Part shown: in pieces, positions 1-64,000 of the stretch
Numbering within the stretch: position 1 is the stretch's first letter
How the letters are laid out: the number at the start of each line of letters is the position of its first letter
Source: Gemmatimonadaceae bacterium
Lineage (GTDB): Bacteria; Gemmatimonadota; Gemmatimonadetes; Gemmatimonadales; Gemmatimonadaceae
DNA length: 64,000 nucleotides
Direction: 5' to 3'
Assembly (NCBI GenBank): GCA_020852815.1
Contig: JADZAN010000002.1
Span: 186,001 to 250,000, forward strand
Translations under genes and position numbers: made by a program
The notes under the pieces: generated by a model
Told to the model about the DNA's origin: nothing
The model's database searches: none
What the model saw: the letters and a program-made list of their open reading frames with translations, nothing else

Positions 1-1171
1 CATAGCCCGGCACCACACGCCCGGTCGACCCCGGTCGCACATCGCCCCCCGACGCCGAGATGAAGATGTGGAGCATCTCCGTCGCCCCGATCCCGTCGAT
101 GATGGTGAGCCCGGTCGCCTCCTTCCACGCATTGAAGGTCGACAGCGGCAACGCCTCACCAGCCGAGACACACCGCTTGAGCGAGGAGAGATCCTGGTCC
201 TTCCGCACTCCCAGCATGGCGCGATACGCGGTGGGCGCGGTGAAGACCGTTGTCGCCTTGTAGTCGTGGATGGCCTGGATCAGGAAAGGGGGCGTCGCCT
301 GCTCGAGCAGCACGCTGCTCGCCCCGAAGCGCATGGGGAAGAGCACCAGCCCACCCAACCCGAAGGTGAAGGCAAACGGCGGCGAACCAATGAAGACGTC
401 GTCCATGTCCGGCTGGAGGACATAACGGGGAAAACAGTCGCAGATTGCCAGCACGTCGCGATGGAAGTGCATCGTCCCCTTCCCCTCGCCGGTCGTTCCC
501 GAGGTGAAGGCAATGAGCGCCACGTCGTCGGCGGCGGTGGCGGCGTTCGCGAACGTCGTCGGCTTCCCCGCCATGCGCGCCTCGAGCGACTGCGAGGCGT
601 CGGCGCCTGGCTGCACGTTGTACTCCACCACGCGCGCCCCGTCGCGCGCGCGGCCGTCGGCGTGGTGCGCCATGGCCACGGCGCAGTCGGCGGTGAGGCG
701 AGCGTCGGTGATGGCCAACGCGATACGCGCCTTGTCGGCGATGAAGACCAGCTCCCGCGCGCGGCTCAGCGGCACTGTAGTCACCACGATGCCGCCCGCC
801 TTCAACACCGCGAACCAGAGCGCCGCCAGCATTGGCGAGTTGGGGCCGCGCAGCATCACGCGGTTCCCGGGCACCACCCCCAGGTCGTCCACCAGCACGT
901 GGGCGAGCTGGTTGGCCTTTGCCAGGAGTTCCGCGTACGTCCACCGAATGCCCGGCGCAATGAAGCAGGCGCGATCCCCCCATCCGCGCGCCACCGCCGC
1001 ATCGAGCAGCTCGGCGGCGCAGTTGAGCCGGTCGGGATAGGCCAACTCCGGAATGCCGCTGTAGTCCATCCGCGGCCACGATTCGCGTGGCGGCAGGGCA
1101 TCGCGCGCGAAGGTGTCGACGTGGGCGGTCGGGACGCCGCCGGGGAGACGAGGGGAGGTCGCTGCCGTCAT
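1..1171 (-). CDS. Aromatic acid-CoA ligase, benzoate/2-aminobenzoate type (3' end outside window)
   Basis: ANL-superfamily ligase that would activate an aromatic carboxylate to its CoA thioester through an acyl-AMP. The frame opens at an ATG at 1171 and is still open at base 1, giving 390 residues of a family that is usually about 540. The phosphate-binding motif is at residues 223-232, reading TSGTTGEGKG and followed by TMHFHRD; the usual motif is TSGTTGxPKG, so a proline is replaced by glycine. A later ATE motif (GIGATEML) fits the adenylation core. The missing C-terminal part carries the mobile lysine domain. It lies 16 nt downstream of the acyl-CoA dehydrogenase and is last in a run with hydratase and aminobenzoyl-CoA monooxygenase genes, so anthranilate is the likeliest substrate. 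That substrate is inferred from context only; benzoate or salicylate are alternatives. Confidence 0.85.
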   Translation of the reverse strand, partial: MTAATSPRLPGGVPTAHVDTFARDALPPRESWPRMDYSGIPELAYPDRLNCAAELLDAAVARGWGDRACFIAPGIRWTYAELLAKANQLAHVLVDDLGVVPGNRVMLRGPNSPMLAALWFAVLKAGGIVVTTVPLSRARELVFIADKARIALAITDARLTADCAVAMAHHADGRARDGARVVEYNVQPGADASQSLEARMAGKPTTFANAATAADDVALIAFTSGTTGEGKGTMHFHRDVLAICDCFPRYVLQPDMDDVFIGSPPFAFTFGLGGLVLFPMRFGASSVLLEQATPPFLIQAIHDYKATTVFTAPTAYRAMLGVRKDQDLSSLKRCVSAGEALPLSTFNAWKEATGLTIIDGIGATEMLHIFISASGGDVRPGSTGRVVPGY

Positions 1172-1187
1172 GCGTGGGGGCCGGCGT

Positions 1188-2396
1188 TCAGTGCGCGCTG
1201 GATGTCGTGCCGTCGTTCATGGCCTTCGCCGCCTCGAGGAGCTGTCCGGCGATCACCAGCTTCTGGATCTCGCTCGTTCCCTCATAGATGCGCAGCGCGC
1301 GCACCTCGCGATAGAGCGATTCGACGATGTTGCCGACCTGGATCCCGCGTCCGCCAAGGAGCTGGACCGCCGAGTCGATCACCTGCTGCGCGCTCTCGGT
1401 TGCATGTAGTTTGGCCATCGCCGCCTCGCGCGTGACGCGCGCGCCGCGCGTGTCCTTGGCCCACGCCGCACGATAGACGAGGAGCGCGCTGGCATCCACG
1501 GCCAGCGCCATTTCGGCCAGCCTGGCCTGCGTGAGCTGGAAATCGCTCAGCGCCTGGCCAAAGGCGCGCCGCGCGCGCGTGTGGGCGACGGCCTCGTCCA
1601 GGGCGCGCCGCGCCATGCCGAGTGCGGCCGCGCCGACCGTCGAGCGAAAGACGTCGAGCGTCGCCAACGCCACGCGCAATCCCTTGCCCGGCTCGCCGAT
1701 CAGCGCGGTGGGGGGGACGCGCACGGCATCGAAGGTGATGCGCGCCAATGGGTGCGGGGCAATCACGTCCAGCCGCTCGGCGACCGCAAAGCCTGGCGTA
1801 TCGGCATCCACGACGAAGGCGGCGAACGCTCGTTCGCCGCCTTCCGGATACCGCGCGAAGACCGTGTAGAAGTCGGCGATCCCGCCATTCGAGATCCAGG
1901 TCTTCTCGCCATCGAGGCGCCACCACCCGTCGTGCTCGCGGCGGGCGGTGGTCGACATCGCCACCACGTCGCTTCCGGCGTTAGGCTCGGAGAGGGCGAA
2001 GGCGGCAATCGCCTCGCCGCGCGCCACGCGTGGGAGGTACCGCGCCTTGAGCGCCTCGCTCCCGAAGAGCGAGATGGGGCCGCTCCCCAGCCCCTGCATC
2101 GCGAAGGCGAAGTCGGCCAGCCCGTTGTGGTAGGCCAGCGTCTCGCGCGCCAGGCAGAGCGTGCGCACGTCGAGCGTGTCGCGCGCCCCGCCGTGTGCGG
2201 CCGGGACCACGTGCTGCAGCCACCCGCCCTGCCCGAACCGCAGTGCCAGCGTCATCGACGCCACGTCCACCGACTCGCTCGCGATGAGCTCCTCCCACGC
2301 GTCAACCTCCAACTCGGCGAAGCGCCGCAGCGACCGCGCGAAATCGCGATGCGATGTGTCGAAGAACGGCCAGTCGAGGAAGGTCGTGTCGGCCAT
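1188..2396 (-). CDS. Acyl-CoA dehydrogenase family protein
   Basis: FAD-dependent acyl-CoA dehydrogenase of 402 residues, a normal length for the family. It would introduce an alpha,beta double bond into a CoA ester during ring-fission product degradation. Visible marks include the flavin-binding stretch [11 protein letters not shown] in the middle domain, WISNGG shortly after it, and the C-terminal YEGTSEIQ motif, whose glutamate (E372) sits at the usual catalytic-base position of the short-chain dehydrogenases. The ATG at 2396 is 11 nt below the hydratase stop, and the ligase begins 16 nt further down, so all three are likely one transcript. A glutaryl-CoA or cyclohexane-carboxyl-CoA type role is possible; the exact substrate cannot be read from the sequence. 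Confidence 0.9.
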
Positions 2397-2407
2397 CGCG
2401 TGGTGCC

Positions 2408-3247
2408 TCAGTTCCCCTCGAACTTGGGCGCGGCGCGCCGGATGAAGGCGCGGTACGCGCGCTCGAAGTCGTTCGTCGTCATGCACACCGCCTGCGCCTG
2501 CGCCTCGTGCTCCAGCGCCGCCTCCAGCGACATCGTCGCCTCGACATTCAGGCACGCCTTGGTGACGCCGTGCGCGAAGGTGGGGCCGTCGGCCAGCAGC
2601 CGTGCCAGCGCGAGCGCCTCCAGCTGCAACGATTCCGGCGACACGAGGCGGTTGTAGAACCCCCACCGCTCCCCTTCCTCCGCACTCATGAAGCGCCCCG
2701 TGTAGAGCAGCTCGGCGGCGCGCCCCAGCCCAACGATGCGCGGCAGCAGCTGGCACGCCCCCATGTCGGCGCCGCTCAGCCCCACGCGCACGAAGAGGAA
2801 GGCGGTGCGCGCGCGCTCCGTCGCCAGGCGCACGTCGCTCGCCATCGCCATGATCGCCCCCGCACCGGCGCAGACGCCATCCACCGCCGCAACGATCGGC
2901 TGCGGGCAGGCGCGCATCGCGGCCACCAGCCCCCCCGTCATGCGCGTGAACGCCAGGAGGTCGGCCGTGCGGGCGCCGTTCTTCGCCTCCACCAGCGGGC
3001 CAATGATCTCGTGCACGTCGCCGCCGGAGCAGAAGTTCTCGCCGGCGCCCGTGACGACCACCACCTGCACGTCGCCCGCGTGGACGAGCGACCGGAAGAG
3101 CGACGTCAGCTCGGCGTACGACTCGAAGGTGAGCGGGTTCTTCCGCTCGGGGCGGTCGAGCGTGATGGTCCCCACGCCGTCCTCCACCGACCACCGGAAG
3201 TGGGCAGGGGCGTAGCCGGCAAGGGTGAGGCGGGGCGAGGTGGTCAT
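2408..3247 (-). CDS. Enoyl-CoA hydratase/isomerase family protein
   Basis: Crotonase-fold protein of 279 residues. The oxyanion-hole segments are visible: [13 protein letters not shown] around residue 70 and [16 protein letters not shown] around residue 120. RNPLTFES-like N-terminal spacing (RKNPLTFES) is typical of the family. It would hydrate or otherwise process an enoyl-CoA in the aromatic pathway. I chose the ATG at 3247, 35 nt after the monooxygenase stop; an upstream GTG near 3286 would overlap that stop and cannot be excluded. Close homologues sit next to 2-aminobenzoyl-CoA monooxygenase genes in other bacteria, and crotonase-fold hydrolases can also open rings, so plain hydration is not certain. 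Confidence 0.9.
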
Positions 3248-3282
3248 GTCGGTCGCGCTCGGCGTTGCGTCGGGTGAAGCTG

Positions 3283-5682
3283 TCACCGCGGCGCCCGGGC
3301 GTCCAGCGCCCCCAGCTGGCGCTCCAACTGCGACTTCCCGACGCGGTACATGGGCGGCCAGTGCTGCGCCACGTGGCCTAACGAGGCCGCCGCGCGCAGC
3401 GTCCAGTGCGGGTCGGACAGGTGCGGACGCCCCAGCGCGCACAAGTCGGCGCGTCCCGCAGCGATGATCGAGTTCACCTGGTCCGCTTCGGTGATGTTCC
3501 CTACCGCAATCGTCCTCGCCCCCAGCTCGTTGCGTATGCGGTCGCTGAACGGCGTCTGCCACATGCGTCCGTACACCGGCTTCTGTTCCGGATGCACCTG
3601 CCCCGTCGACACGTGGATGATGTCGGCCCCCGCATCGAGGAACGCGCGCGCGATCGACACCGACTCCTCCCCAGTCACTCCGCCCTCGACCCAGTCCGTC
3701 GCCGAGATGCGGACCGAGATGGGTCGATCCTGCGGCCACACCTCGCGGACGGCGCGAAAGACCTCGACCGGGAAGCGCACGCGGTTCTCCACCGCGCCGC
3801 CGTACGCGTCGGTGCGCCGGTTGGCCAGCGGCGAGAGGAACGACGACAGCAGGTAGCCGTGCGCGCAGTGCAGCTCGAGCATGTCGAAGTCCGCCTCGAT
3901 GGCGAGGCGCACGGCGCGCGTGAAGTCGTGCACGACCTGGTCCATGTCGGCGCGCGACATGGCGCGCGGCACCTGCATCGTGGGGCGATAGGGGATCGCC
4001 GACGGCGCGATGACCTCCCAGGCCTCCCTGGCATCGAGCGGCGTGTCGCCCCCCTCCAATCCCAGCGCCGTGGCTCCCTTGCGCCCGGAGTGTCCCAGCT
4101 GCAACGCGATCTTCGCCCGCGACCACTGGTGCACGTAGTTGGTCACCCGCTGCCACGCCGTCGCGTGCCCCTCATGGTACATCCCGGTGCAGCCGAGCGT
4201 GATGCGCCCCTCGGGGGAGACACACGTCATCTCCGTCATCACCAGCCCGGCCCCCCCCATGGCCCGCGCCCCATAGTGCACGAGGTGGAAGTCGTTCGGC
4301 GTCCCGTCGGTGGCGCAGTACATGTCCATCGGCGAGACGACGATGCGGTTCTCCACCGTCATCCCGCGCAGCCGGAGCGGGGTGAAGAGCGGGGGTGTGG
4401 GACGCGCGGCGGTGCCCGTTGCACCTGCGCCCGTTGCGCCTGCGCCTGCGCCCGTCGCCGCGGGCGCCGCGCAAGCCTGCGCCTCACGCTCGGCGCCCGA
4501 GGCGAACCAGCGCTCCACTCCATCCAGGTACGCCGCGTCGCGCAGCCGCAGGTTCTCGTGGCTCACGCGCTGCGAGCGCGTGAGGAGCGAGTAGGCGAAC
4601 TGCTCCGGCTCCAGCGAGACGTAGCGCTTCACGTGCTCGAACCATTCCATCGAGTTGCGCGCCGCGTTCTGGATGCGGAGCGCCTCGGTGATGCGTTGCG
4701 CCTGGTAGCGATCGATCGCCTGGTCCATCTCCGGCGTGAGCGCGCCGCCGCGCGCCGAGTGCTGGTCGGGGACCGCGGTGACCTCGCGCGCCAGGGCGAT
4801 CGCATCCTCCATCGCCAGCTTGGTCCCACTCCCGATCGAGAAGTGCGCCGTGTGCGCGGCATCGCCCACGAGGGCGATGTTGCCAAAGCGCCAGCGCTCG
4901 CAGGTGATGCGATGGAACGCCCCCCACGGCTCGCGCACGCGATGGGGCGTTGCGTTGTACTCCAGGCGATGCCCGCCCAGCCACTTCGCGAACATCTCCT
5001 CGCAGCGCGCGATCGTCTCGGCGGCGTTCATTTGGTCGAAGCCCGCGGCGTACCACGAGGCCTCGTCGCACTCGACGATGAACGTGGAGCGTTGCGTGTC
5101 GAAGCGATAGGCGTGCACCTGGTACACGCCAGTGGGCGTCTCGAGGATGATGAAGGTGAAGGCGTCGAAGAGCCTGGACGTCCCCAGCCAGATGTAGCGG
5201 TTGGTGCGCGCGTCGGTAGCCACGCCGAACTCACGGGCGTAGGTCCGGCGCACCATCGAGTTGACGCCGTCGGCGGCGACAATGAGGTCGCCCCCCTTGG
5301 CCTGCACCGCGGCGACATCCGGAAGCTCCGTGCGGTAGTGCAGCGTCACGCCTAACGACTCGGCGCGTCGTTGCAGGATCTGGAGGAGCGCCTTGCGCGC
5401 GATCCCGCTGAAGCCATGCCCGCCGGAGGTGATCGTCCGACCGCGCACATGGATGTCGATGTCGTCCCAGTGCGCGAAGTGGTCGGTGATGGCGACGTAC
5501 GTCTCCTCGTCCGCCTGGCGAAAGTTCTCCAGCGTCTGGTCGGAGAAGACGACCCCCCACCCGAATGTGTCGTCCGGCGCGTTGCGTTCGTACAGGGTGA
5601 CGTGATCCTGCGAGCGCTCCTTCTTGTGCAGGAGGGCGTAGTAGAGCCCAGCGGGCCCCCCTCCCAGGACGGTGACGTTCAT
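3283..5682 (-). CDS. Bifunctional flavin monooxygenase / OYE-type reductase (2-aminobenzoyl-CoA monooxygenase-reductase or salicylyl-CoA 5-hydroxylase type)
   Basis: A 799-residue two-domain flavoenzyme. Residues 1 to about 395 form a class A flavoprotein hydroxylase: the dinucleotide fold GGGPAGL begins at residue 7, and GDAAHTAH (residues 273-280) is the second FAD motif. After an Ala/Gly/Thr-rich linker, about residue 428 onward is a complete Old-Yellow-Enzyme TIM barrel with [10 protein letters not shown] at its start, QLGHSGRKG near 526 and [10 protein letters not shown] at its end. The known fusion of this kind hydroxylates 2-aminobenzoyl-CoA and then reduces the ring; a close relative hydroxylates salicylyl-CoA. 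The ATG at 5682 overlaps the upstream gene's stop by one base (TGATG), suggesting translational coupling. Flanking ligase, hydratase and dehydrogenase genes support a CoA-ester aromatic substrate. Confidence 0.88.
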
Positions 5683-6116
5683 CAGAAGTCCGGATGCGGA
5701 TTGTCGTCCATGAATCCCCACGCGGCGAGTTCGCCCGCCAGCTCGTCGTTTGGCTTCGCCGGACGGACGAAGTACCACCACTCGCGCCCCGGGTCCAGTC
5801 CGTCATCCTCCTCGACCTCCTCGCCCCACAGGCAAGGGCAGGGGAGCGTCACGGCGCGCATCCGGGCATCGAGCGCCTCCACGCGCCCCTCGACCTGCTC
5901 GCGCTCGTCAGGCATGGCGACGGCCAGCGCGGCAAAGAGCGTGTCGCGCAGGTCCATGTCGTTCAGGTAGTCGTCGAACCCGAAGGGGTACCCTTCCTCG
6001 ACGCTGCGCACGATCGCGTCCCACTTGCTGGCGAGGCCGGCCAGCCCGCCTTCCACCACGTCGTCGGGACAGCCGCGCTCGATCAGCAACCGACGCACCA
6101 CGTCAAATTCGCTCAT
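5682..6116 (-). CDS. Small acidic protein of unknown function
   Basis: A 144-residue, strongly acidic, predicted cytoplasmic protein without signal peptide or membrane segment. It starts with a helical, Asp/Glu-rich half containing [17 protein letters not shown], and ends with [19 protein letters not shown] do not recognise a named domain. A purine-rich GAGAG stretch lies just upstream of the ATG at 6116. Its stop shares one base with the ATG of the monooxygenase gene, so it may be first in the aromatic operon. The next gene upstream encodes a lipoprotein with a toxin-like nuclease domain, so an immunity-type partner role is one hypothesis. A hairpin between the two argues for separate transcription. 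Confidence 0.75.
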
Positions 6117-6158
6117 GGGTCTCTCGATGGATGATGCTGCCGCGCACTAGAGTGGCTT

Positions 6159-6218
6159 CGGAACCGGTGGCCGCGGCGCCGGCGCACTGCGCCCGCAACG
6201 GCGCGGCTACCGGTTCCG
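6159..6218 (-). terminator. Long imperfect hairpin after the nuclease-like lipoprotein gene
   Basis: Two 17-base arms (6159-6175 and 6202-6218) are reverse complements with one mismatch, around a 26-base GC-rich loop. The structure starts 4 bases after the stop codon of the lipoprotein gene (6222). It has no good T-tract, so it may be a Rho-assisted terminator or an mRNA 3'-end stabiliser separating the M61-lipoprotein unit from the aromatic operon. Confidence 0.5.
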
Positions 6219-6221
6219 CTA

Positions 6222-6752
6222 TCACTTGTCGCCCCCCGGGCGTCGCCGCGCCTGGCGCCGGAAGTAGCGCTCGCCGTCGTTGGGCTTGAAGAAGGTCCGA
6301 ATCGTCCCGTCGTCGTCGAAGGCGACAAAGCTCCCCGCCGACTTGTCGAAGCGCGACACCGTCCCGTCGCCACGCCGGAGCTCGAGGATGTCGCCCCCCA
6401 CCGGCGCGTCGCGCAGCGCTTGCGCCTGGCGGAGGTATTCCCCCTTGCCGATCGCCCCGAACTCCGCGCCATGCTTCTCGAAGTGCTCATCCAGCCGCTG
6501 CCTCGAGCGGAAGCCGACATCGGCGCCAAAGCCTTGCGACGGCTCGGCGCGCGCTTTCGCCCGCGCTGGCGCTTCGCGCGCGTTGGCCGGCCGCGCCTGC
6601 TGCTCGCGCGCGTTGGCCGCGACCGCCTTCGCCGCCAGCGAGTCGTCGTCAGCACCAGCAACGTCGCGCACCGCGGGCGCGGGAGCACCGCCGCAGGCGA
6701 CAACGATCGCCAACCACACCCACGTCGAGAACCGGCGCACGAGCCGAGTCAT
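6222..6752 (-). CDS. Lipoprotein with C-terminal BECR-fold (toxin-like) RNase domain
   Basis: A 176-residue protein. The N-terminus is a lipoprotein signal (Arg-rich start, hydrophobic WVWLAIVVA, lipidated Cys20). Residues 21 to about 75 are an Ala/Arg/Lys-rich low-complexity linker. The C-terminal roughly 95 residues begin FRSRQRLDEHFEKHGAEFG, then EYLRQAQ, SRFDKSAGSFVAFDDDG and IRTFFKPNDGERYF. This pattern resembles C-terminal nuclease modules of contact-dependent inhibition and polymorphic toxins (barnase/EndoU/colicin E5-D/RelE superfamily). The family call is recalled similarity and needs a profile search. It follows the M61 peptidase gene by 7 nt, so the two are probably co-transcribed. 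No confirmed immunity gene is visible; the acidic gene at 5682-6116 is the nearest candidate. Confidence 0.7.
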   Translation of the reverse strand: MTRLVRRFSTWVWLAIVVACGGAPAPAVRDVAGADDDSLAAKAVAANAREQQARPANAREAPARAKARAEPSQGFGADVGFRSRQRLDEHFEKHGAEFGAIGKGEYLRQAQALRDAPVGGDILELRRGDGTVSRFDKSAGSFVAFDDDGTIRTFFKPNDGERYFRRQARRRPGGDK

Positions 6753-6759
6753 GCCTCGC

Positions 6760-8637
6760 TCACTTCGCGCCTAACCAGGCCGCGCGGAAGGCGCGCACCG
6801 CGTCGGTCACCGGTTCTCCCGCCGCCTCGAACGTCACGATCTCGATGCGCGGGCTCTCGCCAAGAGTAAGCATCGCATCGATCGTCGTCCCGCGCGACTC
6901 GAAGCTGATCGGCACGACGTCGCCCGGCTTGTGCGCCGAGAGCGCGGCGCTGAATTCGGCGCTCCCCGACATCGGGCGCCCGTCGATGGAGACGATGCGA
7001 TCGTTGCGATCGATGCCCACCGCGTACAGCGGGGAGCCAATGGGCGTTGGCGCGGTGACCACCGCCTTGCCCCCCTCGTATCGGAGCGCGACATCGCCGG
7101 CCCACGCGGCACCACTGCGCGCCTTGCGCACCACGAAGCCTCCCCGGCGTAACAGCTCGGCGTAGGGCGCGGCCTCGCGTCCCTCGATGTAGCGCGCGAA
7201 GAAGTCGCGCGCGAACGCCGCGTCGCCCGACACGCGCGCCAGCGCGGCGCGCGCGTCGGCCACCGTGTACGGCTTGACCGGTGCAGCGTTCCGTTGCTGC
7301 ACGCCGTGCGTCTTCCACATCTCGCGCATGAAGTCGTCGAGCGTCTTGCCACGTTCGCGCAGCGTGAGGTCAAGCGCCAGCGCGATCGCTTGTCCGAAGG
7401 GGTAGTACGAGATGAAGGTGTTCCCCTTGTTCTGCGGGTCGATCGAGACGGCGGCGTCGGTGAACGGCGCCTGCTGGCTCATTTCGACGGCCGAGAAGAA
7501 GCGGCGTCCGGGGGCGTTGAGCACGAGGTTGACCGCGCCCGCCATGTCCTGCGCGAACTCGGCGTCGTCCTGCAATCCCGCGCGGCGCACGATGAGCGGG
7601 CCGTAGTAGCTGGTGAACCCCTCCGCCAGCCACAACTCCCCCGACATGTTGGCCTCCTCGTACGAGAACGGCTCCAGCGTCCTTGGGCGAATGCGCTCCA
7701 CGTTCCAGGCGTGGAAGAACTCGTGCGACACCGTCCCCAGGAGGCCGTCCATCGACGTGGCCAGCGCGCCGCTGCTCGTGAGCGAGGTCGAGTTGCGGTG
7801 TTCCATCCCGTCGCCCGAGGCCCAGGGCAGGTAGGTCGCCAGGAAGGTGTAGCTCCCGCCATCGAAGTCGGGGAGCGTGCCGAACACCTGCGCGGCCTGC
7901 TCGACGATCGCTTTCGTGGCCTTGAAGTACGCATCGCCCTCGGCCGACGTGCCGAGATGGTGAAGGGCGATCCGCATCGTGTACGTCTTCCCGTTCGCCG
8001 CCGCGTCCCACGCGTACCACGCCTGCGCCCCCAGGTGGGTCGGCGAGTCCATGAAGTACTGGAGGTGTGGCGCGGTGAAGGTCGACGAGTCGCTGGTGGG
8101 AAAGAGCTGCGTCGCCACCGTCCATGAAGAATCCGGGCGACGGAACGTCACGCGCACCGGGCGCGTTTCCATTCCTCGCGCCCAGGCGAACGTTGCCGGG
8201 ATGTTGAGGTGCGCCATGCTCCGGTCGATCCCTGCGTACGTCCCGTCGGCGCGATCTCCAAAGAGCGTGTACGTCACCTGCACCGTTCCGTCGTGCCCGC
8301 GCACGTCCCACTGGTGCGGGTTGGGGCGCGTGATGGAGAGTGCGCGCCCCTTCGAGTCCACCGCCTTGAAGTTGTAGACGTTCTTCGCGAACTCGTGCAG
8401 CGCATAGCGTCCGGGCGACGAGCGGCTCATGCGCACTTGCAGCGCCCCGGGCGGGACGTTGCGCCACGTCACCGACACCTCCCCTTCGTGATGCGCGGCG
8501 TTGGGAAAGGCGATGGAGTATTCCACCGCTGCGGCCTTGGCGTTAGGCGCGCGCTGCGCCTGCGAAACAGGGGCGGCGATGAGTAGCGGGGCGGCGACGG
8601 CAAGGACAGCGGCGCGCGCGAGCGGGACGTGGCGCAT
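6760..8637 (-). CDS. M61-family metallopeptidase (glycyl aminopeptidase type) with PDZ domain
   Basis: Secreted or periplasmic zinc peptidase of 625 residues with an N-terminal signal peptide (hydrophobic AVLAVAAPLLIAAPVSQA). An M61 N-terminal beta domain is followed by the catalytic domain with HEFFHAWN (H305, E306, H309), then ELWLAEGFTSYYG, supplying the downstream glutamate. A PDZ domain covers roughly residues 495-585 (VGIDRNDRIVSIDGRPM). M61 enzymes remove N-terminal glycine or alanine from peptides. The ATG at 8637 is chosen because the signal peptide begins there; a GTG at 8649 would add four residues. It is followed within 7 nt by the nuclease-domain lipoprotein. Confidence 0.9.
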   Translation of the reverse strand: MRHVPLARAAVLAVAAPLLIAAPVSQAQRAPNAKAAAVEYSIAFPNAAHHEGEVSVTWRNVPPGALQVRMSRSSPGRYALHEFAKNVYNFKAVDSKGRALSITRPNPHQWDVRGHDGTVQVTYTLFGDRADGTYAGIDRSMAHLNIPATFAWARGMETRPVRVTFRRPDSSWTVATQLFPTSDSSTFTAPHLQYFMDSPTHLGAQAWYAWDAAANGKTYTMRIALHHLGTSAEGDAYFKATKAIVEQAAQVFGTLPDFDGGSYTFLATYLPWASGDGMEHRNSTSLTSSGALATSMDGLLGTVSHEFFHAWNVERIRPRTLEPFSYEEANMSGELWLAEGFTSYYGPLIVRRAGLQDDAEFAQDMAGAVNLVLNAPGRRFFSAVEMSQQAPFTDAAVSIDPQNKGNTFISYYPFGQAIALALDLTLRERGKTLDDFMREMWKTHGVQQRNAAPVKPYTVADARAALARVSGDAAFARDFFARYIEGREAAPYAELLRRGGFVVRKARSGAAWAGDVALRYEGGKAVVTAPTPIGSPLYAVGIDRNDRIVSIDGRPMSGSAEFSAALSAHKPGDVVPISFESRGTTIDAMLTLGESPRIEIVTFEAAGEPVTDAVRAFRAAWLGAK

Positions 8638-8676
8638 GAGGCAGGGCACGAGATGGTGAGCGGCGAACGGGAGAAT

Positions 8677-10203
8677 CTACCGCTCTGGACGCGACTTGGT
8701 GCGTTTCGCCGCCTTCACCTGCCTGGGATCGAACTGCGCCCTGCGTCCCCCCGTCCAGATCACCAGCGACCCGCACCCCTCGAGCGTCTGGAACTGCACC
8801 GGCACGCTCCCGCCGCGCGGGTACACCTCCATGGCCCGGATGTCCTGCACGTTGACGAACGAGTCGATGTCCCCGTCGATGTTCATCACGCGCATGCCGT
8901 CCACCCAGATCGAGGGCTTGCAGTAGGCCTGGAAGCCCATCCCGCGCATCAGGATCACGTGCCCGAAGCCGCCGCTCGGCAGGACCCGCACTCCCGGCGT
9001 CATCTGCAGCAGGTCGCCGACGTAGATCGGGTTGCGCCTCGCGATCGCCTCCTCGTCGAAGAAGGTGCCGAAGCCGCGCTTGCGACGCTCGTCGAACTCG
9101 CGCATCTCGCGCGACTTCCAGACACTCTGCGCCGTGACACGCACCGTATCGAGGTAGGTCCCGAACGATTCAAGCCGGAAGTCGGCCACCGTTTCGTTGC
9201 GCTCGGAGACGTCGATTGCCCGGCGTTGCGGGAGAAAGCCTAACGCGCGCGCCTCGACCGTGTACGTCCCGGCCGGGAGCTGTTCCAGGCGGAAGGACCC
9301 CGTCGAGTTGGTCGTCGCGTCGAGCCCCGCCCCCCAGAAGGCGAGGCGCGCCCCTTCCAGCGGCGTGCCATCGGGCTTGCGCACCGTGCCGCGCAGCGTC
9401 GCGTCGCCCCGCCGCACCATCACCGTCTCGGCCAGCGTCGTCCCCGACGTCGAGTCGGTCGAGGAGTCGCGCACGGCGACCGCGCGCGAGGCGCCCACGA
9501 GCAGGTCGCGCCGCACGAGCCCCGTGGCCGGGACCTCCAACTCGGCGAAGCCGGACGAATCCGCCCCGCTTGCCGCCAGCACCATCACCATTGCTCCCAC
9601 CGGGAGCCCGCACACCGCCGCCACCCCCTGGTCGTTCGGCTCGCGCTCCACCGATTGCACCGACCGCTGGATCCCGCCCGCGCCGATCGTGATCTCCGAC
9701 CACTGCACCCGCACCGTGGCCGCCGTGCGCACGAAGCCGTTGTCGGCCCCGCGCACCGTGCCCAGGTAGAGCCCCACGGAGTCCACCACCGCGCGCGCGC
9801 CGCAGAAGACCTGACGGAGCGTCGGCGCCGACGGCACCGCCAGCGGCGCGCGCAGGTCGCCGCGCTCCCGCACGTCCACGCGCGACAGCGGCGCCTGCAC
9901 CCCTAACGAGTCCAGCAGCGGATGATAGAACCCGAGCAGGTACGTCCCCGCCTCCACCGAGTCGAAGACAAAGGCCCCACTCGCCGCCGACTCCGTCGAC
10001 CGCGCCTGCCGCGACGCCGTCGCGGTCACCAGCTGCACGATCGCGCCCGCCAGCGGCCGCGACGACAGCGAGTCGAAGACCACCCCCGAGATCCGCGAGC
10101 GCACCACCGACGAGTCGCCCTGCGCGCGCGCCAGTGCCGGCAGCAGCACGCTGGCCAGCGCCCCCACCAGGACTCGTCCCCGTCGCCACGCCATCCTGCT
10201 CAT
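8677..10203 (-). CDS. Carboxypeptidase-regulatory-like / TonB plug-domain protein (no barrel), copy 1
   Basis: A 508-residue exported protein with a signal peptide ending near ALARAQ. It contains two carboxypeptidase-regulatory-like beta-sandwiches: one at about 35-115 (ISGVVFDSLSSRPLAGAIVQLV) and one at about 275-345 (LRGTVRKPDGTPLEGARLAFWG). A TonB-receptor plug-like domain follows at about 400-490 (DLLQMTPGVRVLPSG, WVDGMRV, IRAMEVYPR). The 22-strand barrel of a real receptor is absent: the protein ends soon after a conserved EGCGSLVIWTG motif. A second plug cysteine (QAYCKPSIWVDG) may pair with that cysteine. GAGGTG lies upstream of the ATG. A paralogue follows in the same orientation, so this is a tandem duplication. 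Function unknown; a surface or periplasmic binding role is likely. Confidence 0.82.
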   Translation of the reverse strand: MSRMAWRRGRVLVGALASVLLPALARAQGDSSVVRSRISGVVFDSLSSRPLAGAIVQLVTATASRQARSTESAASGAFVFDSVEAGTYLLGFYHPLLDSLGVQAPLSRVDVRERGDLRAPLAVPSAPTLRQVFCGARAVVDSVGLYLGTVRGADNGFVRTAATVRVQWSEITIGAGGIQRSVQSVEREPNDQGVAAVCGLPVGAMVMVLAASGADSSGFAELEVPATGLVRRDLLVGASRAVAVRDSSTDSTSGTTLAETVMVRRGDATLRGTVRKPDGTPLEGARLAFWGAGLDATTNSTGSFRLEQLPAGTYTVEARALGFLPQRRAIDVSERNETVADFRLESFGTYLDTVRVTAQSVWKSREMREFDERRKRGFGTFFDEEAIARRNPIYVGDLLQMTPGVRVLPSGGFGHVILMRGMGFQAYCKPSIWVDGMRVMNIDGDIDSFVNVQDIRAMEVYPRGGSVPVQFQTLEGCGSLVIWTGGRRAQFDPRQVKAAKRTKSRPER

Positions 10204-10296
10204 GCCATCACCTCGCCTCGTAGAGACGCATCGTCGAGTTTGTCATGTGCCGCAACTCCGCGTGCTCCGCCGTGAAGGAACTTCCCCCAGATTCGC

Positions 10297-11775
10297 CTAA
10301 CGCCGAACCGCCCCCCGCTTCCCCAACCACCCCCGCGCCCCCGTCCAGACCACGATCGACCCGCAGTCCGGTGCCTGGAACTCCACCGGCGCCTGGATCC
10401 GCCTCGGATACACCTCCAGCGCCCGAACGATGCTCACCGGAATCAGGTGGTCGATGTCACTCTCGTACCTCGGCAGCCGCAAGCCGTCCACCACCAGCTC
10501 GGGCTCGCAGCGCGCCTCCCCGTCCGAGCCGCGCATCTTCACCGCCCGCACACCGTCCGTCGTCACCACATCCACTCCCGCAATCCCGCGCAACAGGTCG
10601 CTGAACGCCAGCGGTTGCCGGCGCTCCAACCCCTCGGGGTCGAGAAAGACACCCTGCGACAGCGCGCGCCGCCGCACGAACCCCGCCATCACGTCGCCCA
10701 GCGCGGGGCGCGCGCCGTACACGCGAATCGTGTCGATCGTCGTCGGGAACTCCTCCAGCGGAAGGTCCACCACCACCTCCTGCTGCGCCACCAGGTCCAC
10801 CAGCTCGCGCCGAGGTGCGTAGCCCAGCGCCCGCAGCTCCAGCATGCGCGTCCCTGCCGGGACACCGGCCAGGGTGAACTCCCCGCGCGCATTGCTGCGC
10901 ACCTCCCGCGTTTCCCCGTACAGCCGCACGCGAGCCCCCGCCAGCGGCTCGCCGTACGGCGTGCGCACCGTCCCGCGCACCGTGCTCGACACGGCGCCCC
11001 CAGCGTGCGGCGAGACCTCCACGTCGCGCACCAGCAGGTCACGCACCAGCAATCCGTCGTTGGGGACGCTCACCTCGAGCGTCGCCCCCGAGTCGCGCCC
11101 CGCCGCGGCATTCACCAGCACCAGCCCCCCGGCGGGGACCTCGCACAGCGTGAACCACCCGTCGTCGGCCGAACGCGCCTTCACCTCGCGCACTTTCACC
11201 TCGGCGCCGCGCTTCCCGATCACGATCTCGCTCCAGCGTCCCCGCACCGATGCCCCTTCCACCGGACCCGTCGTCGCGGCGCTGCGCACGTATCCCATCA
11301 CCGCCCCCGACGAATCGCGCATGGCCCCCGACCCGCACGCGCGCCGCAGCACCGTCGCGACGGCGGGGACCGCCAGGTCGATTGCCAGGACCTCGTCGTC
11401 GCGCACGTCGATCGTCGACGTCGGCGCCTCCACCCCGAGCGAATCGAGCTTGGCGTGGTAGAAGCCGAGCAGGAACGTGCCCCGCTCGACGGCGGCAAAG
11501 GCGTAGCGCCCCGTGGAGTCGGTCGTCGCCGTCAGCCGCAACGTCCCGCGCTGCGAGACCAGCTGCACCACCGCACCGCTCAAGGTCGCATGCGAGATGG
11601 AGTCGTACACGATCCCCACCACCCGCGCCGCCGGTATGCGCTGCGCGTCCAGCGTCGGCGCGGCGCGCCCCGCCCCGGTGTGCGACGCGCGCGCGCGCAC
11701 CGCGCCAATCGTCAGGAGCAACATGGCGCACGCCCCCGCCTGCACGATCGCACGCGCCGCGCGCCACATCGTCAT
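10297..11775 (-). CDS. Carboxypeptidase-regulatory-like / TonB plug-domain protein (no barrel), copy 2
   Basis: A 492-residue paralogue of the gene at 8677-10203 with the same order: signal peptide, regulatory-like beta-sandwich (VVGIVYDSISHATLSGAVVQ), variable central part with a second sandwich (VRGTVRTPYGEPLAGARVRL), then a plug-like module with DLLRGIAGVDVVTTDGV, ELVVDGLRLP and ALEVYPRRI. It ends at DCGSIVVWTGARG. The cysteine pair (ARCEPEL and PDCGS) is conserved with copy 1. There is no beta-barrel. The ATG at 11775 lies one base after the stop of the 3-hydroxyacyl-CoA dehydrogenase (TGACATG), so it may be translated from the same mRNA although it is functionally unrelated. The stop codon lies inside a CGTTAGGC motif. 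Confidence 0.8.
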   Translation of the reverse strand: MTMWRAARAIVQAGACAMLLLTIGAVRARASHTGAGRAAPTLDAQRIPAARVVGIVYDSISHATLSGAVVQLVSQRGTLRLTATTDSTGRYAFAAVERGTFLLGFYHAKLDSLGVEAPTSTIDVRDDEVLAIDLAVPAVATVLRRACGSGAMRDSSGAVMGYVRSAATTGPVEGASVRGRWSEIVIGKRGAEVKVREVKARSADDGWFTLCEVPAGGLVLVNAAAGRDSGATLEVSVPNDGLLVRDLLVRDVEVSPHAGGAVSSTVRGTVRTPYGEPLAGARVRLYGETREVRSNARGEFTLAGVPAGTRMLELRALGYAPRRELVDLVAQQEVVVDLPLEEFPTTIDTIRVYGARPALGDVMAGFVRRRALSQGVFLDPEGLERRQPLAFSDLLRGIAGVDVVTTDGVRAVKMRGSDGEARCEPELVVDGLRLPRYESDIDHLIPVSIVRALEVYPRRIQAPVEFQAPDCGSIVVWTGARGWLGKRGAVRR

Positions 11776-11776
11776 G

Positions 11777-12664
11777 TCACCCGGCGAAGTCGTTCGGGAC
11801 CGGTGCCTCGCCACCATGGGTGTAGAATCCTCGCCCGCTCTTCTTGCCCAGCATCCCCGCGGCCACCAGGCGCGTGAGCAGCGGGGGAGGGGCGTAGCGC
11901 GTCTCGCGATACGCGTCGTACATGATTCCCGCCACGCGGTGCAGCGTGTCCAGTCCCACAAAGTCGCACAGCGCCAGCGGCCCCATCGGGTGCGCGGCCC
12001 CCAGCTGCATCCCGACGTCGATGTCCGCCACGCTCGCCACGCCGCGCTCCAGCGCCCGCACGGCATCCAGCATGTAGGGGACCAGCAGCAGGTTCACCAC
12101 AAAGCCGGGCGTGTCCTTCGCCGCGATAGGCTCCTTCCCGATCGAACGCACGAACTCGTACGCGCTGCGCATCGTGTCGTCGCTCGTCGTCACCGTGCGC
12201 ACGACCTCCACCAGTCGCATGGCCGGGACGGGGTTGAAGAAGTGCAATCCCACAAACCGGTCGCCGCGCTGCGTCACGGTTGCCTGCTCCACGATCGACA
12301 GCGACGACGTGTTGGACGCGAAGATCGCCCGCGGCGCCACGATTGCATCCAGCGCGCTCCACAGCCGGCGCTTTGCCTCCAGCTCCTCCACCACCGCCTC
12401 GATCACGATGTCGCACTCGGCGAGCGCGCCAAGCTCCGTCGTGAACGACAACCTGGCCATCGTGCTCGCCAGGGCGTCGGGGGGGAGCTTCCCCTTCTCG
12501 ACCGCCTTGGTGAGCGATCGCTCGATGCCCAGGCGGGCCCGCGTGCATAACGAGTCGTCGAGTTCGCGCAGGATCGTCACGAGCCCCGCCTGCGCGGCAA
12601 CCTGCGCGATCCCCGCACCCATCAGCCCGCCCCCGACGACGCCGACCGTTCCGTGTGTTCGCAT
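11777..12664 (-). CDS. 3-hydroxyacyl-CoA (3-hydroxybutyryl-CoA) dehydrogenase
   Basis: NAD-dependent 3-hydroxyacyl-CoA dehydrogenase of 295 residues, the typical single-domain-pair length. The Rossmann motif GGGLMGAGIA begins at residue 11. SNTSSLSI and the catalytic His segment GLHFFNPVPAMRLVEVV follow. The C-terminal helical domain (KDTPGFVVNLLLVPYMLDAVRALE, MGPLALCDFVGLD) is complete. It would oxidise the hydroxyacyl-CoA produced by the hydratase of the aromatic module about 9 kb downstream, although unrelated genes lie between. I prefer the ATG at 12664 over a TTG at 12670. General fatty-acid or polyhydroxybutyrate metabolism is an equally possible role. Confidence 0.92.
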   Translation of the reverse strand: MRTHGTVGVVGGGLMGAGIAQVAAQAGLVTILRELDDSLCTRARLGIERSLTKAVEKGKLPPDALASTMARLSFTTELGALAECDIVIEAVVEELEAKRRLWSALDAIVAPRAIFASNTSSLSIVEQATVTQRGDRFVGLHFFNPVPAMRLVEVVRTVTTSDDTMRSAYEFVRSIGKEPIAAKDTPGFVVNLLLVPYMLDAVRALERGVASVADIDVGMQLGAAHPMGPLALCDFVGLDTLHRVAGIMYDAYRETRYAPPPLLTRLVAAGMLGKKSGRGFYTHGGEAPVPNDFAG

Positions 12665-12691
12665 GCCCAATAATGGGCCCTCACCGCGCCG

Positions 12692-13597
12692 CTAGCGAAT
12701 CCCCTCCGCGGCGCGCGACACCACGTCCAGGAAGCTCGACAGCGGATTGACCGGACGCCGGATCTCGCCGCGTTCCAGCCGGTCGAGCACCTGCTCCAGC
12801 GCCAGTTGCGCCCGCTCCACCTTCTTGCGATGCGTCGCCGCCACTGCGTACGAAATCGCCCCGCCCCCAAGCGCCGGGACCAACCCCAGCAGCGCGCCGA
12901 ACAGGAGCGACCCCTCGGGCATCATCGACGCCACCGCCATCACCCCGCCCAACCCGAGCACCCCACCTCCCGCCGCGATCGAACCGCCAATCACGTAGTT
13001 GCGCCGCGACTCGCTGAACGACGCGTCGAGCCGCACCATGCAGCGCTGCGGATCCACCTGCACCACGGTCGCTCCCACCTCGTTGGACGAGGTGAGTGAA
13101 TATGCGCGCCCCGCCAGGTTGAATCCCTGCGCCAGTTGCCCCACCAGGTCGCGCCGAGCCTCCCACGTCAGGCGATCGTTGAACCGTCGCATGGGCCGCA
13201 GCGACTCCTCGCGCTGCATCCAGTCGTCGATGCGCCCCAAGAGGTCGGTTGCCTGCCCATTCACCACGCGCGACGCCGTGACCACCTCGGCGCCGAACAA
13301 GCCGCCGACCACCCCGGTGGCCTCGGGGACCGCCACGCGCGTCCGCTCCTCCGCCAGCGCCAGCCGCACGTGCTCGGCGCTGATCCCCACTTCCTTCCCC
13401 ACCTCGATCAGCTGCGCCTCGCTCATCTGCTCGGCAGGCTCCGACTGTCCGGCTTGCAGCTCCGCCGCGCGCGCCAGCACGCGCTCGAGTGCGGCACGAT
13501 CGAGTTGGGGCGCCACCTCCTTGCCAGCCGCCGTGCGTTGCAGCTGGGAGGCAGGACTGCCGGAGTCGGGAGCGTTGGGAGTGCGCGCGTCGGTCAT
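12692..13597 (-). CDS. Hypothetical membrane protein
   Basis: A 301-residue protein of unknown function. The N-terminal third is polar and helical, with a segment (ALERVLARAAELQ, then EAQLIEVGKEVGISAEHVRLAL) that resembles a helix-turn-helix-like or dimerising module seen at the front of membrane-anchored bacterial proteins. A soluble middle part (TASRVVNGQATDLLGRIDDWMQ) follows. Two hydrophobic stretches at about residues 197-215 and 222-240 form a membrane hairpin. A charged tail (HRKKVERAQLALEQVLDRLERGEIRRP) could form a coiled coil. I do not recognise a named family. The stop is 27 nt above the dehydrogenase ATG, compatible with one transcript. Confidence 0.75.
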   Translation of the reverse strand: MTDARTPNAPDSGSPASQLQRTAAGKEVAPQLDRAALERVLARAAELQAGQSEPAEQMSEAQLIEVGKEVGISAEHVRLALAEERTRVAVPEATGVVGGLFGAEVVTASRVVNGQATDLLGRIDDWMQREESLRPMRRFNDRLTWEARRDLVGQLAQGFNLAGRAYSLTSSNEVGATVVQVDPQRCMVRLDASFSESRRNYVIGGSIAAGGGVLGLGGVMAVASMMPEGSLLFGALLGLVPALGGGAISYAVAATHRKKVERAQLALEQVLDRLERGEIRRPVNPLSSFLDVVSRAAEGIR

Positions 13598-13642
13598 GAT
13601 TCGAAATGGGAGTTGGCGACGGGCGTGGGGTGGCGCAACACG

Positions 13643-14812
13643 TCAGATCCCGCCCAGCACGATGTCGATCTGGCGATCGAGCGCCGTCACGATGTTCGCC
13701 GGCAGGGGAAAGGTGGTGTTGAACGCGGTCAATGGATCGGCGGCGGCCAGCGCCGATGCACTGGCGCGGGCGACGCGCAGGTAATATCGCTGGTAGCCCG
13801 CGACCAGTTCAGGCGCCACGCGCTGCAGCAGCATTGCCCCGCCACGCACCGCCGCCAGCGCGCTCCACCTGGCCACGTCGCCGTTGCGTTCGTCCGTCGG
13901 TGACGAGTTGTCGCGCACCGCCGCGGTCGCTGTCGTCCCCACCGCCTCGTGGGCAATCACGTACAGCGCGTCCCTGGGGTCCTCGCCACCGGTGGGAAAG
14001 GTGACCGACATGAAGTTGTCGCTCCCCCCTACCGACAGCGTGCGCCCCTCACCGCCAAGCGGAAGCGACAGGAGGACGCGCCCCTCGCGCTGCATCGCGT
14101 TGCGGATGAAGCGCTGGAAGGCGCTGCGATACGTCCCCGCCCACAGCACGTCGATCGACCCGCGCATCGACGAGCGCCGCGATTGCTCCTGCTGCCAGAA
14201 GGCGCGATAGAAGCGCGATCGCTCGTCGTCCAGCGCGCGCACGAACAGCTGCAACCAGTCGCGATCCGACGCCGTGGGGAAGTAGGTGCGAATCGTCGCA
14301 TACATCCGCAGCTCCTCCTGCGACCGCGCCAGGCGCACGTCTCCCTCGTCGCGCAGGAAGCGATCGACGCCACGCCGCAGGTCGTCCCACGACGCAAAGT
14401 AGAGGGCGAGGAACTGCGCCGAGGTGAGGTTGGCGTTGGTCGCGAACCGTGCCTGGAGCGCGGCGCGATTCTGGTCGAAGACGCCTCCCGCCGGGCGAAC
14501 CCCTGCAATCGACGCCGGATACCCGAGCCGGAAATACGGCACCAGCGACTGGTCGTCCTGCAGCATCGCGAAGCCGTGCAGCCAGAGGTCGACATGCTCG
14601 CGCGTATCGAGCTGCCACCCCCCGCTCGTCGGCCGAGAGACCGGCGTGCTCGCCCCGGTTGTCACCACCCCTCCAGAAGTGGTCGTCGTCGCCCCCACGC
14701 TATCCGCCGGCGCCGGCGTCGCCTTGACCGTCACCGTCTGCGACGACGCACACCCCGCCAGGGCGAGCACGACGAGGAGCAGGACGGGGAATTGGGCCAT
14801 GGCGAGATTCAC
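13643..14812 (-). CDS. Uncharacterised lipoprotein
   Basis: A 389-residue predicted lipoprotein: hydrophobic VLLLVVLALAG followed by lipidated Cys21, then a Thr/Ala/Ser-rich linker to about residue 65. The remaining 320 residues look globular and mostly helical, with REHVDLWLHGFAMLQDD near the start. A segment ALYVIAHEAVGTTATAAVRDNSSP contains an HE pair but no second histidine of an HExxH motif. I do not recognise the family. The start is a GTG at 14812; an ATG four codons later (14800) gives the same lipobox. There is no good Shine-Dalgarno for either. Confidence 0.72.
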   Translation of the reverse strand: MNLAMAQFPVLLLVVLALAGCASSQTVTVKATPAPADSVGATTTTSGGVVTTGASTPVSRPTSGGWQLDTREHVDLWLHGFAMLQDDQSLVPYFRLGYPASIAGVRPAGGVFDQNRAALQARFATNANLTSAQFLALYFASWDDLRRGVDRFLRDEGDVRLARSQEELRMYATIRTYFPTASDRDWLQLFVRALDDERSRFYRAFWQQEQSRRSSMRGSIDVLWAGTYRSAFQRFIRNAMQREGRVLLSLPLGGEGRTLSVGGSDNFMSVTFPTGGEDPRDALYVIAHEAVGTTATAAVRDNSSPTDERNGDVARWSALAAVRGGAMLLQRVAPELVAGYQRYYLRVARASASALAAADPLTAFNTTFPLPANIVTALDRQIDIVLGGI

Positions 14813-14886
14813 TACGGGACGGGGGCGCTGGATTGTGTCAGATCAAGACACTGCTACCCCTGGGCGAACGCCCGCGTTCGCCCACT

Positions 14887-14914
14887 CCCGTCCCCCGTCC
14901 CCCGTCCCCCGTCC
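14887..14914. repeat. Short tandem CCCGTCC repeat
   Basis: Four near-perfect copies of a 7-base C-rich unit lie in the 106-base gap between the lipoprotein and zinc-ribbon genes. Nothing else is recognisable in this gap. Confidence 0.6.
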
Positions 14915-14918
14915 GCCC

Positions 14919-15809
14919 CTACGCCACTCCCCTCCCGCACGTGATGCAGAACTTCCACCCCACCTCCAGCTCCGTACTGCACGCCGGGCAGTGCTGCACC
15001 GTGAGGTTGTGGCCGCAGTTGGGGCAGAAGGTCAGCTTCCGCCCCTCGGGGAGGGTGCCGCTGCAATAGCGGCAGCTGTCGCCGGCGCTCACGGTGATGG
15101 GGGTCGAGCGAGGGGAAGCCATGGCGGCGTCGGACTGGGCGGCGAGCGGAGAGGTGAGTGGGGTGCTTCGCGGTGTGATTCGCGGCGTGATTCGTGGGGT
15201 CGCTCGCGGCGGAAGTGGCGCGATTGGCGCGGGGCTCAGCGCTGAGTTGGGCGGTGAGGCGGCCGGCGAGGCGGGCGGTGAGGCCGGCTGCGAGACTGGC
15301 GTCCTCGCCGACGTCGCCAGGAATGGACGCGACGGCGTCGAGCTGCGCGTCACCGACGGGGCTTCCCCCGTCACCTCCACCGACTCGGTCGCGCGGCCGG
15401 CAAGGGCGGCCTGCTCCGTTGGCGACAGCGACGACGCGGGCGATCGAATCTCGCTCCCCCCCGCCAGGCGCTTCTCCAGCGCCTTGAGCGCCTCCGGTGC
15501 CAGCGAGACGGTCGACGTCGCGAAGACGCGGAACGCCGTCAGCTCGGGCACCGGCGACGCCAGCTCGGTCCGCATCGCCTTCTGCAGCTCGGCGTCACCG
15601 CTCAGGTAGCCGCGCAGCCCCGCCAGCAACTGCATCACCGCCAGTTCGTACTCCTCGTTCGAGTCGAAGCCGAGTTCGCGGCGGTTGGTGCGGTACGGGA
15701 TGATCTGCTGGTAGAGTTGCGAGACCTCGAACCCTCGGGTGAGCAACTCGGGAAAACCGGCGCGGATGTTCTGCACCAACCGGCGGTACAGGCGGTCGAG
15801 CTCGTCCAT
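14919..15809 (-). CDS. Double zinc-ribbon protein with helical N-terminus
   Basis: A 296-residue protein. Residues 1 to about 130 are helical (MDELDRLYRRLVQNIRAGF, then YELAVMQLLAGLRGYLSGD). Residues about 135-235 are a Pro/Ala/Ser/Thr-rich low-complexity linker with a repeated TPRI unit. The C-terminus holds four CxxC knuckles (CRYC, CPNC, CPAC, CITC), enough for two zinc ribbons of the DZR type. No catalytic domain is visible; double zinc ribbons usually mediate protein or nucleic-acid contacts. The start is 3 nt after the stop of the small membrane protein at 15813-15992, so the two are almost certainly co-translated. Confidence 0.8.
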   Translation of the reverse strand: MDELDRLYRRLVQNIRAGFPELLTRGFEVSQLYQQIIPYRTNRRELGFDSNEEYELAVMQLLAGLRGYLSGDAELQKAMRTELASPVPELTAFRVFATSTVSLAPEALKALEKRLAGGSEIRSPASSLSPTEQAALAGRATESVEVTGEAPSVTRSSTPSRPFLATSARTPVSQPASPPASPAASPPNSALSPAPIAPLPPRATPRITPRITPRSTPLTSPLAAQSDAAMASPRSTPITVSAGDSCRYCSGTLPEGRKLTFCPNCGHNLTVQHCPACSTELEVGWKFCITCGRGVA

Positions 15810-15812
15810 GCG

Positions 15813-15992
15813 TTAGCGCTCCAGACGTTCCATCGTCGCGTCGACGTTCGTGTTGTACTTCCCGCGGTTCGAGCCCCCCACCCGCTCGATAGTACGCGTC
15901 ACGACGTCCTCGGCGTGGAGTTGTGCGTCCTTCCAGCCGAACGAATAGCCGGCGGCGAAGCCGATGAGAAGGATCACGAGGATCTTGACCAT
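15813..15992 (-). CDS. Small single-pass membrane protein
   Basis: A 59-residue protein with one N-terminal transmembrane helix (VKILVILLIGFAAGYSFGW) and a soluble tail with KDAQLHAEDVVTRTIERVGG. The ATG at 15992 immediately precedes the hydrophobic segment, so the longer upstream reading is not needed. Its TAA stop is 3 nt before the zinc-ribbon gene, suggesting the pair forms a membrane-anchored unit. No family recognised. Confidence 0.7.
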   Translation of the reverse strand: MVKILVILLIGFAAGYSFGWKDAQLHAEDVVTRTIERVGGSNRGKYNTNVDATMERLER

Positions 15993-16050
15993 TGGGATGG
16001 GCCTCCCGGCCGGTGGGCGAGATAGTGCTTGGACAAGGACGCCCCCCCGA

Positions 16051-16103
16051 GGACGAGGGTCACTCACCAGGGTCTGCACCTCCCCAGGGACGAGGGTCAC
16101 TCA
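16051..16103. repeat. 16-base direct repeat in intergenic DNA
   Basis: GGACGAGGGTCACTCA occurs at 16051-16066 and again at 16088-16103, 37 bases apart. It lies in the 183-base gap between the small membrane protein and the RNase-H-like gene. It could be a regulatory half-site pair; nothing else is visible in the gap. Confidence 0.5.
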
Positions 16104-16175
16104 TCTCCCCTGGCGCCCCCCGCGGCGCCCCTCCCGCGGCGCCGCACTCCCGTCCCCCCCCAGCCTTCGCTGGGG

Positions 16176-16874
16176 CTAGCTTTGCCCCGTCCGCTCATAC
16201 GGAAGTCGGGCCGCCGCCCGGAACTTCGCCGCATCCGGGAACGGCTCGAGTCTCATCCGGCTCTGTACCGCGCTCACCTTCGACGCCCACGCCGCGTACC
16301 CGGACTCGACCAGCCCCTCCGACCTCGTTTGCTCCCCGGCGGCGGCGATGGCCAGGTGGTTCGCGTACTCGTTTTGCGCGTGTCCGTTGTGTCCGCGCAC
16401 CCAGCGCCATTCCACGGCGTGACCGTTCACCGCCCACACCGCCTGCTGCCACAGCTCCAGGTTCTCGATGGGGCCGCTCTTTCGCTTCCACCCGCGGCGC
16501 GCCCAGTCGTGCACCCACTGCGTCATCCCGTCCACGATGTAGCGCGAGTCGGTGGTGAAGACCACGCGGAAGCGCCCGCCCTTGTGCGCGATCGCGCGAA
16601 AGCCCTCGATAACCGAACGCAGCGCCATTCGGTTGTTCGTGGTGGCCGGTTCGGAGATCCAGACGTCGCGCCGCACGATCTCGCCGTCCGCTTTCTGGTA
16701 CTCCACCAGGACGCCGGCCCCGCCGGGGTTCTCCCCTTCACGCCCGTTCCCCAGGCACGATTCGTCGGCGTACATCGCCACCAGCGGGAGGTTGCCCACG
16801 CCGTTGTCGGCGCGCCGCGCGTCATCGCTGGCGGCGCCACTGCTGGCGGCGCCACGCTCGGCGGCACTGCTCAA
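16176..16874 (-). CDS. RNase H-fold protein with two altered active-site residues
   Basis: A 232-residue protein with a clear RNase HI fold at about residues 30-180 and a 50-residue C-terminal extension. The first catalytic Asp (D37 in MYADESCLGNG) and third (D109 in FTTDSRYIVDGM) are present, as is the loop histidine H162 (VRGHNGHAQNE). The usual Glu of TTNNRMEL is alanine (A84), and the last Asp of NExAD is asparagine (N172). Classical two-metal catalysis needs four acidic residues, so activity is doubtful or altered. A TTG start at 16874 overlaps the stop of the 72-residue gene as TTGA; an internal ATG at residue 34 would cut into the fold. Confidence 0.85.
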   Translation of the reverse strand: MSSAAERGAASSGAASDDARRADNGVGNLPLVAMYADESCLGNGREGENPGGAGVLVEYQKADGEIVRRDVWISEPATTNNRMALRSVIEGFRAIAHKGGRFRVVFTTDSRYIVDGMTQWVHDWARRGWKRKSGPIENLELWQQAVWAVNGHAVEWRWVRGHNGHAQNEYANHLAIAAAGEQTRSEGLVESGYAAWASKVSAVQSRMRLEPFPDAAKFRAAARLPYERTGQS

Positions 16875-17089
16875 CGCACCACCTCGAACGAGTCGATGTC
16901 GTCGAGGACGAGGACGATCCGGTCGCCCGTGGTGGGGTGCACGGCCTCGATCGCCTCCTTGCCCCCCTTGAGGAAGAGGCGCTGGGGAATCACGACGTAC
17001 TCGGTGCCGCGCCGGTACACCGACAGGCGCTTCCCCGCGGTGATGGCGCCTTCCAGTTCGTCGTATTGTCGGGTGGTGAAGCGTGCCAT
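16871..17089 (-). CDS. Small conserved hypothetical protein
   Basis: A 72-residue soluble protein (MARFTTRQYDELEGAI to the C-terminal DDIDSFEVVR). It is rich in beta-strand-like segments (KRLSVYRRGTEYVVIPQRL and TTGDRIVLVLDDIDSFEV). No family recognised. The ATG at 17089 lies 10 nt below the M20 deacylase stop, and its stop overlaps the RNase-H-like start, so it sits within a four-gene cluster with the GHMP kinase and deacylase. Confidence 0.7.
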   Translation of the reverse strand: MARFTTRQYDELEGAITAGKRLSVYRRGTEYVVIPQRLFLKGGKEAIEAVHPTTGDRIVLVLDDIDSFEVVR

Positions 17090-17099
17090 GTGCCTCGCG

Positions 17100-18260
17100 T
17101 CAAACGGCGGATTGCATCCACTCGCGCGCCAGCCGCGTGAGGACGCGCGTCGAGCGCTCCACCTCGTCCAGCGGGATCCACTCCTCGTCGGCGTGGGCGA
17201 GGATGATATCACCGGGACCGTAGCAGATGGCAGGGATCCCCGCGTCGTTGAGGAGGGCGGCGTCGGTCCAGGCGCTCATCCCCTCGTGCAGGATCGTCTC
17301 GCCCTCGGCGCGCATCGCGCGCTCCAGCGCCTGCACGATGGTCGCGTCTCCCGCCACGTCGCTCGGCCCCTGCGTCAGGATGTGGCGCAGCTCCACGTCG
17401 AGCGCGTCGTCGATCGCCGCCACGCGCTCGCAGGCCGCCGCGACCTCCTGCAGCACCTCCTGCGTCGTCTCGCCGGGCAGGGTGCGCCGCTCGATGCGCA
17501 GCGTGCAGCGGTCGGGGTAGGTCGACCACCCGGAGCCGCCCTCGATGGTCGACAGGTGCAACGATGCGTGCCCCAGCAACGGGTGCGTGCGATGGGTCAG
17601 CACGTCGCGCTGCAGCGTGTCCAGCGCGGCAATCAGGAGCCCGGCGTGACGAATGGCGTCCACCCCCAGGTCGTAGCGCGATCCGTGCGCCGCGCGCCCG
17701 CGAAAGTCCAGTTCTACCCAGACAAAGCCGCGGTGCGCCGGGTTCACGGCCAGCCGAGTGGGCTCGGTGACGATCGCTGCATCGGCGCGCAGGCCCGACG
17801 CCACCAGCCCCCGCGTCCCCAGCGATTCGTACTCCTCGTCCACCACCGCGCTCACGATGACCTCACCGTCGAGCCCTGCCGCCGCGGCGCGCGCCGCCGC
17901 GGCACACATTGCCGCCACCCCGCCCTTCATGTCGCAGCTCCCGCGCCCGTAGATCCGCCCGTCCCGCTCTTCGGCACTAAACGGGGCGTGCAGCATTCCG
18001 TCGACCCCCACCACGTCCAGGTGGCCGTTGAAGAGGAGCGTGCGCCCTCCCGGCTTTCCGATGCGTGCCACCACGTTGGGGCGCCCGCTCGCCACCTCCA
18101 TCAGCTCGGTGCGAAAGCCCCAGGCGCGCAGCACCTGCGCCAGCGCCTCCGCCACCGCCCCCTCGCCAGGTGCACCGGGGACAAGCGAAGGATTGCGGGA
18201 GTCGACGGAAACGAGGCGCCGCAGGAGTGCGATCGCGTCGCCAGGCGGGATGTCGGTCAT
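17100..18260 (-). CDS. M20-family metallo-deacylase (ArgE/DapE type)
   Basis: A 386-residue zinc amidohydrolase of the M20 family, complete in length. Metal and catalytic residues are visible: H80 and D82 (LFNGHLDVVG), bridging D110 (GRGSCDMKGG) and the E142/E143 pair (VVDEEYESLG). The lid domain contains AAHGSRYDLGVDAI. ArgE and DapE remove acyl groups from N-acetylornithine or N-succinyl-diaminopimelate, but related members cleave many N-acyl amino acids or peptides. Its ATG overlaps the stop of the GHMP kinase gene (ATGA), and no arginine or lysine biosynthesis gene is nearby, so a dedicated role with a sugar kinase is possible. Confidence 0.9.
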   Translation of the reverse strand: MTDIPPGDAIALLRRLVSVDSRNPSLVPGAPGEGAVAEALAQVLRAWGFRTELMEVASGRPNVVARIGKPGGRTLLFNGHLDVVGVDGMLHAPFSAEERDGRIYGRGSCDMKGGVAAMCAAAARAAAAGLDGEVIVSAVVDEEYESLGTRGLVASGLRADAAIVTEPTRLAVNPAHRGFVWVELDFRGRAAHGSRYDLGVDAIRHAGLLIAALDTLQRDVLTHRTHPLLGHASLHLSTIEGGSGWSTYPDRCTLRIERRTLPGETTQEVLQEVAAACERVAAIDDALDVELRHILTQGPSDVAGDATIVQALERAMRAEGETILHEGMSAWTDAALLNDAGIPAICYGPGDIILAHADEEWIPLDEVERSTRVLTRLAREWMQSAV

Positions 18261-19321
18261 GTGGGGAGGGCCGCAGGGTCCGGGGGAATGCCGTCGCCCT
18301 CCGGCCACCACGCAAAGCCCTGCGTGTCGACCGAGAACGGGACGGGGGTCGCGAGAACTTCCACGGCGCGGCGCACCGGCTCCTCCAGCCCGTGTGCGCA
18401 GACGAGGAGCACGCACCCCCCGCCCGAAGCGCCTAACGCCTTGCCGCCGATGGCACCCGCGCGCATCGCCACGTCGAGAACACGATCGATGAGCGGCGTC
18501 GTGATTGCCGGGTGCAACGTGCGCTGGTGCTCCCAGTGCTCGCGCACCAGCACCCCCAGCCCGTCCACCTCCTCGGCCACGATCGCGTCGGCCATCGACA
18601 CGGCCAGGCGCTTCATCCCGCGCAGCGCGCGCAGCACCCGCCCCTCGCGCGCACGATAGGCGTCCATCACGGCGGTGATCGTGTCCCCCGAGATGCGCGA
18701 CTGCCCGGTGTACACTACGAGGCAGCGATGCTCCAGTTCGCGGATGAAGTGGTGCGTGAGGGCGAGCTGGTGGACCACAGTCGCCTCGCCGAACTCCAGC
18801 GCCAGCGCTCCGCCGTACGCCGCGGCGTAGTGATCCTGTCGCCCCCCCGCGATGTGCAGCTCGTCGACTTCCACGCGGCGCGAGGCCTCGGCCAGCGCCG
18901 TGCGGCTGGCGGGGACGCGGTCGCGCAGGCGGCGGTAGTGCGCGGTGATGGCGCCGGCGGGAAGTGCCTGCGGCGGGACTCCCATGGCATCGGCCACGGC
19001 GCGCCACCCCTCGATGGCCCCCATCATTGCCACGCCGGCCGCCGACGAGCCGCCCAGTCCCGCGCCTAACGGGAAGTCGTTCGTGACGCGCGCCTCCACG
19101 CCCGGGAGCCCGGCGATGCGCAGCGCCGCGTTGGCCAGGGCGCGCTCCCGCATGTCGTCGTCAGCTGCACCGTCGCCGCCGGGCGCCAGCCGCACCGTGG
19201 CATAGCGCGTATTGGCCAGGTTGCAGGTGTATCCCCCTTCCTCGGTCGGATAGGGAGGGACATCGGTCCACCCTCCGCCGAAGTCGAGGCGCGTGGGCGC
19301 GCGAGCGACGAGTGCAGGCAT
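18257..19321 (-). CDS. GHMP-family sugar kinase (heptose-7-phosphate / L-fucose kinase-like)
   Basis: A 354-residue GHMP-superfamily small-molecule kinase. The N-terminal signature RAPTRLDFGGGWTDVPPYP fits D-glycero-D-manno-heptose-7-phosphate kinases and L-fucokinases. The ATP loop PLGAGLGGSSAAG is at about residues 90-102, and the third GHMP motif (GKALGASGGGCVLLV) is near the C-terminus. It would phosphorylate a sugar or sugar phosphate. The ATG at 19321 is preferred over upstream in-frame codons because the family signature follows at once. It overlaps the M20 deacylase by four bases. A strong terminator lies only 18 nt upstream of the start, so the promoter must lie in or near it. Confidence 0.85.
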   Translation of the reverse strand: MPALVARAPTRLDFGGGWTDVPPYPTEEGGYTCNLANTRYATVRLAPGGDGAADDDMRERALANAALRIAGLPGVEARVTNDFPLGAGLGGSSAAGVAMMGAIEGWRAVADAMGVPPQALPAGAITAHYRRLRDRVPASRTALAEASRRVEVDELHIAGGRQDHYAAAYGGALALEFGEATVVHQLALTHHFIRELEHRCLVVYTGQSRISGDTITAVMDAYRAREGRVLRALRGMKRLAVSMADAIVAEEVDGLGVLVREHWEHQRTLHPAITTPLIDRVLDVAMRAGAIGGKALGASGGGCVLLVCAHGLEEPVRRAVEVLATPVPFSVDTQGFAWWPEGDGIPPDPAALPT

Positions 19322-19338
19322 GCCCCAAAACAAGCACA

Positions 19339-19366
19339 AGGGGCGACGTCTCGCGACGTCGCCCCT
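19339..19366 (-). terminator. Rho-independent terminator after the phasin-like gene
   Basis: A perfect 12-base-pair GC-rich stem with a four-base loop. On the minus strand it is followed by a T-rich tract (TTGTGCTTGTTTTGG). It sits 45 bases after the stop of the phasin-like gene and immediately before the GHMP kinase gene, so it should separate the two transcripts. Confidence 0.75.
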
Positions 19367-19411
19367 GTGGCTGCTGTGTCAGGCCAGGCGATCGGAATCG
19401 CCGTGCCGCTG

Positions 19412-20287
19412 CTACCTCTTCTTCGGTTGCGGCTTTGCGGGAGTCTTCGCGGCAGGCTTGGGCGCTTCCTTGGCCGCCGGCTTGGTCGCGGTCTTTGCCG
19501 CAACCTTGGGAGCTTCCTTGGCCACCGGCTTTGGCGATTCCTTGGCGGGAGCCTTCGGTGCAGCCTTGGCAGCGGGCTTCGCTGCTTCCTTCGACGCGTC
19601 CTTTGCCGCTTCCTTCGCCGGCGCCTTGGGAGATGCCTTGGCTGTGTCCTTCAATGGGTCCTTGTGCGAGTCCTTGGGCGCGGCCGCCTTCGCCGAGTCC
19701 TTCGCTGTTTCTTTCGCCACCTTGGTCGCCTTGGACTCGGCGGCCGGGGCAGGAGGTGCCACAACGACCGGCGCGGGCGCGGGTATCGGTGCGGGGGCCG
19801 GCTTGACGACCGGCTTGGAGTCGGGCGTCACGGACTTGGGCGGCCGCGGGACCACCGGCGGCTCCAGCGACACGACGGGGGCCGCCGAGACCGCTGGCGC
19901 GACCTTCTTGGGCGCCTCGACCTTGGCCGGCTCGGGCTTCGGTACCTTCGGGGACGACGCGTGCGCCGCCTCGACGTCGCGCATCAGCTTGTCGGCCTCG
20001 TCCTGCGACATCTGCCCGCGCCGCACCATGTACTGCACCAGGTCGCGGGCGCTCTCTATCGCGAACGGGGTGAGACCGGCCGCCGCCCCTACCACCTCGC
20101 GCATCGTCCCGGCCATCCGGCTCCCCGCTTCCAGCGAGATCTCGTGCGCCTTGGCTGCCATTTCGGCCATGGTGTCGCGCACGTCCTGCCCGCGATGCCC
20201 CGGACCACGCTTTGGGGGCGTCGGCGTCGGGGGGGCGCTCTCCTCCCCCTCCGGCATTTCGTCAATGGACGCCATATTCTCCGACAT
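19412..20287 (-). CDS. PhaF-like phasin with histone H1-like lysine/alanine/proline tail
   Basis: A 291-residue protein in two parts. Residues about 35-110 are a helical phasin-like region (VRDTMAEMAAKAHEISLEAG, ARDLVQYMVRRGQMSQDEAD). Residues about 120-291 are low complexity: first Pro/Val/Ala-rich, then dozens of AAKP/KEAPK/AKES-type units ending PAKPQPKKR. This layout matches PhaF-type proteins, which bind polyhydroxyalkanoate granules through the N-terminus and DNA through an H1-like tail. No PHA synthase is in the window, so the granule link is inference; a nucleoid-associated role alone is possible. The start is ATG 20287 or 20275. A promoter is proposed at 20422-20449 and a terminator at 19339-19366, so it is probably monocistronic. 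Confidence 0.75.
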   Translation of the reverse strand: MSENMASIDEMPEGEESAPPTPTPPKRGPGHRGQDVRDTMAEMAAKAHEISLEAGSRMAGTMREVVGAAAGLTPFAIESARDLVQYMVRRGQMSQDEADKLMRDVEAAHASSPKVPKPEPAKVEAPKKVAPAVSAAPVVSLEPPVVPRPPKSVTPDSKPVVKPAPAPIPAPAPVVVAPPAPAAESKATKVAKETAKDSAKAAAPKDSHKDPLKDTAKASPKAPAKEAAKDASKEAAKPAAKAAPKAPAKESPKPVAKEAPKVAAKTATKPAAKEAPKPAAKTPAKPQPKKR

Positions 20288-20421
20288 CAAACGTATGCTC
20301 CGGCAACAGGTCGCGAAGATGGTCGCGACGTGGTCGGGGCACCCGGAGGGCCCCGCTCGGCCCGCGCACCAGTGTCGGCACCTGAATCGCGGGCCATTCT
20401 GGTGGGGGCAAGGCGGCGGTA

Positions 20422-20449
20422 AGTATATGATTTTTCGGGGCCTACGCAA
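20422..20449 (-). promoter_or_regulatory. Putative sigma-70-type promoter for the phasin-like gene
   Basis: On the minus strand, TTGCGT is followed after 16 bases by TATACT, inside an unusually A/T-rich patch of the 258-base divergent gap (20288-20545). The implied leader is about 130 bases. Nothing else is recognisable in the gap, and no equally good promoter was seen for the CoA-transferase. Confidence 0.45.
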
Positions 20450-20545
20450 GTCGCGGTGATGCCATCTCGAAGTACGGAAATGCCGCTTTCTTCCGCTGCA
20501 GTCCAATTCTAGGAACGTCATCAACGCGACAGCACACCGCTTGCA

Positions 20546-21667
20546 ATGCTACAGGGAATCCGAATACTCGACCTGAGTCGCGTCCTCGCCGCGCCACTCG
20601 CCTCCATGACGTTGGGCGATCTCGGCGCCGACGTCCTCAAGGTCGAACGCCCCGGTATCGGCGACGAAACCCGCGCCTGGGGCCCCCCTTTCGACGAGCG
20701 CGGCGAGGCCGCCTACTACCTCGCCATCAATCGCAACAAGCTCGGCGTTGCGCTCGACCTCGACGCCCCCGCCGATCGCGCCATCCTCGAACGACTAATC
20801 GCCGGCGCCGACGTCGTCCTCGACAACTACAAGCGCGGCACCCTCGAACGGAAAGGGTTCGATCCGGCGCGCTTCCTGAGCCAGCACCAGCGCCTCATCT
20901 GGTGCACCGTCACCGGCTTCGGTCCCCACTCCGACCGCCCCGGCTACGACTTCGTCGTCCAGGCCGAGTCGGGGTGGATGTCGATCACCGGTCCCATCGA
21001 CGGCCAACCCGCCAAGTCGGGGATCGCCCTCGCCGACGTCCTCGCCGGCAAGGACACCACGATCGCCATTCTCGGCGCCCTGGTCGCGCGCGAACGCGCA
21101 ACCTCACCCATCCCCATCGCCGAGCGATGGTTGTTCACCTCGCTCCTGCACACGGCGACCGCTGCCCTGGTCAACGTCGCGCAGAACGTCCTGGTCGGGG
21201 GAAAGGAGGCGCGACGCTGGGGAAACGGGCACGCCAACCTCGTCCCGTACCAGCTCTTTCGCGCCGCCGATCGCTACCTCGTCATCGCCGTGGGGAACGA
21301 CGGGCAGTGGGGGGGCTGCTGCCGCGCCCTCGGACTCGATGCGCTGGCGACGGACCCGGCGCTCGCCACCAACACCGGCCGGCTGGCTCATCGCGAGCGT
21401 GTGGTCGCCGCCATCTCCGAGCGGCTGGCGCAGCGCGCCGCCGCCGACTGGATCGCCCAATTGGACGCCGCTGGGGTTCCCTGCGGTGTGGTGAAGGGGG
21501 TGACCGAGGCGCTGGGCGCAGTGAGTGCGTCGGCGCGCACGGGCGTCGAGCCCTCGGTGCCGGGAAGCGTGCGCCTCGACCCTCCCACGCTCGACGAGGA
21601 CGGCGCGCTCATCCGCGAGCACGGCTGGGAGGCGTTTGCCCGCGTCGCTCGCCGGCGCCACGGGTAA
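20546..21667 (+). CDS. Class III (CaiB/BaiF/Frc) CoA-transferase
   Basis: A 373-residue CoA-transferase of family III. The N-terminus has the family signature ILDLSRVLAAPLASMTLGDLG followed by ADVLKVERPGIGDETRAWGPP. The acceptor aspartate that becomes a CoA anhydride in this family is the Asp of GIALADVLAGKD, at about residue 164. The C-terminal lid (LDAAGVPCGVVKGVTEAL) is complete. It moves CoA between carboxylic acids, commonly from succinyl-CoA. It is divergent from the phasin gene, and the S41 peptidase follows 97 nt later. It might feed the aromatic CoA-ester pathway, but it is 17 kb away and the substrate is unknown. Confidence 0.9.
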   Translation: MLQGIRILDLSRVLAAPLASMTLGDLGADVLKVERPGIGDETRAWGPPFDERGEAAYYLAINRNKLGVALDLDAPADRAILERLIAGADVVLDNYKRGTLERKGFDPARFLSQHQRLIWCTVTGFGPHSDRPGYDFVVQAESGWMSITGPIDGQPAKSGIALADVLAGKDTTIAILGALVARERATSPIPIAERWLFTSLLHTATAALVNVAQNVLVGGKEARRWGNGHANLVPYQLFRAADRYLVIAVGNDGQWGGCCRALGLDALATDPALATNTGRLAHRERVVAAISERLAQRAAADWIAQLDAAGVPCGVVKGVTEALGAVSASARTGVEPSVPGSVRLDPPTLDEDGALIREHGWEAFARVARRRHG

Positions 21668-21764
21668 CGCCAGGGCGGGCGCGAACGCCGGAGCGCGGGC
21701 GCGAGCGCCGTCAGCTGCCGGGCTCGTCGCCGAACGTTTGCCCCGCGGCGGGGTAAGCCGCCGC

Positions 21765-22841
21765 GTGCCGACGCTTTCCCATTTCCGTTCGCTGCTGGGC
21801 GCCGTGACGCTCTCGCTCGCCGCTGCGGCGTGCGGCGACGACGCGTCGGCCCCCACCAGCGAGTCGTTCGGCACCTCGTTCGACCGGATGTGGAACACCG
21901 CCGACCGCGAGTACTCGTACTTCGACTACAAGGGGATCGATTGGCGGGGGGTGAGAGCGCAGTACCGTCCCCGCGCCGAGCGAGCGACCGACGTCGCGAC
22001 CTTCATGGAGGTGGTGAAGGAGGCGCTGGCCACGCTCAGGGATGTCCACGTCTGGGTCATCCAGCCCGACGGGAAGTACGTGGCCACCTTCCGGCCGGCG
22101 TACCGGGAGAACTGGTCGACCGCGATGCGCGCGCGCCAGGCGCAACTCGACGGCTTCACCACCGAGTCGGCGGCGCTGTATCACGTCGACTACGGGGCGG
22201 TGGCGTACGTCGCCATCACCACGTTCGGCAACGGGCAGTTCGACGTGGCCACCTTCGATCGCGTGCTGGAGCGCTATCGTCAGGCGCCGGCGCTGGTGAT
22301 CGACGTGCGGATGAACGGCGGCGGCAACGATGCCTTCGCTTACCAGGTGGCGGGGCGCTTCACCTCGACGTCGCGCGTTGGCGGCTACTACCAGTACCGC
22401 AACGGTGCGCAGCATGGCGCCTTCACGCCAATGACGCCGCGTAGCGTGGTGCCGCGGGGGAGCTGGCAGTTCACGCGTCCCGTCATTCTCCTTGTGGGGC
22501 GTGGGGCCTTCTCGTCCACCGAGGGGTTCACATCGGCGATGCAGGCGCTGCCTAACGTGACGCTGGTGGGCGACACCACCGGTGGCGGTTCGGGGAACCC
22601 GGCGGTCTTTCCCGTGCGCGCTGGATACGGCTTCTCCGTCTCGCGCTGGATCGAGTACACCGCGCAGCGCCAACCGATCGAGTGGAAGGGAATTGCCCCC
22701 GACGTGGCCGTTCCGTTCAGCGACGCGGCGGTGGTGCTGGGCGACGATGAGACGCTTGCTGCCGCCCTGGCCTACGCGGGGCAAGCCGCTTCCCGGGTGT
22801 CGCAGCCGACAACGGCGATCGTGACGTCGGGGCATCGCTGA
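21765..22841 (+). CDS. S41-family peptidase, lipoprotein
   Basis: A 358-residue protein beginning at a GTG (21765), chosen because the lipoprotein signal (LLGAVTLSLAAAAC, Cys23) follows directly; longer in-frame readings would bury it. The body is a tail-specific-protease domain: RDVHVWVIQPDG in the N-terminal part, then VIDVRMNGGGNDAFAYQ, GRGAFSSTEGFTSAM with the nucleophile serine, and GDTTGGGSGNP. S41 enzymes cleave peptides from their C-termini. No classical PDZ domain is obvious. It is probably periplasmic, anchored to a membrane. Confidence 0.88.
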   Translation: MPTLSHFRSLLGAVTLSLAAAACGDDASAPTSESFGTSFDRMWNTADREYSYFDYKGIDWRGVRAQYRPRAERATDVATFMEVVKEALATLRDVHVWVIQPDGKYVATFRPAYRENWSTAMRARQAQLDGFTTESAALYHVDYGAVAYVAITTFGNGQFDVATFDRVLERYRQAPALVIDVRMNGGGNDAFAYQVAGRFTSTSRVGGYYQYRNGAQHGAFTPMTPRSVVPRGSWQFTRPVILLVGRGAFSSTEGFTSAMQALPNVTLVGDTTGGGSGNPAVFPVRAGYGFSVSRWIEYTAQRQPIEWKGIAPDVAVPFSDAAVVLGDDETLAAALAYAGQAASRVSQPTTAIVTSGHR

Positions 22842-23057
22842 GCGCGACTCGCGGGCGTGGCGGCTCCGGTGCCGCGGCGTGCCGGCCAAGGTTTTCGTCC
22901 CCGATCCGTTCAGTATCGGCCCCGGAAGCGGTTTCGTGAGTGTTGTCGTGTTACGGGGATTCAACTGCGTCGTCTACCTGACGTGACTGCACTCGCGCAT
23001 CCCTTCGCACCCTCGGCGGGACTATCGAGAGCCGCAAAAAGCGGTTATGCTGGGGCC

Positions 23058-23624
23058 GTGAAAACGACGGCACCTGCCTCTCCCATAGACCAGCTCGAGG
23101 CCGACCAGGAGATCATCACCAAGGTCCTTGCGGGCGACCGCAACGCCTTTGGTGTCCTGATCCAGCGTTACAGTGACCCGCTCTACCGGCATGCCCTGGG
23201 CATGACGGGAAGTCCGGACGTTGCGGAAGACATCCTCCAGATGTCGTTCATCAAGGCGTACCACCACCTCGCCGAAGTGCGGGGGCGGTTTGACGCCTGG
23301 GTGTTTCGCATCGTCGCCAACGGGTGCAAGGACTGGCTGAAGAACATTCGGCGGACCCACCTGAGCTACGAGGAAGACGATCAGCCGACCTCGTACGCGA
23401 CGCCTGAGGAGGAACTGGACCGTACGGAGCTTCGCAACGATCTCGACGACGCGCTGCTGCAACTGCCAGTGTCGCTTCGCGAGGCGTTCATCATGAAGCA
23501 CGTCGAAGGTCGGTCGTACGAAGAGATGGCGGATCTATTGGGTACTACGGTCGGGGCTCTGAAGATGCGCGTCCATCGCGCACGTGAAGCGCTCCAGGCT
23601 CTCTTGGAGGAGAAATACGCCTAA
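23058..23624 (+). CDS. ECF-family RNA polymerase sigma factor
   Basis: A 188-residue ECF sigma factor. Region 2 contains AFGVLIQRYSDPLYRHALGM and DVAEDILQMSFIKAYHHL; region 4 contains LPVSLREAFIMKHVEGRSYEEMA and the recognition helix LGTTVGALKMRVHRAREAL. The GTG at 23058 gives a normal ECF length. A TATGCT hexamer at 23046-23051 ends six bases before this GTG, so the message could be leaderless; no good -35 was found. The stop overlaps the next start (TAATG), and that gene looks like its anti-sigma factor. The preceding 216-base gap holds only a small CCGC-A5-GCGG inverted repeat. Confidence 0.92.
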   Translation: MKTTAPASPIDQLEADQEIITKVLAGDRNAFGVLIQRYSDPLYRHALGMTGSPDVAEDILQMSFIKAYHHLAEVRGRFDAWVFRIVANGCKDWLKNIRRTHLSYEEDDQPTSYATPEEELDRTELRNDLDDALLQLPVSLREAFIMKHVEGRSYEEMADLLGTTVGALKMRVHRAREALQALLEEKYA

Positions 23625-24049
23625 TGCTCGACAGACATAACGAGCGCGACGGCCGTGCCGAGCGTGAACGCCCCCTGCGCCCCAGCGATGAGATGGGGAG
23701 CATCCGTGGCGAGCGTGAAGTCCCCCTCGCCCCGGTCGCAACACCCGACGTGGTCAACCGCTGGCTCGATGGCGAGCTTCCGGAGCCGACCGGACTGCGT
23801 GGCGATGCCGCGCGCTCCGTGGAGTTCTGGCGCCGCCTTGGCGAGGAGACGGACGCCCGTCGTCGCATGATGACCCCCGCGCACCTCCCGGCCAAGATCA
23901 TGGCCTCCCTCCCGCCGCTGGCCATCCCGCAGCAGCAGGTGGTGCCATGGTATCGGAAGGACGTCAGGGTCAATCCCATGGTGGCTTTGGCCGCCGCGGC
24001 TGCACTCTTTACGCTGGGACTCATCGCGGCGCAGGCTTTGCTTCGCTAG
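23624..24049 (+). CDS. Probable anti-sigma factor, single-pass membrane protein
   Basis: A 141-residue protein with a polar, charged N-terminus and one C-terminal transmembrane helix (NPMVALAAAAALFTLGLIAAQ). The helical middle segment includes VVNRWLDGELPEP and SVEFWRRLGEETDARRRM. It lacks the HxxxCxxC zinc motif of ZAS-type anti-sigma factors. Its start overlaps the sigma factor stop as TAATG, the classical arrangement for a sigma/anti-sigma pair, and this is the main reason for the call. The stop codon lies within the left arm of the long inverted repeat that follows. Confidence 0.65.
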   Translation: MLDRHNERDGRAERERPLRPSDEMGSIRGEREVPLAPVATPDVVNRWLDGELPEPTGLRGDAARSVEFWRRLGEETDARRRMMTPAHLPAKIMASLPPLAIPQQQVVPWYRKDVRVNPMVALAAAAALFTLGLIAAQALLR

Positions 24050-24176
24050 AAGACGAGAAGACGAGAAGACGAGAAGACGAGGTACGACCCTGGGGCGCTG
24101 GGACTCGCGATGAGTCCCCGCGCCCTTCGCCTTTCCCTCCCTCGTCTTCTCGTCTTCCCGTCCTCTCGTCTTCTAG
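24046..24176. repeat. 37-base inverted repeat with internal GAAGACGA tandem units
   Basis: The left arm (24046-24082) and right arm (24140-24176) are reverse complements over 37 bases with two mismatches, separated by 57 bases. Each arm begins or ends with CTAG and is made of about four tandem 8-10-base GAAGACGAG-type units. It fills the gap between the anti-sigma and sensor kinase genes and could act as a bidirectional terminator or be a small repeat element. It has no T-tract. Confidence 0.8.
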
Positions 24177-24184
24177 ATTGAGGT

Positions 24185-25969
24185 ATGCAGCTCCCCCTCA
24201 CCGCCGCCAGCGTCGAACTGGATGCGGCCATCCTCCAGGTGGCCGTCGCGGCTGGGCTCACCGCATACGCCGGTTCGCTCTACCGGCGCTACCGCAAGCC
24301 GCACTTTGCCTGGTTCGCCAGTGCCTGGGCGCTGTACCTGCTGCGGTTGCTCTGCATCATGGCCTTCCTCATCACGCAGCAGAGCGGGTGGCTCTACTGG
24401 CACCAGGTGGTGACGGGATGGACGGCGCTGGCGCTGCTCTGGTCGGCGCTCGTCTTTTCTCGACAGCTGCAATTCAAGCCGGCCTATCTCGCCGCCCTCC
24501 TCTTCCCGCTGGGGTGGTCGGTGATCGCCATCTTCGTGATGCGCGATTTCTTCTGGGCGGCGCTCCCCGCGGTCGTCTTCCTTTCGTTTGTCACCTTCTG
24601 GACCGCGGCGGTCTTCTACCGGCACTGGGAGCGGACGCGCGTGCGCGGGGCGCGCTTCCTCGCCGTGGCGCTCTTCCTCTGGGCGCTGCACCATCTCGAC
24701 TATCCTTTCCTGCGGGCGCGCGGGGCGTGGAACCCGTGGGGATACTACCTCGACATCATCTTCCTCCTCTGCACCGGCGTCGGGCTCACCTACTTGGTTC
24801 TCGATGAGCTCAAGCAGGGCTTCACCGCACTCACTTCGCTCGCCGCGACGACCAGCACGGTGGCCGAGCGCGACGACCTCGAGGTGCTGCTGGGGCAGGC
24901 CCTTTCGCTCCCGGCCACGCGCGGCGCCGCGCTCCTCGCGCGCGCCGGCCGCGAGACCACGCTCGTGCGCGGGGTGGGGGAGTGCGCGCCGTGGGCGTCC
25001 AACGCACTCCCGCCCACGGCGATCGAATTGGCCGATACCGCCATCGCCACCGGCGCCCCGCGCGTGACCGGCGCGTGGACGCACGGGGCGGCGCGAGCCT
25101 CGTTAGGCTTCGCCTACGGCGCCGCCCTCCCCATCCCGCGCGCCACCGCGGGGACGGCGGCGCTCGTCCTCGTCGGTGACGTCCGCAACCCGTTCACCGC
25201 GCTCGACGACGCCTTCCTCATCGCCCTCGGCCAGCAGCTCGGCGCCGCCCTCGACGCCGCCGAACTCACGCGACGGTTGCGCGCGCGTACCGCCGACCTG
25301 ACCCGCCTCTCCGCGCGCATGATCGAGCAGCATGAGGAGGAGCGGCGCCGCATCTCGCTCGAGCTGCACGACGAGACGGCGCAGGTGTTCAGCGCCGTCA
25401 AGTTGCAGCTGGGGTTGCTGCGCGAGCGCACGAGCGGCAACGAGGCACTCGGCGTCGAGCGGGCCCTCGCGCTCGTGGACGAGGGGATGCGCTCCATCCG
25501 GAACGTGACCGAGACGCTGCGCCCCACCGTCCTCGACGACCTGGGTCTGGTCCCCGCCATGCGCTCGCTCGCCGTGGGCTTCGAGGGGCAGTGCGGGATC
25601 GAGGTCACGCTCGATGCGCCGGAGCCCGCCCCCCACTTGAGCGAGGACGCCGAACTGGCGCTCTTTCGGGCCATGCAGGAGGCGCTGTCGAACGTGGCGC
25701 GCCACGCCCCGCGCGCCCAGCACGTGTGGGCGTCGCTGCGCGAGGAGTCGGGGGCGCTGGTGCTCGACGTGCGCGACGATGGCCTGGGGAGCGACGCACC
25801 GCTCGACCGGGAACGACTGGAACGCCTGGAGCGCGAGGGACACATGGGACTCGCCGGGATGCGCGAGCGCATCGGATCGTTAGGAGGGACCGTGACACTC
25901 GCCCACGCCGCCGAAGGCGGGGTGAGGGTCACCATCTGCGTCCCGCTGCGCGCCATCGGGGCCGCATGA
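24185..25969 (+). CDS. NarL-type sensor histidine kinase
   Basis: A 594-residue membrane kinase. Residues 1 to about 215 contain six or seven transmembrane helices. About 225-360 is a GAF-like sensory domain (LEVLLGQALSLPATRG, TALDDAFLIALGQQLGAAL). A HisKA_3 dimerisation domain has the phospho-acceptor H395 in ERRRISLELHDETAQ. The HATPase follows, with QEALSNVARHA, DVRDDGLG and GHMGLAGMRERI. The stop overlaps the start of the response regulator gene (ATGA), so they form a two-component pair. The stimulus cannot be inferred. Confidence 0.92.
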   Translation: MQLPLTAASVELDAAILQVAVAAGLTAYAGSLYRRYRKPHFAWFASAWALYLLRLLCIMAFLITQQSGWLYWHQVVTGWTALALLWSALVFSRQLQFKPAYLAALLFPLGWSVIAIFVMRDFFWAALPAVVFLSFVTFWTAAVFYRHWERTRVRGARFLAVALFLWALHHLDYPFLRARGAWNPWGYYLDIIFLLCTGVGLTYLVLDELKQGFTALTSLAATTSTVAERDDLEVLLGQALSLPATRGAALLARAGRETTLVRGVGECAPWASNALPPTAIELADTAIATGAPRVTGAWTHGAARASLGFAYGAALPIPRATAGTAALVLVGDVRNPFTALDDAFLIALGQQLGAALDAAELTRRLRARTADLTRLSARMIEQHEEERRRISLELHDETAQVFSAVKLQLGLLRERTSGNEALGVERALALVDEGMRSIRNVTETLRPTVLDDLGLVPAMRSLAVGFEGQCGIEVTLDAPEPAPHLSEDAELALFRAMQEALSNVARHAPRAQHVWASLREESGALVLDVRDDGLGSDAPLDRERLERLEREGHMGLAGMRERIGSLGGTVTLAHAAEGGVRVTICVPLRAIGAA

Positions 25970-26712
25970 CGACGCCCAACGGACCGGACGAGGGGGTGCT
26001 CCCCGCGGCTCCGGCGGTGCCGCCGGTTGCAGCTCGCGGTGGCGTCATTCGCGTCGTCCTGGTCGACGACCACGGGATCGTGCGCGAAGGGTTGCGCCAG
26101 GTGCTCGCCACCGACGGTGACTTCGACGTGGTGGGGGAGGCCAGCAACGGCGAGCAGGCGCTGGCGGTCGCCCAGCAGGTGCAACCCGACGTCATCCTCC
26201 TCGATATCACCATGCCCGGCGACTCCGGGCTCGTGGTGGCCCAGAAGCTGCGCTCTCAGGTCCCGGCGGCGCGCGTCCTGATGCTCAGCGTGCATGACGA
26301 CGCCGAGTACGTGATGCAGAGCGTGCGCGCCGGCGCGCATGGCTACCTGCGCAAGGACACCACGCCCGGCGACCTGCGCGCCGCGGTGCGCGCCGTGCAT
26401 GGCGGCGACGCCTGGTTCTCGCCGGCCGTTGCCAAGCGGCTGACGGAGGTGCTGCGTAGCGAGGCGACGGCTCCGCCAGCCGCACCCGCGCCGGCCGTCG
26501 TCGCCGCCTCGCTCGACGTCCTCACCAACCGCGAGCGCGAGGTCCTCGCCCTGGTGGCCCGGGGGCTGCTCAACAAGGAGATCGGGGCGCAACTCGGGAT
26601 CAGCACACGCACCGTAGAGGCGCATCGCGACTCCATGGTGCGCAAGCTGGGGATCCGCAGCGCGGCGGGGCTCACGCGCTTCGCGTTGGAGCAGGGGCTG
26701 CTGGAGGAGTAG
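25966..26712 (+). CDS. NarL/LuxR-family response regulator
   Basis: A 248-residue regulator. After a 25-residue N-terminal extension, the receiver domain has the acidic pair D34/D35 (VLVDDHGIVREGL), phospho-acceptor D80 (VILLDITMPG) and the switch region VLMLSVHDD followed by YLRKDTT. An Ala/Pro linker leads to a LuxR-type HTH (LTNREREVLALVARGLLNKEIG, STRTVEAHRDSMVRKLGI). It overlaps the kinase gene by four bases. DNA targets are unknown. Confidence 0.93.
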   Translation: MTTPNGPDEGVLPAAPAVPPVAARGGVIRVVLVDDHGIVREGLRQVLATDGDFDVVGEASNGEQALAVAQQVQPDVILLDITMPGDSGLVVAQKLRSQVPAARVLMLSVHDDAEYVMQSVRAGAHGYLRKDTTPGDLRAAVRAVHGGDAWFSPAVAKRLTEVLRSEATAPPAAPAPAVVAASLDVLTNREREVLALVARGLLNKEIGAQLGISTRTVEAHRDSMVRKLGIRSAAGLTRFALEQGLLEE

Positions 26713-26751
26713 GCGGGGCGCGCACGAACGCGCCTCACGTGAGCGCCCCGC
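26713..26751. terminator. Hairpin between convergent genes
   Basis: GCGGGGCGC (26713-26721) and GCGCCCCGC (26743-26751) form a perfect nine-pair stem with a 21-base loop, directly after the response regulator stop and facing the convergent acylase gene. There is no T-tract, so termination function is inference. Confidence 0.35.
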
Positions 26752-26795
26752 GCGCCGCACGCGAGCGCCGCATCGGCGCGCTCCGGAAGCGCGTC

Positions 26796-29144
26796 TTACC
26801 GGCGCGTGCTCGTGCGCCACCGCACGGTTTCACCTACCTGCGCCGCGCCGATCTCGGCGGCGGTGAAGGCCACGTCGATCCACGACTGCCGGGAGTAGAC
26901 CGCGGTCATGTCGGCGAAGTGCGGCGACGCGGGGTTGGTCGACTGCGAGTAGGTCACGATGAAGCGTCCGTGCGGGGGGCGCGGGCCTAACGTGACGGCG
27001 TGGATGTAGCTGTCGCCGGTGCGGATGTCGGTGATCCCCTTGCCTGGCTCGAACGCCCCCGGCGACACCATGTGGTACGTGTAGGAGGCCCCGGAGAGCG
27101 GGAGGCGCCTACCACCGCGGGTGGTGCCCTGCACATCGCCTAACGCGGCGTCGAGGGCGATCCCCGCCCCGGCCAGGCGCATCGCGGTGCGCGCCAGCGC
27201 CAGTCGCGTCTCGTCTGAGGCCACGAAGCCCCGCGGCGTCCCCACCGGGTCGGCCGGGTCGAACGGGACGCGCCAGTAGCGAGCGGCGAGCGCGAAGCCC
27301 GTCATCGGGATGCGTTCGAGCGAGCGGACAAACTCGGCGAAGAGTGCCGAGCCGCGAGACGTTAGGCGGTCGGTGCGGTCCCACGCGGCGAGCGCGGTGC
27401 ACGCCGGCGTCAGGTCTTGCTCGCGGCCGTCGGCCAGGCGCACCCGCGGTGTGGCGCGGCAGTCGGCGAGCAGGTCGTCCAGCACCAACTCGGCGAGCAG
27501 GTTGCGCGACGAGAAGAAGCGCGCTTCCCAGGTGGCGGGGGTGAGCGACGCCGTTCCGCCCTTCATGAACTCCTGCATATAGAGGGCGGCCACGCGCGTC
27601 CGCTCGCCGCGCGTCGTGCGCTCCGGGCCAATGACCTGCGGGAAGCCCTCGAGCAAGCCGTTCGGTGCAGTGGTGGGATACCAGTGGCTGTCGTTGGAGT
27701 TGAGCGTGACGTCGCGCCGGATGGTCCAGGGGCGCAGTTGGGCCGGGATGATGCCCGGCTGCGGCGCGCGCGCGTCGCGGGTCCAGGCGCACCGCGGATT
27801 GGCGCCGTCGAGGACAGCGATGTCGCCCAGCGGTGGGGCGTTAGGCACGGCGCAGCGTGTCAGCTGTGCGTCGGTCACGTGGCCGGCAACGGAGATGTTG
27901 GCAAAGAGGACCTCACCGTTCCGGTCGGCCGCCGTGATGTTGGACCACGGCGACCCCTGATGCGTGACGAGGGCGCGCCGGATGTCGTGCACGCTGCGCG
28001 CGCTGGCAATGGCGAGGAAGGTGTCGGCGGTGCGCACGTTGCCGCGTTCGGGGTCGGCAAAGGCGTAGGCGTGTTCGCGCGTCCATCCCAGCCCAGGGGC
28101 GACGACGAGCGGGCCGTAGCGCGACTCCCAGATCACGTGCGTCCGCTCGCCACCGATGGCGGGGATGCGCAGCTCGATGCGCCGCATGGCGACCGTCGAG
28201 TCCCCCACGCGGTAGCGCGTCGGGTCGCTCGCGTCGAGCGTGAGGCGGTACAGGGTGCTGCGCTGGTCGGTGGTGTGCGTGTCCGACCACCCGATGTAGG
28301 GGGAGAAGCCGATCATCGGGACGGGAACGCCGTACAGGGTGGAGCCGAACAGGTCGAGGCGACCGGGGACCGTCAGGTGCATGGCGTAGAGCCGCTCGCT
28401 GCCGCGCCACGGAAAGTGCGGGTTGGCGAAGGTGAAGCCGCCGCCCTGGGCGCCGAGGACGTCGCGGCCGACGGCCAGCGCGTTGGAGCCACCGCTCAGT
28501 GCGTGCAGCCGGGAGAGGGCGAAGGGCGGTGCCGCATCGCCCGGCGCTTGTGCAGCTGGCGGCGCGGCGGTGGCGATCTCCCGCAGCAACAGCGCCGACG
28601 TCATGATGAGCGGGACATGCGCGAGCCGGCGCCAGATGTCGTCCTCGGTGATGGCGCGGAACCACGGCGCGTCGCGGCACGTCTCCCCCGGCTGCGGCGT
28701 GCCACGCAGATGACGGTTGAACCCCGTCACGTAGCCGGCGAGCAACGCCCGCACGTCGCGCGATGCGGCGCGGCGCACGGCGGCCACGCTCCCGGAGTCG
28801 AGCAGGTAGCGATAGACGGCGTCGCTCTGGAGGTTCGTGAGGCGCACGCCCACGAAGTCGTCGACATAATCGCTGTCGGCCCCCAGGTGCCGACTGCGCT
28901 CGCCGGCCAGCGTGATGAGCTTCTCCGTCGTCAGGCAGAGGTTCTCGCGCGCGAAGGCCCAGCCGTACCCCTCGCCCGCCCCGGCGAGGGTGGTCGCGCG
29001 CACGTGCGGCATGCCAAAGGCGGTGTAGCGAACCTCGACCGACTGCGCGCCGCCCTGCCCGTGGGCGGGGCGCGCGGTAGCGAGCAGCGAGAGGGCAAGT
29101 GCACCCGAGCGGAGCACGGTCATGGGGCGGGAGCGCGCGTTCAT
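26796..29144 (-). CDS. Penicillin acylase-family Ntn hydrolase, PvdQ/AHL-acylase-like
   Basis: A 782-residue secreted Ntn-hydrolase precursor (S45). A signal peptide ends near ARPAHGQ. An alpha subunit and spacer run to about residue 219. The nucleophile is S220 (LSGGSNALAVG), which becomes the N-terminus of the beta chain after self-cleavage. The following segments ANPHFPWRGSERLYAMHLT (H243) and GRLDLFGSTLYGVPVPMIGFS match acylases such as PvdQ and QuiP, which hydrolyse long-chain acyl-homoserine lactones or acylated siderophore precursors, better than penicillin G acylases. SPWSNITAADRNGE supplies the downstream asparagine region. It is probably a single-gene unit. No LuxI/LuxR or siderophore cluster is in the window, so the substrate is open. 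Confidence 0.88.
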   Translation of the reverse strand: MNARSRPMTVLRSGALALSLLATARPAHGQGGAQSVEVRYTAFGMPHVRATTLAGAGEGYGWAFARENLCLTTEKLITLAGERSRHLGADSDYVDDFVGVRLTNLQSDAVYRYLLDSGSVAAVRRAASRDVRALLAGYVTGFNRHLRGTPQPGETCRDAPWFRAITEDDIWRRLAHVPLIMTSALLLREIATAAPPAAQAPGDAAPPFALSRLHALSGGSNALAVGRDVLGAQGGGFTFANPHFPWRGSERLYAMHLTVPGRLDLFGSTLYGVPVPMIGFSPYIGWSDTHTTDQRSTLYRLTLDASDPTRYRVGDSTVAMRRIELRIPAIGGERTHVIWESRYGPLVVAPGLGWTREHAYAFADPERGNVRTADTFLAIASARSVHDIRRALVTHQGSPWSNITAADRNGEVLFANISVAGHVTDAQLTRCAVPNAPPLGDIAVLDGANPRCAWTRDARAPQPGIIPAQLRPWTIRRDVTLNSNDSHWYPTTAPNGLLEGFPQVIGPERTTRGERTRVAALYMQEFMKGGTASLTPATWEARFFSSRNLLAELVLDDLLADCRATPRVRLADGREQDLTPACTALAAWDRTDRLTSRGSALFAEFVRSLERIPMTGFALAARYWRVPFDPADPVGTPRGFVASDETRLALARTAMRLAGAGIALDAALGDVQGTTRGGRRLPLSGASYTYHMVSPGAFEPGKGITDIRTGDSYIHAVTLGPRPPHGRFIVTYSQSTNPASPHFADMTAVYSRQSWIDVAFTAAEIGAAQVGETVRWRTSTRR

Positions 29145-29227
29145 CGGGAGCGAGTCGTGCGAGGTTGGTGCGCGGTTGGCGCAGACCTCGCGAGACGTTT
29201 GCGCGAGGTCCGTGTGGCGTTCGATTT

Positions 29228-29243
29228 GTTAGTCGTGACTAGC
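29228..29243. promoter_or_regulatory. Palindromic operator candidate upstream of the MFS-TetR operon
   Basis: TAGTC-GT-GACTA is a perfect five-base inverted repeat, extended by a matching G/C pair, in a locally A/T-rich patch 33 bases before the MFS start. TetR regulators bind such palindromes, and a TetR gene is second in this operon. No other signal is clear in the 131-base divergent gap. Confidence 0.4.
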
Positions 29244-29275
29244 TTCTCGGGCAATCTGCCCACACCTTTCCGTGC

Positions 29276-30598
29276 GTGTCAACCACGACCCCCACTCCGA
29301 CATCCGATCGCCGCGGCGACGCGTGGGGGCTCGCGCTCCTCCTCTTCCTCGCCAACACGCTGTCGTTCGTCGACCGGCAGGTGCTCACGCTGCTGGTAAA
29401 GCCGTTGCGCGCGGAACTGGGGATTTCCGACGTGCAGGTGTCGCTTTTGCAGGGGCTGGCCTTCGCCTCGCTCTACGCGGTGCTGGGGCTCCCGCTGGGA
29501 CGCCTGGCCGATCGCGTGCACCGAGCGCGCCTCATGGCCGCCGGCGTCGCGCTGTGGAGCACGATGACCATCGCCTCGGCGGTGGCGCCCTCCTACCCGC
29601 AGCTCTTCCTCGCCCGCATGGGGGTCGCCGTGGGAGAGGCGGCACTCGCCCCCGCTGCTGTCTCGCTTTTGTCCGACCGCTTTGCGCGCGCGCGCACGGG
29701 ACGCGCGATCGCGGTCTTCCAGGCGGGGATCTTCACCGGCTCGGCGCTCGCCCTCCTCGCCGGCGGGTGGCTCCTCGCCGCCGTCGACGCCGGCGGGATG
29801 CCGTGGCTGCAGTCGCTCGGCATCACCACCCCCTGGCGCGCGGTCTTCCTCGTGGTGGGGCTCCCCGGGTGGATCATCGCGCCGCTCCTCCTCCTGGTGC
29901 ACGAACCTCGTACGGGGGCCATCGCCGCTGGCGCCTCCCAGCTTTCGGTCGGTAGGGTGGTGGGGTGGGTCTGGGCGCGACGCACCGTCTACGGGGGCGT
30001 GATTACCGCCTTCACCGCCATCACCATCCTTGCCTATGGATCGATGGCGTGGGCCCCCACGGTTCTCGTCCGGCTGCACGCGCTCACGTCGGCAAGCGCC
30101 GGGATCCGGCTCGGGATCATTACTCTCATCGCCGGCCCGTTCGGAGTTGTCACGGGTGGGTGGCTGGTCGACAGGCTCGTCGCACGCGGGCGTGCCGACG
30201 CGCCGATCATCGGCGCGCTCGCTGGCGTGATTGTCTTCGCGCTCGTGGTCCCCGCCTTCGCGCTGGCCTCGTCGCTCACGATGGCGACCATCGCGGCGGT
30301 GGCGCTCTCGCTCGCGCAGTCGTATCCGTATGGCATTGCCAGCACATCGCTGGCCATGGTCACGCCGCCGGCCATGCGTGGGCAGGTGGTGGCGCTCTAT
30401 CTCCTCATCTCCAACCTGCTGGGACTCACCCTCGGCCCCCTCCTCGTGGCGCTGGGGACGCAGCAAGTTTTCGGTGACGATCTCGCCGTGGGTCGTTCGC
30501 TCGCCCTCCTCCCCATCCTCACCATGCCCATCGCGTTCGCGTCCCTGCTCGCATCGCGGGTGTCCTATGCCCGCGCCTGGCGCGCCTCCGACCGCTGA
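29276..30598 (+). CDS. MFS transporter
   Basis: A 440-residue major facilitator with twelve hydrophobic helices. The typical loop motif between helices 2 and 3 is visible ([16 protein letters not shown]), and [19 protein letters not shown] in the N-terminal part fits the spinster/hexuronate-like MFS group. The GTG start at 29276 gives a short cytoplasmic N-terminus. Its stop overlaps the TetR start (TGATG). With the downstream phosphotriesterase-like enzyme it may import or export that enzyme's substrate; specificity is unknown. Confidence 0.88.
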
Positions 30599-31476
30599 TG
30601 CCCGCGACGCGCGGGCGAAGCGCCGCACGACGGCCCTCGCCACCCGCCTTTCGGGCGCTGGTCGCCGAGCGGCAGCAACGCAGCGCCGCACCTACCAAGG
30701 GAGAGCGCACGCGGCAGCGCGTCTTCCTCGCCGCGATCGAGCTGCTCAACGAGATCGGCTATCGCGACATGAAGGTCTCGGACGTGTGCGAGCGGGCGCA
30801 GGTGACGCCGCCGGTGGTCTATCTCTACTTCGAGAACAAGCTCGCGCTCACCACCGAAGTCCTGCACGCCTTCCTCGACAGCTTCCGCGCCGGCCCGGCG
30901 GAGGCGGAGCGTGCCGCGCATCGCACGGCGTACGAGGCGATCCACGCGGCCAACCGCGAGTGGATCACCATGGCGCGGCAGAATGCGGGGCTGGTGCGCT
31001 GCCTGTTGCAACTGGCCGATGACGAACCGGCCTTTGCCCGCATCTTCGCCGACGCCAACGACGCCTGGTACCGTCGCATCTCGGCGGCCGTGCTGCACCG
31101 CTTTCCGACGGCGCGCGTCCGCGAAGAGGAGGTGCGGCTGGCGGCGTATGCGCTGGGCGGGATGATCGACGAACTGGTGCGCAAGCGCTTCACCGCGCGC
31201 GACCCGCACCTCGCCGCCCTGCTGGACGACGTGGCGCCGAGCGACGAGGCCCTGGCGCGCTTTGTCTCGGTGCTCTGGTACCGGGCGCTCTACGCGACCG
31301 ATCCGGATGACGTGACGTTGCCGCTGGCGGGACTGGCGCAGCATCCCGAAGGCGCGACCTCCCCCGCACGCGCAAAGGGGCGCGGCGCGACTCGCAAGCC
31401 GGCACGCCAGCCGGCACGCCAGCCGGCACGCCAGCCGGCACGCGAGCCGGCTCGCCGAACGGGGAAGCAGCGATGA
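30598..31476 (+). CDS. TetR-family transcriptional regulator
   Basis: A 292-residue regulator with an unusually long polar N-terminus (about 35 residues) before the TetR HTH ([39 protein letters not shown]). A ligand-binding helical domain follows to about residue 240. The C-terminal tail is Lys/Arg/Pro/Ala-rich and contains tandem QPAR units encoded by a 12-base repeat. It overlaps the MFS gene by one base and the phosphotriesterase-like gene by four, so all three are co-translated. Autoregulation through the palindrome at 29228 is plausible but untested. Confidence 0.88.
31397..31456 (+). repeat. Five tandem 12-base units inside the TetR gene
   Basis: AGCCGGCACGCC is repeated five times, the last two copies imperfect. 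It encodes the basic QPAR-type tail of the TetR protein. Copy number could vary between strains by slippage without breaking the frame. Confidence 0.85.
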
Positions 31477-32495
31477 CCCGTCACGTGCAAACGGTGCTCG
31501 GTCCGCTCGACCCCGCCGAGCTGGGGATGACGCTCCTGCACGAACACCTGCTGTGCGACATCCGCCCGCCGCTCTGGCGCGCCGACGGGATGTACGGCTA
31601 CGACATCCCGATCGCCGAGCGCTTCGCCATCGACTATGGCGAGGTACACGCGCCGGGCAACCTCGTGCTCGACGAGGTGGAGCTGGCGGTTGCCGAGCTG
31701 GCGCGCATGCGCGCCGATGGCGGGCGCAGCGTGGTCGATCTCTCGTGCGGAGGGCTTCATCCCGATCCGCGTGGGCTGGCGGAGGTGGCGCGCCGCGCCG
31801 ACGTGCACATCGTGATGGGATGCGGCTGGTACGTGGACGACTACCAGGCCGCGGGGAACGCGCAGCGCAGCGTCGACAGCTTTGCCGCGGAGATGGTCAG
31901 TCAGCTGCAACACGGGACATGGGGGACCGAGGTGCGCGCCGGGATCATTGGCGAGATCGGATGCCAGCACCCCTGGACGGCACTGGAGCAGCGCGTGATG
32001 GAGGGGGCCGTGATCGCCATGCAGGCGACCGGGGCCGCGTTGAGCGTGCATCCCGGGCGCCACCCCGACCAGCCGCAGCAGGTTGTCGACTTCCTGCGCC
32101 TGCGCGGCGTGGATATGTCGCGCGTGGTCATGAGCCACATCGACCGCACCATCTTCGACGACGAGCGCCTCTTCCGGCTGGCCGACAGCGGAGTGGTGCT
32201 CGAGTTCGACCTGTTCGGGATGGAGACGACGTTCTACAAGCTGTCGGACATCGACATGCCAAACGACGGCGTGCGTGTGGCGACGCTGGGCCGCCTCAAG
32301 CAGCGCGGACACCTCGACCAGCTCGCCATCAGCCAGGACATCTGTTATCGCTCGCGCCTGGTGGCCTGTGGCGGGCATGGATACGGCCACGTTTTCCGCA
32401 ACGTCGTCCCGCTCCTGCTCCGGCGAGGCTTCACCGATGGCGACGTGAGGCGCATCCTCGTGGAAACGCCGGCGCGGCTGCTCGCGATCGGGTGA
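31473..32495 (+). CDS. Phosphotriesterase-family metal-dependent hydrolase
   Basis: A 340-residue amidohydrolase-fold enzyme of the phosphotriesterase family. Metal ligands are visible: H23 and H25 (LLHEHLLCD), H193 (SVHPGRHP), H222 (SHIDRTIF) and D289 (SQDICYRS). The bridging residue is glutamate (E161 in IIGEIGC), as in the phosphotriesterase homology proteins (PHP), rather than the carboxylated lysine of true paraoxonase-type enzymes. Lactone or ester hydrolysis is therefore more likely than organophosphate hydrolysis. It overlaps the TetR gene by four bases (ATGA) and is the only enzyme in that operon. Confidence 0.9.
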
Positions 32496-32513
32496 GCGCG
32501 CCAAGGCGCCGCG

Positions 32514-33437
32514 CTACTTGCGGTGCCCGAACAGCGCGTTGGTCACCTGCGGGTGCTCGAACATGTCCTTGGGCGAGTGCCCCGGCCCGTCGGCAATGAC
32601 GAGGCGCCAGTTGAACGGCCACTGCCGCTTGTGCGCCAGATCCATCGCCTCGTTGAACCAGCGGATGTTGCGCGAGTAGCGGTGCACGCCTTGTGCGTAG
32701 GCGTCTCCCTGCGGAAGCTGCGCCATCTCCACGTCGCCTGTCCCGATGTAGACCGTCATGGGGAGTGCGAGGTAGCGGCGAATGCGGTCGTCGTTGCCCA
32801 GGTCATCAGGGAGCTTCCCGAAGCCGAGCCCGAAGTCCATGGCCCGCGTGGGGAACATCGTCGAGCCCGACGCCATGGCCACCAACCGCTCGGCGTCGAG
32901 GTCGATGAACGCCGCCATGCGCGAGACAAACTGCCCGCCCGCCGAGAAGCCTGCGAGGATCCAGGGGAGCGACGCGTTCCCCTCGCGCTGCCGGATGTAG
33001 CGGGCGAGTGCGGGGATGAACGCATAGGTGCGCTCGTCAGGCGCGGCGAACGACGAGTCGGCGCGATAGACGCCGCCGAACTGGTAGCGCCATTCGGGGA
33101 ATCGCTTGAGGTCGAACAGCGGAACGACGACGAGTCGCTGGTGTTTCTCCGCCATCCCGACCGCGTTGTCGCGATACGACTCCGCCGCGCGCGACGCACC
33201 GTGCAGGAGGAGGATGAACCCCTCGCCGTTGTAGCTGTCGGGTTTGTACGCGAACAGCTGCAATGGCGTGCCGTTGATGTCGGCCTCGATCACGCTCTTG
33301 CCGGCAGGAAAGGCGCTGCCTGGTGCCTGGGCGCCGAGCGAGTGGGGCGTTGCGGTGACGCCGGCGAGCAGGAGCGCCAGCGCGGGGAGCGCGCGGGCGA
33401 GGAAGACGCGGCGAGCGAGACGGGAAACCATCGGCAT
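32514..33437 (-). CDS. Secreted alpha/beta hydrolase
   Basis: A 307-residue exported hydrolase: the signal region RRVFLARALPALALLLAGVT is followed by a processing region near LGAQAP. The core contains ILLLHGASRAAESY (oxyanion region), the nucleophile elbow GFSAGGQFVSRM and a late histidine in ADGPGHSPKDMFEH. The arrangement resembles secreted esterases and PHB-depolymerase-like enzymes. I chose ATG 33437; ATG 33431 two codons later is equally possible. The gene is convergent with the phosphotriesterase-like gene (18-base gap) and divergent from the ClC gene. Confidence 0.82.
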   Translation of the reverse strand: MPMVSRLARRVFLARALPALALLLAGVTATPHSLGAQAPGSAFPAGKSVIEADINGTPLQLFAYKPDSYNGEGFILLLHGASRAAESYRDNAVGMAEKHQRLVVVPLFDLKRFPEWRYQFGGVYRADSSFAAPDERTYAFIPALARYIRQREGNASLPWILAGFSAGGQFVSRMAAFIDLDAERLVAMASGSTMFPTRAMDFGLGFGKLPDDLGNDDRIRRYLALPMTVYIGTGDVEMAQLPQGDAYAQGVHRYSRNIRWFNEAMDLAHKRQWPFNWRLVIADGPGHSPKDMFEHPQVTNALFGHRK

Positions 33438-33670
33438 CGAATGTCGAAGTCGGTCGTGAACGAGGTATCCTCGAACTTGCGCCGCAATCCGCCGCGCCGC
33501 GAGCCCGTCGACACCCGAGCAGCCGCGCGCCAAGCTGCCCCGCCGGAGTTCTCTTCACTCCTTCGCGCCTGCGGGTGCGCCCCGCCCTTCACCGCGCCCC
33601 GCGATTAGACTGCATCAAGCGCGCGGCACCGCGCCCGGGCGCCTGACGACACGACGGAGGGCCACGACGC

Positions 33671-35128
33671 ATGACCTCAGCGTTCCGGGAACGAGTCGCC
33701 CGATGGCGCGCCGAGCTGCTGGAGAGCCCGGTTCCACGGCTCGCCGACGAGGCGCAGTGGTATACCGAGCACACGGCCCTCCTCGTCAGCACGCTCAAGT
33801 GGGCACTCCTCGGCGCCGGCGGCGGGCTCTGCGTGGGGTTGGGGACGCGGGCATTTCTCTGGGCGTTAGGCAGCGCCCCGCACGTCGTCCAGGCCATCAC
33901 GCGCGGCGCCATCCCGGCGTACTGGCTCCTTCCCGTCGCCCTTCCGCTCTGCGTGTGGCTCATCCGTACCTTCGCGCCCGAGGCGCGCGGGCACGGGACC
34001 GAGGCCGTCATCGCCGCGGTGCACCAGCGTTCCGGGCGCATTGACTGGACCATCGCTCCCGTGAAGCTCGCGGCGACCGTCGTCACCCTCGCCTTCGGCG
34101 GTTCCGTGGGGAAGGAAGGGCCGGCCGCGCAGATTGGTGCGTCGATTACCAGCATGTTCGCCGACCTCCTGCGCCTGCGCGACGAGGACCGCCGCCGCCT
34201 GGTGATTTGCGGGATCAGCGCCGGCTTCGCCGCGGTCTTCGGTACTCCGGTCTCGGGGGCGCTCTTCGGCATCGAGGTACTGTACCTCGGGCAGCTCGAC
34301 TATAGCGTCATCTTCCCGGCCATGGTGGCGGGAATCGTCGCCCACCTGGCATGCGGCGTCGCGTCGCCGTTCCCCACACTCACCGATGCGTTCGGCGACG
34401 TGGGGCAGCTGCGCCTCATCCTGACCTCCATCGCTTCCGGTGCCGCATTCGGGCTCGTCGCGCTGTTGTTGATCGAGGTGTTGCGCCTGGCGGAACGCAT
34501 CGTCGAGCGGCTGCACCTGAATCGCCTCGTGATCGCCGCCCTCGGAGGGTGCGCGCTCGTCGCCCTCTATGCCGTCGTGGGGACGGCCTACGCGGGGCTC
34601 GGCACCGAGACGATCGATGGCCTCTTGCAGGGGACGCTGCGCGTGACCGCCACCGCCTTTCTCGTCAAGATCGTCGCCACGGCGCTCACGCTGGAGACCG
34701 GCGGGAGCGGCGGGATCTTGACGCCGGTCTTCTTCATCGGTGCCGCCAGTGGCGCGGCGCTCGCGCCGCTCTTCGGAGTCCCGTCGAGTCTCCTGGCGGC
34801 CTTCGGTTTCGTTGCCGTCCTGGCCGCGGCGGCCAACACGCCGATTGCCGCCGCCGTGATGGCCATCGAGGTCCTCCCCGCGCACGAGGGGGTATACGCG
34901 GCCCTCGCGGCGGTGACCGCCTTCCTGATGGTGGGGCATCGCAGCGTGTACGCGAGCCAGAAGCTCGGCTTCTCGAAGTCCGCCGGGCTCGACGTCGCGT
35001 TGGGGGGGACGATCGGCGAGTTGGAGCGCGGGTCGATGCGCATCCGAAAGGGGACCTTCACCGAGCGGCTGCACCGGCTGGGTAGGTCGGGCGGCGATCG
35101 TGCGGACGGAGATGCAGGCGGCGAGTAG
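33671..35128 (+). CDS. ClC-family chloride channel/transporter
   Basis: A 485-residue polytopic membrane protein of the ClC family with about 16 hydrophobic helical segments. The selectivity-filter motif GSVGKEGPAAQIG carries the gating glutamate E149, equivalent to the gating Glu of E. coli ClcA. A second conserved motif is present as GGSGGILTPVFFIG. No CBS domains follow, so this is the compact bacterial form. It is probably a Cl-/H+ antiporter or channel in the inner membrane. It lies alone between divergent and unrelated genes. Confidence 0.92.
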   Translation: MTSAFRERVARWRAELLESPVPRLADEAQWYTEHTALLVSTLKWALLGAGGGLCVGLGTRAFLWALGSAPHVVQAITRGAIPAYWLLPVALPLCVWLIRTFAPEARGHGTEAVIAAVHQRSGRIDWTIAPVKLAATVVTLAFGGSVGKEGPAAQIGASITSMFADLLRLRDEDRRRLVICGISAGFAAVFGTPVSGALFGIEVLYLGQLDYSVIFPAMVAGIVAHLACGVASPFPTLTDAFGDVGQLRLILTSIASGAAFGLVALLLIEVLRLAERIVERLHLNRLVIAALGGCALVALYAVVGTAYAGLGTETIDGLLQGTLRVTATAFLVKIVATALTLETGGSGGILTPVFFIGAASGAALAPLFGVPSSLLAAFGFVAVLAAAANTPIAAAVMAIEVLPAHEGVYAALAAVTAFLMVGHRSVYASQKLGFSKSAGLDVALGGTIGELERGSMRIRKGTFTERLHRLGRSGGDRADGDAGGE

Positions 35129-35277
35129 GGGCAGGTGGCAGCTGGAGCGAGTGGTCAGTGTCGTGCCCCGATCCTTGTCCGGACCATCATCAGGGGTTTC
35201 CTTGCAAAAGGTTTTCCGTTCGATAGACGTTTGCTCCCGAACGTGGCGTACCGATGCCTGCTGACCGCGGAGCTACC

Positions 35278-35427
35278 ATGATGCGACGGGCGCTCGCCAT
35301 CCTCGTGGTGACCGCGAGCTCAACTGCACAGGGACGTCCGCCATGTTGCCGCGGGCTGTCGGCGATTCCTTCCTTGCCGCACTTCGCGTGGAACGCTGGG
35401 CGAGCGCTGCAGCGTTGCTCGACATGA
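35278..35427 (+). CDS. Possible remnant: short frame with signal-peptide start
   Basis: A 49-residue frame whose first 18 residues (MMRRALAILVVTASSTAQ) look like a secretion signal, after which the sequence has no recognisable domain. It lies in the 334-base stretch 35129-35462 between the ClC and DHFR-family genes. It may be the decayed front of a former secreted-protein gene or chance. The rest of that stretch shows only a weakly A/T-rich patch at about 35200-35230 and no clear promoter. Confidence 0.25.
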   Translation: MMRRALAILVVTASSTAQGRPPCCRGLSAIPSLPHFAWNAGRALQRCST

Positions 35428-35462
35428 AGGCGTTCACGCGAGCCAACGCTGAGGAGAATCCC

Positions 35463-36047
35463 ATGTCAGTATCAGTCCTCTACATGTCCATGTCGGTGGA
35501 CGGATACATCGCCGGGCCTAACGATGGACCGGGCAATCCCGGCGGCGACGGCTTCATGCGCTTGCACGATTGGTACGGGTTCGTCGACGATCCGCCGAAC
35601 ACGACCGGAACCGGCTGGGGTGCGCATTTCCTGGAGGAGGGGAGGGCGACTGGCGCCGTGCTGGCGGGCCGGCGCACGGTGGAACAGGTGGATCACTGGG
35701 GAGGAAACCACCACGGTGTCCCGATCTTCGTGCCCAGTCATCGTGCCCCCGATCCGTCGGTCGCCAGGTTCCCGTTGGTGACGTACGTGACCGATGGCAT
35801 CGCGAGCGCGATGGCACAAGCGAAGGCCGCGGCCAAGGGGCGGAACGTGATGGTCCACGGCGCCTATACGGCGCAACGCGCGCTCGAGGCGGGCGTGCTG
35901 GACGAGTTGCAGATTCACCAGATCCCGGTGCTGTTCGGGAGCGGCCGTCGCCTCTTCGACGTATTGCCGATACGAATCGAACTGGAGATCGTTCGGGTGA
36001 TCGACACACCGGACGCCACGCACATCCGGTATCGCGTACGACGTTGA
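35463..36047 (+). CDS. Dihydrofolate reductase-family (RibD C-terminal-like) protein
   Basis: A 194-residue soluble protein. It starts with the family pattern VLYMSMSVDGYIAGPNDGPG and contains VLAGRRTVEQVDHWGG, then VMVHGAYTAQRALEAGVLDELQIHQIPVLFGSGRRLF, the NADPH-binding C-terminal part typical of RibD-like reductases. Many such proteins are stand-alone reductases of unknown substrate. The ATG at 35463 is preceded by GAGGAG at a good distance; a longer in-frame reading from 35343 lacks family similarity. Confidence 0.9.
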   Translation: MSVSVLYMSMSVDGYIAGPNDGPGNPGGDGFMRLHDWYGFVDDPPNTTGTGWGAHFLEEGRATGAVLAGRRTVEQVDHWGGNHHGVPIFVPSHRAPDPSVARFPLVTYVTDGIASAMAQAKAAAKGRNVMVHGAYTAQRALEAGVLDELQIHQIPVLFGSGRRLFDVLPIRIELEIVRVIDTPDATHIRYRVRR

Positions 36048-36072
36048 GCTGGCGATGATTCCGTGAACTACC

Positions 36073-36648
36073 ATGCGCCTCCTTGCCTCCACCGCATTCC
36101 TCGCCTTCTCGCTCTCCCTCCCCGTAACGGTCCACGCCCAGCACCTCCTCGTCGTGGAAGGGGGTGTCGGCATCGCGACGCCCGTGGGAAGCGCGGGGCA
36201 GGGGCGAGGGATAGGCGCCAGCGGCTACGTGTCGATCCGGGGAGCGCCGTCCGAGCGTTCCACGACGTTCGGCCTCCTGCTCGACCTGTCGCACATGCCG
36301 GCCGACCAGACGACGACGTGCGTCACCTGCGGCACGGGTGCGCGAAGTCCGCTCCACACGCTCACGCTCGCGGGCGCGCTCCACGTCGAATCGCCGCACG
36401 CCACGCGCGGGATGTACGCGGAGGGTGGCCTCGGGATTACCCGGCTCACCCTCACCTCGGTCAACCTGACGAGAACAGCCCCGACGTTTCTCGCGGGGGT
36501 GGGCGCGTTTGCGCGCGCTCGCGGTGTGCCGCTCCGGTGTGGACTCGAGTACCACCTGCACGTGTCGGACGTGGCGTCGAGTGCGGACATGTCTCCGACG
36601 CAATCGGTGCGGGTGCGCGTCGCGCTGTGGGCCCGTAACCGGCGCTGA
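36073..36648 (+). CDS. Outer-membrane beta-barrel-like exported protein
   Basis: A 191-residue protein with a signal peptide (LLASTAFLAFSLSLPVTVHAQ), then alternating hydrophobic/polar strands typical of a small eight-stranded outer-membrane barrel (LVVEGGVGIATPVG, GASGYVSIRG, MYAEGGLGITRLTL, RCGLEYHLHVSDV). It ends VRVRVALWARNRR rather than with a terminal aromatic residue. No named family is evident. It follows the DHFR-family gene by 25 bases. Confidence 0.7.
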   Translation: MRLLASTAFLAFSLSLPVTVHAQHLLVVEGGVGIATPVGSAGQGRGIGASGYVSIRGAPSERSTTFGLLLDLSHMPADQTTTCVTCGTGARSPLHTLTLAGALHVESPHATRGMYAEGGLGITRLTLTSVNLTRTAPTFLAGVGAFARARGVPLRCGLEYHLHVSDVASSADMSPTQSVRVRVALWARNRR

Positions 36649-36762
36649 TCCCTCATCGCCCGCCGGTGTGCGCGCCGATTCGCGGGCTATCTTCGGACGC
36701 ACGACCCCCCGCGAGCCAGTCCCGATGGCGCTACGCATCCGCATGATTCGTATGCTCGTCTC

Positions 36763-38007
36763 ATGAAGCGCATCGTCGTCGTCGGCGCGGGGGCCATCGG
36801 GCTGGCGTGCGCGCATGCGTTGGCCAAGCGCGGGTTGCAGGTGGTCGTGGTCGACAAGGGCGCACCCGGAGATGCCTGTACGAAGGGAAACGCCGGATGG
36901 ATCGTCCCCTCGCTCTCGGCGCCGATTCCCGCGCCGGGAATGACGTGGCGCTCGCTCGCGTGGATGCTGTCGAGCGACAGCCCGCTCCATGTCGCCCCGA
37001 CCGCCGTGCCGCGGCTGGCGCGCTGGCTGTGGCACTTCTGGCGTCACTGCAACGCGCGCGACTGGAGCGCGGGGCTGCACGCGGTTGCCGCGCTCAATCG
37101 GGGGACGCTGGCGGCGTTCGATGCCCTCGCCCGTGAGGGAATCGAGGTGGAGCTGCATCGCCAGGGGCTGCTATGCGTATTTGGACAGGTGCGCGACATG
37201 GAACGGGTGCGCGCCGAGTTCGAGCAGCTCCGCGACTACGGCTACCGCGTACCGACTCCGCTAAGCGGCGATGCGCTGCGCGAGCTGGAGCCGGCGCTGT
37301 CCAGCAACGTGACGACTGGTTTCCTCACGTCCGAGGAGTATCACGTGCGCCCGGAGTCGCTCGCCGCTGGATATGCGGCGCGGCTGACGCACATGGGGGT
37401 CGAGCTTCGCACGGGCGTGACCGTCCTCGGCGCTCGCGCCGGTGCGCACGCGGTCGTGCTCGAGACCGACGTCGGGGCGATCGAGGGAGAGGGCGTCCTC
37501 GTGGCCGCGGGCGCGTGGAGCGGGGAGGTGCTCCAACGATTCGGCGTGCGGCTGCCGGTGCAGGCGGGGAAGGGATACAGCCTGACGATCGACACCCCGC
37601 ACCCACAGCTGCAACGCCCCGTCTACCTTGGCGAGACGAAGATCGCCGCCACGCCGTTCGACGGCGCCGTGCGCTTCGCCGGGACGATGGAACTCTCGGG
37701 CGTCAACGAGCGATTCGACGCGCGACGAATGACCGCGATCCGAAAGGGGATCGCGCGCTACCTGCGCGAGCCGCTGCCTGCGGGCGGTACGGAGTGGGTC
37801 GGGATGCGCCCGCTCACGCCGGACGGGCTCCCGATGATGGGGCTGGTGCCGGGATTCGGGAATGTGTGGGTGGCGACCGGGCATGCGATGCTCGGCATCA
37901 CGCTGGCGCCAGTGACCGGCGAGGCGATGGCGGCGCTCATTGCAGGCGAGGTGCCGCCGGTGTCGCTCCGGGCGTTCGATCCGGGGCGCTTCCGGCATTA
38001 CACCTGA
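36763..38007 (+). CDS. FAD-dependent oxidoreductase, D-amino-acid dehydrogenase (DadA)-like
   Basis: A 414-residue DAO-family flavoprotein. It starts with the FAD motif VVVGAGAIGLACAHALAKRG and continues with GNAGWIVPSLSAPIPAPGM, typical of DadA-like enzymes. The C-terminus has WVGMRPLTPDGLPMMGLVPG and VATGHAMLGITLAPVTGEAM. It would oxidise a D-amino acid or proline-like amine and pass electrons to the respiratory chain. The downstream MerB-like gene starts 65 bases later in the same direction, so co-transcription is possible. The substrate cannot be read from the sequence. Confidence 0.9.
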   Translation: MKRIVVVGAGAIGLACAHALAKRGLQVVVVDKGAPGDACTKGNAGWIVPSLSAPIPAPGMTWRSLAWMLSSDSPLHVAPTAVPRLARWLWHFWRHCNARDWSAGLHAVAALNRGTLAAFDALAREGIEVELHRQGLLCVFGQVRDMERVRAEFEQLRDYGYRVPTPLSGDALRELEPALSSNVTTGFLTSEEYHVRPESLAAGYAARLTHMGVELRTGVTVLGARAGAHAVVLETDVGAIEGEGVLVAAGAWSGEVLQRFGVRLPVQAGKGYSLTIDTPHPQLQRPVYLGETKIAATPFDGAVRFAGTMELSGVNERFDARRMTAIRKGIARYLREPLPAGGTEWVGMRPLTPDGLPMMGLVPGFGNVWVATGHAMLGITLAPVTGEAMAALIAGEVPPVSLRAFDPGRFRHYT

Positions 38008-38072
38008 CCAACATGTGCGAGATTGCCGCTCGTCGCGAACGCTGGGCGACCACATCTCCATGAGGAATCTCA

Positions 38073-38735
38073 GTGAACGCGCTTGAACGCAACGTCCGTG
38101 CACTCGTCATTCGCACGCTGCGCGATACCGGCTTGCCACCCACGCTGGACGACCTCGCGTCGGCGAATGGCAGCTCCACGATTGATATCCGCGCGGCGCT
38201 CCATTCGCTCGAGGCACAGCATCGCCTGGCGCTGCGCCCGGGGACCGACGAGATCTGGATGGCGCACCCGTTCGCCGCGCTCCCGTCAGATTTCGTCGTC
38301 GCGTCAGGTGGGCGATCGTGGTGGGCCAACTGTGTCTGGGACGGCTTCGCGATTCTGGGGATGGTGGGGGACGGGACGCTCGACACGCACTCGCCCCGAA
38401 GCGGCGCGGGGATCCGCCTAACGGTTGAGCGCGGTCGCGTGCTGGGCGACGCCATCGTGCACTTTCTTGTGCCGGCGCGGCATTTCTGGGACGACATAGG
38501 CTTCACGTGAGCGAACATCGCGGCCTTCCGGTCGGAAGGCGAGCTCGATGAATGGCTCACCGCGCGCGGCTACGTGCGAGGGGCGGTGGTGGCGCCGCAG
38601 GCGCTGTACGATCTTGGGCGGGAGTGGTATGCGACGCGGCTCGATGTGGACTACGAGCCGGCGAGCGCGGCGGCGGCGCAGGCGATGTTCGCCGCGCACG
38701 GGCTCACTGGACCGTTCTGGACCCTCACTGTCTGA
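38073..38735 (+). CDS. MerB-like (organomercurial lyase family) protein with in-frame UGA at the catalytic Cys position; candidate selenoprotein
   Basis: The GTG at 38073 follows a GAGGAA sequence. The frame meets TGA at 38508-38510 and then continues without another stop to 38732, giving 220 residues if UGA is decoded. Family features lie on both sides of the UGA: HFWDDIGFT directly before, and ANIAAFRSEGELDEWLTARG then RGAV directly after, as in MerB-like proteins where the intervening residue is cysteine. MerB catalysis uses Cys96, Asp99 and Cys159; here C87 and D90 keep the CxxD spacing, and codon 146 (UGA) takes the Cys159 place. A SECIS-like hairpin follows at 38523-38540. The family cleaves carbon-mercury bonds, though many MerB-like proteins are uncharacterised. 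The alternative is a recent TGC/TGT-to-TGA nonsense mutation. No selenocysteine machinery is in the window. Confidence 0.8.
38523..38540 (+). promoter_or_regulatory. Candidate bacterial SECIS hairpin
   Basis: GCCTTCC-GGTC-GGAAGGC forms a perfect seven-pair stem with a four-base GGUC loop. The first loop G lies 19 bases after the in-frame UGA (38508-38510). Bacterial SECIS elements sit just downstream of the UGA with a G/U-containing apical loop; the E. coli fdhF element has GGUC at nearly the same distance. Part of the stem is constrained by the conserved FRSE coding, which is the main reason for caution. Confidence 0.7.
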
Positions 38736-38747
38736 AGGCATCACACC

Positions 38748-39098
38748 ATGGAGAAGCACCGGATCTACACGATGTCGGTCGCGGGCGTCTATCCGCACTA
38801 CATCCAGAAAGCCGAGAAGAAGGGGCGCACCAAGGAGGAGGTCGACGCCGTGATCTGCTGGCTCACCGGCTACACGCCCAAGGCGCTGGCGAAGCAGATC
38901 GAGCAGCGGACGAACTTCGAGGAATTCTTCGACCAGGCGCCGGCGCTGCACCCCAACGCCAGCAAGATCACCGGCGTCATCTGCGGCGTGCGCATCGAGG
39001 AGATCGAGGATCCGCTGATGAAGAAGGTGCGCTATCTCGACAAGCTGGTGGACGAACTGGCCAAGGGGCGGCCGATGGAGAAGATCCTGCGCACGTAG
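38748..39098 (+). CDS. DUF2200 domain-containing protein
   Basis: A 116-residue soluble protein that matches DUF2200 along its whole length: [23 protein letters not shown] is recognisable at the N-terminus, [11 protein letters not shown] in the middle, and [20 protein letters not shown] followed by [12 protein letters not shown] at the C-terminus. The function of the family is unknown. It starts 12 bases after the MerB-like gene's stop, so it is probably co-transcribed with it. Confidence 0.92.
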
Positions 39099-39188
39099 GG
39101 AAGGGCGCTGGCGCCGGCCGTCGTGCGGTAGAGGGAGCGTCGCACCCTGCCTTGTAACTCGCGGAAGGTGCGGACCGTACGAAGATGC

Positions 39189-40325
39189 ATGGCCCCTCAT
39201 TCTCGTATCCTGGCTGCGTCGCTGACGCTTGCCGCTGGCGTGTCGTGTACACGCGTGCACCCCGCGACATCCACACCTGCCGTACGCGCCGATGACGCGC
39301 TCGCGGCGCGAGCGCTGTTCGCGCGCTTCGACTCGCTGCGACAGGCGCAACGCATCCCGGGACTGGCGGCGGTCGTCCTTCGTGACACGACGGTCATCAT
39401 GGCGCGCGGTTTCGGCTTCGCCGATGTGGAGCGGCGCTTGGCGGTGACGCCGGAGACGCCGTTCGACATTGCGTCGGTCACCAAGCCGATATCGGCAGTC
39501 GTGGCACTCCGCCTGGTGCAGGACGGCGTGCTCGACCTCGATCGCCCGATGCGGCGATACCGCGACTTTCCCGAGTTCTGCACGGCGGCGCGTGGTGGTG
39601 GGGGAATCTTCTTCAGCGACTACGCCTGCGAGGGCGATCGCCTCACCTTGCGTCACGTACTGTCGATGACGGCCAACGGCGAGCCGGGAACTCGCTTCTG
39701 GTACAACCCGCCCTCGTATTCGTGGGCCTCACGGCCCATGGCCGAGGTGTCGGGGTATGCGTTCTCCACGCTCGTCGATTCGCTCGTGTTGCGCCCGGCG
39801 GGGATGCGCAACGCGGCACGCCGGCATCGGCGTCTTGCGCTTCCCCCTGCCATCGAGGCGGCGCTGGCCATGCCGTATCACGACGACTCCACCGGGCGTC
39901 GGGTGCGGTCGGACCCACCGCCGGGCCAGGGCGACGGTGCAGCTGGCGGCGTGATCGCGAGCGCGATGGACCTGGCGCGATTCGATGTTGCCCTCGCGAC
40001 CGATCGTCTCATCGCGCCGGCGTTGCGCGCGCTGCTGTGGACTCCGACGCGAACCCCCGCTGGCGCGCCGCTCCCCTACGGCCTGGGATGGTTCCTCGCC
40101 ACACGCGACGGGCGGTCGCTCGCCTGGCACACGGGGCTCTGGGAGGGGCGCTATTCGGCGCTGTACCTGAAGGTGCTGGGAGAGACGCCCGCACAGCGGC
40201 TGACGCTGATTCTCCTCGCCAACAGCGATGGGCTGCAGTGGGAGACGCGCCTCGACGAGGCGGCGATCGAGCGGTCGCCGTTCGCGACGGCCTTTCTCGC
40301 GGCGTTCCCGGCGCGCCATCGCTGA
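39189..40325 (+). CDS. Beta-lactamase-fold serine hydrolase, lipoprotein
   Basis: A 378-residue class C-like serine hydrolase. The ATG at 39189 is followed by a lipoprotein signal with Cys20 (LAAGVSC). The catalytic SxxK motif is S96-V-T-K99 (FDIASVTKPISA). The second motif appears as Y-S-W (NPPSYSWASRPM), departing from YxN. The third is HTG in LAWHTGLWEGRYS. Such proteins are esterases, D-aminopeptidases or cell-wall hydrolases rather than true beta-lactamases. The gene is convergent with dgdR across a 7-base gap. Confidence 0.85.
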   Translation: MAPHSRILAASLTLAAGVSCTRVHPATSTPAVRADDALAARALFARFDSLRQAQRIPGLAAVVLRDTTVIMARGFGFADVERRLAVTPETPFDIASVTKPISAVVALRLVQDGVLDLDRPMRRYRDFPEFCTAARGGGGIFFSDYACEGDRLTLRHVLSMTANGEPGTRFWYNPPSYSWASRPMAEVSGYAFSTLVDSLVLRPAGMRNAARRHRRLALPPAIEAALAMPYHDDSTGRRVRSDPPPGQGDGAAGGVIASAMDLARFDVALATDRLIAPALRALLWTPTRTPAGAPLPYGLGWFLATRDGRSLAWHTGLWEGRYSALYLKVLGETPAQRLTLILLANSDGLQWETRLDEAAIERSPFATAFLAAFPARHR

Positions 40326-40332
40326 AGGTGAC

Positions 40333-41190
40333 TCAAATCGCCGGCAGCACCTGCCGGATGTGCTGCGCAAAGGTACTGACCACGGCCGACGGTTGCTTGC
40401 TGTCGACCATCACGCCGATCCCAACGCTCGGCAGCGGGGGGAGTCCGCTCTCGTCGGAGAGGACGCGCAGGTCGTCGGGGACCGCGGTTCGCGTGAGGAC
40501 GGCGATTGCCTGGCCGGAGCGGACGACGGCGGTGAGGCCGGCGAGCGACGCGCTCGCGTAGGCCACTCGATAGGCACGTCCTGCGGCGTCGAGGCTGCGG
40601 CGCGCCGCGCGATGGTCAAGCGTGTCGGGATCGGTGAGGGCCAGGCGGAGCGGCTTGCGATGCGCCGCGTTGGAGCCGTCGGCGCCGACCCATACCAGCG
40701 GCTCGCGCCGGATGATGGTGCGCCCATTCTCGCTTTCGGCGAACGACGTGAGCGCGAGATCGAGGGCGTGACGATCCAGCTGCTCCAGCAGCCGAGGCGT
40801 GTGGGCGCAGTGCACCTCGACGTGCACCTTGGGATGGAGGCGGGCAAAGCCCCGCAGCAGGTGGGGGAGAAAGCGCACGGCGTAGTCGTCGGGACAGCCA
40901 AACCGTATGGTGCCGGAGAGTCCGCGCCCCGACAGCTCGGCGAGCGCCTCGTCGTGGTACTGGAGGATGCGATGCGCATGGGCGAGGAGCCGGGTGCCCT
41001 GCGCAGTGAGGTGCACGCCGCGCCCCGTCCGCTCGAGCAGCGGGTGGTCGACGATGCGCTCCAGCCGTTGCACCTGCAGGCTGATGGCCGCCTGCGTGCG
41101 TCCGATGCGCGTGGCGGCGCGGCTCAGCGCCCCCATCTCGGCGATGACGACGAAGGTGCGCAGGAGGTCGATGTCGAGGGTGTCGCTCAT
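40333..41190 (-). CDS. dgdR: LysR-family regulator, DgdR-like
   Basis: A 285-residue LysR-type regulator: N-terminal HTH (LDIDLLRTFVVIAEMGALSRAA, RTQAAISLQVQRLERIV) and a C-terminal effector-binding domain (GTIRFGCPDDYAVRFLPHLL). It is divergent from the dialkylglycine decarboxylase gene, as DgdR is in Burkholderia cepacia, where it controls dgdA. A T-N11-A box at 41204-41220 lies 14 bases before its start codon. The symbol rests on gene position and family; the effector is presumably a 2,2-dialkylglycine such as 2-aminoisobutyrate. Confidence 0.85.
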   Translation of the reverse strand: MSDTLDIDLLRTFVVIAEMGALSRAATRIGRTQAAISLQVQRLERIVDHPLLERTGRGVHLTAQGTRLLAHAHRILQYHDEALAELSGRGLSGTIRFGCPDDYAVRFLPHLLRGFARLHPKVHVEVHCAHTPRLLEQLDRHALDLALTSFAESENGRTIIRREPLVWVGADGSNAAHRKPLRLALTDPDTLDHRAARRSLDAAGRAYRVAYASASLAGLTAVVRSGQAIAVLTRTAVPDDLRVLSDESGLPPLPSVGIGVMVDSKQPSAVVSTFAQHIRQVLPAI

Positions 41191-41203
41191 GACATAGCGC
41201 TCG

Positions 41204-41220
41204 CTTATAGCTCCGATAAG
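41204..41220. promoter_or_regulatory. LysR-type T-N11-A operator between dgdR and dgdA
   Basis: CTTAT-AGCTCCG-ATAAG is a perfect five-base inverted repeat containing the T-N11-A core of LysR boxes, in a 100-base divergent gap and within its A/T-rich part. It lies close to the dgdR start, consistent with autorepression and activation of dgdA. Confidence 0.65.
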
Positions 41221-41260
41221 AACTATTAGCCCTGCTTGAGAATCGCCACCCCCGCGCTAG

Positions 41261-42595
<1,335 letters not shown>

Positions 42596-42596
42596 T

Positions 42597-42620
42597 CGAA
42601 GGTCCAACCCCTGGCCTTCG
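42597..42620 (+). terminator. Hairpin after dgdA
   Basis: A nine-pair stem with one mismatch (CGAAGGTCC against GGCCTTCG) starts one base after the dgdA stop. There is no T-tract, so it is a weak terminator candidate before the ABC transporter gene. Confidence 0.35.
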
Positions 42621-42687
42621 TCCGTGAAACCCCGTGTTCTCTACGGTCAAACGGCACGCTCTTCACACTTTTCGCGACAAGGTCACC

Positions 42688-43572
42688 GTGCAACTCATCG
42701 TCGAGAACCTTCGCAAGACGTATCCCAATGGCGTGCGCGCCCTCGAGGGGATATCGCTGACAGTCGGCGCCGGGATGTTCGGGTTGCTGGGGCCTAACGG
42801 CGCTGGCAAGTCGACGCTGATGCGCACGCTTGCCACGCTCCAGCTCCCCGACAGCGGATCGATCCGCTTTGGCGGCATCGACGTGCTCAAGCAGCCGGAC
42901 GAGCTGCGGCGCGTGCTGGGGTACCTGCCGCAGGAGTTCGGGCTCTATCCCTCGCTCTCCGTCGAGGTCACGCTCGATCACTTCGCGGCGCTCAAGGGGG
43001 TGCTCGACGGACGTCAGCGCAAGGCGCTCGTCGCCGAGCTCCTGCAGCAGACCAACCTCCACGACGCGCGCCGGAAGTCGGTGGGCTCGCTCTCCGGCGG
43101 GATGAAGCAGCGACTGGGCATCGCGATCGCCCTGGCCGGCTCGCCCAAACTGCTGATAGTCGACGAACCCACCGCCGGGCTCGATCCCACGGAGCGGCAT
43201 CGCTTCCTGAATCTCCTGGCCGAGATCGGGCAGGAGGTCGTGGTGCTGCTGTCGACGCACATCGTGGAGGACGTGCGCGAGCTGTGCCAGGCCATCGCCA
43301 TCGTCGACAAGGGGCGTGTCGTACTCTCCGGCGACCCGCGCCACATCGTCGACACCCTGCGCGGCAAGGTCTGGCGCCGGCAGGTGGACAAGCGTGAACT
43401 CCCGGCGCTGCGGGCCACGCATCGCGTGATCTCCACGCAGCTTCTCGCGGGCGTCCCGGTGGTGCATGTCTACGCCGACTCGGCGCCGGCGGGATTCGAT
43501 CCGCTGGAGCCAGACCTCGAGGACGTCTACTTCTATCACCTCGCCCATGGCGAGGCGCTCGCGGCGGCATGA
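42688..43572 (+). CDS. ABC transporter ATP-binding protein
   Basis: A 294-residue ABC ATPase: Walker A GPNGAGKST, Q-loop GYLPQEFGLYPSLSV, signature LSGGMKQRLGIAIAL, Walker B LLIVDEPTAGLDP and the switch His in LLSTHIVEDV. It is of the ABC-2 export type. The GTG at 42688 is chosen because the domain begins immediately (VQLIVENLRKTYPNG) and AAGG lies just upstream; a GTG at 42634 would add 18 residues. Its stop overlaps the start of the permease-aminopeptidase fusion (ATGA), making them one transporter system. Confidence 0.92.
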   Translation: MQLIVENLRKTYPNGVRALEGISLTVGAGMFGLLGPNGAGKSTLMRTLATLQLPDSGSIRFGGIDVLKQPDELRRVLGYLPQEFGLYPSLSVEVTLDHFAALKGVLDGRQRKALVAELLQQTNLHDARRKSVGSLSGGMKQRLGIAIALAGSPKLLIVDEPTAGLDPTERHRFLNLLAEIGQEVVVLLSTHIVEDVRELCQAIAIVDKGRVVLSGDPRHIVDTLRGKVWRRQVDKRELPALRATHRVISTQLLAGVPVVHVYADSAPAGFDPLEPDLEDVYFYHLAHGEALAAA

Positions 43573-46500
43573 CGATGTTTGGCGCCGTCTATCGCTTCGA
43601 GCTGCGCTATCACCTCACGCGCCCCATCACCTGGCTGTACTTCGTGCTGTTCATGGCCGGGTCGTTCGCCTTCGTGTCGACCGACACGATCGGCATTGCC
43701 GGCGGCTCCGGCATGGTGATGCGCAATGCGCCGTCGGTAATCGTGCGATCGATGCTCCTCATCGTGGTGCTTGGACAGATCGTCGTGTCCGGCCTGGTGG
43801 GGAGCTCGGTGCTGCGCGACTATCAGTTCCGCACGCACGAGTTGGTCTTCACGACGCCCATCACCCGATTTGCCTACCTCGGCGGGCGCTTCCTTGGCGC
43901 GTTCACCGTGATGGTCATTGTGCACGCCGGGATGGTCATCGGGATGGTGGCGGGGAACGCGATGCCGTGGCTCGACAAGGCGCGCCTCCTCCCGCTCGAC
44001 CTCGCCAGCTACATCGTCCCCTTCTTCACGCTGATCGTCCCGGCGATCCTCGTGATCTCGGCGATCTTCCTGGCGGTGGGGGCGGCCACGCGCAGCGCGT
44101 TCGCCATTCATACGCAGGGGATCGTCCTGCTCATCGTGTGGAGCATCGCCCAGTCGCTGATCGGGAAACTCGACAACAAGACGATTGCGGCGCTGCTCGA
44201 TCCCGTGGGGCTGACGGCGTTCGAACTGGCGACGCGCTACTGGTCGGTGGCCGAGCGGAACACGCAGGCGGTGACATTGGGCGGCGTCCTGCTGGCCAAC
44301 CGGCTGCTGTGGACGGTGGCGGCGCTCGCCCTGGCCGCTCTCACGGTGTCGCTCTTCCGCTTCCGGAGCGCCCCTCCCTCGCTGGCGCGCAAGCGGCGCG
44401 CGGTGGAGGAGGGGGCGCCGAGCGTGGAGGTGTCGTCGCTGACGCCGTCGATCGCTGTCGATACGCAGACCGTGGGCTGGCGCCCGTGGTGGGTGCAGTT
44501 CGTGTCGACCACGCAGATGTCGTTTCGCAGCATCGTCAGGCAGCTCCCGTTCGCCGTGATCGTCGCGGTAGGGCTGATCAACCTCGGGATTGCCGCCACG
44601 TACGCGGAAGTGGTGTTCGGGCAGGCGGCGTGGCCGGTCACGTACACGGTCGTCGAGGTGATCAACGCGCAGTTCGCCCTCTTCTTCATGGTGCTCATCG
44701 CGCTCTTTGCCGGGGAACTGGTCTGGCGCGAACGCGAACTGAACGCCGACCAGATGGTCGATGCGCTTCCCGGGCAGACGAGCGCCACCATGCTGGGGAA
44801 GGTGGTGGGGCTCGTGCTGGTGGAGGCGGCGCTGCTCGCCCTCCTCATGATGGCGGGGATGCTGTACCAGCTCGCCGTTGGCTACCGGCACCTGGAGCCG
44901 CTGCTCTACCTGAGCTACCTGTTCGGGACCGTGCTCCCCGGGCTTGTGCAGCTGACGGTTCTGGCGGTCCTGATCCATGTCGTCGCCAACCAGAAGTACC
45001 TGGGGCACGCGCTGGTGATCTTCGCTTTCATCCTGCGCAAGCTCGCGCCGACGATGGGGTTCGAGCATCCGCTGCTGCGCTTCGCCGAGACGGCGCCGCT
45101 CCGCTACTCCGACATGAACGGCTACGGACCATATGTGCCAGGCCTGGTGTGGACGGCGCTGTACTGGACCGCCGTGGCCGCGCTCTTCGGCGTGCTGGCG
45201 TACCTGTTCTGGGTGCGCGGGACCGAGCCAACCTGGCCGGTGCGCAAGCGCGTGGCGTGGCAGCGATGGCGCGGCGCGACGCGCGGCGTGGCGCTGGGCT
45301 CGGTGAGCGTGGGCGTGGTCGCCTTCGGCGTCCTGTTCAACAACGCCAATCGCGTCACGCACTGGAAGAGCAGCACCACGATCCGGCACGAGAAGGCCGC
45401 TTATGAGACGCAGTACAAGCCGCTGGAGCGCCTGGCGCAACCGCGACTCATCGCGGCCGACGTGCGCGCCGACCTCGTACCCGAGCGCCTCTCCTTCGGC
45501 GTGAGCGGGACGTACACCTTCGTGAACCATCACCCTGCCCCCATCGAGTCGCTGCTCGTGGTGGTGCTCAATCGCGACGTGCAGGTGGACTCGCTCGCAT
45601 GGGGGCGGCCGGCCACGACGCTGGTGGACGACGCGTCGCAGAACGTGCGCCTGTATCGCCTGGGGACTCCGCTCGCGCCTAACGACACGCTCAGGCTGCG
45701 GTACCGGGCGCACTACGACTGGCGCGGCTTTCCGTCCGGTGGGCCCGATACCTCGACGGCGACGATCAACACCCGCAACGCGATCGCGACCAACGGGACG
45801 TTCCTCAACTTCGAGTACTTCCCGTTCCTCGGCTACCTCTCGTGGCGAGAGCTGGAGTCGGACAATGCGCGGCGCAAGGAAGGGTTGGCACCACGGGTGC
45901 GTGCTGCGCTGCTCGAGGACGAGGCGGCGCGCGACCGGACCTACCTCGGGATCAACGCCGACTGGATCGACTTCCGGGCCACCGTGAGCACCGCGCCAGA
46001 CCAGATCGCCGTTGCACCGGGAGAGCTGGTGCGGGAGTACATGGAGAACGGGCGCCGCGTGTTCGAGTATCGTTCGCCCGACAAGATGCTCGCGTTCTAC
46101 TCGTTTCTGTCGGCGCGCTATGAAGTCAGGCACGACCAGTGGAACGGGATCCCGCTCGACATCTACTATCACAAGGGGCACGAGTTCAACCTCGACCGGA
46201 TGGTCGCGTCGATGCACGCGTCGCTCCAGGACTTCTCGACGCGCTACTCGCCGTTCCAGTTCCGGCAGTTCCGCATCGTCGAGTTCCCCCGCTATTCACA
46301 GTTTGCGCAGGCCTTTCCGGCGACGATTCCGTTCTCGGAGAACATCGGCTTCATCCTGCGCGCGGCGGCGACCGCCGACGGCATCGACACGCCGTTCTAC
46401 GTGACGTCGCACGAGATTGCGCACCAGTGGTGGTTCCACCAGGTGGTGGGGGCGAATGTGCAGGGGGCCACGATGCTCTCCGAGTCGCTCGCCAACTACT

Positions 46501-47195
46501 CGGCGATCCTGGTGATGGAGAAGACGTTCGGCGCCGACAATATCCGCAAGTTCCTGCGCCAGCAGCTCGATGGCTATCTGGTTGGGCGAGGGCGCGAGGC
46601 CAAGGCCGAGCGCCCGCTGATGCGCGTCGAGAACCAGATGTACATCCACTACAACAAGGGGTCGCTGGCGTTGTACGCGCTGCGCGACCTGATTGGCGAT
46701 GCGGCGATGAATCGCGCCCTGTCGCGCTTCGTGGCCGACAAGAAGTTCAAGGGAGCACCGTTTCCCACGAGTCGCGAGTTGGTGGCCTACTTCGAGCGCG
46801 AGACGCCGGACTCGTTGCGCTATGTGCTCGATGACCTGTTCCGCACCATCACGCTGTGGGACAACGAGGTCGAGGACGGAAGCGTGACGAGGCGCGCCGA
46901 CGGAGGGTACGACGTGGCCATCCGCCTGCGCGCGGGGAAGGTCCGTGCCGATTCTCTGGGGAACGAGCGTCCCGCCGAGATGTCGGACTACGTGGACATT
47001 GGCGTGTTTGGGGCCGTGGATTCGACGGCGGTGCTGGGGAAGCCGTTGTACATGGCCAAGCATCGCCTCAGTGCGGGCGACACCACGGTGCATGTGGTGG
47101 TGCGCGAGGCGCCGCGGATGGTTGGGGTCGATCCGTACAACAAGCTCATCGACCGCGATCCCAGCGACAACGTGATGTCGGTGAAGGTGCCGTAG
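43569..47195 (+). CDS. ABC-2 permease fused to an M1-family aminopeptidase
   Basis: A 1208-residue fusion. Residues 1 to about 600 are membrane-embedded with at least twelve hydrophobic helices in two blocks, plus a soluble stretch at about 270-300. From about 640 to 1208 is an M1 peptidase region with a beta N-domain (VPERLSFGVSGTYTFVNHHPA) and a catalytic zinc site: H948, E949, H952 (HEIAHQWWFHQ), followed by the glutamate of TMLSESLANYS about 20 residues later. Such ABC permease/M1 fusions occur in several phyla and have no assigned substrate. It is co-translated with the ATPase. The peptidase half probably faces the periplasm, suggesting peptide export or processing. Confidence 0.9.
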   Translation: MTMFGAVYRFELRYHLTRPITWLYFVLFMAGSFAFVSTDTIGIAGGSGMVMRNAPSVIVRSMLLIVVLGQIVVSGLVGSSVLRDYQFRTHELVFTTPITRFAYLGGRFLGAFTVMVIVHAGMVIGMVAGNAMPWLDKARLLPLDLASYIVPFFTLIVPAILVISAIFLAVGAATRSAFAIHTQGIVLLIVWSIAQSLIGKLDNKTIAALLDPVGLTAFELATRYWSVAERNTQAVTLGGVLLANRLLWTVAALALAALTVSLFRFRSAPPSLARKRRAVEEGAPSVEVSSLTPSIAVDTQTVGWRPWWVQFVSTTQMSFRSIVRQLPFAVIVAVGLINLGIAATYAEVVFGQAAWPVTYTVVEVINAQFALFFMVLIALFAGELVWRERELNADQMVDALPGQTSATMLGKVVGLVLVEAALLALLMMAGMLYQLAVGYRHLEPLLYLSYLFGTVLPGLVQLTVLAVLIHVVANQKYLGHALVIFAFILRKLAPTMGFEHPLLRFAETAPLRYSDMNGYGPYVPGLVWTALYWTAVAALFGVLAYLFWVRGTEPTWPVRKRVAWQRWRGATRGVALGSVSVGVVAFGVLFNNANRVTHWKSSTTIRHEKAAYETQYKPLERLAQPRLIAADVRADLVPERLSFGVSGTYTFVNHHPAPIESLLVVVLNRDVQVDSLAWGRPATTLVDDASQNVRLYRLGTPLAPNDTLRLRYRAHYDWRGFPSGGPDTSTATINTRNAIATNGTFLNFEYFPFLGYLSWRELESDNARRKEGLAPRVRAALLEDEAARDRTYLGINADWIDFRATVSTAPDQIAVAPGELVREYMENGRRVFEYRSPDKMLAFYSFLSARYEVRHDQWNGIPLDIYYHKGHEFNLDRMVASMHASLQDFSTRYSPFQFRQFRIVEFPRYSQFAQAFPATIPFSENIGFILRAAATADGIDTPFYVTSHEIAHQWWFHQVVGANVQGATMLSESLANYSAILVMEKTFGADNIRKFLRQQLDGYLVGRGREAKAERPLMRVENQMYIHYNKGSLALYALRDLIGDAAMNRALSRFVADKKFKGAPFPTSRELVAYFERETPDSLRYVLDDLFRTITLWDNEVEDGSVTRRADGGYDVAIRLRAGKVRADSLGNERPAEMSDYVDIGVFGAVDSTAVLGKPLYMAKHRLSAGDTTVHVVVREAPRMVGVDPYNKLIDRDPSDNVMSVKVP

Positions 47196-47212
47196 CGCCG
47201 CGTCGAAGCTCC

Positions 47213-47296
47213 GCAGCGTAGCACAGCGTAGCGCTGCGCTCACGCGTTCGTAGCGCTCGCGCGTTCATTGCGCTCGCGCGTTCATTGCGCGAGTGT
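47213..47296. repeat. Short direct repeats in intergenic DNA
   Basis: The region after the permease-peptidase stop contains two tandem 17-base copies of a GCGCTCGCGCGTTCATT-type unit, with a partial third, plus GCGTAGC-type repeats before them. It fills part of the 166-base gap before DUF4256 and resembles slippage-generated sequence. Confidence 0.55.
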
Positions 47297-47361
47297 CGCG
47301 TCCCGGCGCAGATTTCGGCCGTGTCCCGGTCGGTCTTCGTCCTGCAGCGTGAGGTGGCATC

Positions 47362-47907
47362 ATGGCGCGTTCGGCATACCAGTCGCTTCTTGCCGCGCTC
47401 GAGGAGCGCTTCACGCGTCACCCGGCTCGTCACGCGGGGGTCGCGTGGTCGCAGGTGCGCAAGCGGCTCGACGCGTCGCCGGAGAAACTCGCCGCACTGG
47501 CGGCGATGGAGGAGAGCGGCGGTGAGCCCGACGTCGTGGGGGTCGATGACACGACGGGCGCCATCGTCTTCATGGACTGTTCGGACGAGAGTCCCGAGGG
47601 GCGCCGGTCGCTGTGCTACGATCGTGCGGCGCTCGACGCGCGCAAGGAGGCCAAGCCGACCGGCGCGGCGGTGGAGATGGCGGCGAAGATGGGGATCGCG
47701 CTGCTCACCGAGGCGGAGTACCGCACGTTGCAGACGTTAGGCACGTTCGATCGCAAGACGTCGAGCTGGGTGGCGACGCCGCCGGCGATTCGCAAGCTCG
47801 GCGGCGCTGTCTTCTGCGACCGTCGCTACGATCAGGTCTTCCTCTACCACAACGGGGCGCAGTCGTACTACGCGGCGCGGGGCTTTCGCGGCGTGCTGCG
47901 GGTGTAG
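47362..47907 (+). CDS. DUF4256 domain-containing protein
   Basis: A 181-residue soluble protein collinear with DUF4256: LLAALEERFTRHPARHAGV at the front, EESGGEPDVVGVDDTTG, CSDESPEGRRSLCYDRAAL, then KTSSWVATPPAIRKLGGAVF and SYYAARGFRGVLRV at the end. The function of the family is unknown. It is flanked by unrelated genes in the same direction. Confidence 0.92.
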   Translation: MARSAYQSLLAALEERFTRHPARHAGVAWSQVRKRLDASPEKLAALAAMEESGGEPDVVGVDDTTGAIVFMDCSDESPEGRRSLCYDRAALDARKEAKPTGAAVEMAAKMGIALLTEAEYRTLQTLGTFDRKTSSWVATPPAIRKLGGAVFCDRRYDQVFLYHNGAQSYYAARGFRGVLRV

Positions 47908-47945
47908 CGCCCCAGGAGCGGTAGCACTCCCTTTTCACCACGTCC

Positions 47946-49997
47946 ATGCGCCCGATTCGCCTCGATCGCTCACTCGCCCGTTGCCTCCTCGTCGCCTCGC
48001 TCTGCGTGCTTGGCCTTCGACCGCTGCATGCGCAGCGGCGTGCGCCGACGGTGGACGACCTCCTCAACCTGGAGTCGGTGGGCGGCGCGCAACTTTCGCC
48101 CGACGGGCGCTGGGTCGCGTTCACGGTGACCTCCACCGACTGGAAGGGGGACACCTTCGTCTCGCAGCTGTGGGTCGCCGACGCATCGAGCGGGGCGCGG
48201 CGTCAGCTCACGCGCGACCCCAAGGGGGTGAGCGGAGTCCAGTGGTCGCCCGACGGTGCCTGGCTCAGCTTCCTCAGTGCGCGCGAGGAAGGAAAGAGTC
48301 AGCTCTTCGCCTTGCGGCTGGATGGGGGCGAGCCTTTGCGCCTGACGAGCAGCGAGCGCGGGGTGGGCAACTATCGATGGTCGCCGAGTGGGCGCACGAT
48401 CGCCTTCACCTCGAGTGGCGACGAGGCGAAGGGGGCCAAGGAACGGCTGGAGCAGTACGGCGCCTTCGAGGTGGTCCGTCGCGACTACGCGTTTTCGCAC
48501 CTCTACACCATCGACGTCAATGCCGCGCTCTCGTCGCCGCAACCCGGGCGCGCTCGCACCTCGGGGACCAACTACACGGTGCAGTCGTTCGCCTGGTCGC
48601 CCGACGAGACGCGGATTGCCTTCTCGGCGACGCTCAATCCCGACCTCATCCAGGGGAAGACGGCGAACCTCTACATTGTGACGCTCGGCGGTGCGGCTGC
48701 CGGAGGCGACGCGGTGCGACCGCTGGTGACGCAGCCGGGGCCCGACAACTCTCCCGTCTGGTCGCCGGATGGGACGCAGATCGCCTTCTCGAGCACCATG
48801 GGGAGCGAGCGGTACTTCGCGTCGAACAGCCGCATTGCCGTGGTGCCGGCCGCGGGTGGGACGCCGACGTCGCTCACCGATGCCTTCGATGAGAACCCGA
48901 ACCTGATCGACTGGCGCGCCGGCGCCATCTGGTTTGCCGGGGCGCAGCGCACCGCGAGTCACCTGTTCAAGCTCGATCCGTCCACCAGGCGCATCACGCG
49001 CGTCTCCGGTCCCGACGGGGCGATGATCGGCGGCGTGTCGCTCAGCGCCGATGCGTCGAGCGCTGCCTTCACGCTCAGCTCACCGACGGCGCTCCCCGAG
49101 ATTGCGGTGAGCCCGGTGGCCGCGTGGGCGCCGCGCGTGGTGACGGACGCCACGCGTCAGCTGCAATCGCTGCAAGTGGCGTCGCGCGAGGTGATCTCGT
49201 GGAGGTCGCGCGATGGCGCGACGATCGAGGGGATCCTCATCAAGCCCGCCAACTTCGACCCGGCGCGGAAACACCCGCTCCTTTGCGTCATCCACGGCGG
49301 GCCGACCGGGACCGATCGCCCAGCGCTCCCCGACAATCGCTACTACCCGGTCGACATCTGGGCGGCGCGCGGCGCGCTCGTTCTCAAGGTCAACTATCGG
49401 GGGAGCGCAGGATACGGGCAGGCATTCCGCACGCTCAACGTGCGCAACCTGGGGGTCGGTGATGCATGGGATGTGTTGAGCGGCGTCGACTTCCTCATCG
49501 CCAAGGGCTGGGTCGATCCCGCCAGGGTGGCGTCGATGGGGTGGAGCCAGGGTGGGTACATCAGCGCCTTCCTCACGACGACGTCGACGCGCTTTGCGGC
49601 GATCTCCGTGGGTGCGGGAATCTCCAACTGGGCCACGTACTACTACAACACCGACATCACGCCGTTCACGATCAACTACCTGGGCGACGATCCCGCGGCA
49701 GACCCGGCGATCTACGACAAGACCTCGCCTATGCACTACATCAAGCAGGCGCGCACCCCGACGCTCATCCAGCACGGCGAACTCGATCGGCGCGTCCCGA
49801 TCGCCAATGCGTACGAGCTGCGACAGGGGCTCGAGGATCGCGGCGTCCCGGTCGAGATGATCGTCTACAAGGGATACGGCCACGGGATCACAAAGCCGAA
49901 GAGCATGCGCGCCGTCATGCAGCACAACCTGGCCTGGTTCAATCACTACCTGTGGGGCGACTCGCTTCCCGACCTGCGGCTGCTGGGGAAGAACTGA
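47946..49997 (+). CDS. S9-family (prolyl oligopeptidase type) peptidase, secreted
   Basis: A 683-residue peptidase with a signal peptide (RCLLVASLCVLGLRPLHAQ). About residues 35-400 form a beta-propeller with TolB/WD-like repeats (LSPDGRWVAFTV, WSPDGAWLSFLS, WSPDGTQIAFSS). The C-terminal alpha/beta hydrolase domain has the nucleophile S534 (SMGWSQGGYIS), an aspartate in HGELDRRVPIANAYEL and a histidine in YKGYGHGITKP. It cleaves short peptides, probably in the periplasm, in line with acyl-aminoacyl or dipeptidyl peptidase relatives. It ends 13 bases before the propeller protein gene. Confidence 0.92.
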   Translation: MRPIRLDRSLARCLLVASLCVLGLRPLHAQRRAPTVDDLLNLESVGGAQLSPDGRWVAFTVTSTDWKGDTFVSQLWVADASSGARRQLTRDPKGVSGVQWSPDGAWLSFLSAREEGKSQLFALRLDGGEPLRLTSSERGVGNYRWSPSGRTIAFTSSGDEAKGAKERLEQYGAFEVVRRDYAFSHLYTIDVNAALSSPQPGRARTSGTNYTVQSFAWSPDETRIAFSATLNPDLIQGKTANLYIVTLGGAAAGGDAVRPLVTQPGPDNSPVWSPDGTQIAFSSTMGSERYFASNSRIAVVPAAGGTPTSLTDAFDENPNLIDWRAGAIWFAGAQRTASHLFKLDPSTRRITRVSGPDGAMIGGVSLSADASSAAFTLSSPTALPEIAVSPVAAWAPRVVTDATRQLQSLQVASREVISWRSRDGATIEGILIKPANFDPARKHPLLCVIHGGPTGTDRPALPDNRYYPVDIWAARGALVLKVNYRGSAGYGQAFRTLNVRNLGVGDAWDVLSGVDFLIAKGWVDPARVASMGWSQGGYISAFLTTTSTRFAAISVGAGISNWATYYYNTDITPFTINYLGDDPAADPAIYDKTSPMHYIKQARTPTLIQHGELDRRVPIANAYELRQGLEDRGVPVEMIVYKGYGHGITKPKSMRAVMQHNLAWFNHYLWGDSLPDLRLLGKN

Positions 49998-50010
49998 ACT
50001 CGAGCGCAGC

Positions 50011-51146
50011 ATGACTCGCGTGCGCTGTGCGGCGTGGGTCGCCTGGATGGTCATCGCGACCGCGACGGCGCAAGCCCAGGTGGATTCCACGCGCGCGTGG
50101 ACGTTCACGCTCGAACAGCGCTACGGAGCGCGCGCGGGGGCGGAGCTGGCGGAGCCCACCAGCCTGGCGGTCGATGCGCAGGGGCGGCTCTACGTGGTCG
50201 ATGCGCGTCCAGTCGCAATCAAGGTGTTCACCCCCGATGGAAAGCTGCTGCGGACGATTGGACAGCAGGGGAGTGGCCCGGGCGAGTATCGAGGTGCCTG
50301 GATCGCGATTCGCGGGCGCTACCTGGCGGTGCACGATGCCGGTCAGTCGCGCACCACGGTGTTCGATACCTCGGGGCGCCTGCTGCGTAGCTGGAGCAGT
50401 GCCTGTTGCCATCACAACGAGATCCAGGTCGATTCCGCATACCGTGTCGTTGTGCCGGCGCCGTCGCGAGGCGCGAGTCAAGGTGGCGCGATCCGCCGGA
50501 TTCTCTATGTGCGATTCTCGATCGAGGGAGAGCCGATCGATACGCTCGCCATCGAGGCGGGGGGTGACGAGCGCCTCTGGACTGTCTCGCGAGCTGACCT
50601 TCCGCAGAAGCCGGCTGACGGTGCGACGTCGATCGTGATTCCGTTCACGCCCGCGCAGCTGTTCGCGCTTCACCCGCAGGGCGGAGCTGTTACGGGGTGG
50701 TCAGGCGAGTATCGCATCATGCGTGTTGGAGGCGGGCGTTCTGGGAGCGCGTATGTCACGCGACGCTGGACGCCGCGACGCATTCCCGACGAGCTGCGTC
50801 GCTCGCGTGTGGATTCGGCCATCGCCCAGCTGACGCCGATGATCGGCGTCGCCAATGCGCGGCGCGTGGTGCGCCTCGAAGATGTGCCGCTGCTGGAGCC
50901 CGCGTTCACGCGGCTGTTGGTGGATGCGGAAGGGAATACCTGGGTGCGGCGACTGCTGGGCGGCAGCGACCGGCAGACCGTCTTTGAAGTGTTTGGTCCG
51001 CATGGTGAGTTCGTTGGGCGTGCCACGTTGCCGGCACCGCTGCCCGCGTGGGGGGCGTCGCCTTTGCCCCGGGGGCGATCTATGTGCGAGTCGAGTCGCC
51101 GGACGGTGCGCCGGAGATCCTTCGATTCCGCGTCACGAGACGCTGA
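50011..51146 (+). CDS. Secreted 6-bladed beta-propeller-like protein, apparent frameshift near the 3' end
   Basis: An exported protein with a signal peptide (VAWMVIATATAQAQ) and propeller-type repeats (EPTSLAVDAQGRLYVVDA, IKVFTPDGKLLRTIG, QGSGPGEYRG). As read, the frame runs on to 51264 with an arginine-rich, unnatural tail after about residue 347. If one G is added to the six-G run at 51050-51055, the sequence becomes GGVAFAPGAIYVRVESPDGA and ends naturally at TGA 51144-51146, before the next start. So either the base call is wrong or the gene is recently frameshifted. A paralogous propeller gene is at 57264-58472. Confidence 0.75.
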
Positions 51147-51166
51147 CGGAACGCGGAGAGGTTGGA

Positions 51167-52594
51167 ATGACCGAACACGACGCGCCGCCCGACGGCGGCA
51201 AGCAGAACGCACTCGAAGCGCTGCGCCACGAGGGCGCGCGCTTTCTCCATGCGCTGCGTCATGACGACACGGCTGGAGCGCTGGCGCTGCTCCAGGCGAC
51301 GCCTGCACTCGTGCGTACCAGCATCCACGCGGCGGCCGCCGTCGGCGATACGGCGATAGTGCAGGAGTTTCTCGACGCCGACCGTTCGCTGGCAACGCAA
51401 CGCATCCCTGGCGACGACATCGAGCCGCTGCTGTATGCCGTGTCCCAGGACATCAAGGAAGCGTTAGGCGTTGGGACCGCGGCGCGGCTGGCGGCGGTGC
51501 GCGCGCTTCTCGATGCCGGAGCCGACCCCAATGCGGCGGCGCCGCTCCCCGATGTGTCAGACACCATTCCCGCGCTCTACTTCCCATGCGTGCGCGGCAA
51601 CGTGGCGGTGGCGCGCCTGCTGCTCGAGCGCGGCGCCAGGCCCACGGATGGCGAGAGCCTCTACCACGCGGCCCAGCACGATCACCGCGCCTGCCTCGAA
51701 CTCCTGGTGGAGTTTGGCGCCGACGTGAGTCGCGGCCCCACGCCGTACGGCAACACCCCGCTGCACTTCCTTGCTGCGCACACACCGGACAACCAGGTCA
51801 CCCCCAGTGCGATGCGCGGGCTGCGCTGGCTCCTCGAGCACGGCGCCGACCCCAACGTGCCGAGCCATGCCGGGAGGGCCAACCAGCCGCAAGCGGGGGA
51901 GACGCCGTTGCTGCGCGCGGCGGCTGTCGGGCACGGGGAAGAGGTCCTGCGTGCGCTCGTGGAGCACGGCGCGCGCCTCGACGTGCCGCGCGACGACGGT
52001 GCCACCGCGTACCAACTCGCCGTGCGCGCCGGCAATGTTGAAGGCGCGACATACCTCGCCTCGGTTGGTGCCGATACCACGTTGCGCGCGGTGGATCAGT
52101 TGTTAGGCGCCTGCGCCATCGGTGACACGGCTGCCGCGCGGCGGGACGTCGAGGAACATCCGGGTATTCTCTCGACACTCGGCCCCAGCGAGCGCGATGC
52201 GCTGGGGCTCGCGCTTGCGCGTGGCAACTTCGACACGGTGCGCCTGATGGTCGCACTCGGCTGGCCGCTCACGCAGGAGGGAGAGTGGGGCGGGACGCCG
52301 CTCCACTGGGCGGCGTGGAATGGCCAGGTGGAGATGGTACGACTCCTCCTGGCGGCGGGCGCGAGCGTGAACGTGCGCGACACGCGGTACGGCAGCTCGC
52401 CCATCGCCTGGTGCGCGCACGGCTCGCGCTACTGCGAACGCGGGAATGACGAGGACTACCCGGCGATCGTGCACCTTCTACTCGACGCCGGGGCGACGCG
52501 CGCCGAGTCGTTCAATCGATGGAACGAGTCTCCCGAAGGCATGGCGCGGCCGAGTGTGGTGGAGGCGCTGAGGGCGCGTGGCTTTGCAGATTAG
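51167..52594 (+). CDS. Ankyrin-repeat protein
   Basis: A 475-residue soluble protein made mostly of ankyrin repeats: VRALLDAGADPNAAA, VARLLLERGARPTDG, TPLHFLAAH, LRWLLEHGADPNVPS, TPLLRAAAVGHGEEVLRALVE, TPLHWAAWNGQVEMVRLLL and VHLLLDAGATRAESF are visible. No catalytic domain or signal peptide is seen, so a cytoplasmic protein-binding role is likely. The ATG at 51167 has GGAGAGG upstream and lies 20 bases after the restored stop of the propeller gene. Confidence 0.88.
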   Translation: MTEHDAPPDGGKQNALEALRHEGARFLHALRHDDTAGALALLQATPALVRTSIHAAAAVGDTAIVQEFLDADRSLATQRIPGDDIEPLLYAVSQDIKEALGVGTAARLAAVRALLDAGADPNAAAPLPDVSDTIPALYFPCVRGNVAVARLLLERGARPTDGESLYHAAQHDHRACLELLVEFGADVSRGPTPYGNTPLHFLAAHTPDNQVTPSAMRGLRWLLEHGADPNVPSHAGRANQPQAGETPLLRAAAVGHGEEVLRALVEHGARLDVPRDDGATAYQLAVRAGNVEGATYLASVGADTTLRAVDQLLGACAIGDTAAARRDVEEHPGILSTLGPSERDALGLALARGNFDTVRLMVALGWPLTQEGEWGGTPLHWAAWNGQVEMVRLLLAAGASVNVRDTRYGSSPIAWCAHGSRYCERGNDEDYPAIVHLLLDAGATRAESFNRWNESPEGMARPSVVEALRARGFAD

Positions 52595-52679
52595 GTGACA
52601 CGCGGGTGCGCGTCGTGAGCAGCTATGAGGCGCGTTGCACGGAGGGTAACTCGAACCGCGTCGAACGCGGGAGGAATCG

Positions 52680-53102
52680 GTGAGCACAGTCCTGTGGGCC
52701 AACGTGCTGGTGGATGGCGCCGTGACGTCCGATGAAAGCGATCACCTGGCGCTCTATCAGCATGCCGAGCGGCTGGATGCGATCACGCGGGAGTTGCAGC
52801 TGAAGCCATTCCTCGAGATCTGCGACACGACCGACCAGCGCTACAACGTGGAGGGGCACGAGCTGCCGCCTGGCATGACGTCCACCAACGAGCTAATGGC
52901 GGCCGAGGGGAGCTGGATGCCGCTGGCCGGGGCGCTGGCGATGCTGGAGGCGCTGCGCGGGCACATCGTCGCGAAGAACGTGCGCTTCGGCCTGTTGCGC
53001 AACCAGCAGGCGCAGGTGTTGGCCGAGTTGGATGAGGTGATCGCCTTCGCGCGCGAACACGCGGTGCGCGAAGGGGAGTTCAACTTCGCTGTGGTGATGT
53101 AG
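52680..53102 (+). CDS. Hypothetical protein
   Basis: A 140-residue soluble, mostly helical, slightly acidic protein starting at GTG 52680 after GGGAGGAA. Recognisable stretches are SDESDHLALYQHAERLDAIT, FLEICDTTDQRYNV and LDEVIAFAREHAVREGEFNF. No family recognised and no signal peptide. It sits alone between the ankyrin gene and the convergent SRPBCC gene. Confidence 0.65.
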   Translation: MSTVLWANVLVDGAVTSDESDHLALYQHAERLDAITRELQLKPFLEICDTTDQRYNVEGHELPPGMTSTNELMAAEGSWMPLAGALAMLEALRGHIVAKNVRFGLLRNQQAQVLAELDEVIAFAREHAVREGEFNFAVVM

Positions 53103-53181
53103 GGGAGGGTGCACCCGCCGGCGCCGTGAGCATGCAGGACACACTCACGACGCCTGATGCGGAGCGGATGTGTTGCAGCCG

Positions 53182-54159
53182 TCACGCCGCCGCAAGCACC
53201 TCCCGCTCGAGTCGCGCGTAGCTCGTCTCCATTCCCTTGGTCATCCCTGTGCCGAGGATCATGTCGCGCAGCTCCTTGCTTGGGTAGGTGATGATGATAC
53301 TCACCAGCGTCCCACCCTGTACTGGAGTGAGCGTGAGCTCGTTGCGCGTCGCGGGCCCCGGCATTCCGATCATCGACTCGGTGGTGACGGCGCGATACGG
53401 CGGGTGAATCTCCAGCAGCTCGCCCTCGAAGCCGAAGCGCTGCGTCCCATCCTCCTTCTCCCATTCGTAGCGATAGCGCTCCCCGACCTTGGTGGCGACT
53501 TCACACACGGGCATCGTCCAGCCGTCGGGGCCCAGGAGCCAGCGCCTCATGAGCGCCGGTTCCTGGTGGGCGCGCCAGACCTGGGCAGCGTTGCCGCGAA
53601 TCACGCGACTCACGCGCACCTGCGTGTCGCTCAGGAGTTGCGCCTCGGTGCCACGCGAGGCGGCAAACGAGGCGAGGTCGGCGAGGACGGCGTCGATCTG
53701 TCCCATCGCCGAACGCATCCCTTCCATCATCCCCATCTTCACCAGTTGTTCCATGGCCTCGATGCTGGGGAAGGTGGTGACGCTGCGGAAGCGCGAGCCG
53801 GTGGGAGTGGACTCGAAGTTGAAGACCATGCGCATGGTCGGCATCGCCGAGTTAGGCTCGCCGGCGCTGTCCGAGAAGCCGTCCTCCACCTCGAAGCGCC
53901 GCTGCGGTTCGACGGCGAGGAATCGGAACCAGCCGCGCGAGATTGCCCCGTCGGGTCCGGTCATGTAGTAGTGCGAGCGCCCGCCGACCGCCATGTCGTG
54001 CTGCAGGAAGGTGGCGGGCCACTGCTCCGGCCCCCAGAAGCGCTCCAACTGGCGCGGGTCGGCGTAGGCATCCCAGAGGCGCTCGACCGGGACGGGGTAA
54101 TCGGCGACGACCGTGAGGGTGAGGTCGTGCGGGTTGGAGGAGACGTCGGTGATCGGCAT
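53182..54159 (-). CDS. Tandem SRPBCC (AHSA1/START-like) domain protein
   Basis: A 325-residue protein with two consecutive SRPBCC lipid/ligand-binding domains: residues about 10-165 (YPVPVERLWDAYADPRQLERFWGPEQWP) and about 175-325 (IRGNAAQVWRAHQEPALMRRWLLGPDGWTM). Each has the typical W-x-A/L...WWGP-type entrance. Such proteins are commonly paired with ArsR regulators. It follows the ArsR gene with a 7-base gap and should be co-transcribed. Ligand unknown; the duplicated architecture is less usual than single-domain members. Confidence 0.88.
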   Translation of the reverse strand: MPITDVSSNPHDLTLTVVADYPVPVERLWDAYADPRQLERFWGPEQWPATFLQHDMAVGGRSHYYMTGPDGAISRGWFRFLAVEPQRRFEVEDGFSDSAGEPNSAMPTMRMVFNFESTPTGSRFRSVTTFPSIEAMEQLVKMGMMEGMRSAMGQIDAVLADLASFAASRGTEAQLLSDTQVRVSRVIRGNAAQVWRAHQEPALMRRWLLGPDGWTMPVCEVATKVGERYRYEWEKEDGTQRFGFEGELLEIHPPYRAVTTESMIGMPGPATRNELTLTPVQGGTLVSIIITYPSKELRDMILGTGMTKGMETSYARLEREVLAAA

Positions 54160-54166
54160 GAGGGGG

Positions 54167-54520
54167 TTACTCCGTGGAGGGGCGCGGTTGGGCGAGGATG
54201 GCGTCGAGCTGGGCGAACCGAGAGGCCCAGAGCTGCTCGAGCTGGGAGAGGAGGGCGCGCGCCTGGGCGAGGCGCTCGGGATTCCCGCGGACGATGCGTT
54301 CGCGGCCGTTCGGATGCTTGGTCACGAGTCCCGCCTCCTCGAGTACGGCGATGTGCTTCTGCACCGCGGCGAACGACATGTCGTAATGCGCGGCGAGCGC
54401 CGAGACCGAGGCCGGCCGGTCCGAGAGCAGGCGAGCGACGATGTCGCGACGAGTGGCATCGGCCAGGGCGCGAAAGAGCCGATCGATATCGGCATCGGGG
54501 AGTGGAAAACGTACAACCAT
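54167..54520 (-). CDS. ArsR-family transcriptional regulator
   Basis: A 117-residue winged-helix regulator (IDRLFRALADATRRDIVARLLSD, SVSALAAHYDMSFAAVQKHIAVLEEAGLVTKHPNGRERIV). No metal-binding cysteine pair is visible, so it is the SRPBCC-associated, non-metal type. The ATG at 54520 lies inside a perfect palindrome, and a good promoter places the start of transcription about two bases before it, implying a leaderless, autorepressed message. Confidence 0.9.
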   Translation of the reverse strand: MVVRFPLPDADIDRLFRALADATRRDIVARLLSDRPASVSALAAHYDMSFAAVQKHIAVLEEAGLVTKHPNGRERIVRGNPERLAQARALLSQLEQLWASRFAQLDAILAQPRPSTE

Positions 54521-54529
54521 GTGGTTGTA
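54512..54529. promoter_or_regulatory. Palindromic ArsR operator overlapping the start codon
   Basis: TACAACCA-TG-TGGTTGTA is a perfect eight-base inverted repeat with a two-base centre. It covers the arsR start codon and the end of the -10 element. An ArsR dimer bound here would block transcription initiation. Confidence 0.7.
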
Positions 54530-54557
54530 TGATACGGAGGCAGTTGTGATTGCGCAA
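54529..54557 (-). promoter_or_regulatory. Promoter of the arsR-SRPBCC operon
   Basis: On the minus strand TTGCGC and TATCAT are separated by 17 bases, an optimal sigma-70 spacing. The predicted start point is about two bases upstream of the ATG at 54520, implying a leaderless transcript. Confidence 0.6.
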
Positions 54558-54714
54558 GGGTGGATGCTCGGCGAACGGGGCGCAGGTGTCTGACCCCAGC
54601 TCTCACCCCAACGCTAACCCTGCCGCCGGTGACCGATTCGGCCATCGCCGGGGTCGATCTACAGGATCCGTCGTCTGCCCGCGGGCGACACGGCGCGCGC
54701 ATTCCGCGATTCCC

Positions 54715-55263
54715 ATGATGCACCCACCGAACGCTTCGCACTCGCTCGTGGCCTCGCGCCGCGCGACCCGTTGCCTCCCTCTCGTCGCCCTGGCGGCGGC
54801 GCTGGTACTCGGCGCCTGCTCCGACGTAGGCCCGGGCGAGCCGTGCGGCGGAATCCTCATGGTGGATGCGAAGGCCGTGCTCCCCGACACGGGGATCGGC
54901 GCCCGCGGCAACGCCACGATCGGCTTCATCGAGTCCGAGCCGAATCGCACGCTCGACGAGACGGCGCTCATCGTCTGGACCTTTCCGCCACCTAACGAGT
55001 CGTTCGCCGACGCCCCGCCGCGCGTGCGCGTGTTGGCAGACGACGGGCGCATCTTCCTCGACCTCACCGCCACCCCGGCGTACCAGGGGTCGTGGTACGT
55101 GCGACAGGCCGTGCCCAAGGGGGCGCTGCGCGACTCGATCGTCACCGCCTTCAAGGCGGGGCGCGTGGCGGTTGAGTTCGCGCTGCCGAATGCCGCGCGC
55201 GCAACGACCGTTCGTCCCACCGTTCGCTACGCTGGCCGGACGCCGGTCGTCATGTGCATCTGA
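54715..55263 (+). CDS. Hypothetical lipoprotein
   Basis: A 182-residue protein with a lipoprotein signal (CLPLVALAAALVLGAC, lipidated Cys35), starting at ATG 54715 or the adjacent ATG 54718. The mature part has a short Cys-containing front (DVGPGEPCGGILMVDAKAV) and beta-rich segments (ARGNATIGFIESEPNRT, VRVLADDGRIFLDLT), and ends TPVVMCI. It is possibly an immunoglobulin-like beta-sandwich. Not a family I recognise. The beta-lactamase-fold gene follows 94 bases later. Confidence 0.7.
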   Translation: MMHPPNASHSLVASRRATRCLPLVALAAALVLGACSDVGPGEPCGGILMVDAKAVLPDTGIGARGNATIGFIESEPNRTLDETALIVWTFPPPNESFADAPPRVRVLADDGRIFLDLTATPAYQGSWYVRQAVPKGALRDSIVTAFKAGRVAVEFALPNAARATTVRPTVRYAGRTPVVMCI

Positions 55264-55357
55264 CCTGATTGCTCCTGCAGTCCGGCGCAGCGACATTCTC
55301 CGGCGTCACGTGGCGGTGTACGCCACCACGGGCGCCGGTTCCCTCACTCACCTCGTC

Positions 55358-56737
55358 ATGACCCGCTCGCTCCTCGTCGTCTCGGTTGCCCTGGCTACGC
55401 TCACGGCGACGCGCACCTCCGCGCAGTACCGACTCCCCCCCGACGACACGGTGCGGACGATCCTCGCCGAGCAGGTGGGACCAAAGCGCACCGCCGGCGT
55501 GGTGATCGGGTTGATGGAGGCCGACGGGAAGACGCGGATCCTGAGCGCCGGGAAGGCGGACAACGGGAGCCTTGCACTCGACGGCGACGTGGTTTTCGAG
55601 ATCGGGTCGATCACCAAGACGTTCACCAACGCGATCCTTGCCGACATGGTGCGCAAGGGCGAGGTGAGTCTCGACGACCCGGTGCAGAAGTTCCTCCCCG
55701 CCACCGTCAAGGTCCCCACGCGCAACGGGAAGGAAATCACGCTCCTCGACTTGGCGACGGCGTCGTCCGGACTTCCCGGTATGCCGAGCAACTTCACGCC
55801 GAAGAACCCGGGGAATCCGTATCTCGACTACACGGTCGACCAGATGTACGAGTTCCTCAGCGGCTACACGCTCACGCGCGACATCGGGTCGCGCTACGAG
55901 TACTCGAACCTCGGCATGGGGTTGTTAGGTCACGCGCTGGCGCTCAAGGCGGGGAAGCCGTATGCCGATCTCGTCACCGAGCGCGTACTCAAGCCGCTGG
56001 GGATGAAGGACACGCGCATCGAGCTGACGGCGGACATGCAGCGCCGCCTCGCTTCGGGCCACAACGCGGCTGGCAACATCGTCCCCAACTGGGACATCCC
56101 GACCCTGGCCGGCGCCGGCGCGTTGCGTTCGACGGTGCGCGACATGCTCAAGTATCTCGCCGCCAACCTCGACTCCACCAGCAAGCCACTCGGCCCCACG
56201 CTGGCGATGACGCACACCTCGCGTCGCCCCACGACGAGTCCGGCGATGACGATGGGGATGGGGTGGCACATCCTCAAGCTCGCGGGGGGGAGCATCGTCT
56301 GGCACAACGGCGGGACCGGCGGCTATCGCACCTTCACCGGCTTCGACCCGGTCAAGCGCGTGGGCGTCGTGGTCCTCTCCAACTCGGCGATCTCGGTCGA
56401 CGACATCGGCTTCCACATGATCGATCCGACCTTCCCGCTCACCAAACCGCCGGTGCAGCGCACGGAGATCGCGGTCGATGCCGCGCTTCTTTCGCGCTAC
56501 GAGGGGACGTATGAACTCACGCCCAAGCTGCAGCTGACGGTGACAGTGGAGAACGGCTCGCTGATGATCCTCCCCACCGACCAGCCCAAGTACCGGGCGC
56601 GCGCCTATGCGGAGAAGGACTTCTTCATCCCCGAGGTGCCGGCGGAAGTGAGCTTCGTGCTTGGCGAAGATGGGAAGGCGACGCAGCTCGTGCTTCGGCA
56701 GGCGGGCGGAGCGATGGTGGCGAAGCGGGTGAAGTAG
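55358..56737 (+). CDS. Secreted beta-lactamase-fold serine hydrolase
   Basis: A 459-residue class C-like serine hydrolase with a signal peptide (LLVVSVALATLTATRTSAQ). All three catalytic motifs are intact: S84-I-T-K87 (EIGSITKTFTNA), YSN in RYEYSNLGMGLLG and H-N-G in VWHNGGTGGYRTF. A C-terminal domain of about 100 residues (YEGTYELTPKLQLTVTVENG) resembles the DUF3471-like appendix of such enzymes. D-aminopeptidase, esterase or peptidoglycan-related activity is possible. It is related in fold, not closely, to the lipoprotein at 39189-40325. Confidence 0.9.
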   Translation: MTRSLLVVSVALATLTATRTSAQYRLPPDDTVRTILAEQVGPKRTAGVVIGLMEADGKTRILSAGKADNGSLALDGDVVFEIGSITKTFTNAILADMVRKGEVSLDDPVQKFLPATVKVPTRNGKEITLLDLATASSGLPGMPSNFTPKNPGNPYLDYTVDQMYEFLSGYTLTRDIGSRYEYSNLGMGLLGHALALKAGKPYADLVTERVLKPLGMKDTRIELTADMQRRLASGHNAAGNIVPNWDIPTLAGAGALRSTVRDMLKYLAANLDSTSKPLGPTLAMTHTSRRPTTSPAMTMGMGWHILKLAGGSIVWHNGGTGGYRTFTGFDPVKRVGVVVLSNSAISVDDIGFHMIDPTFPLTKPPVQRTEIAVDAALLSRYEGTYELTPKLQLTVTVENGSLMILPTDQPKYRARAYAEKDFFIPEVPAEVSFVLGEDGKATQLVLRQAGGAMVAKRVK

Positions 56738-56761
56738 GGGACGCGGCGCCGCTGGCGGCCG

Positions 56762-57073
56762 CTACGGTGAAGCAAGCGAGCTGCAACGAGGCGGCGTGAC
56801 GCGAAGCGTCTTCGCGGGGAGCATGTCGGTCGCCATAGCGTTGGGGCGGGAGCCGTAGCTGCCCTCGAAGGAGATCGTTGTGCGGACGCAATCAGCGCGG
56901 CTTGCATGCCTCGTACTCCTGCATGCCCCTCTCGCCTGACGGGCGCCGGACTGCGCGACGCCGGCGGCGGAGCGATACTGCATGGATTGCGCGGTGATCT
57001 GGGCGAAGGGCGCACCCAGCGTCATCATCAGCACCGAGATCGGCGTCAGCATTGGCAGGGAGCGGTTGGGCAT
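56762..57073 (-). CDS. Possible small secreted protein
   Basis: A 103-residue frame with a hydrophobic start (LPMLTPISVLMMTLGAPFAQ) resembling a signal peptide, then a mature part with several Cys and Arg residues (SGARQARGACRSTRHASRADC) and no known domain. It lies in the 526-base gap 56738-57263, where I see no other gene, repeat or clear promoter. The compositional bias could equally produce this frame by chance. Confidence 0.3.
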   Translation of the reverse strand: MPNRSLPMLTPISVLMMTLGAPFAQITAQSMQYRSAAGVAQSGARQARGACRSTRHASRADCVRTTISFEGSYGSRPNAMATDMLPAKTLRVTPPRCSSLASP

Positions 57074-57263
57074 GTGGGCACTCCAGCGTCGGCGGTGTGC
57101 GATGAGTGCAGCGGACGATTCTCGCGTCGGCGACGGGCGGCGGGAAGGGCGCGGGGCTCGCACACGCTCGAGATGATGATACGGTTAACTCTCAGAGCAT
57201 TCGCTTGCGGCGCCGTGGTGGCACGATGCACGGTGTGGCAACACCGGACAGGAAGAGAAAGCC

Positions 57264-58472
57264 ATGCGAGCGGTGCATTCGGCGGCAATCGTCACTTGGT
57301 GCCTGGCGGGGCATGCATTGCCGGCGTGGAGTCAGGGCGTGCTTGCGCGTGACAGTGCGGGGGTCGCCGTCCGACACTACGCACGCACTGCCGCTGCGCC
57401 AACTCGCTGGCGGCTCGGGCGCACGCCAATTCTGCGCATCGGCGGGGCGGGCGATACGAAGTCCGACTTCTCGGGAGTGCGTGGGGTTGTGCGGTTGAAG
57501 GATGGACAGGTCATTGTCGCCGATGGTGGCGCGCTTGAACTACGCGTCTTCGATGCACGTGGGCGATTCTTGCGCGCGTTCGGACGCCGCGGCACCGGCC
57601 CGGGAGAACTGGACGGCATGTCGCAGGTGACACGCGTCGGTGACACGATCGTGGTGAGCGACTTCCAGGGGCGTGTGCATGCCTGGACGCCTGATGGCAC
57701 GCTTCGCCAGTCACGTGGCAGGATGCCGGTTGCCTCGCTCACGACACCTGTCTGGATGGGCCAACTCGGGGGTCGCGTCGATGTCTTCGTCGGAGCTCCC
57801 GAGATGTTTCAGTCGTGGACGGGTGATGAGATCCTGACTGTTCCGCTCGTGGTGCGCGATAGCGTGGGTTCGAGTCGCACCATTGCCTCGATTCCTGCTT
57901 TCGAGGTGGCGAACGTGAACGGACGGCAGATGCCGGTCTATCTTGGGCCTGCGGCGCGGATGGCGATCAATGCGAATGACGTGTGCGTCGCCTGGAGCAA
58001 GGAGTGGCTGGTCACGTGCTACGATGCGAACGGGAAGGCGCGGTGGCGAACGACGCGCAACGTGCCCCTGGGCTCGCTTGCCGACTCCGACAAGGAGGCG
58101 TTTCGCGAGAACTTCCGGCAAGGCAATCGCGCGACGCCTCCCGACCGGCGCGAGGCCATCGTGCGCGCCTTCCAGTTCGCGCGCAATCGCCCTGCGATTA
58201 GCCGAATCGAGCTTTCGCGAAGTGGTGAACTCTGGATCGGGGAGTGGGTGATCGCGGAGGAGTTGCAGCTGGGGCAACCCGGCTTCACGGTGCCGGATCG
58301 CGCGACGATCTGGAGTATCCTCGGACGCGACGGCGCGTGGTTGGCTGATGTCGAACTGCCGGAGCGCTTCCGATTGCTGGAAGCGGGCTCAGACTATGTG
58401 GCTGGCGTCATACGTGACGAGGATGATGTTGAGAGCGTGGTTGTCTACCACATCGTGCGGGGCGGCCAGTAG
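57264..58472 (+). CDS. Secreted 6-bladed beta-propeller-like protein
   Basis: A 402-residue exported protein (signal peptide AAIVTWCLAGHALPAWSQ). Propeller-like repeats include GVVRLKDGQVIVADGGALEL, FDARGRFLRAFGRRGTGPGE and ITRIELSRSGELWIGE-type strands (ISRIELSRSGELWIGEW). The GxGPGE motif is shared with the paralogue at 50011-51146. A purine-rich AGGAAGAGAAAG precedes the ATG. Function unknown; such proteins are abundant in Gemmatimonadota and Bacteroidota. Confidence 0.8.
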   Translation: MRAVHSAAIVTWCLAGHALPAWSQGVLARDSAGVAVRHYARTAAAPTRWRLGRTPILRIGGAGDTKSDFSGVRGVVRLKDGQVIVADGGALELRVFDARGRFLRAFGRRGTGPGELDGMSQVTRVGDTIVVSDFQGRVHAWTPDGTLRQSRGRMPVASLTTPVWMGQLGGRVDVFVGAPEMFQSWTGDEILTVPLVVRDSVGSSRTIASIPAFEVANVNGRQMPVYLGPAARMAINANDVCVAWSKEWLVTCYDANGKARWRTTRNVPLGSLADSDKEAFRENFRQGNRATPPDRREAIVRAFQFARNRPAISRIELSRSGELWIGEWVIAEELQLGQPGFTVPDRATIWSILGRDGAWLADVELPERFRLLEAGSDYVAGVIRDEDDVESVVVYHIVRGGQ

Positions 58473-58571
58473 GTGTCCGCCCCCGCCACCCGGACGATCC
58501 CACACGCCCCCCTAACACGCAACGCGCGGCCGGCGCCGGTGTACAAGCTGGTTCACCGTCGCACTCCGATC

Positions 58572-58910
58572 ATGACTCGCAATCGCATCCTCGCCGCTCG
58601 CATCCTTGCCGTCACGGCCGACGCCATTCAGCTCGGCATCTGGCCGTTGTTCGTCGGTGGAGCCACGTCGCCGGTCAACGACGTGCTGGATGTGGCGGTG
58701 GGCGCGGCGATGGTGTGGCTCGTGGGGTGGCACTGGGTCTTCATCCCCAGCTTTGCGGCGGAGCTGATCCCCTTCGTCGACATGGCGCCGACGTGGACGG
58801 TGGCGGTGATGATCGCCACGCGCTCCAAGGGCGACCAGTCGCTCCCCGCGGCGCCCACACCCGGTACGCTGCCGACGACGACACCGCGTGCACGGGGGTC
58901 GGTCGACTGA
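58572..58910 (+). CDS. Small polytopic membrane protein
   Basis: A 112-residue protein with about three hydrophobic helices (ILAARILAVTADAIQLGIWPL, VNDVLDVAVGAAMVWLVGWHW, FIPSFAAELIPFVDMAPTWTVAVMIA) and a Pro/Thr-rich C-terminal tail. The ATG at 58572 sits directly before the first helix; a GTG at 58473 would add 33 polar residues immediately after the propeller gene. No named family. Confidence 0.7.
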   Translation: MTRNRILAARILAVTADAIQLGIWPLFVGGATSPVNDVLDVAVGAAMVWLVGWHWVFIPSFAAELIPFVDMAPTWTVAVMIATRSKGDQSLPAAPTPGTLPTTTPRARGSVD

Positions 58911-59000
58911 TCGCATGGCCCGACGCGCGCCGCCGGTGGGTCGACGGATCGTGGCGTCGGTCGTAGGTTGTGCGATCGTCGACCCACACCCGCCACGCCC

Positions 59001-60107
59001 ATGACCTCGCGCCGCACGTTCGTTCGCGATTCGCTCTCGGTCGCCGCCGGCTTCGCCCTCTTCTCGCCCACATCTCGTCAGGCGCTGACCCACTCGCAGC
59101 CGCGCGGGGCATCGCCAGGCGCACGCGGCTTGGCCGGTGCCGACGTGCTCACGTTCGACTTGCACCTGCACCCCGGCGCCTTCTTCGGGAAGGGGAGCGC
59201 GCAGTACGCCGGCGACCAGGCGGTGATGAAGACGCTGGGCGACATGCACACCGGCGGCATGAACGGCGGCTTCGTCTCGATCGTCTCCGACGGCCCGCTC
59301 ATCCAGATCGGCGCAACGGGGGTGACGGTGCGCGGCGCCTATGGCGCGGGCGAGGCGGTGGCCGAGTACCAGCGGCAGCTGACGGTGCTGCGCGACCTCC
59401 TCCCCAGGGGGAAGGCGCGCATCGTGACGACGGTTGGCGAGTGGGAACGGGCGCGCGCCGATGGCATGGTGGGGGCGTGGCTCTCCTGCGAGGGAAGCGA
59501 GATCCTGGACGGCGATCCGGGGCGCGTCGACGTGATCCACGCCGATGGCGTACGCTCGATCCAGCTGGTGCACTACGTCCCCAATGCAGCCGGCGACCTG
59601 CAGACGCAACCGGCGCAGCACGGCGGGCTCTCGGCGTTTGGCAAGGCGGTCGTGAAGCGAATGAACGACAAGCGCATGGTGATCGACGTGGCGCACGCGG
59701 CCCATGACACGGTGAAGGACGTCGTGGCGCTGGCGAAGGGGCCGATCATCCTGTCGCATTCCATCCTCAAGATCGATGACTCCCGCGTGCTGAACGTGCG
59801 CGCCATCACGCCGGAGCACGCACGGCTCGTCGCGTCGACCGGTGGGGTGATCGGCGCCTGGCCCAGTGCGACCAACGCCAGCTTCGACGAGTTTGTCGAC
59901 AACACCAGGCGGCTCGCCGACGTCGTGGGGGTCGAGCATGTGGGGCTCGGGACCGACATGGACGGCAACCTGCGCCCGGTGCTGGCCGACTACACGCAGT
60001 TCCCGGCGTGGACATCGGCACTGCGCGCCAAGGGTTTCAGCGCCGACGAAGTGGCGAAGATCGCCGGCGGCAACATGGTGCGGGTGCTGCGACAGGTAGT
60101 GGGGTGA
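59001..60107 (+). CDS. M19-family membrane dipeptidase-like metal hydrolase, Tat-exported
   Basis: A 368-residue TIM-barrel metallohydrolase. The N-terminus has a twin-arginine signal (SRRTFVRDSLSVAAGFALF), indicating export in folded form. M19 elements follow: the metal pair in FDLHLHPGAFFG, the bridging-glutamate region SCEGSEIL, the His segment LVHYVPNAAG, VIDVAHAAHDTV, ILSHSILKI and GLGTDMDGN. M19 enzymes hydrolyse dipeptides, including D-amino-acid dipeptides. The ATG at 59001 is chosen for the signal. Confidence 0.9.
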   Translation: MTSRRTFVRDSLSVAAGFALFSPTSRQALTHSQPRGASPGARGLAGADVLTFDLHLHPGAFFGKGSAQYAGDQAVMKTLGDMHTGGMNGGFVSIVSDGPLIQIGATGVTVRGAYGAGEAVAEYQRQLTVLRDLLPRGKARIVTTVGEWERARADGMVGAWLSCEGSEILDGDPGRVDVIHADGVRSIQLVHYVPNAAGDLQTQPAQHGGLSAFGKAVVKRMNDKRMVIDVAHAAHDTVKDVVALAKGPIILSHSILKIDDSRVLNVRAITPEHARLVASTGGVIGAWPSATNASFDEFVDNTRRLADVVGVEHVGLGTDMDGNLRPVLADYTQFPAWTSALRAKGFSADEVAKIAGGNMVRVLRQVVG

Positions 60108-60206
60108 GCGACGTCTCGCGGCTGTCGCGCGGCGCGTCGTGACGCCGTCGGCGGCGCGCGCCGCCGGCCGGTGATTGCGCCGAGGCTCGCCAGTGCGCCT
60201 AACGCC

Positions 60207-62267
60207 TCACCGGAAACCCACCGCGCGCCAGATGTCGGCGCTGCGCCACAACGTGCCGCCCTTCATGACCAGCGAGACACGACGCACATTGGCGATGCGT
60301 TCCAGCGGGTTGGCGTCAAGCACGACCAGGTCGGCGAGTTTCCCGGTTTCCAGCGTCCCGAGGCGATCCTCCATCCCCATCGCCTTCGCGCTCACGGCGG
60401 TCGCCGCCCGCAGCGCCTCCATCGGCGTGAAGCCGGCGGCCACGTAGAGTTCGATCTCGCGATACACGCTGAAGCCCGGCACCCCTTCGTCGGTCCCGGC
60501 GATGACTGGCACCCCCGCCGCGTGCAACGCGCCAATGATGGACAGCGTGCGCGCGAGGCGCGCATGCGCCGTCGCGCTGTCGACCGTGGCGATTCCCATG
60601 GCGGCGATGCGCTGCGCGAGGACCGGCGGGAGCTTCGCGATCCCCGGCTGGAAGTTCGCCAGCGGCTCGGCGGTGGAGTGCTGCAGCAGCTCGCCCCACG
60701 ATGCGGTGGGATCGATGACGGTGCCGCGCTCGCGCAGGTGGGCGATGAGGCGTTGCACGCTGTCACTCGACGCGTCTCCGCGGATGGGGAGATGGGCGAT
60801 GTGGTCCATTCCCGAGTCGACCGCCGCCGCCACCGTGAGCGCCGTGGGAACGTGCCCGGTGACGGTCATCCCGAGACGGTGCGCCTCATCGGCGATGGCG
60901 CGCACCACGGCGGGTGTGAGGAGCGAGTACAGCTTGACCTGTTCGAAGCCTAACGCCCTGTACTTTCGCACCACCGCGCGGCCCTCCTCCGGCGTGGTCG
61001 CGTTCTCGGCGCCAAAGGCGTTGGGGCCGCCGCCATCCACGAGCCCGGCAAGCGGCATGCGTGGGCCGAGCGCCAGCCCCGAGTCGACGGTGGCGCGAAA
61101 GGGAACAATGAAGTCGACGACGTTCCCCATGTCGCGCGCCGACGTCACCCCCGCCGCGAGGTAGACCGGCCCCCACTCCATCTGCATGAGGTGCGTGTGC
61201 ATGTCCCACAGGCCGGGCATGATCGTGCGCCCGGTGAGGTCGATGCGTTTCGCGTTTGGCGGAATCGTCACCTGGTCATGCGCCCCAACCGCCGCAATGC
61301 GTCCGTCGCTGACCACGACGACGGCGTGCGGAATGGCGTCGCGACCGGTGCCATCGATGAGCGTCGCACCGATGAGGGCAATCGTGCCGCGCGCGACCGG
61401 GTGCACCGTGCGCGAGAGCGCGACCAACTCGCGCATGCGGTCGCGCGTGGCGCTGCGGCGCAACTGCGGCAGTGCCTCGTCCAGCGACAGGCGCACCGCT
61501 TCCATCGTGAGCCCGCCGCCGCCGGCGGTGCTGAACGCCGCCAGGAGGCCATTGCCATCGAGCCAGACCGACTCCTGTCCCCAGACGACGCCGTTCACGG
61601 CGTACCGATCGAGGATGGTCGTGCGCGCGAGCACCTGCACGGTGTCGCGCCCACGCCAGGCGACCTGCACGTCATTGGTAGGGGCGCCGGGGATCACCTT
61701 CACCACGGCAGGCCTCCCCTTGGCCAGCCAGTGCCTGACGAGCGGGAAGTGCTGCGCGACCGGCGTTGCGCCGGTGATGGCAAACGGGCGCCCCTGGACA
61801 ACCACGGTGTCGTGGCGCGACCGGTAGTCGACGATGGCGCGGCTGCCGGCGAGCACCACGCGCGACTCGACCGTGCTTGTGGTATCGGTCAGTCGCGTGG
61901 TCGAGAGCGTGCGCGGCGTCCAGTCGGGAGCAAGCGTTGCTTCTGTGCGCAGGTGCGTCCGTCGCCCGCGGTCGACGTAGTCGAGCTCCGTCGTGAAACG
62001 GCGAGTGCCGTCGCCCCCCGCCGAGAGCGTCCAGCGTTCGTGACCGACCGGGTAGCCGACGTAGTAGAGGCGGAGCGTATCGCTCCCCGCGACCTGCGAC
62101 CTCGGGGCGGTGCGCGCGCGCTCCTTCGCCGCCCGCCCGCCGACTTGCGCGAGCGCGTCCGCCGGTGGCGTCGCCACGAGCGCACTGGCAATCGTCAGGA
62201 ACAAGACGGGCCGCGACGTGCGGCGCGGCCGCCTATCGAGCTGCACGAACGTCTTCCGCATCGCCAT
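60207..62267 (-). CDS. Secreted amidohydrolase with an additional N-terminal domain
   Basis: A 686-residue exported protein (signal peptide PVLFLTIASALVATPPADALAQ). Residues about 60-285 form a beta-rich domain of unknown type (DTLRLYYVGYPVGHERWTLS and following strands). From about 295 onward is an amidohydrolase: ALIGATLIDGTGRDAIPHA, the metal site GLWDMHTHLMQMEWG, the His of TVTGHVPTALT and MDHIAHLP, and the late Asp in VIAGTDEGVPGF. Imidazolonepropionase/prolidase-like members hydrolyse cyclic amides or dipeptides. It overlaps the preceding gene by 35 bases, so the pair is probably co-translated. Confidence 0.9.
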   Translation of the reverse strand: MAMRKTFVQLDRRPRRTSRPVLFLTIASALVATPPADALAQVGGRAAKERARTAPRSQVAGSDTLRLYYVGYPVGHERWTLSAGGDGTRRFTTELDYVDRGRRTHLRTEATLAPDWTPRTLSTTRLTDTTSTVESRVVLAGSRAIVDYRSRHDTVVVQGRPFAITGATPVAQHFPLVRHWLAKGRPAVVKVIPGAPTNDVQVAWRGRDTVQVLARTTILDRYAVNGVVWGQESVWLDGNGLLAAFSTAGGGGLTMEAVRLSLDEALPQLRRSATRDRMRELVALSRTVHPVARGTIALIGATLIDGTGRDAIPHAVVVVSDGRIAAVGAHDQVTIPPNAKRIDLTGRTIMPGLWDMHTHLMQMEWGPVYLAAGVTSARDMGNVVDFIVPFRATVDSGLALGPRMPLAGLVDGGGPNAFGAENATTPEEGRAVVRKYRALGFEQVKLYSLLTPAVVRAIADEAHRLGMTVTGHVPTALTVAAAVDSGMDHIAHLPIRGDASSDSVQRLIAHLRERGTVIDPTASWGELLQHSTAEPLANFQPGIAKLPPVLAQRIAAMGIATVDSATAHARLARTLSIIGALHAAGVPVIAGTDEGVPGFSVYREIELYVAAGFTPMEALRAATAVSAKAMGMEDRLGTLETGKLADLVVLDANPLERIANVRRVSLVMKGGTLWRSADIWRAVGFR

Positions 62268-64000
62268 TGCCTCGGAGCTGCAGCGTCAATGTTGGGGGTG
62301 AGGTGCCGCCAAACCGTGCGTCGAGCGAGACGGTGTGCCGCCCGGGCGCGAGCACCGGCAGTGGAGCGGCGAGCGCGATGCGTGCCTTGGGCTTTCCGCT
62401 CGTATCGTACAACTGCACGCCCCCCGTGCTGTCGCTCGCCAGGCGCTCGCCACTCGCGAGCGATACCGGGAGCTCGATGGTGAGGAAGCCGTCGATGCGC
62501 ACAACGACGCGGTCCACCGTCCCCGCGCCTCCAGTCGCCGCCAACCGGAACTGCAGTGGCTGCGCCGACCATGGCTGCTGGAACGTGAACGTGCTCTGCG
62601 TCGGTTCCCCGGGCTGTCGCTCGACGGGCGAGTGCGTGAAGGGCGGCGACTCGACGACCGGCGTCAGCGTCCACACGCTGGCGCCCGTCGGTGCGAGATG
62701 GAACTCGTTATGCGCGTCCCGGAGCCGTGCGCGCTGGGCGTTGGTGAACGCGCCGGCGGCCCGCGCCGCCTCCCACTCGCGAATCGCATCCAGCAGCTGC
62801 GGCGTAAGCGGGTTGGCGCGCAGCGCCTTCGGGCGCGCCACCATCGCGAAGCCGGCATCGAACCCAGCCGCGCGCGCCAGCATCCACTCCATCTCGGCCA
62901 GCGTGGTGCGCTCGGTGAGGAGGTACCAGCCGAGCATGTGCGGCATGTAGTTGCGATCGAACAGCGCCTGGTTGTCGATGCGGTACTGCTGCATGCTCTC
63001 GGTGAAGCCGCCGTTCCACGGCTCCCCCCAGTTGTAGTACGACCCGGTGTGCCAGTAGAACGTCTTGCTGACGCTGGTGCCGAAGATCATGTCGTGCGTG
63101 ACCTGCGAGCGCACGTCGTTCGTGAAGACTTCCAGCGCATAGTCGCCCTGCCCGCTGGCCAGCGCCCCCTCATGACCATCGAAGTCGATGTGGTCGACAC
63201 CGGTCTCGTTGAGGAAGTCGGCAAGGTTGCGCGCCACCTCGCGCTGCATGGCGAAGTTGGGGAAGAAGACGTTGTATGGGTGGTCGAACAGCTTTCCCAC
63301 CGTATCGCCGGCCGCGTGCGCCGCGGCGCGGGTGCCGAACGCGCCTCGCTGACAGTCGAGGAGCTGGAACGGCGCCGTCGTCGACACGGCGCGGTACTGG
63401 ATGAGTTCAGTGCCGATGCGCACGGTGTGCAGCGAGTTGTTGGCGGTGTCGTTGAAGAAGGTGGGGGCACGCACCTCCAAGGTGCGCTGCGCGGCGTCAA
63501 CGGCTGCCACGAGCGTGGACGTCCCCGTGACGCTCAGGCGCGCATCGGGGATCGGCGTGACGTACGGGTCGTTGGTGTTGATGAAGTTGGTGAGCGTGTG
63601 GACGCCGAGCCTCAGTCCCATCGCGTGCGCCTTGCCGACCGCCTCCTTGAGACCGGTGCGGCCGCGCGGAAACTGCGCGCTGTCGAGAATGAAGTGTCCC
63701 CAGCTCTTGAACGGACCCTCGTGATAGAGCGAGATGAAGCCGGCGCGGCTGGTGTGCGCGAGCATCTCGTCGACCTCGTCCTCGCCAAACGACGAAATGA
63801 GGTACGAACGCCCGAAGAGGGGGGAGCGCTTCCACCACACGCCATCGAAGGTGGGGTGCGGGAGCCCCTCGTCGAGTTCGATGCGCTCGAGCACATCGAG
63901 CACGCGTGGCTCGCTCGCCACGAAGAGCGCGATGGCGCTTCCCACCACCGTCTCGCCCGCGATCGGCGCCACCGGCATGTCGCGGTGGTTGCCGCCCCAC
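62233..64000 (-). CDS. Uncharacterised large protein, 5' end outside the window
   Basis: The frame is open to the window end (WGGNHRD precedes the first internal Met at 63978), so the N-terminus is missing. At least 588 residues are present. The central part has features of a TIM-barrel-like hydrolase or glycosidase: AGFISLYHEGPFKSWGHFI, LGVHTLTNFINTNDPY, DHIDFDGHEGA and ESMQQYRIDNQALFDRNYMP. The C-terminal 100 residues form a beta-sandwich-like segment (VVVRIDGFLTIELPVSL, GRHTVSLDARFGG). I do not recognise the family with confidence. It overlaps the amidohydrolase start, suggesting an operon. Confidence 0.7.
   Translation of the reverse strand, partial: WGGNHRDMPVAPIAGETVVGSAIALFVASEPRVLDVLERIELDEGLPHPTFDGVWWKRSPLFGRSYLISSFGEDEVDEMLAHTSRAGFISLYHEGPFKSWGHFILDSAQFPRGRTGLKEAVGKAHAMGLRLGVHTLTNFINTNDPYVTPIPDARLSVTGTSTLVAAVDAAQRTLEVRAPTFFNDTANNSLHTVRIGTELIQYRAVSTTAPFQLLDCQRGAFGTRAAAHAAGDTVGKLFDHPYNVFFPNFAMQREVARNLADFLNETGVDHIDFDGHEGALASGQGDYALEVFTNDVRSQVTHDMIFGTSVSKTFYWHTGSYYNWGEPWNGGFTESMQQYRIDNQALFDRNYMPHMLGWYLLTERTTLAEMEWMLARAAGFDAGFAMVARPKALRANPLTPQLLDAIREWEAARAAGAFTNAQRARLRDAHNEFHLAPTGASVWTLTPVVESPPFTHSPVERQPGEPTQSTFTFQQPWSAQPLQFRLAATGGAGTVDRVVVRIDGFLTIELPVSLASGERLASDSTGGVQLYDTSGKPKARIALAAPLPVLAPGRHTVSLDARFGGTSPPTLTLQLRGNGDAEDVRAAR

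Follow-up and report, generated by a model that had tools for sequence, protein, structure and literature searches.

A MerB-like gene with an in-frame UGA codon

The window analyzed here, a 64,000-nucleotide stretch of contig JADZAN010000002.1 from a Gemmatimonadaceae bacterium, carries on its forward strand a MerB-like gene of 220 residues (38073-38735), hereafter Sec-MerB. The gene starts at a GTG codon, 6 nt 3' of a Shine-Dalgarno-like GAGGA (38062-38066) seen directly in the sequence, and ends at a TGA (38733-38735). As the original prediction had it, the frame is interrupted only by one internal TGA (38508-38510, codon 146), which lies in the context GFT-U-ANI. The protein matches the Pfam MerB family (PF03243) at 1e-20 and 74.4 bits, where the cut-off is 27, and a genome-wide search found this gene, with its one internal TGA, to be the only MerB in the 5.38-Mb genome. 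It is flanked on the same strand by an upstream gene for a FAD-dependent amino-acid-oxidase-like protein (DAO; 36763-38007; PF01266, 3.6e-66) and by a downstream DUF2200 gene (38748-39098; PF09966, 1.7e-54), neither of which is a conserved partner.

The neighbors of the relatives are specific to their clades. A UbiA-like prenyltransferase, a P1-type peptidase, a CoA transferase and a TRAP transporter recur by eye, but they are limited to 12 closely related loci that form a single group, and a conserved operon partner was rejected. The neighborhood comparison of Sec-MerB loci found no conserved mercury-related neighbors. A link to the mer operon was rejected as well: no MerA was found in the window genome, and MerA scores above its cut-off in six of the 51 Sec-MerB genomes, which is not an enrichment (Fisher p = 0.27). 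About half of MerB-encoding genomes are without MerA (PMC8261052). Three MerA-like flavoproteins that fall below the MerA cut-off (G273 C101, G252 C26, G376 C11) have one in-frame TGA each and are possible further selenoproteins.

The genes selA, selB, selC and selD, on which a selenoprotein reading depends in the original prediction, are all present in the window genome. The tRNA-Sec (selC) scores 68.5 bits against a gathering score of 47, and SelB (304 bits), SelA (532 bits) and SelD (385 bits) are all above curated cut-offs. The selD gene adjoins the tRNA-Sec gene and has one in-frame TGA of its own; SelD is a well-known selenoprotein in other bacteria.

Conservation of the UGA codon and the SECIS hairpin

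Homologues were sought in 179 genomes of the window's family and then, using a profile (A1) built from an alignment of 17 UGA-type proteins, in 395 genomes of the phylum. A MerB-like match is present in 29 of the 179 same-family genomes, many of these matches having exactly one internal TGA, and A1 matches 68 of the 395 phylum genomes, 51 of which have a UGA-type gene. With duplicates removed, the site is covered by 17 Cys genes and by 51 distinct UGA genes, counting that of the window. The UGA always falls in the same column of the 51 genes, which are mostly Gemmatimonadota-like, and its context is nearly always [IV]-[GV]-[FY]-T-U; the 17 other homologues have TGC or TGT (Cys) in this column. 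The exchange between UGA and Cys at codon 146, which had been anticipated for a genuine selenoprotein, is thus seen across dozens of homologues. Eleven further genes with the UGA in the same column come from a second, Chloroflexota-like phylum, in which 12 of 301 genomes, that of a Chloroflexi MAG (locus L050) included, share the gene, the UGA and the hairpin with the window. SelB is present in the Chloroflexi MAG. More than 60 related bacterial genes, spread over several families and two or more phyla, keep the UGA arrangement; the genomes are related, and gene and genome counts are non-independent events. Two MAG loci labeled 'Gemmatimonadetes' (L049 and L051) have the same gene sequences as two genomes of the window's class, G340 and G219, consistent with a Gemmatimonadota origin of the window. 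An occurrence in a Gammaproteobacteria MAG (L048) was rejected, its gene sequence being the same as that of G233 of the window's class; the NCBI label is probably wrong.

The frame remains under selection beyond the UGA. Comparison of 27 closely related pairs of UGA genes gives a pN/pS of 0.25 before the codon and 0.30 after it, and this similarity argues that the downstream part is translated and under protein-level purifying selection.

Twelve nucleotides (38511-38522) separate the UGA from a bacterial SECIS hairpin, GCCUUCC-GGUC-GGAAGGC (38523-38540, forward strand), in which a perfect stem of seven base pairs (38523-38529 with 38534-38540) closes a GGUC loop (38530-38533) at 19 nt from the UGA, with a dG of -11.3 kcal/mol. 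The spacer, stem, loop and distance are all as originally described. The E. coli fdhF SECIS shares the GGUC apical loop and lies at a similar distance from its UGA; it has a bulged U in the upper stem, which the window stem lacks. According to published constraints, a bacterial SECIS (bSECIS) has a loop of 3-9 nt, a stem of 4-16 bp, a G among the first two bases of the loop, a distance of 16-37 nt from the UGA and an MFE of -7.5 or lower (PMC13188914), and the window hairpin lies within every one of them (4 nt, 7 bp, GGUC, 19 nt, -11.3). Rfam gave no relevant match. At positions drawn at random from the window an equally good hairpin at such a distance turns up in 1.6% of cases, and recoding the window gene alone with synonymous codons yields one in 3.3%; in the window sequence alone the hairpin is weak evidence, only suggestive.

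Across the family the hairpin evidence is decisive. A CUUCC-GGUC-GGAAG hairpin at 12 nt, with at least 5 bp and the GGUC loop, is found in 49 of the 51 UGA genes, and the GGUC hairpin in none of the 17 Cys genes, so that it is not equally common in the Cys relatives, a finding that would have counted against a SECIS. All seven pairs form in 15 of 43 distinct Sec sequences and mostly 5-6 in the others, and the pair at positions 14/29 alternates between U-A (18) and C-G (13). When the genes were shuffled synonymously with their own codon usage (300 shuffles), GGUC hairpins averaged 2.8 with a maximum of 10, against 43 observed in 45 distinct sequences; the constraint on the hairpin is therefore on the RNA, not on the protein. 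The FRSE codons under the hairpin are TTC in 51/51, CGG in 51/51, TCG in 49/49 and GAA in 38/51 of the UGA genes, and elsewhere in the same genes these codons are used at 82%, 31%, 39% and 30%. CGG, TCG and GAA (codons +7, +8 and +9) give the three strongest synonymous-conservation signals among 53 positions scored. The caveat that conserved FRSE codons might explain the stem does not hold, since the codon choice far exceeds same-gene usage and the shuffles fall so far short of the observed count.

SelB follows the UGA form: it is present in 48 of 51 UGA-type genomes versus 4 of 11 Cys-form genomes (Fisher p = 6.6e-5 in the 395-genome draw, kinship ignored), and the three UGA genomes without it are assemblies that are 81-85% complete.

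A single UGA in a single sequence could be a mutation, and a decayed relative seems to exist on a Rubrobacter radiotolerans plasmid, where a UGA at the same site is followed by a broken frame. That the window gene is such a pseudogene, carrying the plain nonsense mutation against which the original prediction had cautioned, is refuted by the conserved UGA column; 51 distinct genes share it, including some from single-contig genomes, selection persists downstream of the codon, and the hairpin is conserved at synonymous sites. The probability left to this explanation is negligible. An error in the reads, which resequencing might have exposed, is excluded by independent genomes with the same UGA, several of the genes sitting on single-contig assemblies. 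Recoding of the UGA without a SECIS, through an alternative code or near-cognate readthrough, would likewise yield a full-length protein, but the same gene stops at an ordinary TGA, relatives have Cys at the aligned residue, and the SECIS and all the Sec factors are present; it deserves hardly any weight. The UGA column, the SECIS and the Cys relatives together rule out a pseudogene, an error in sequencing and an altered code. The selenoprotein reading of the gene is strongly supported, every check named in the original prediction as able to refute it having come out in its favor, and the conservation pattern indicates that Sec is almost certainly inserted at codon 146 in vivo.

Cys relatives and double-UGA paralogues

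Most of the ingroup consists of UGA genes in each of two trees, and the Cys groups branch inside it, with two changes in one tree and four in the other; well-supported branches force only one Sec/Cys change, the deep branches being weakly supported. Since the Cys groups are nested among UGA genes, the clade may have had Sec originally and changed from Sec to Cys later. In one Cys clade, from Gemmatimonadota-like genomes and Proteobacteria plasmids, Asp90 is also replaced by Cys, giving CxxC plus Cys (loci L023, L024, L029, L031-L033, L035, L036, L038, L039, L041, L094, L140 and L141); its metal chemistry is likely different. Other Cys relatives (L155-L157) keep CxxD. Both forms can occur together: in genome G211 (L085 and L127) a Sec-MerB is accompanied by a classical MerB-like gene of the Cys type.

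Some copies depart from the common arrangement. On the Rubrobacter radiotolerans plasmid NZ_CP007515 (L142, 1462-1960), an annotated merB of 89 residues ends at the same-site UGA; the frame is broken shortly afterward and the GGUC hairpin is lost, and the entry is a truncated annotation of a Sec-MerB that has probably decayed. Locus L107 (G226, single contig) is a Sec-MerB with a second, upstream TGA and a Phe-to-Cys change under the SECIS stem, and is probably decaying or another variant.

Three paralogues in genome G571 (L158 on C176, L164 on C274 and L165 on C143) have UGA at the equivalents of both Cys96 and Cys159, in the motifs Q-U-GF[ED] and U[SA]G, and are candidates for a double-selenocysteine active site. 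The second UGA of each is followed by the usual GGUC hairpin. At the first, a weaker hairpin common to all three lies 17 nt 3' of the codon; its energy of -5.8 to -6.5 kcal/mol falls short of the published MFE threshold. In L163 (G531 C73), a relative of these paralogues, the first site is Cys, Glu takes the place of Asp99 and the Cys159 equivalent is UGA. The subfamily to which the paralogues and L163 belong occurs in only two of 29 genomes of that class, G571 and G531.

Active site, known relatives and proposed mechanism

An AlphaFold model (on A1; pLDDT 95.4) has the MerB fold. The closest solved structure is mercury-bound MerB2 (5c17), with a Z of 19.9 and 2.7 A over 186 residues; MerB 3f2f gives a Z of 15.1. 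Profile alignment to 3f2g and 5c17 places Cys87 (codon TGT, 38331-38333) on Cys96, Asp90 (codon GAC, 38340-38342) on Asp99 and U146 on Cys159, the residue numbers being counted from the printed alignment. The proposed location of the UGA at the Cys159 equivalent is thus borne out, as is the CxxD spacing of the other two catalytic residues. Neither Cys87 nor the proton-donor Asp varies among the 17 Sec proteins aligned in A1. The Cys117 equivalent is Ser107 in the window protein and Cys in most Sec relatives. In MerB, the modeled active site consists of Cys96, Asp99 and Cys159 with Hg (PMC4525700), from which the mechanistic roles of these residues are taken.

MerB (E. coli R831b; PF03243; PDB 3f0o/3f2f) and MerB2 (5c17) resemble the window protein in fold (Z 15-20), Pfam family, Cys96/Asp99/Cys159 positions and length (about 210-220 aa), but the window gene has Sec for Cys159, and identity in the structure alignment is 17-18%. 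MerB differs further in that the window protein scores 22.4 bits against the NCBIfam NF009710 equivalog cut-off of 193 and lacks a mer operon, MerA and the Cys117 equivalent. Among the members with cut-offs shown, none of the NCBIfam models reached its cut-off. Sec in MerB relatives has already been catalogued: entries named 'Alkylmercury lyase MerB-like' and 'Organic mercuric lyase MerB2' are listed (PMC9312934, PMC7435645), and a 2026 review (PMC13188914) equates the entry with SaoL. Members of the window's clade may already be covered by an older catalogue entry. The main texts of GOS 2008, Peng 2016 and deep-Sep do not mention MerB.

The window protein could itself be SaoL (NF040728; Haft and Gwadz 2023, as listed in PMC13188914), the MerB-like lyase with Sec already known from the Sao operon, for which organometal chemistry is proposed. 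Weak matches to NF040728 are found among its relatives, with E no higher than 1 for 16 of 17 and 2.4e-12 for the best, but the window protein has no match at E <= 10, the best relative reaches 47.1 bits against a cut-off of 140, and generic MerB models score no worse. Neither Sao-type neighbors nor a multi-selenoprotein Sao operon was noted, the neighbors having been typed by Pfam, neighborhood comparison and eye, and the listed SaoL motif is CU as opposed to TU here. SaoL membership was rejected on the NF040728 score and is highly improbable; the clade scores far under both the SaoL and the MerB cut-offs. A weightier alternative accepts the selenoprotein but not the organometal lyase, the Sec and Cys residues serving metal binding, metal storage or redox chemistry on a MerB fold. 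Here the missing mer operon and MerA context fits, the organomercury link is by analogy, and MerB2-type Ser99 variants bind Cu(II) (PMC8261052). Against it, all three catalytic positions correspond to those of MerB and the proton-donor Asp is conserved throughout A1, though replaced by Cys in the CxxC clade. A non-lyase function is rather unlikely on balance.

The reading we prefer, to which we assign a probability of roughly two in three, is a genuine MerB-fold selenoprotein encoded by a stand-alone gene, with Sec146 inserted by way of SelB and the hairpin and with lyase-like chemistry by analogy with MerB. SelB with Sec-tRNA(Sec) would bind the GGUC hairpin just 3' of UGA 146, and the ribosome would place Sec at this codon and go on to make all 220 residues, as conservation suggests. 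Cys87, Asp90 and Sec146 would be presented where MerB has Cys96, Asp99 and Cys159. Judging from the conserved triad, the protein probably acts as an organomercury or organometal lyase. By the MerB analogy, an organomercurial or other organometal cation would be held by the thiolate of Cys87 and the selenolate of Sec146, the proton that releases the hydrocarbon would come from Asp90, and Hg(II), bound by S and Se, would be passed to thiols of the cell. Since Sec is acidic and binds mercury with high affinity, Sec146 would plausibly serve as a ready ligand that is charged and holds Hg strongly. The gene would act as a unit of its own, outside any mer operon with MerA.

Selenium, with its notably high mercury affinity, would thus sit at a mercury-ligand position. 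It is possible, if tentative, that these genes represent an unrecognized and widespread family of Se-dependent organometal lyases of Gemmatimonadota-like and Chloroflexota-like bacteria that function away from mer operons, with a diselenol active site in one lineage. Annotation pipelines can cut Sec-MerB genes at the UGA, as in the Rubrobacter copy, and surveys of MerB that demand Cys159 (PMC8261052) would drop them; a possible organomercury-degrading reservoir may therefore go uncounted. The natural Sec/Asp, Cys/Asp and Cys/Cys versions, found side by side, can be used to test why Sec is employed.
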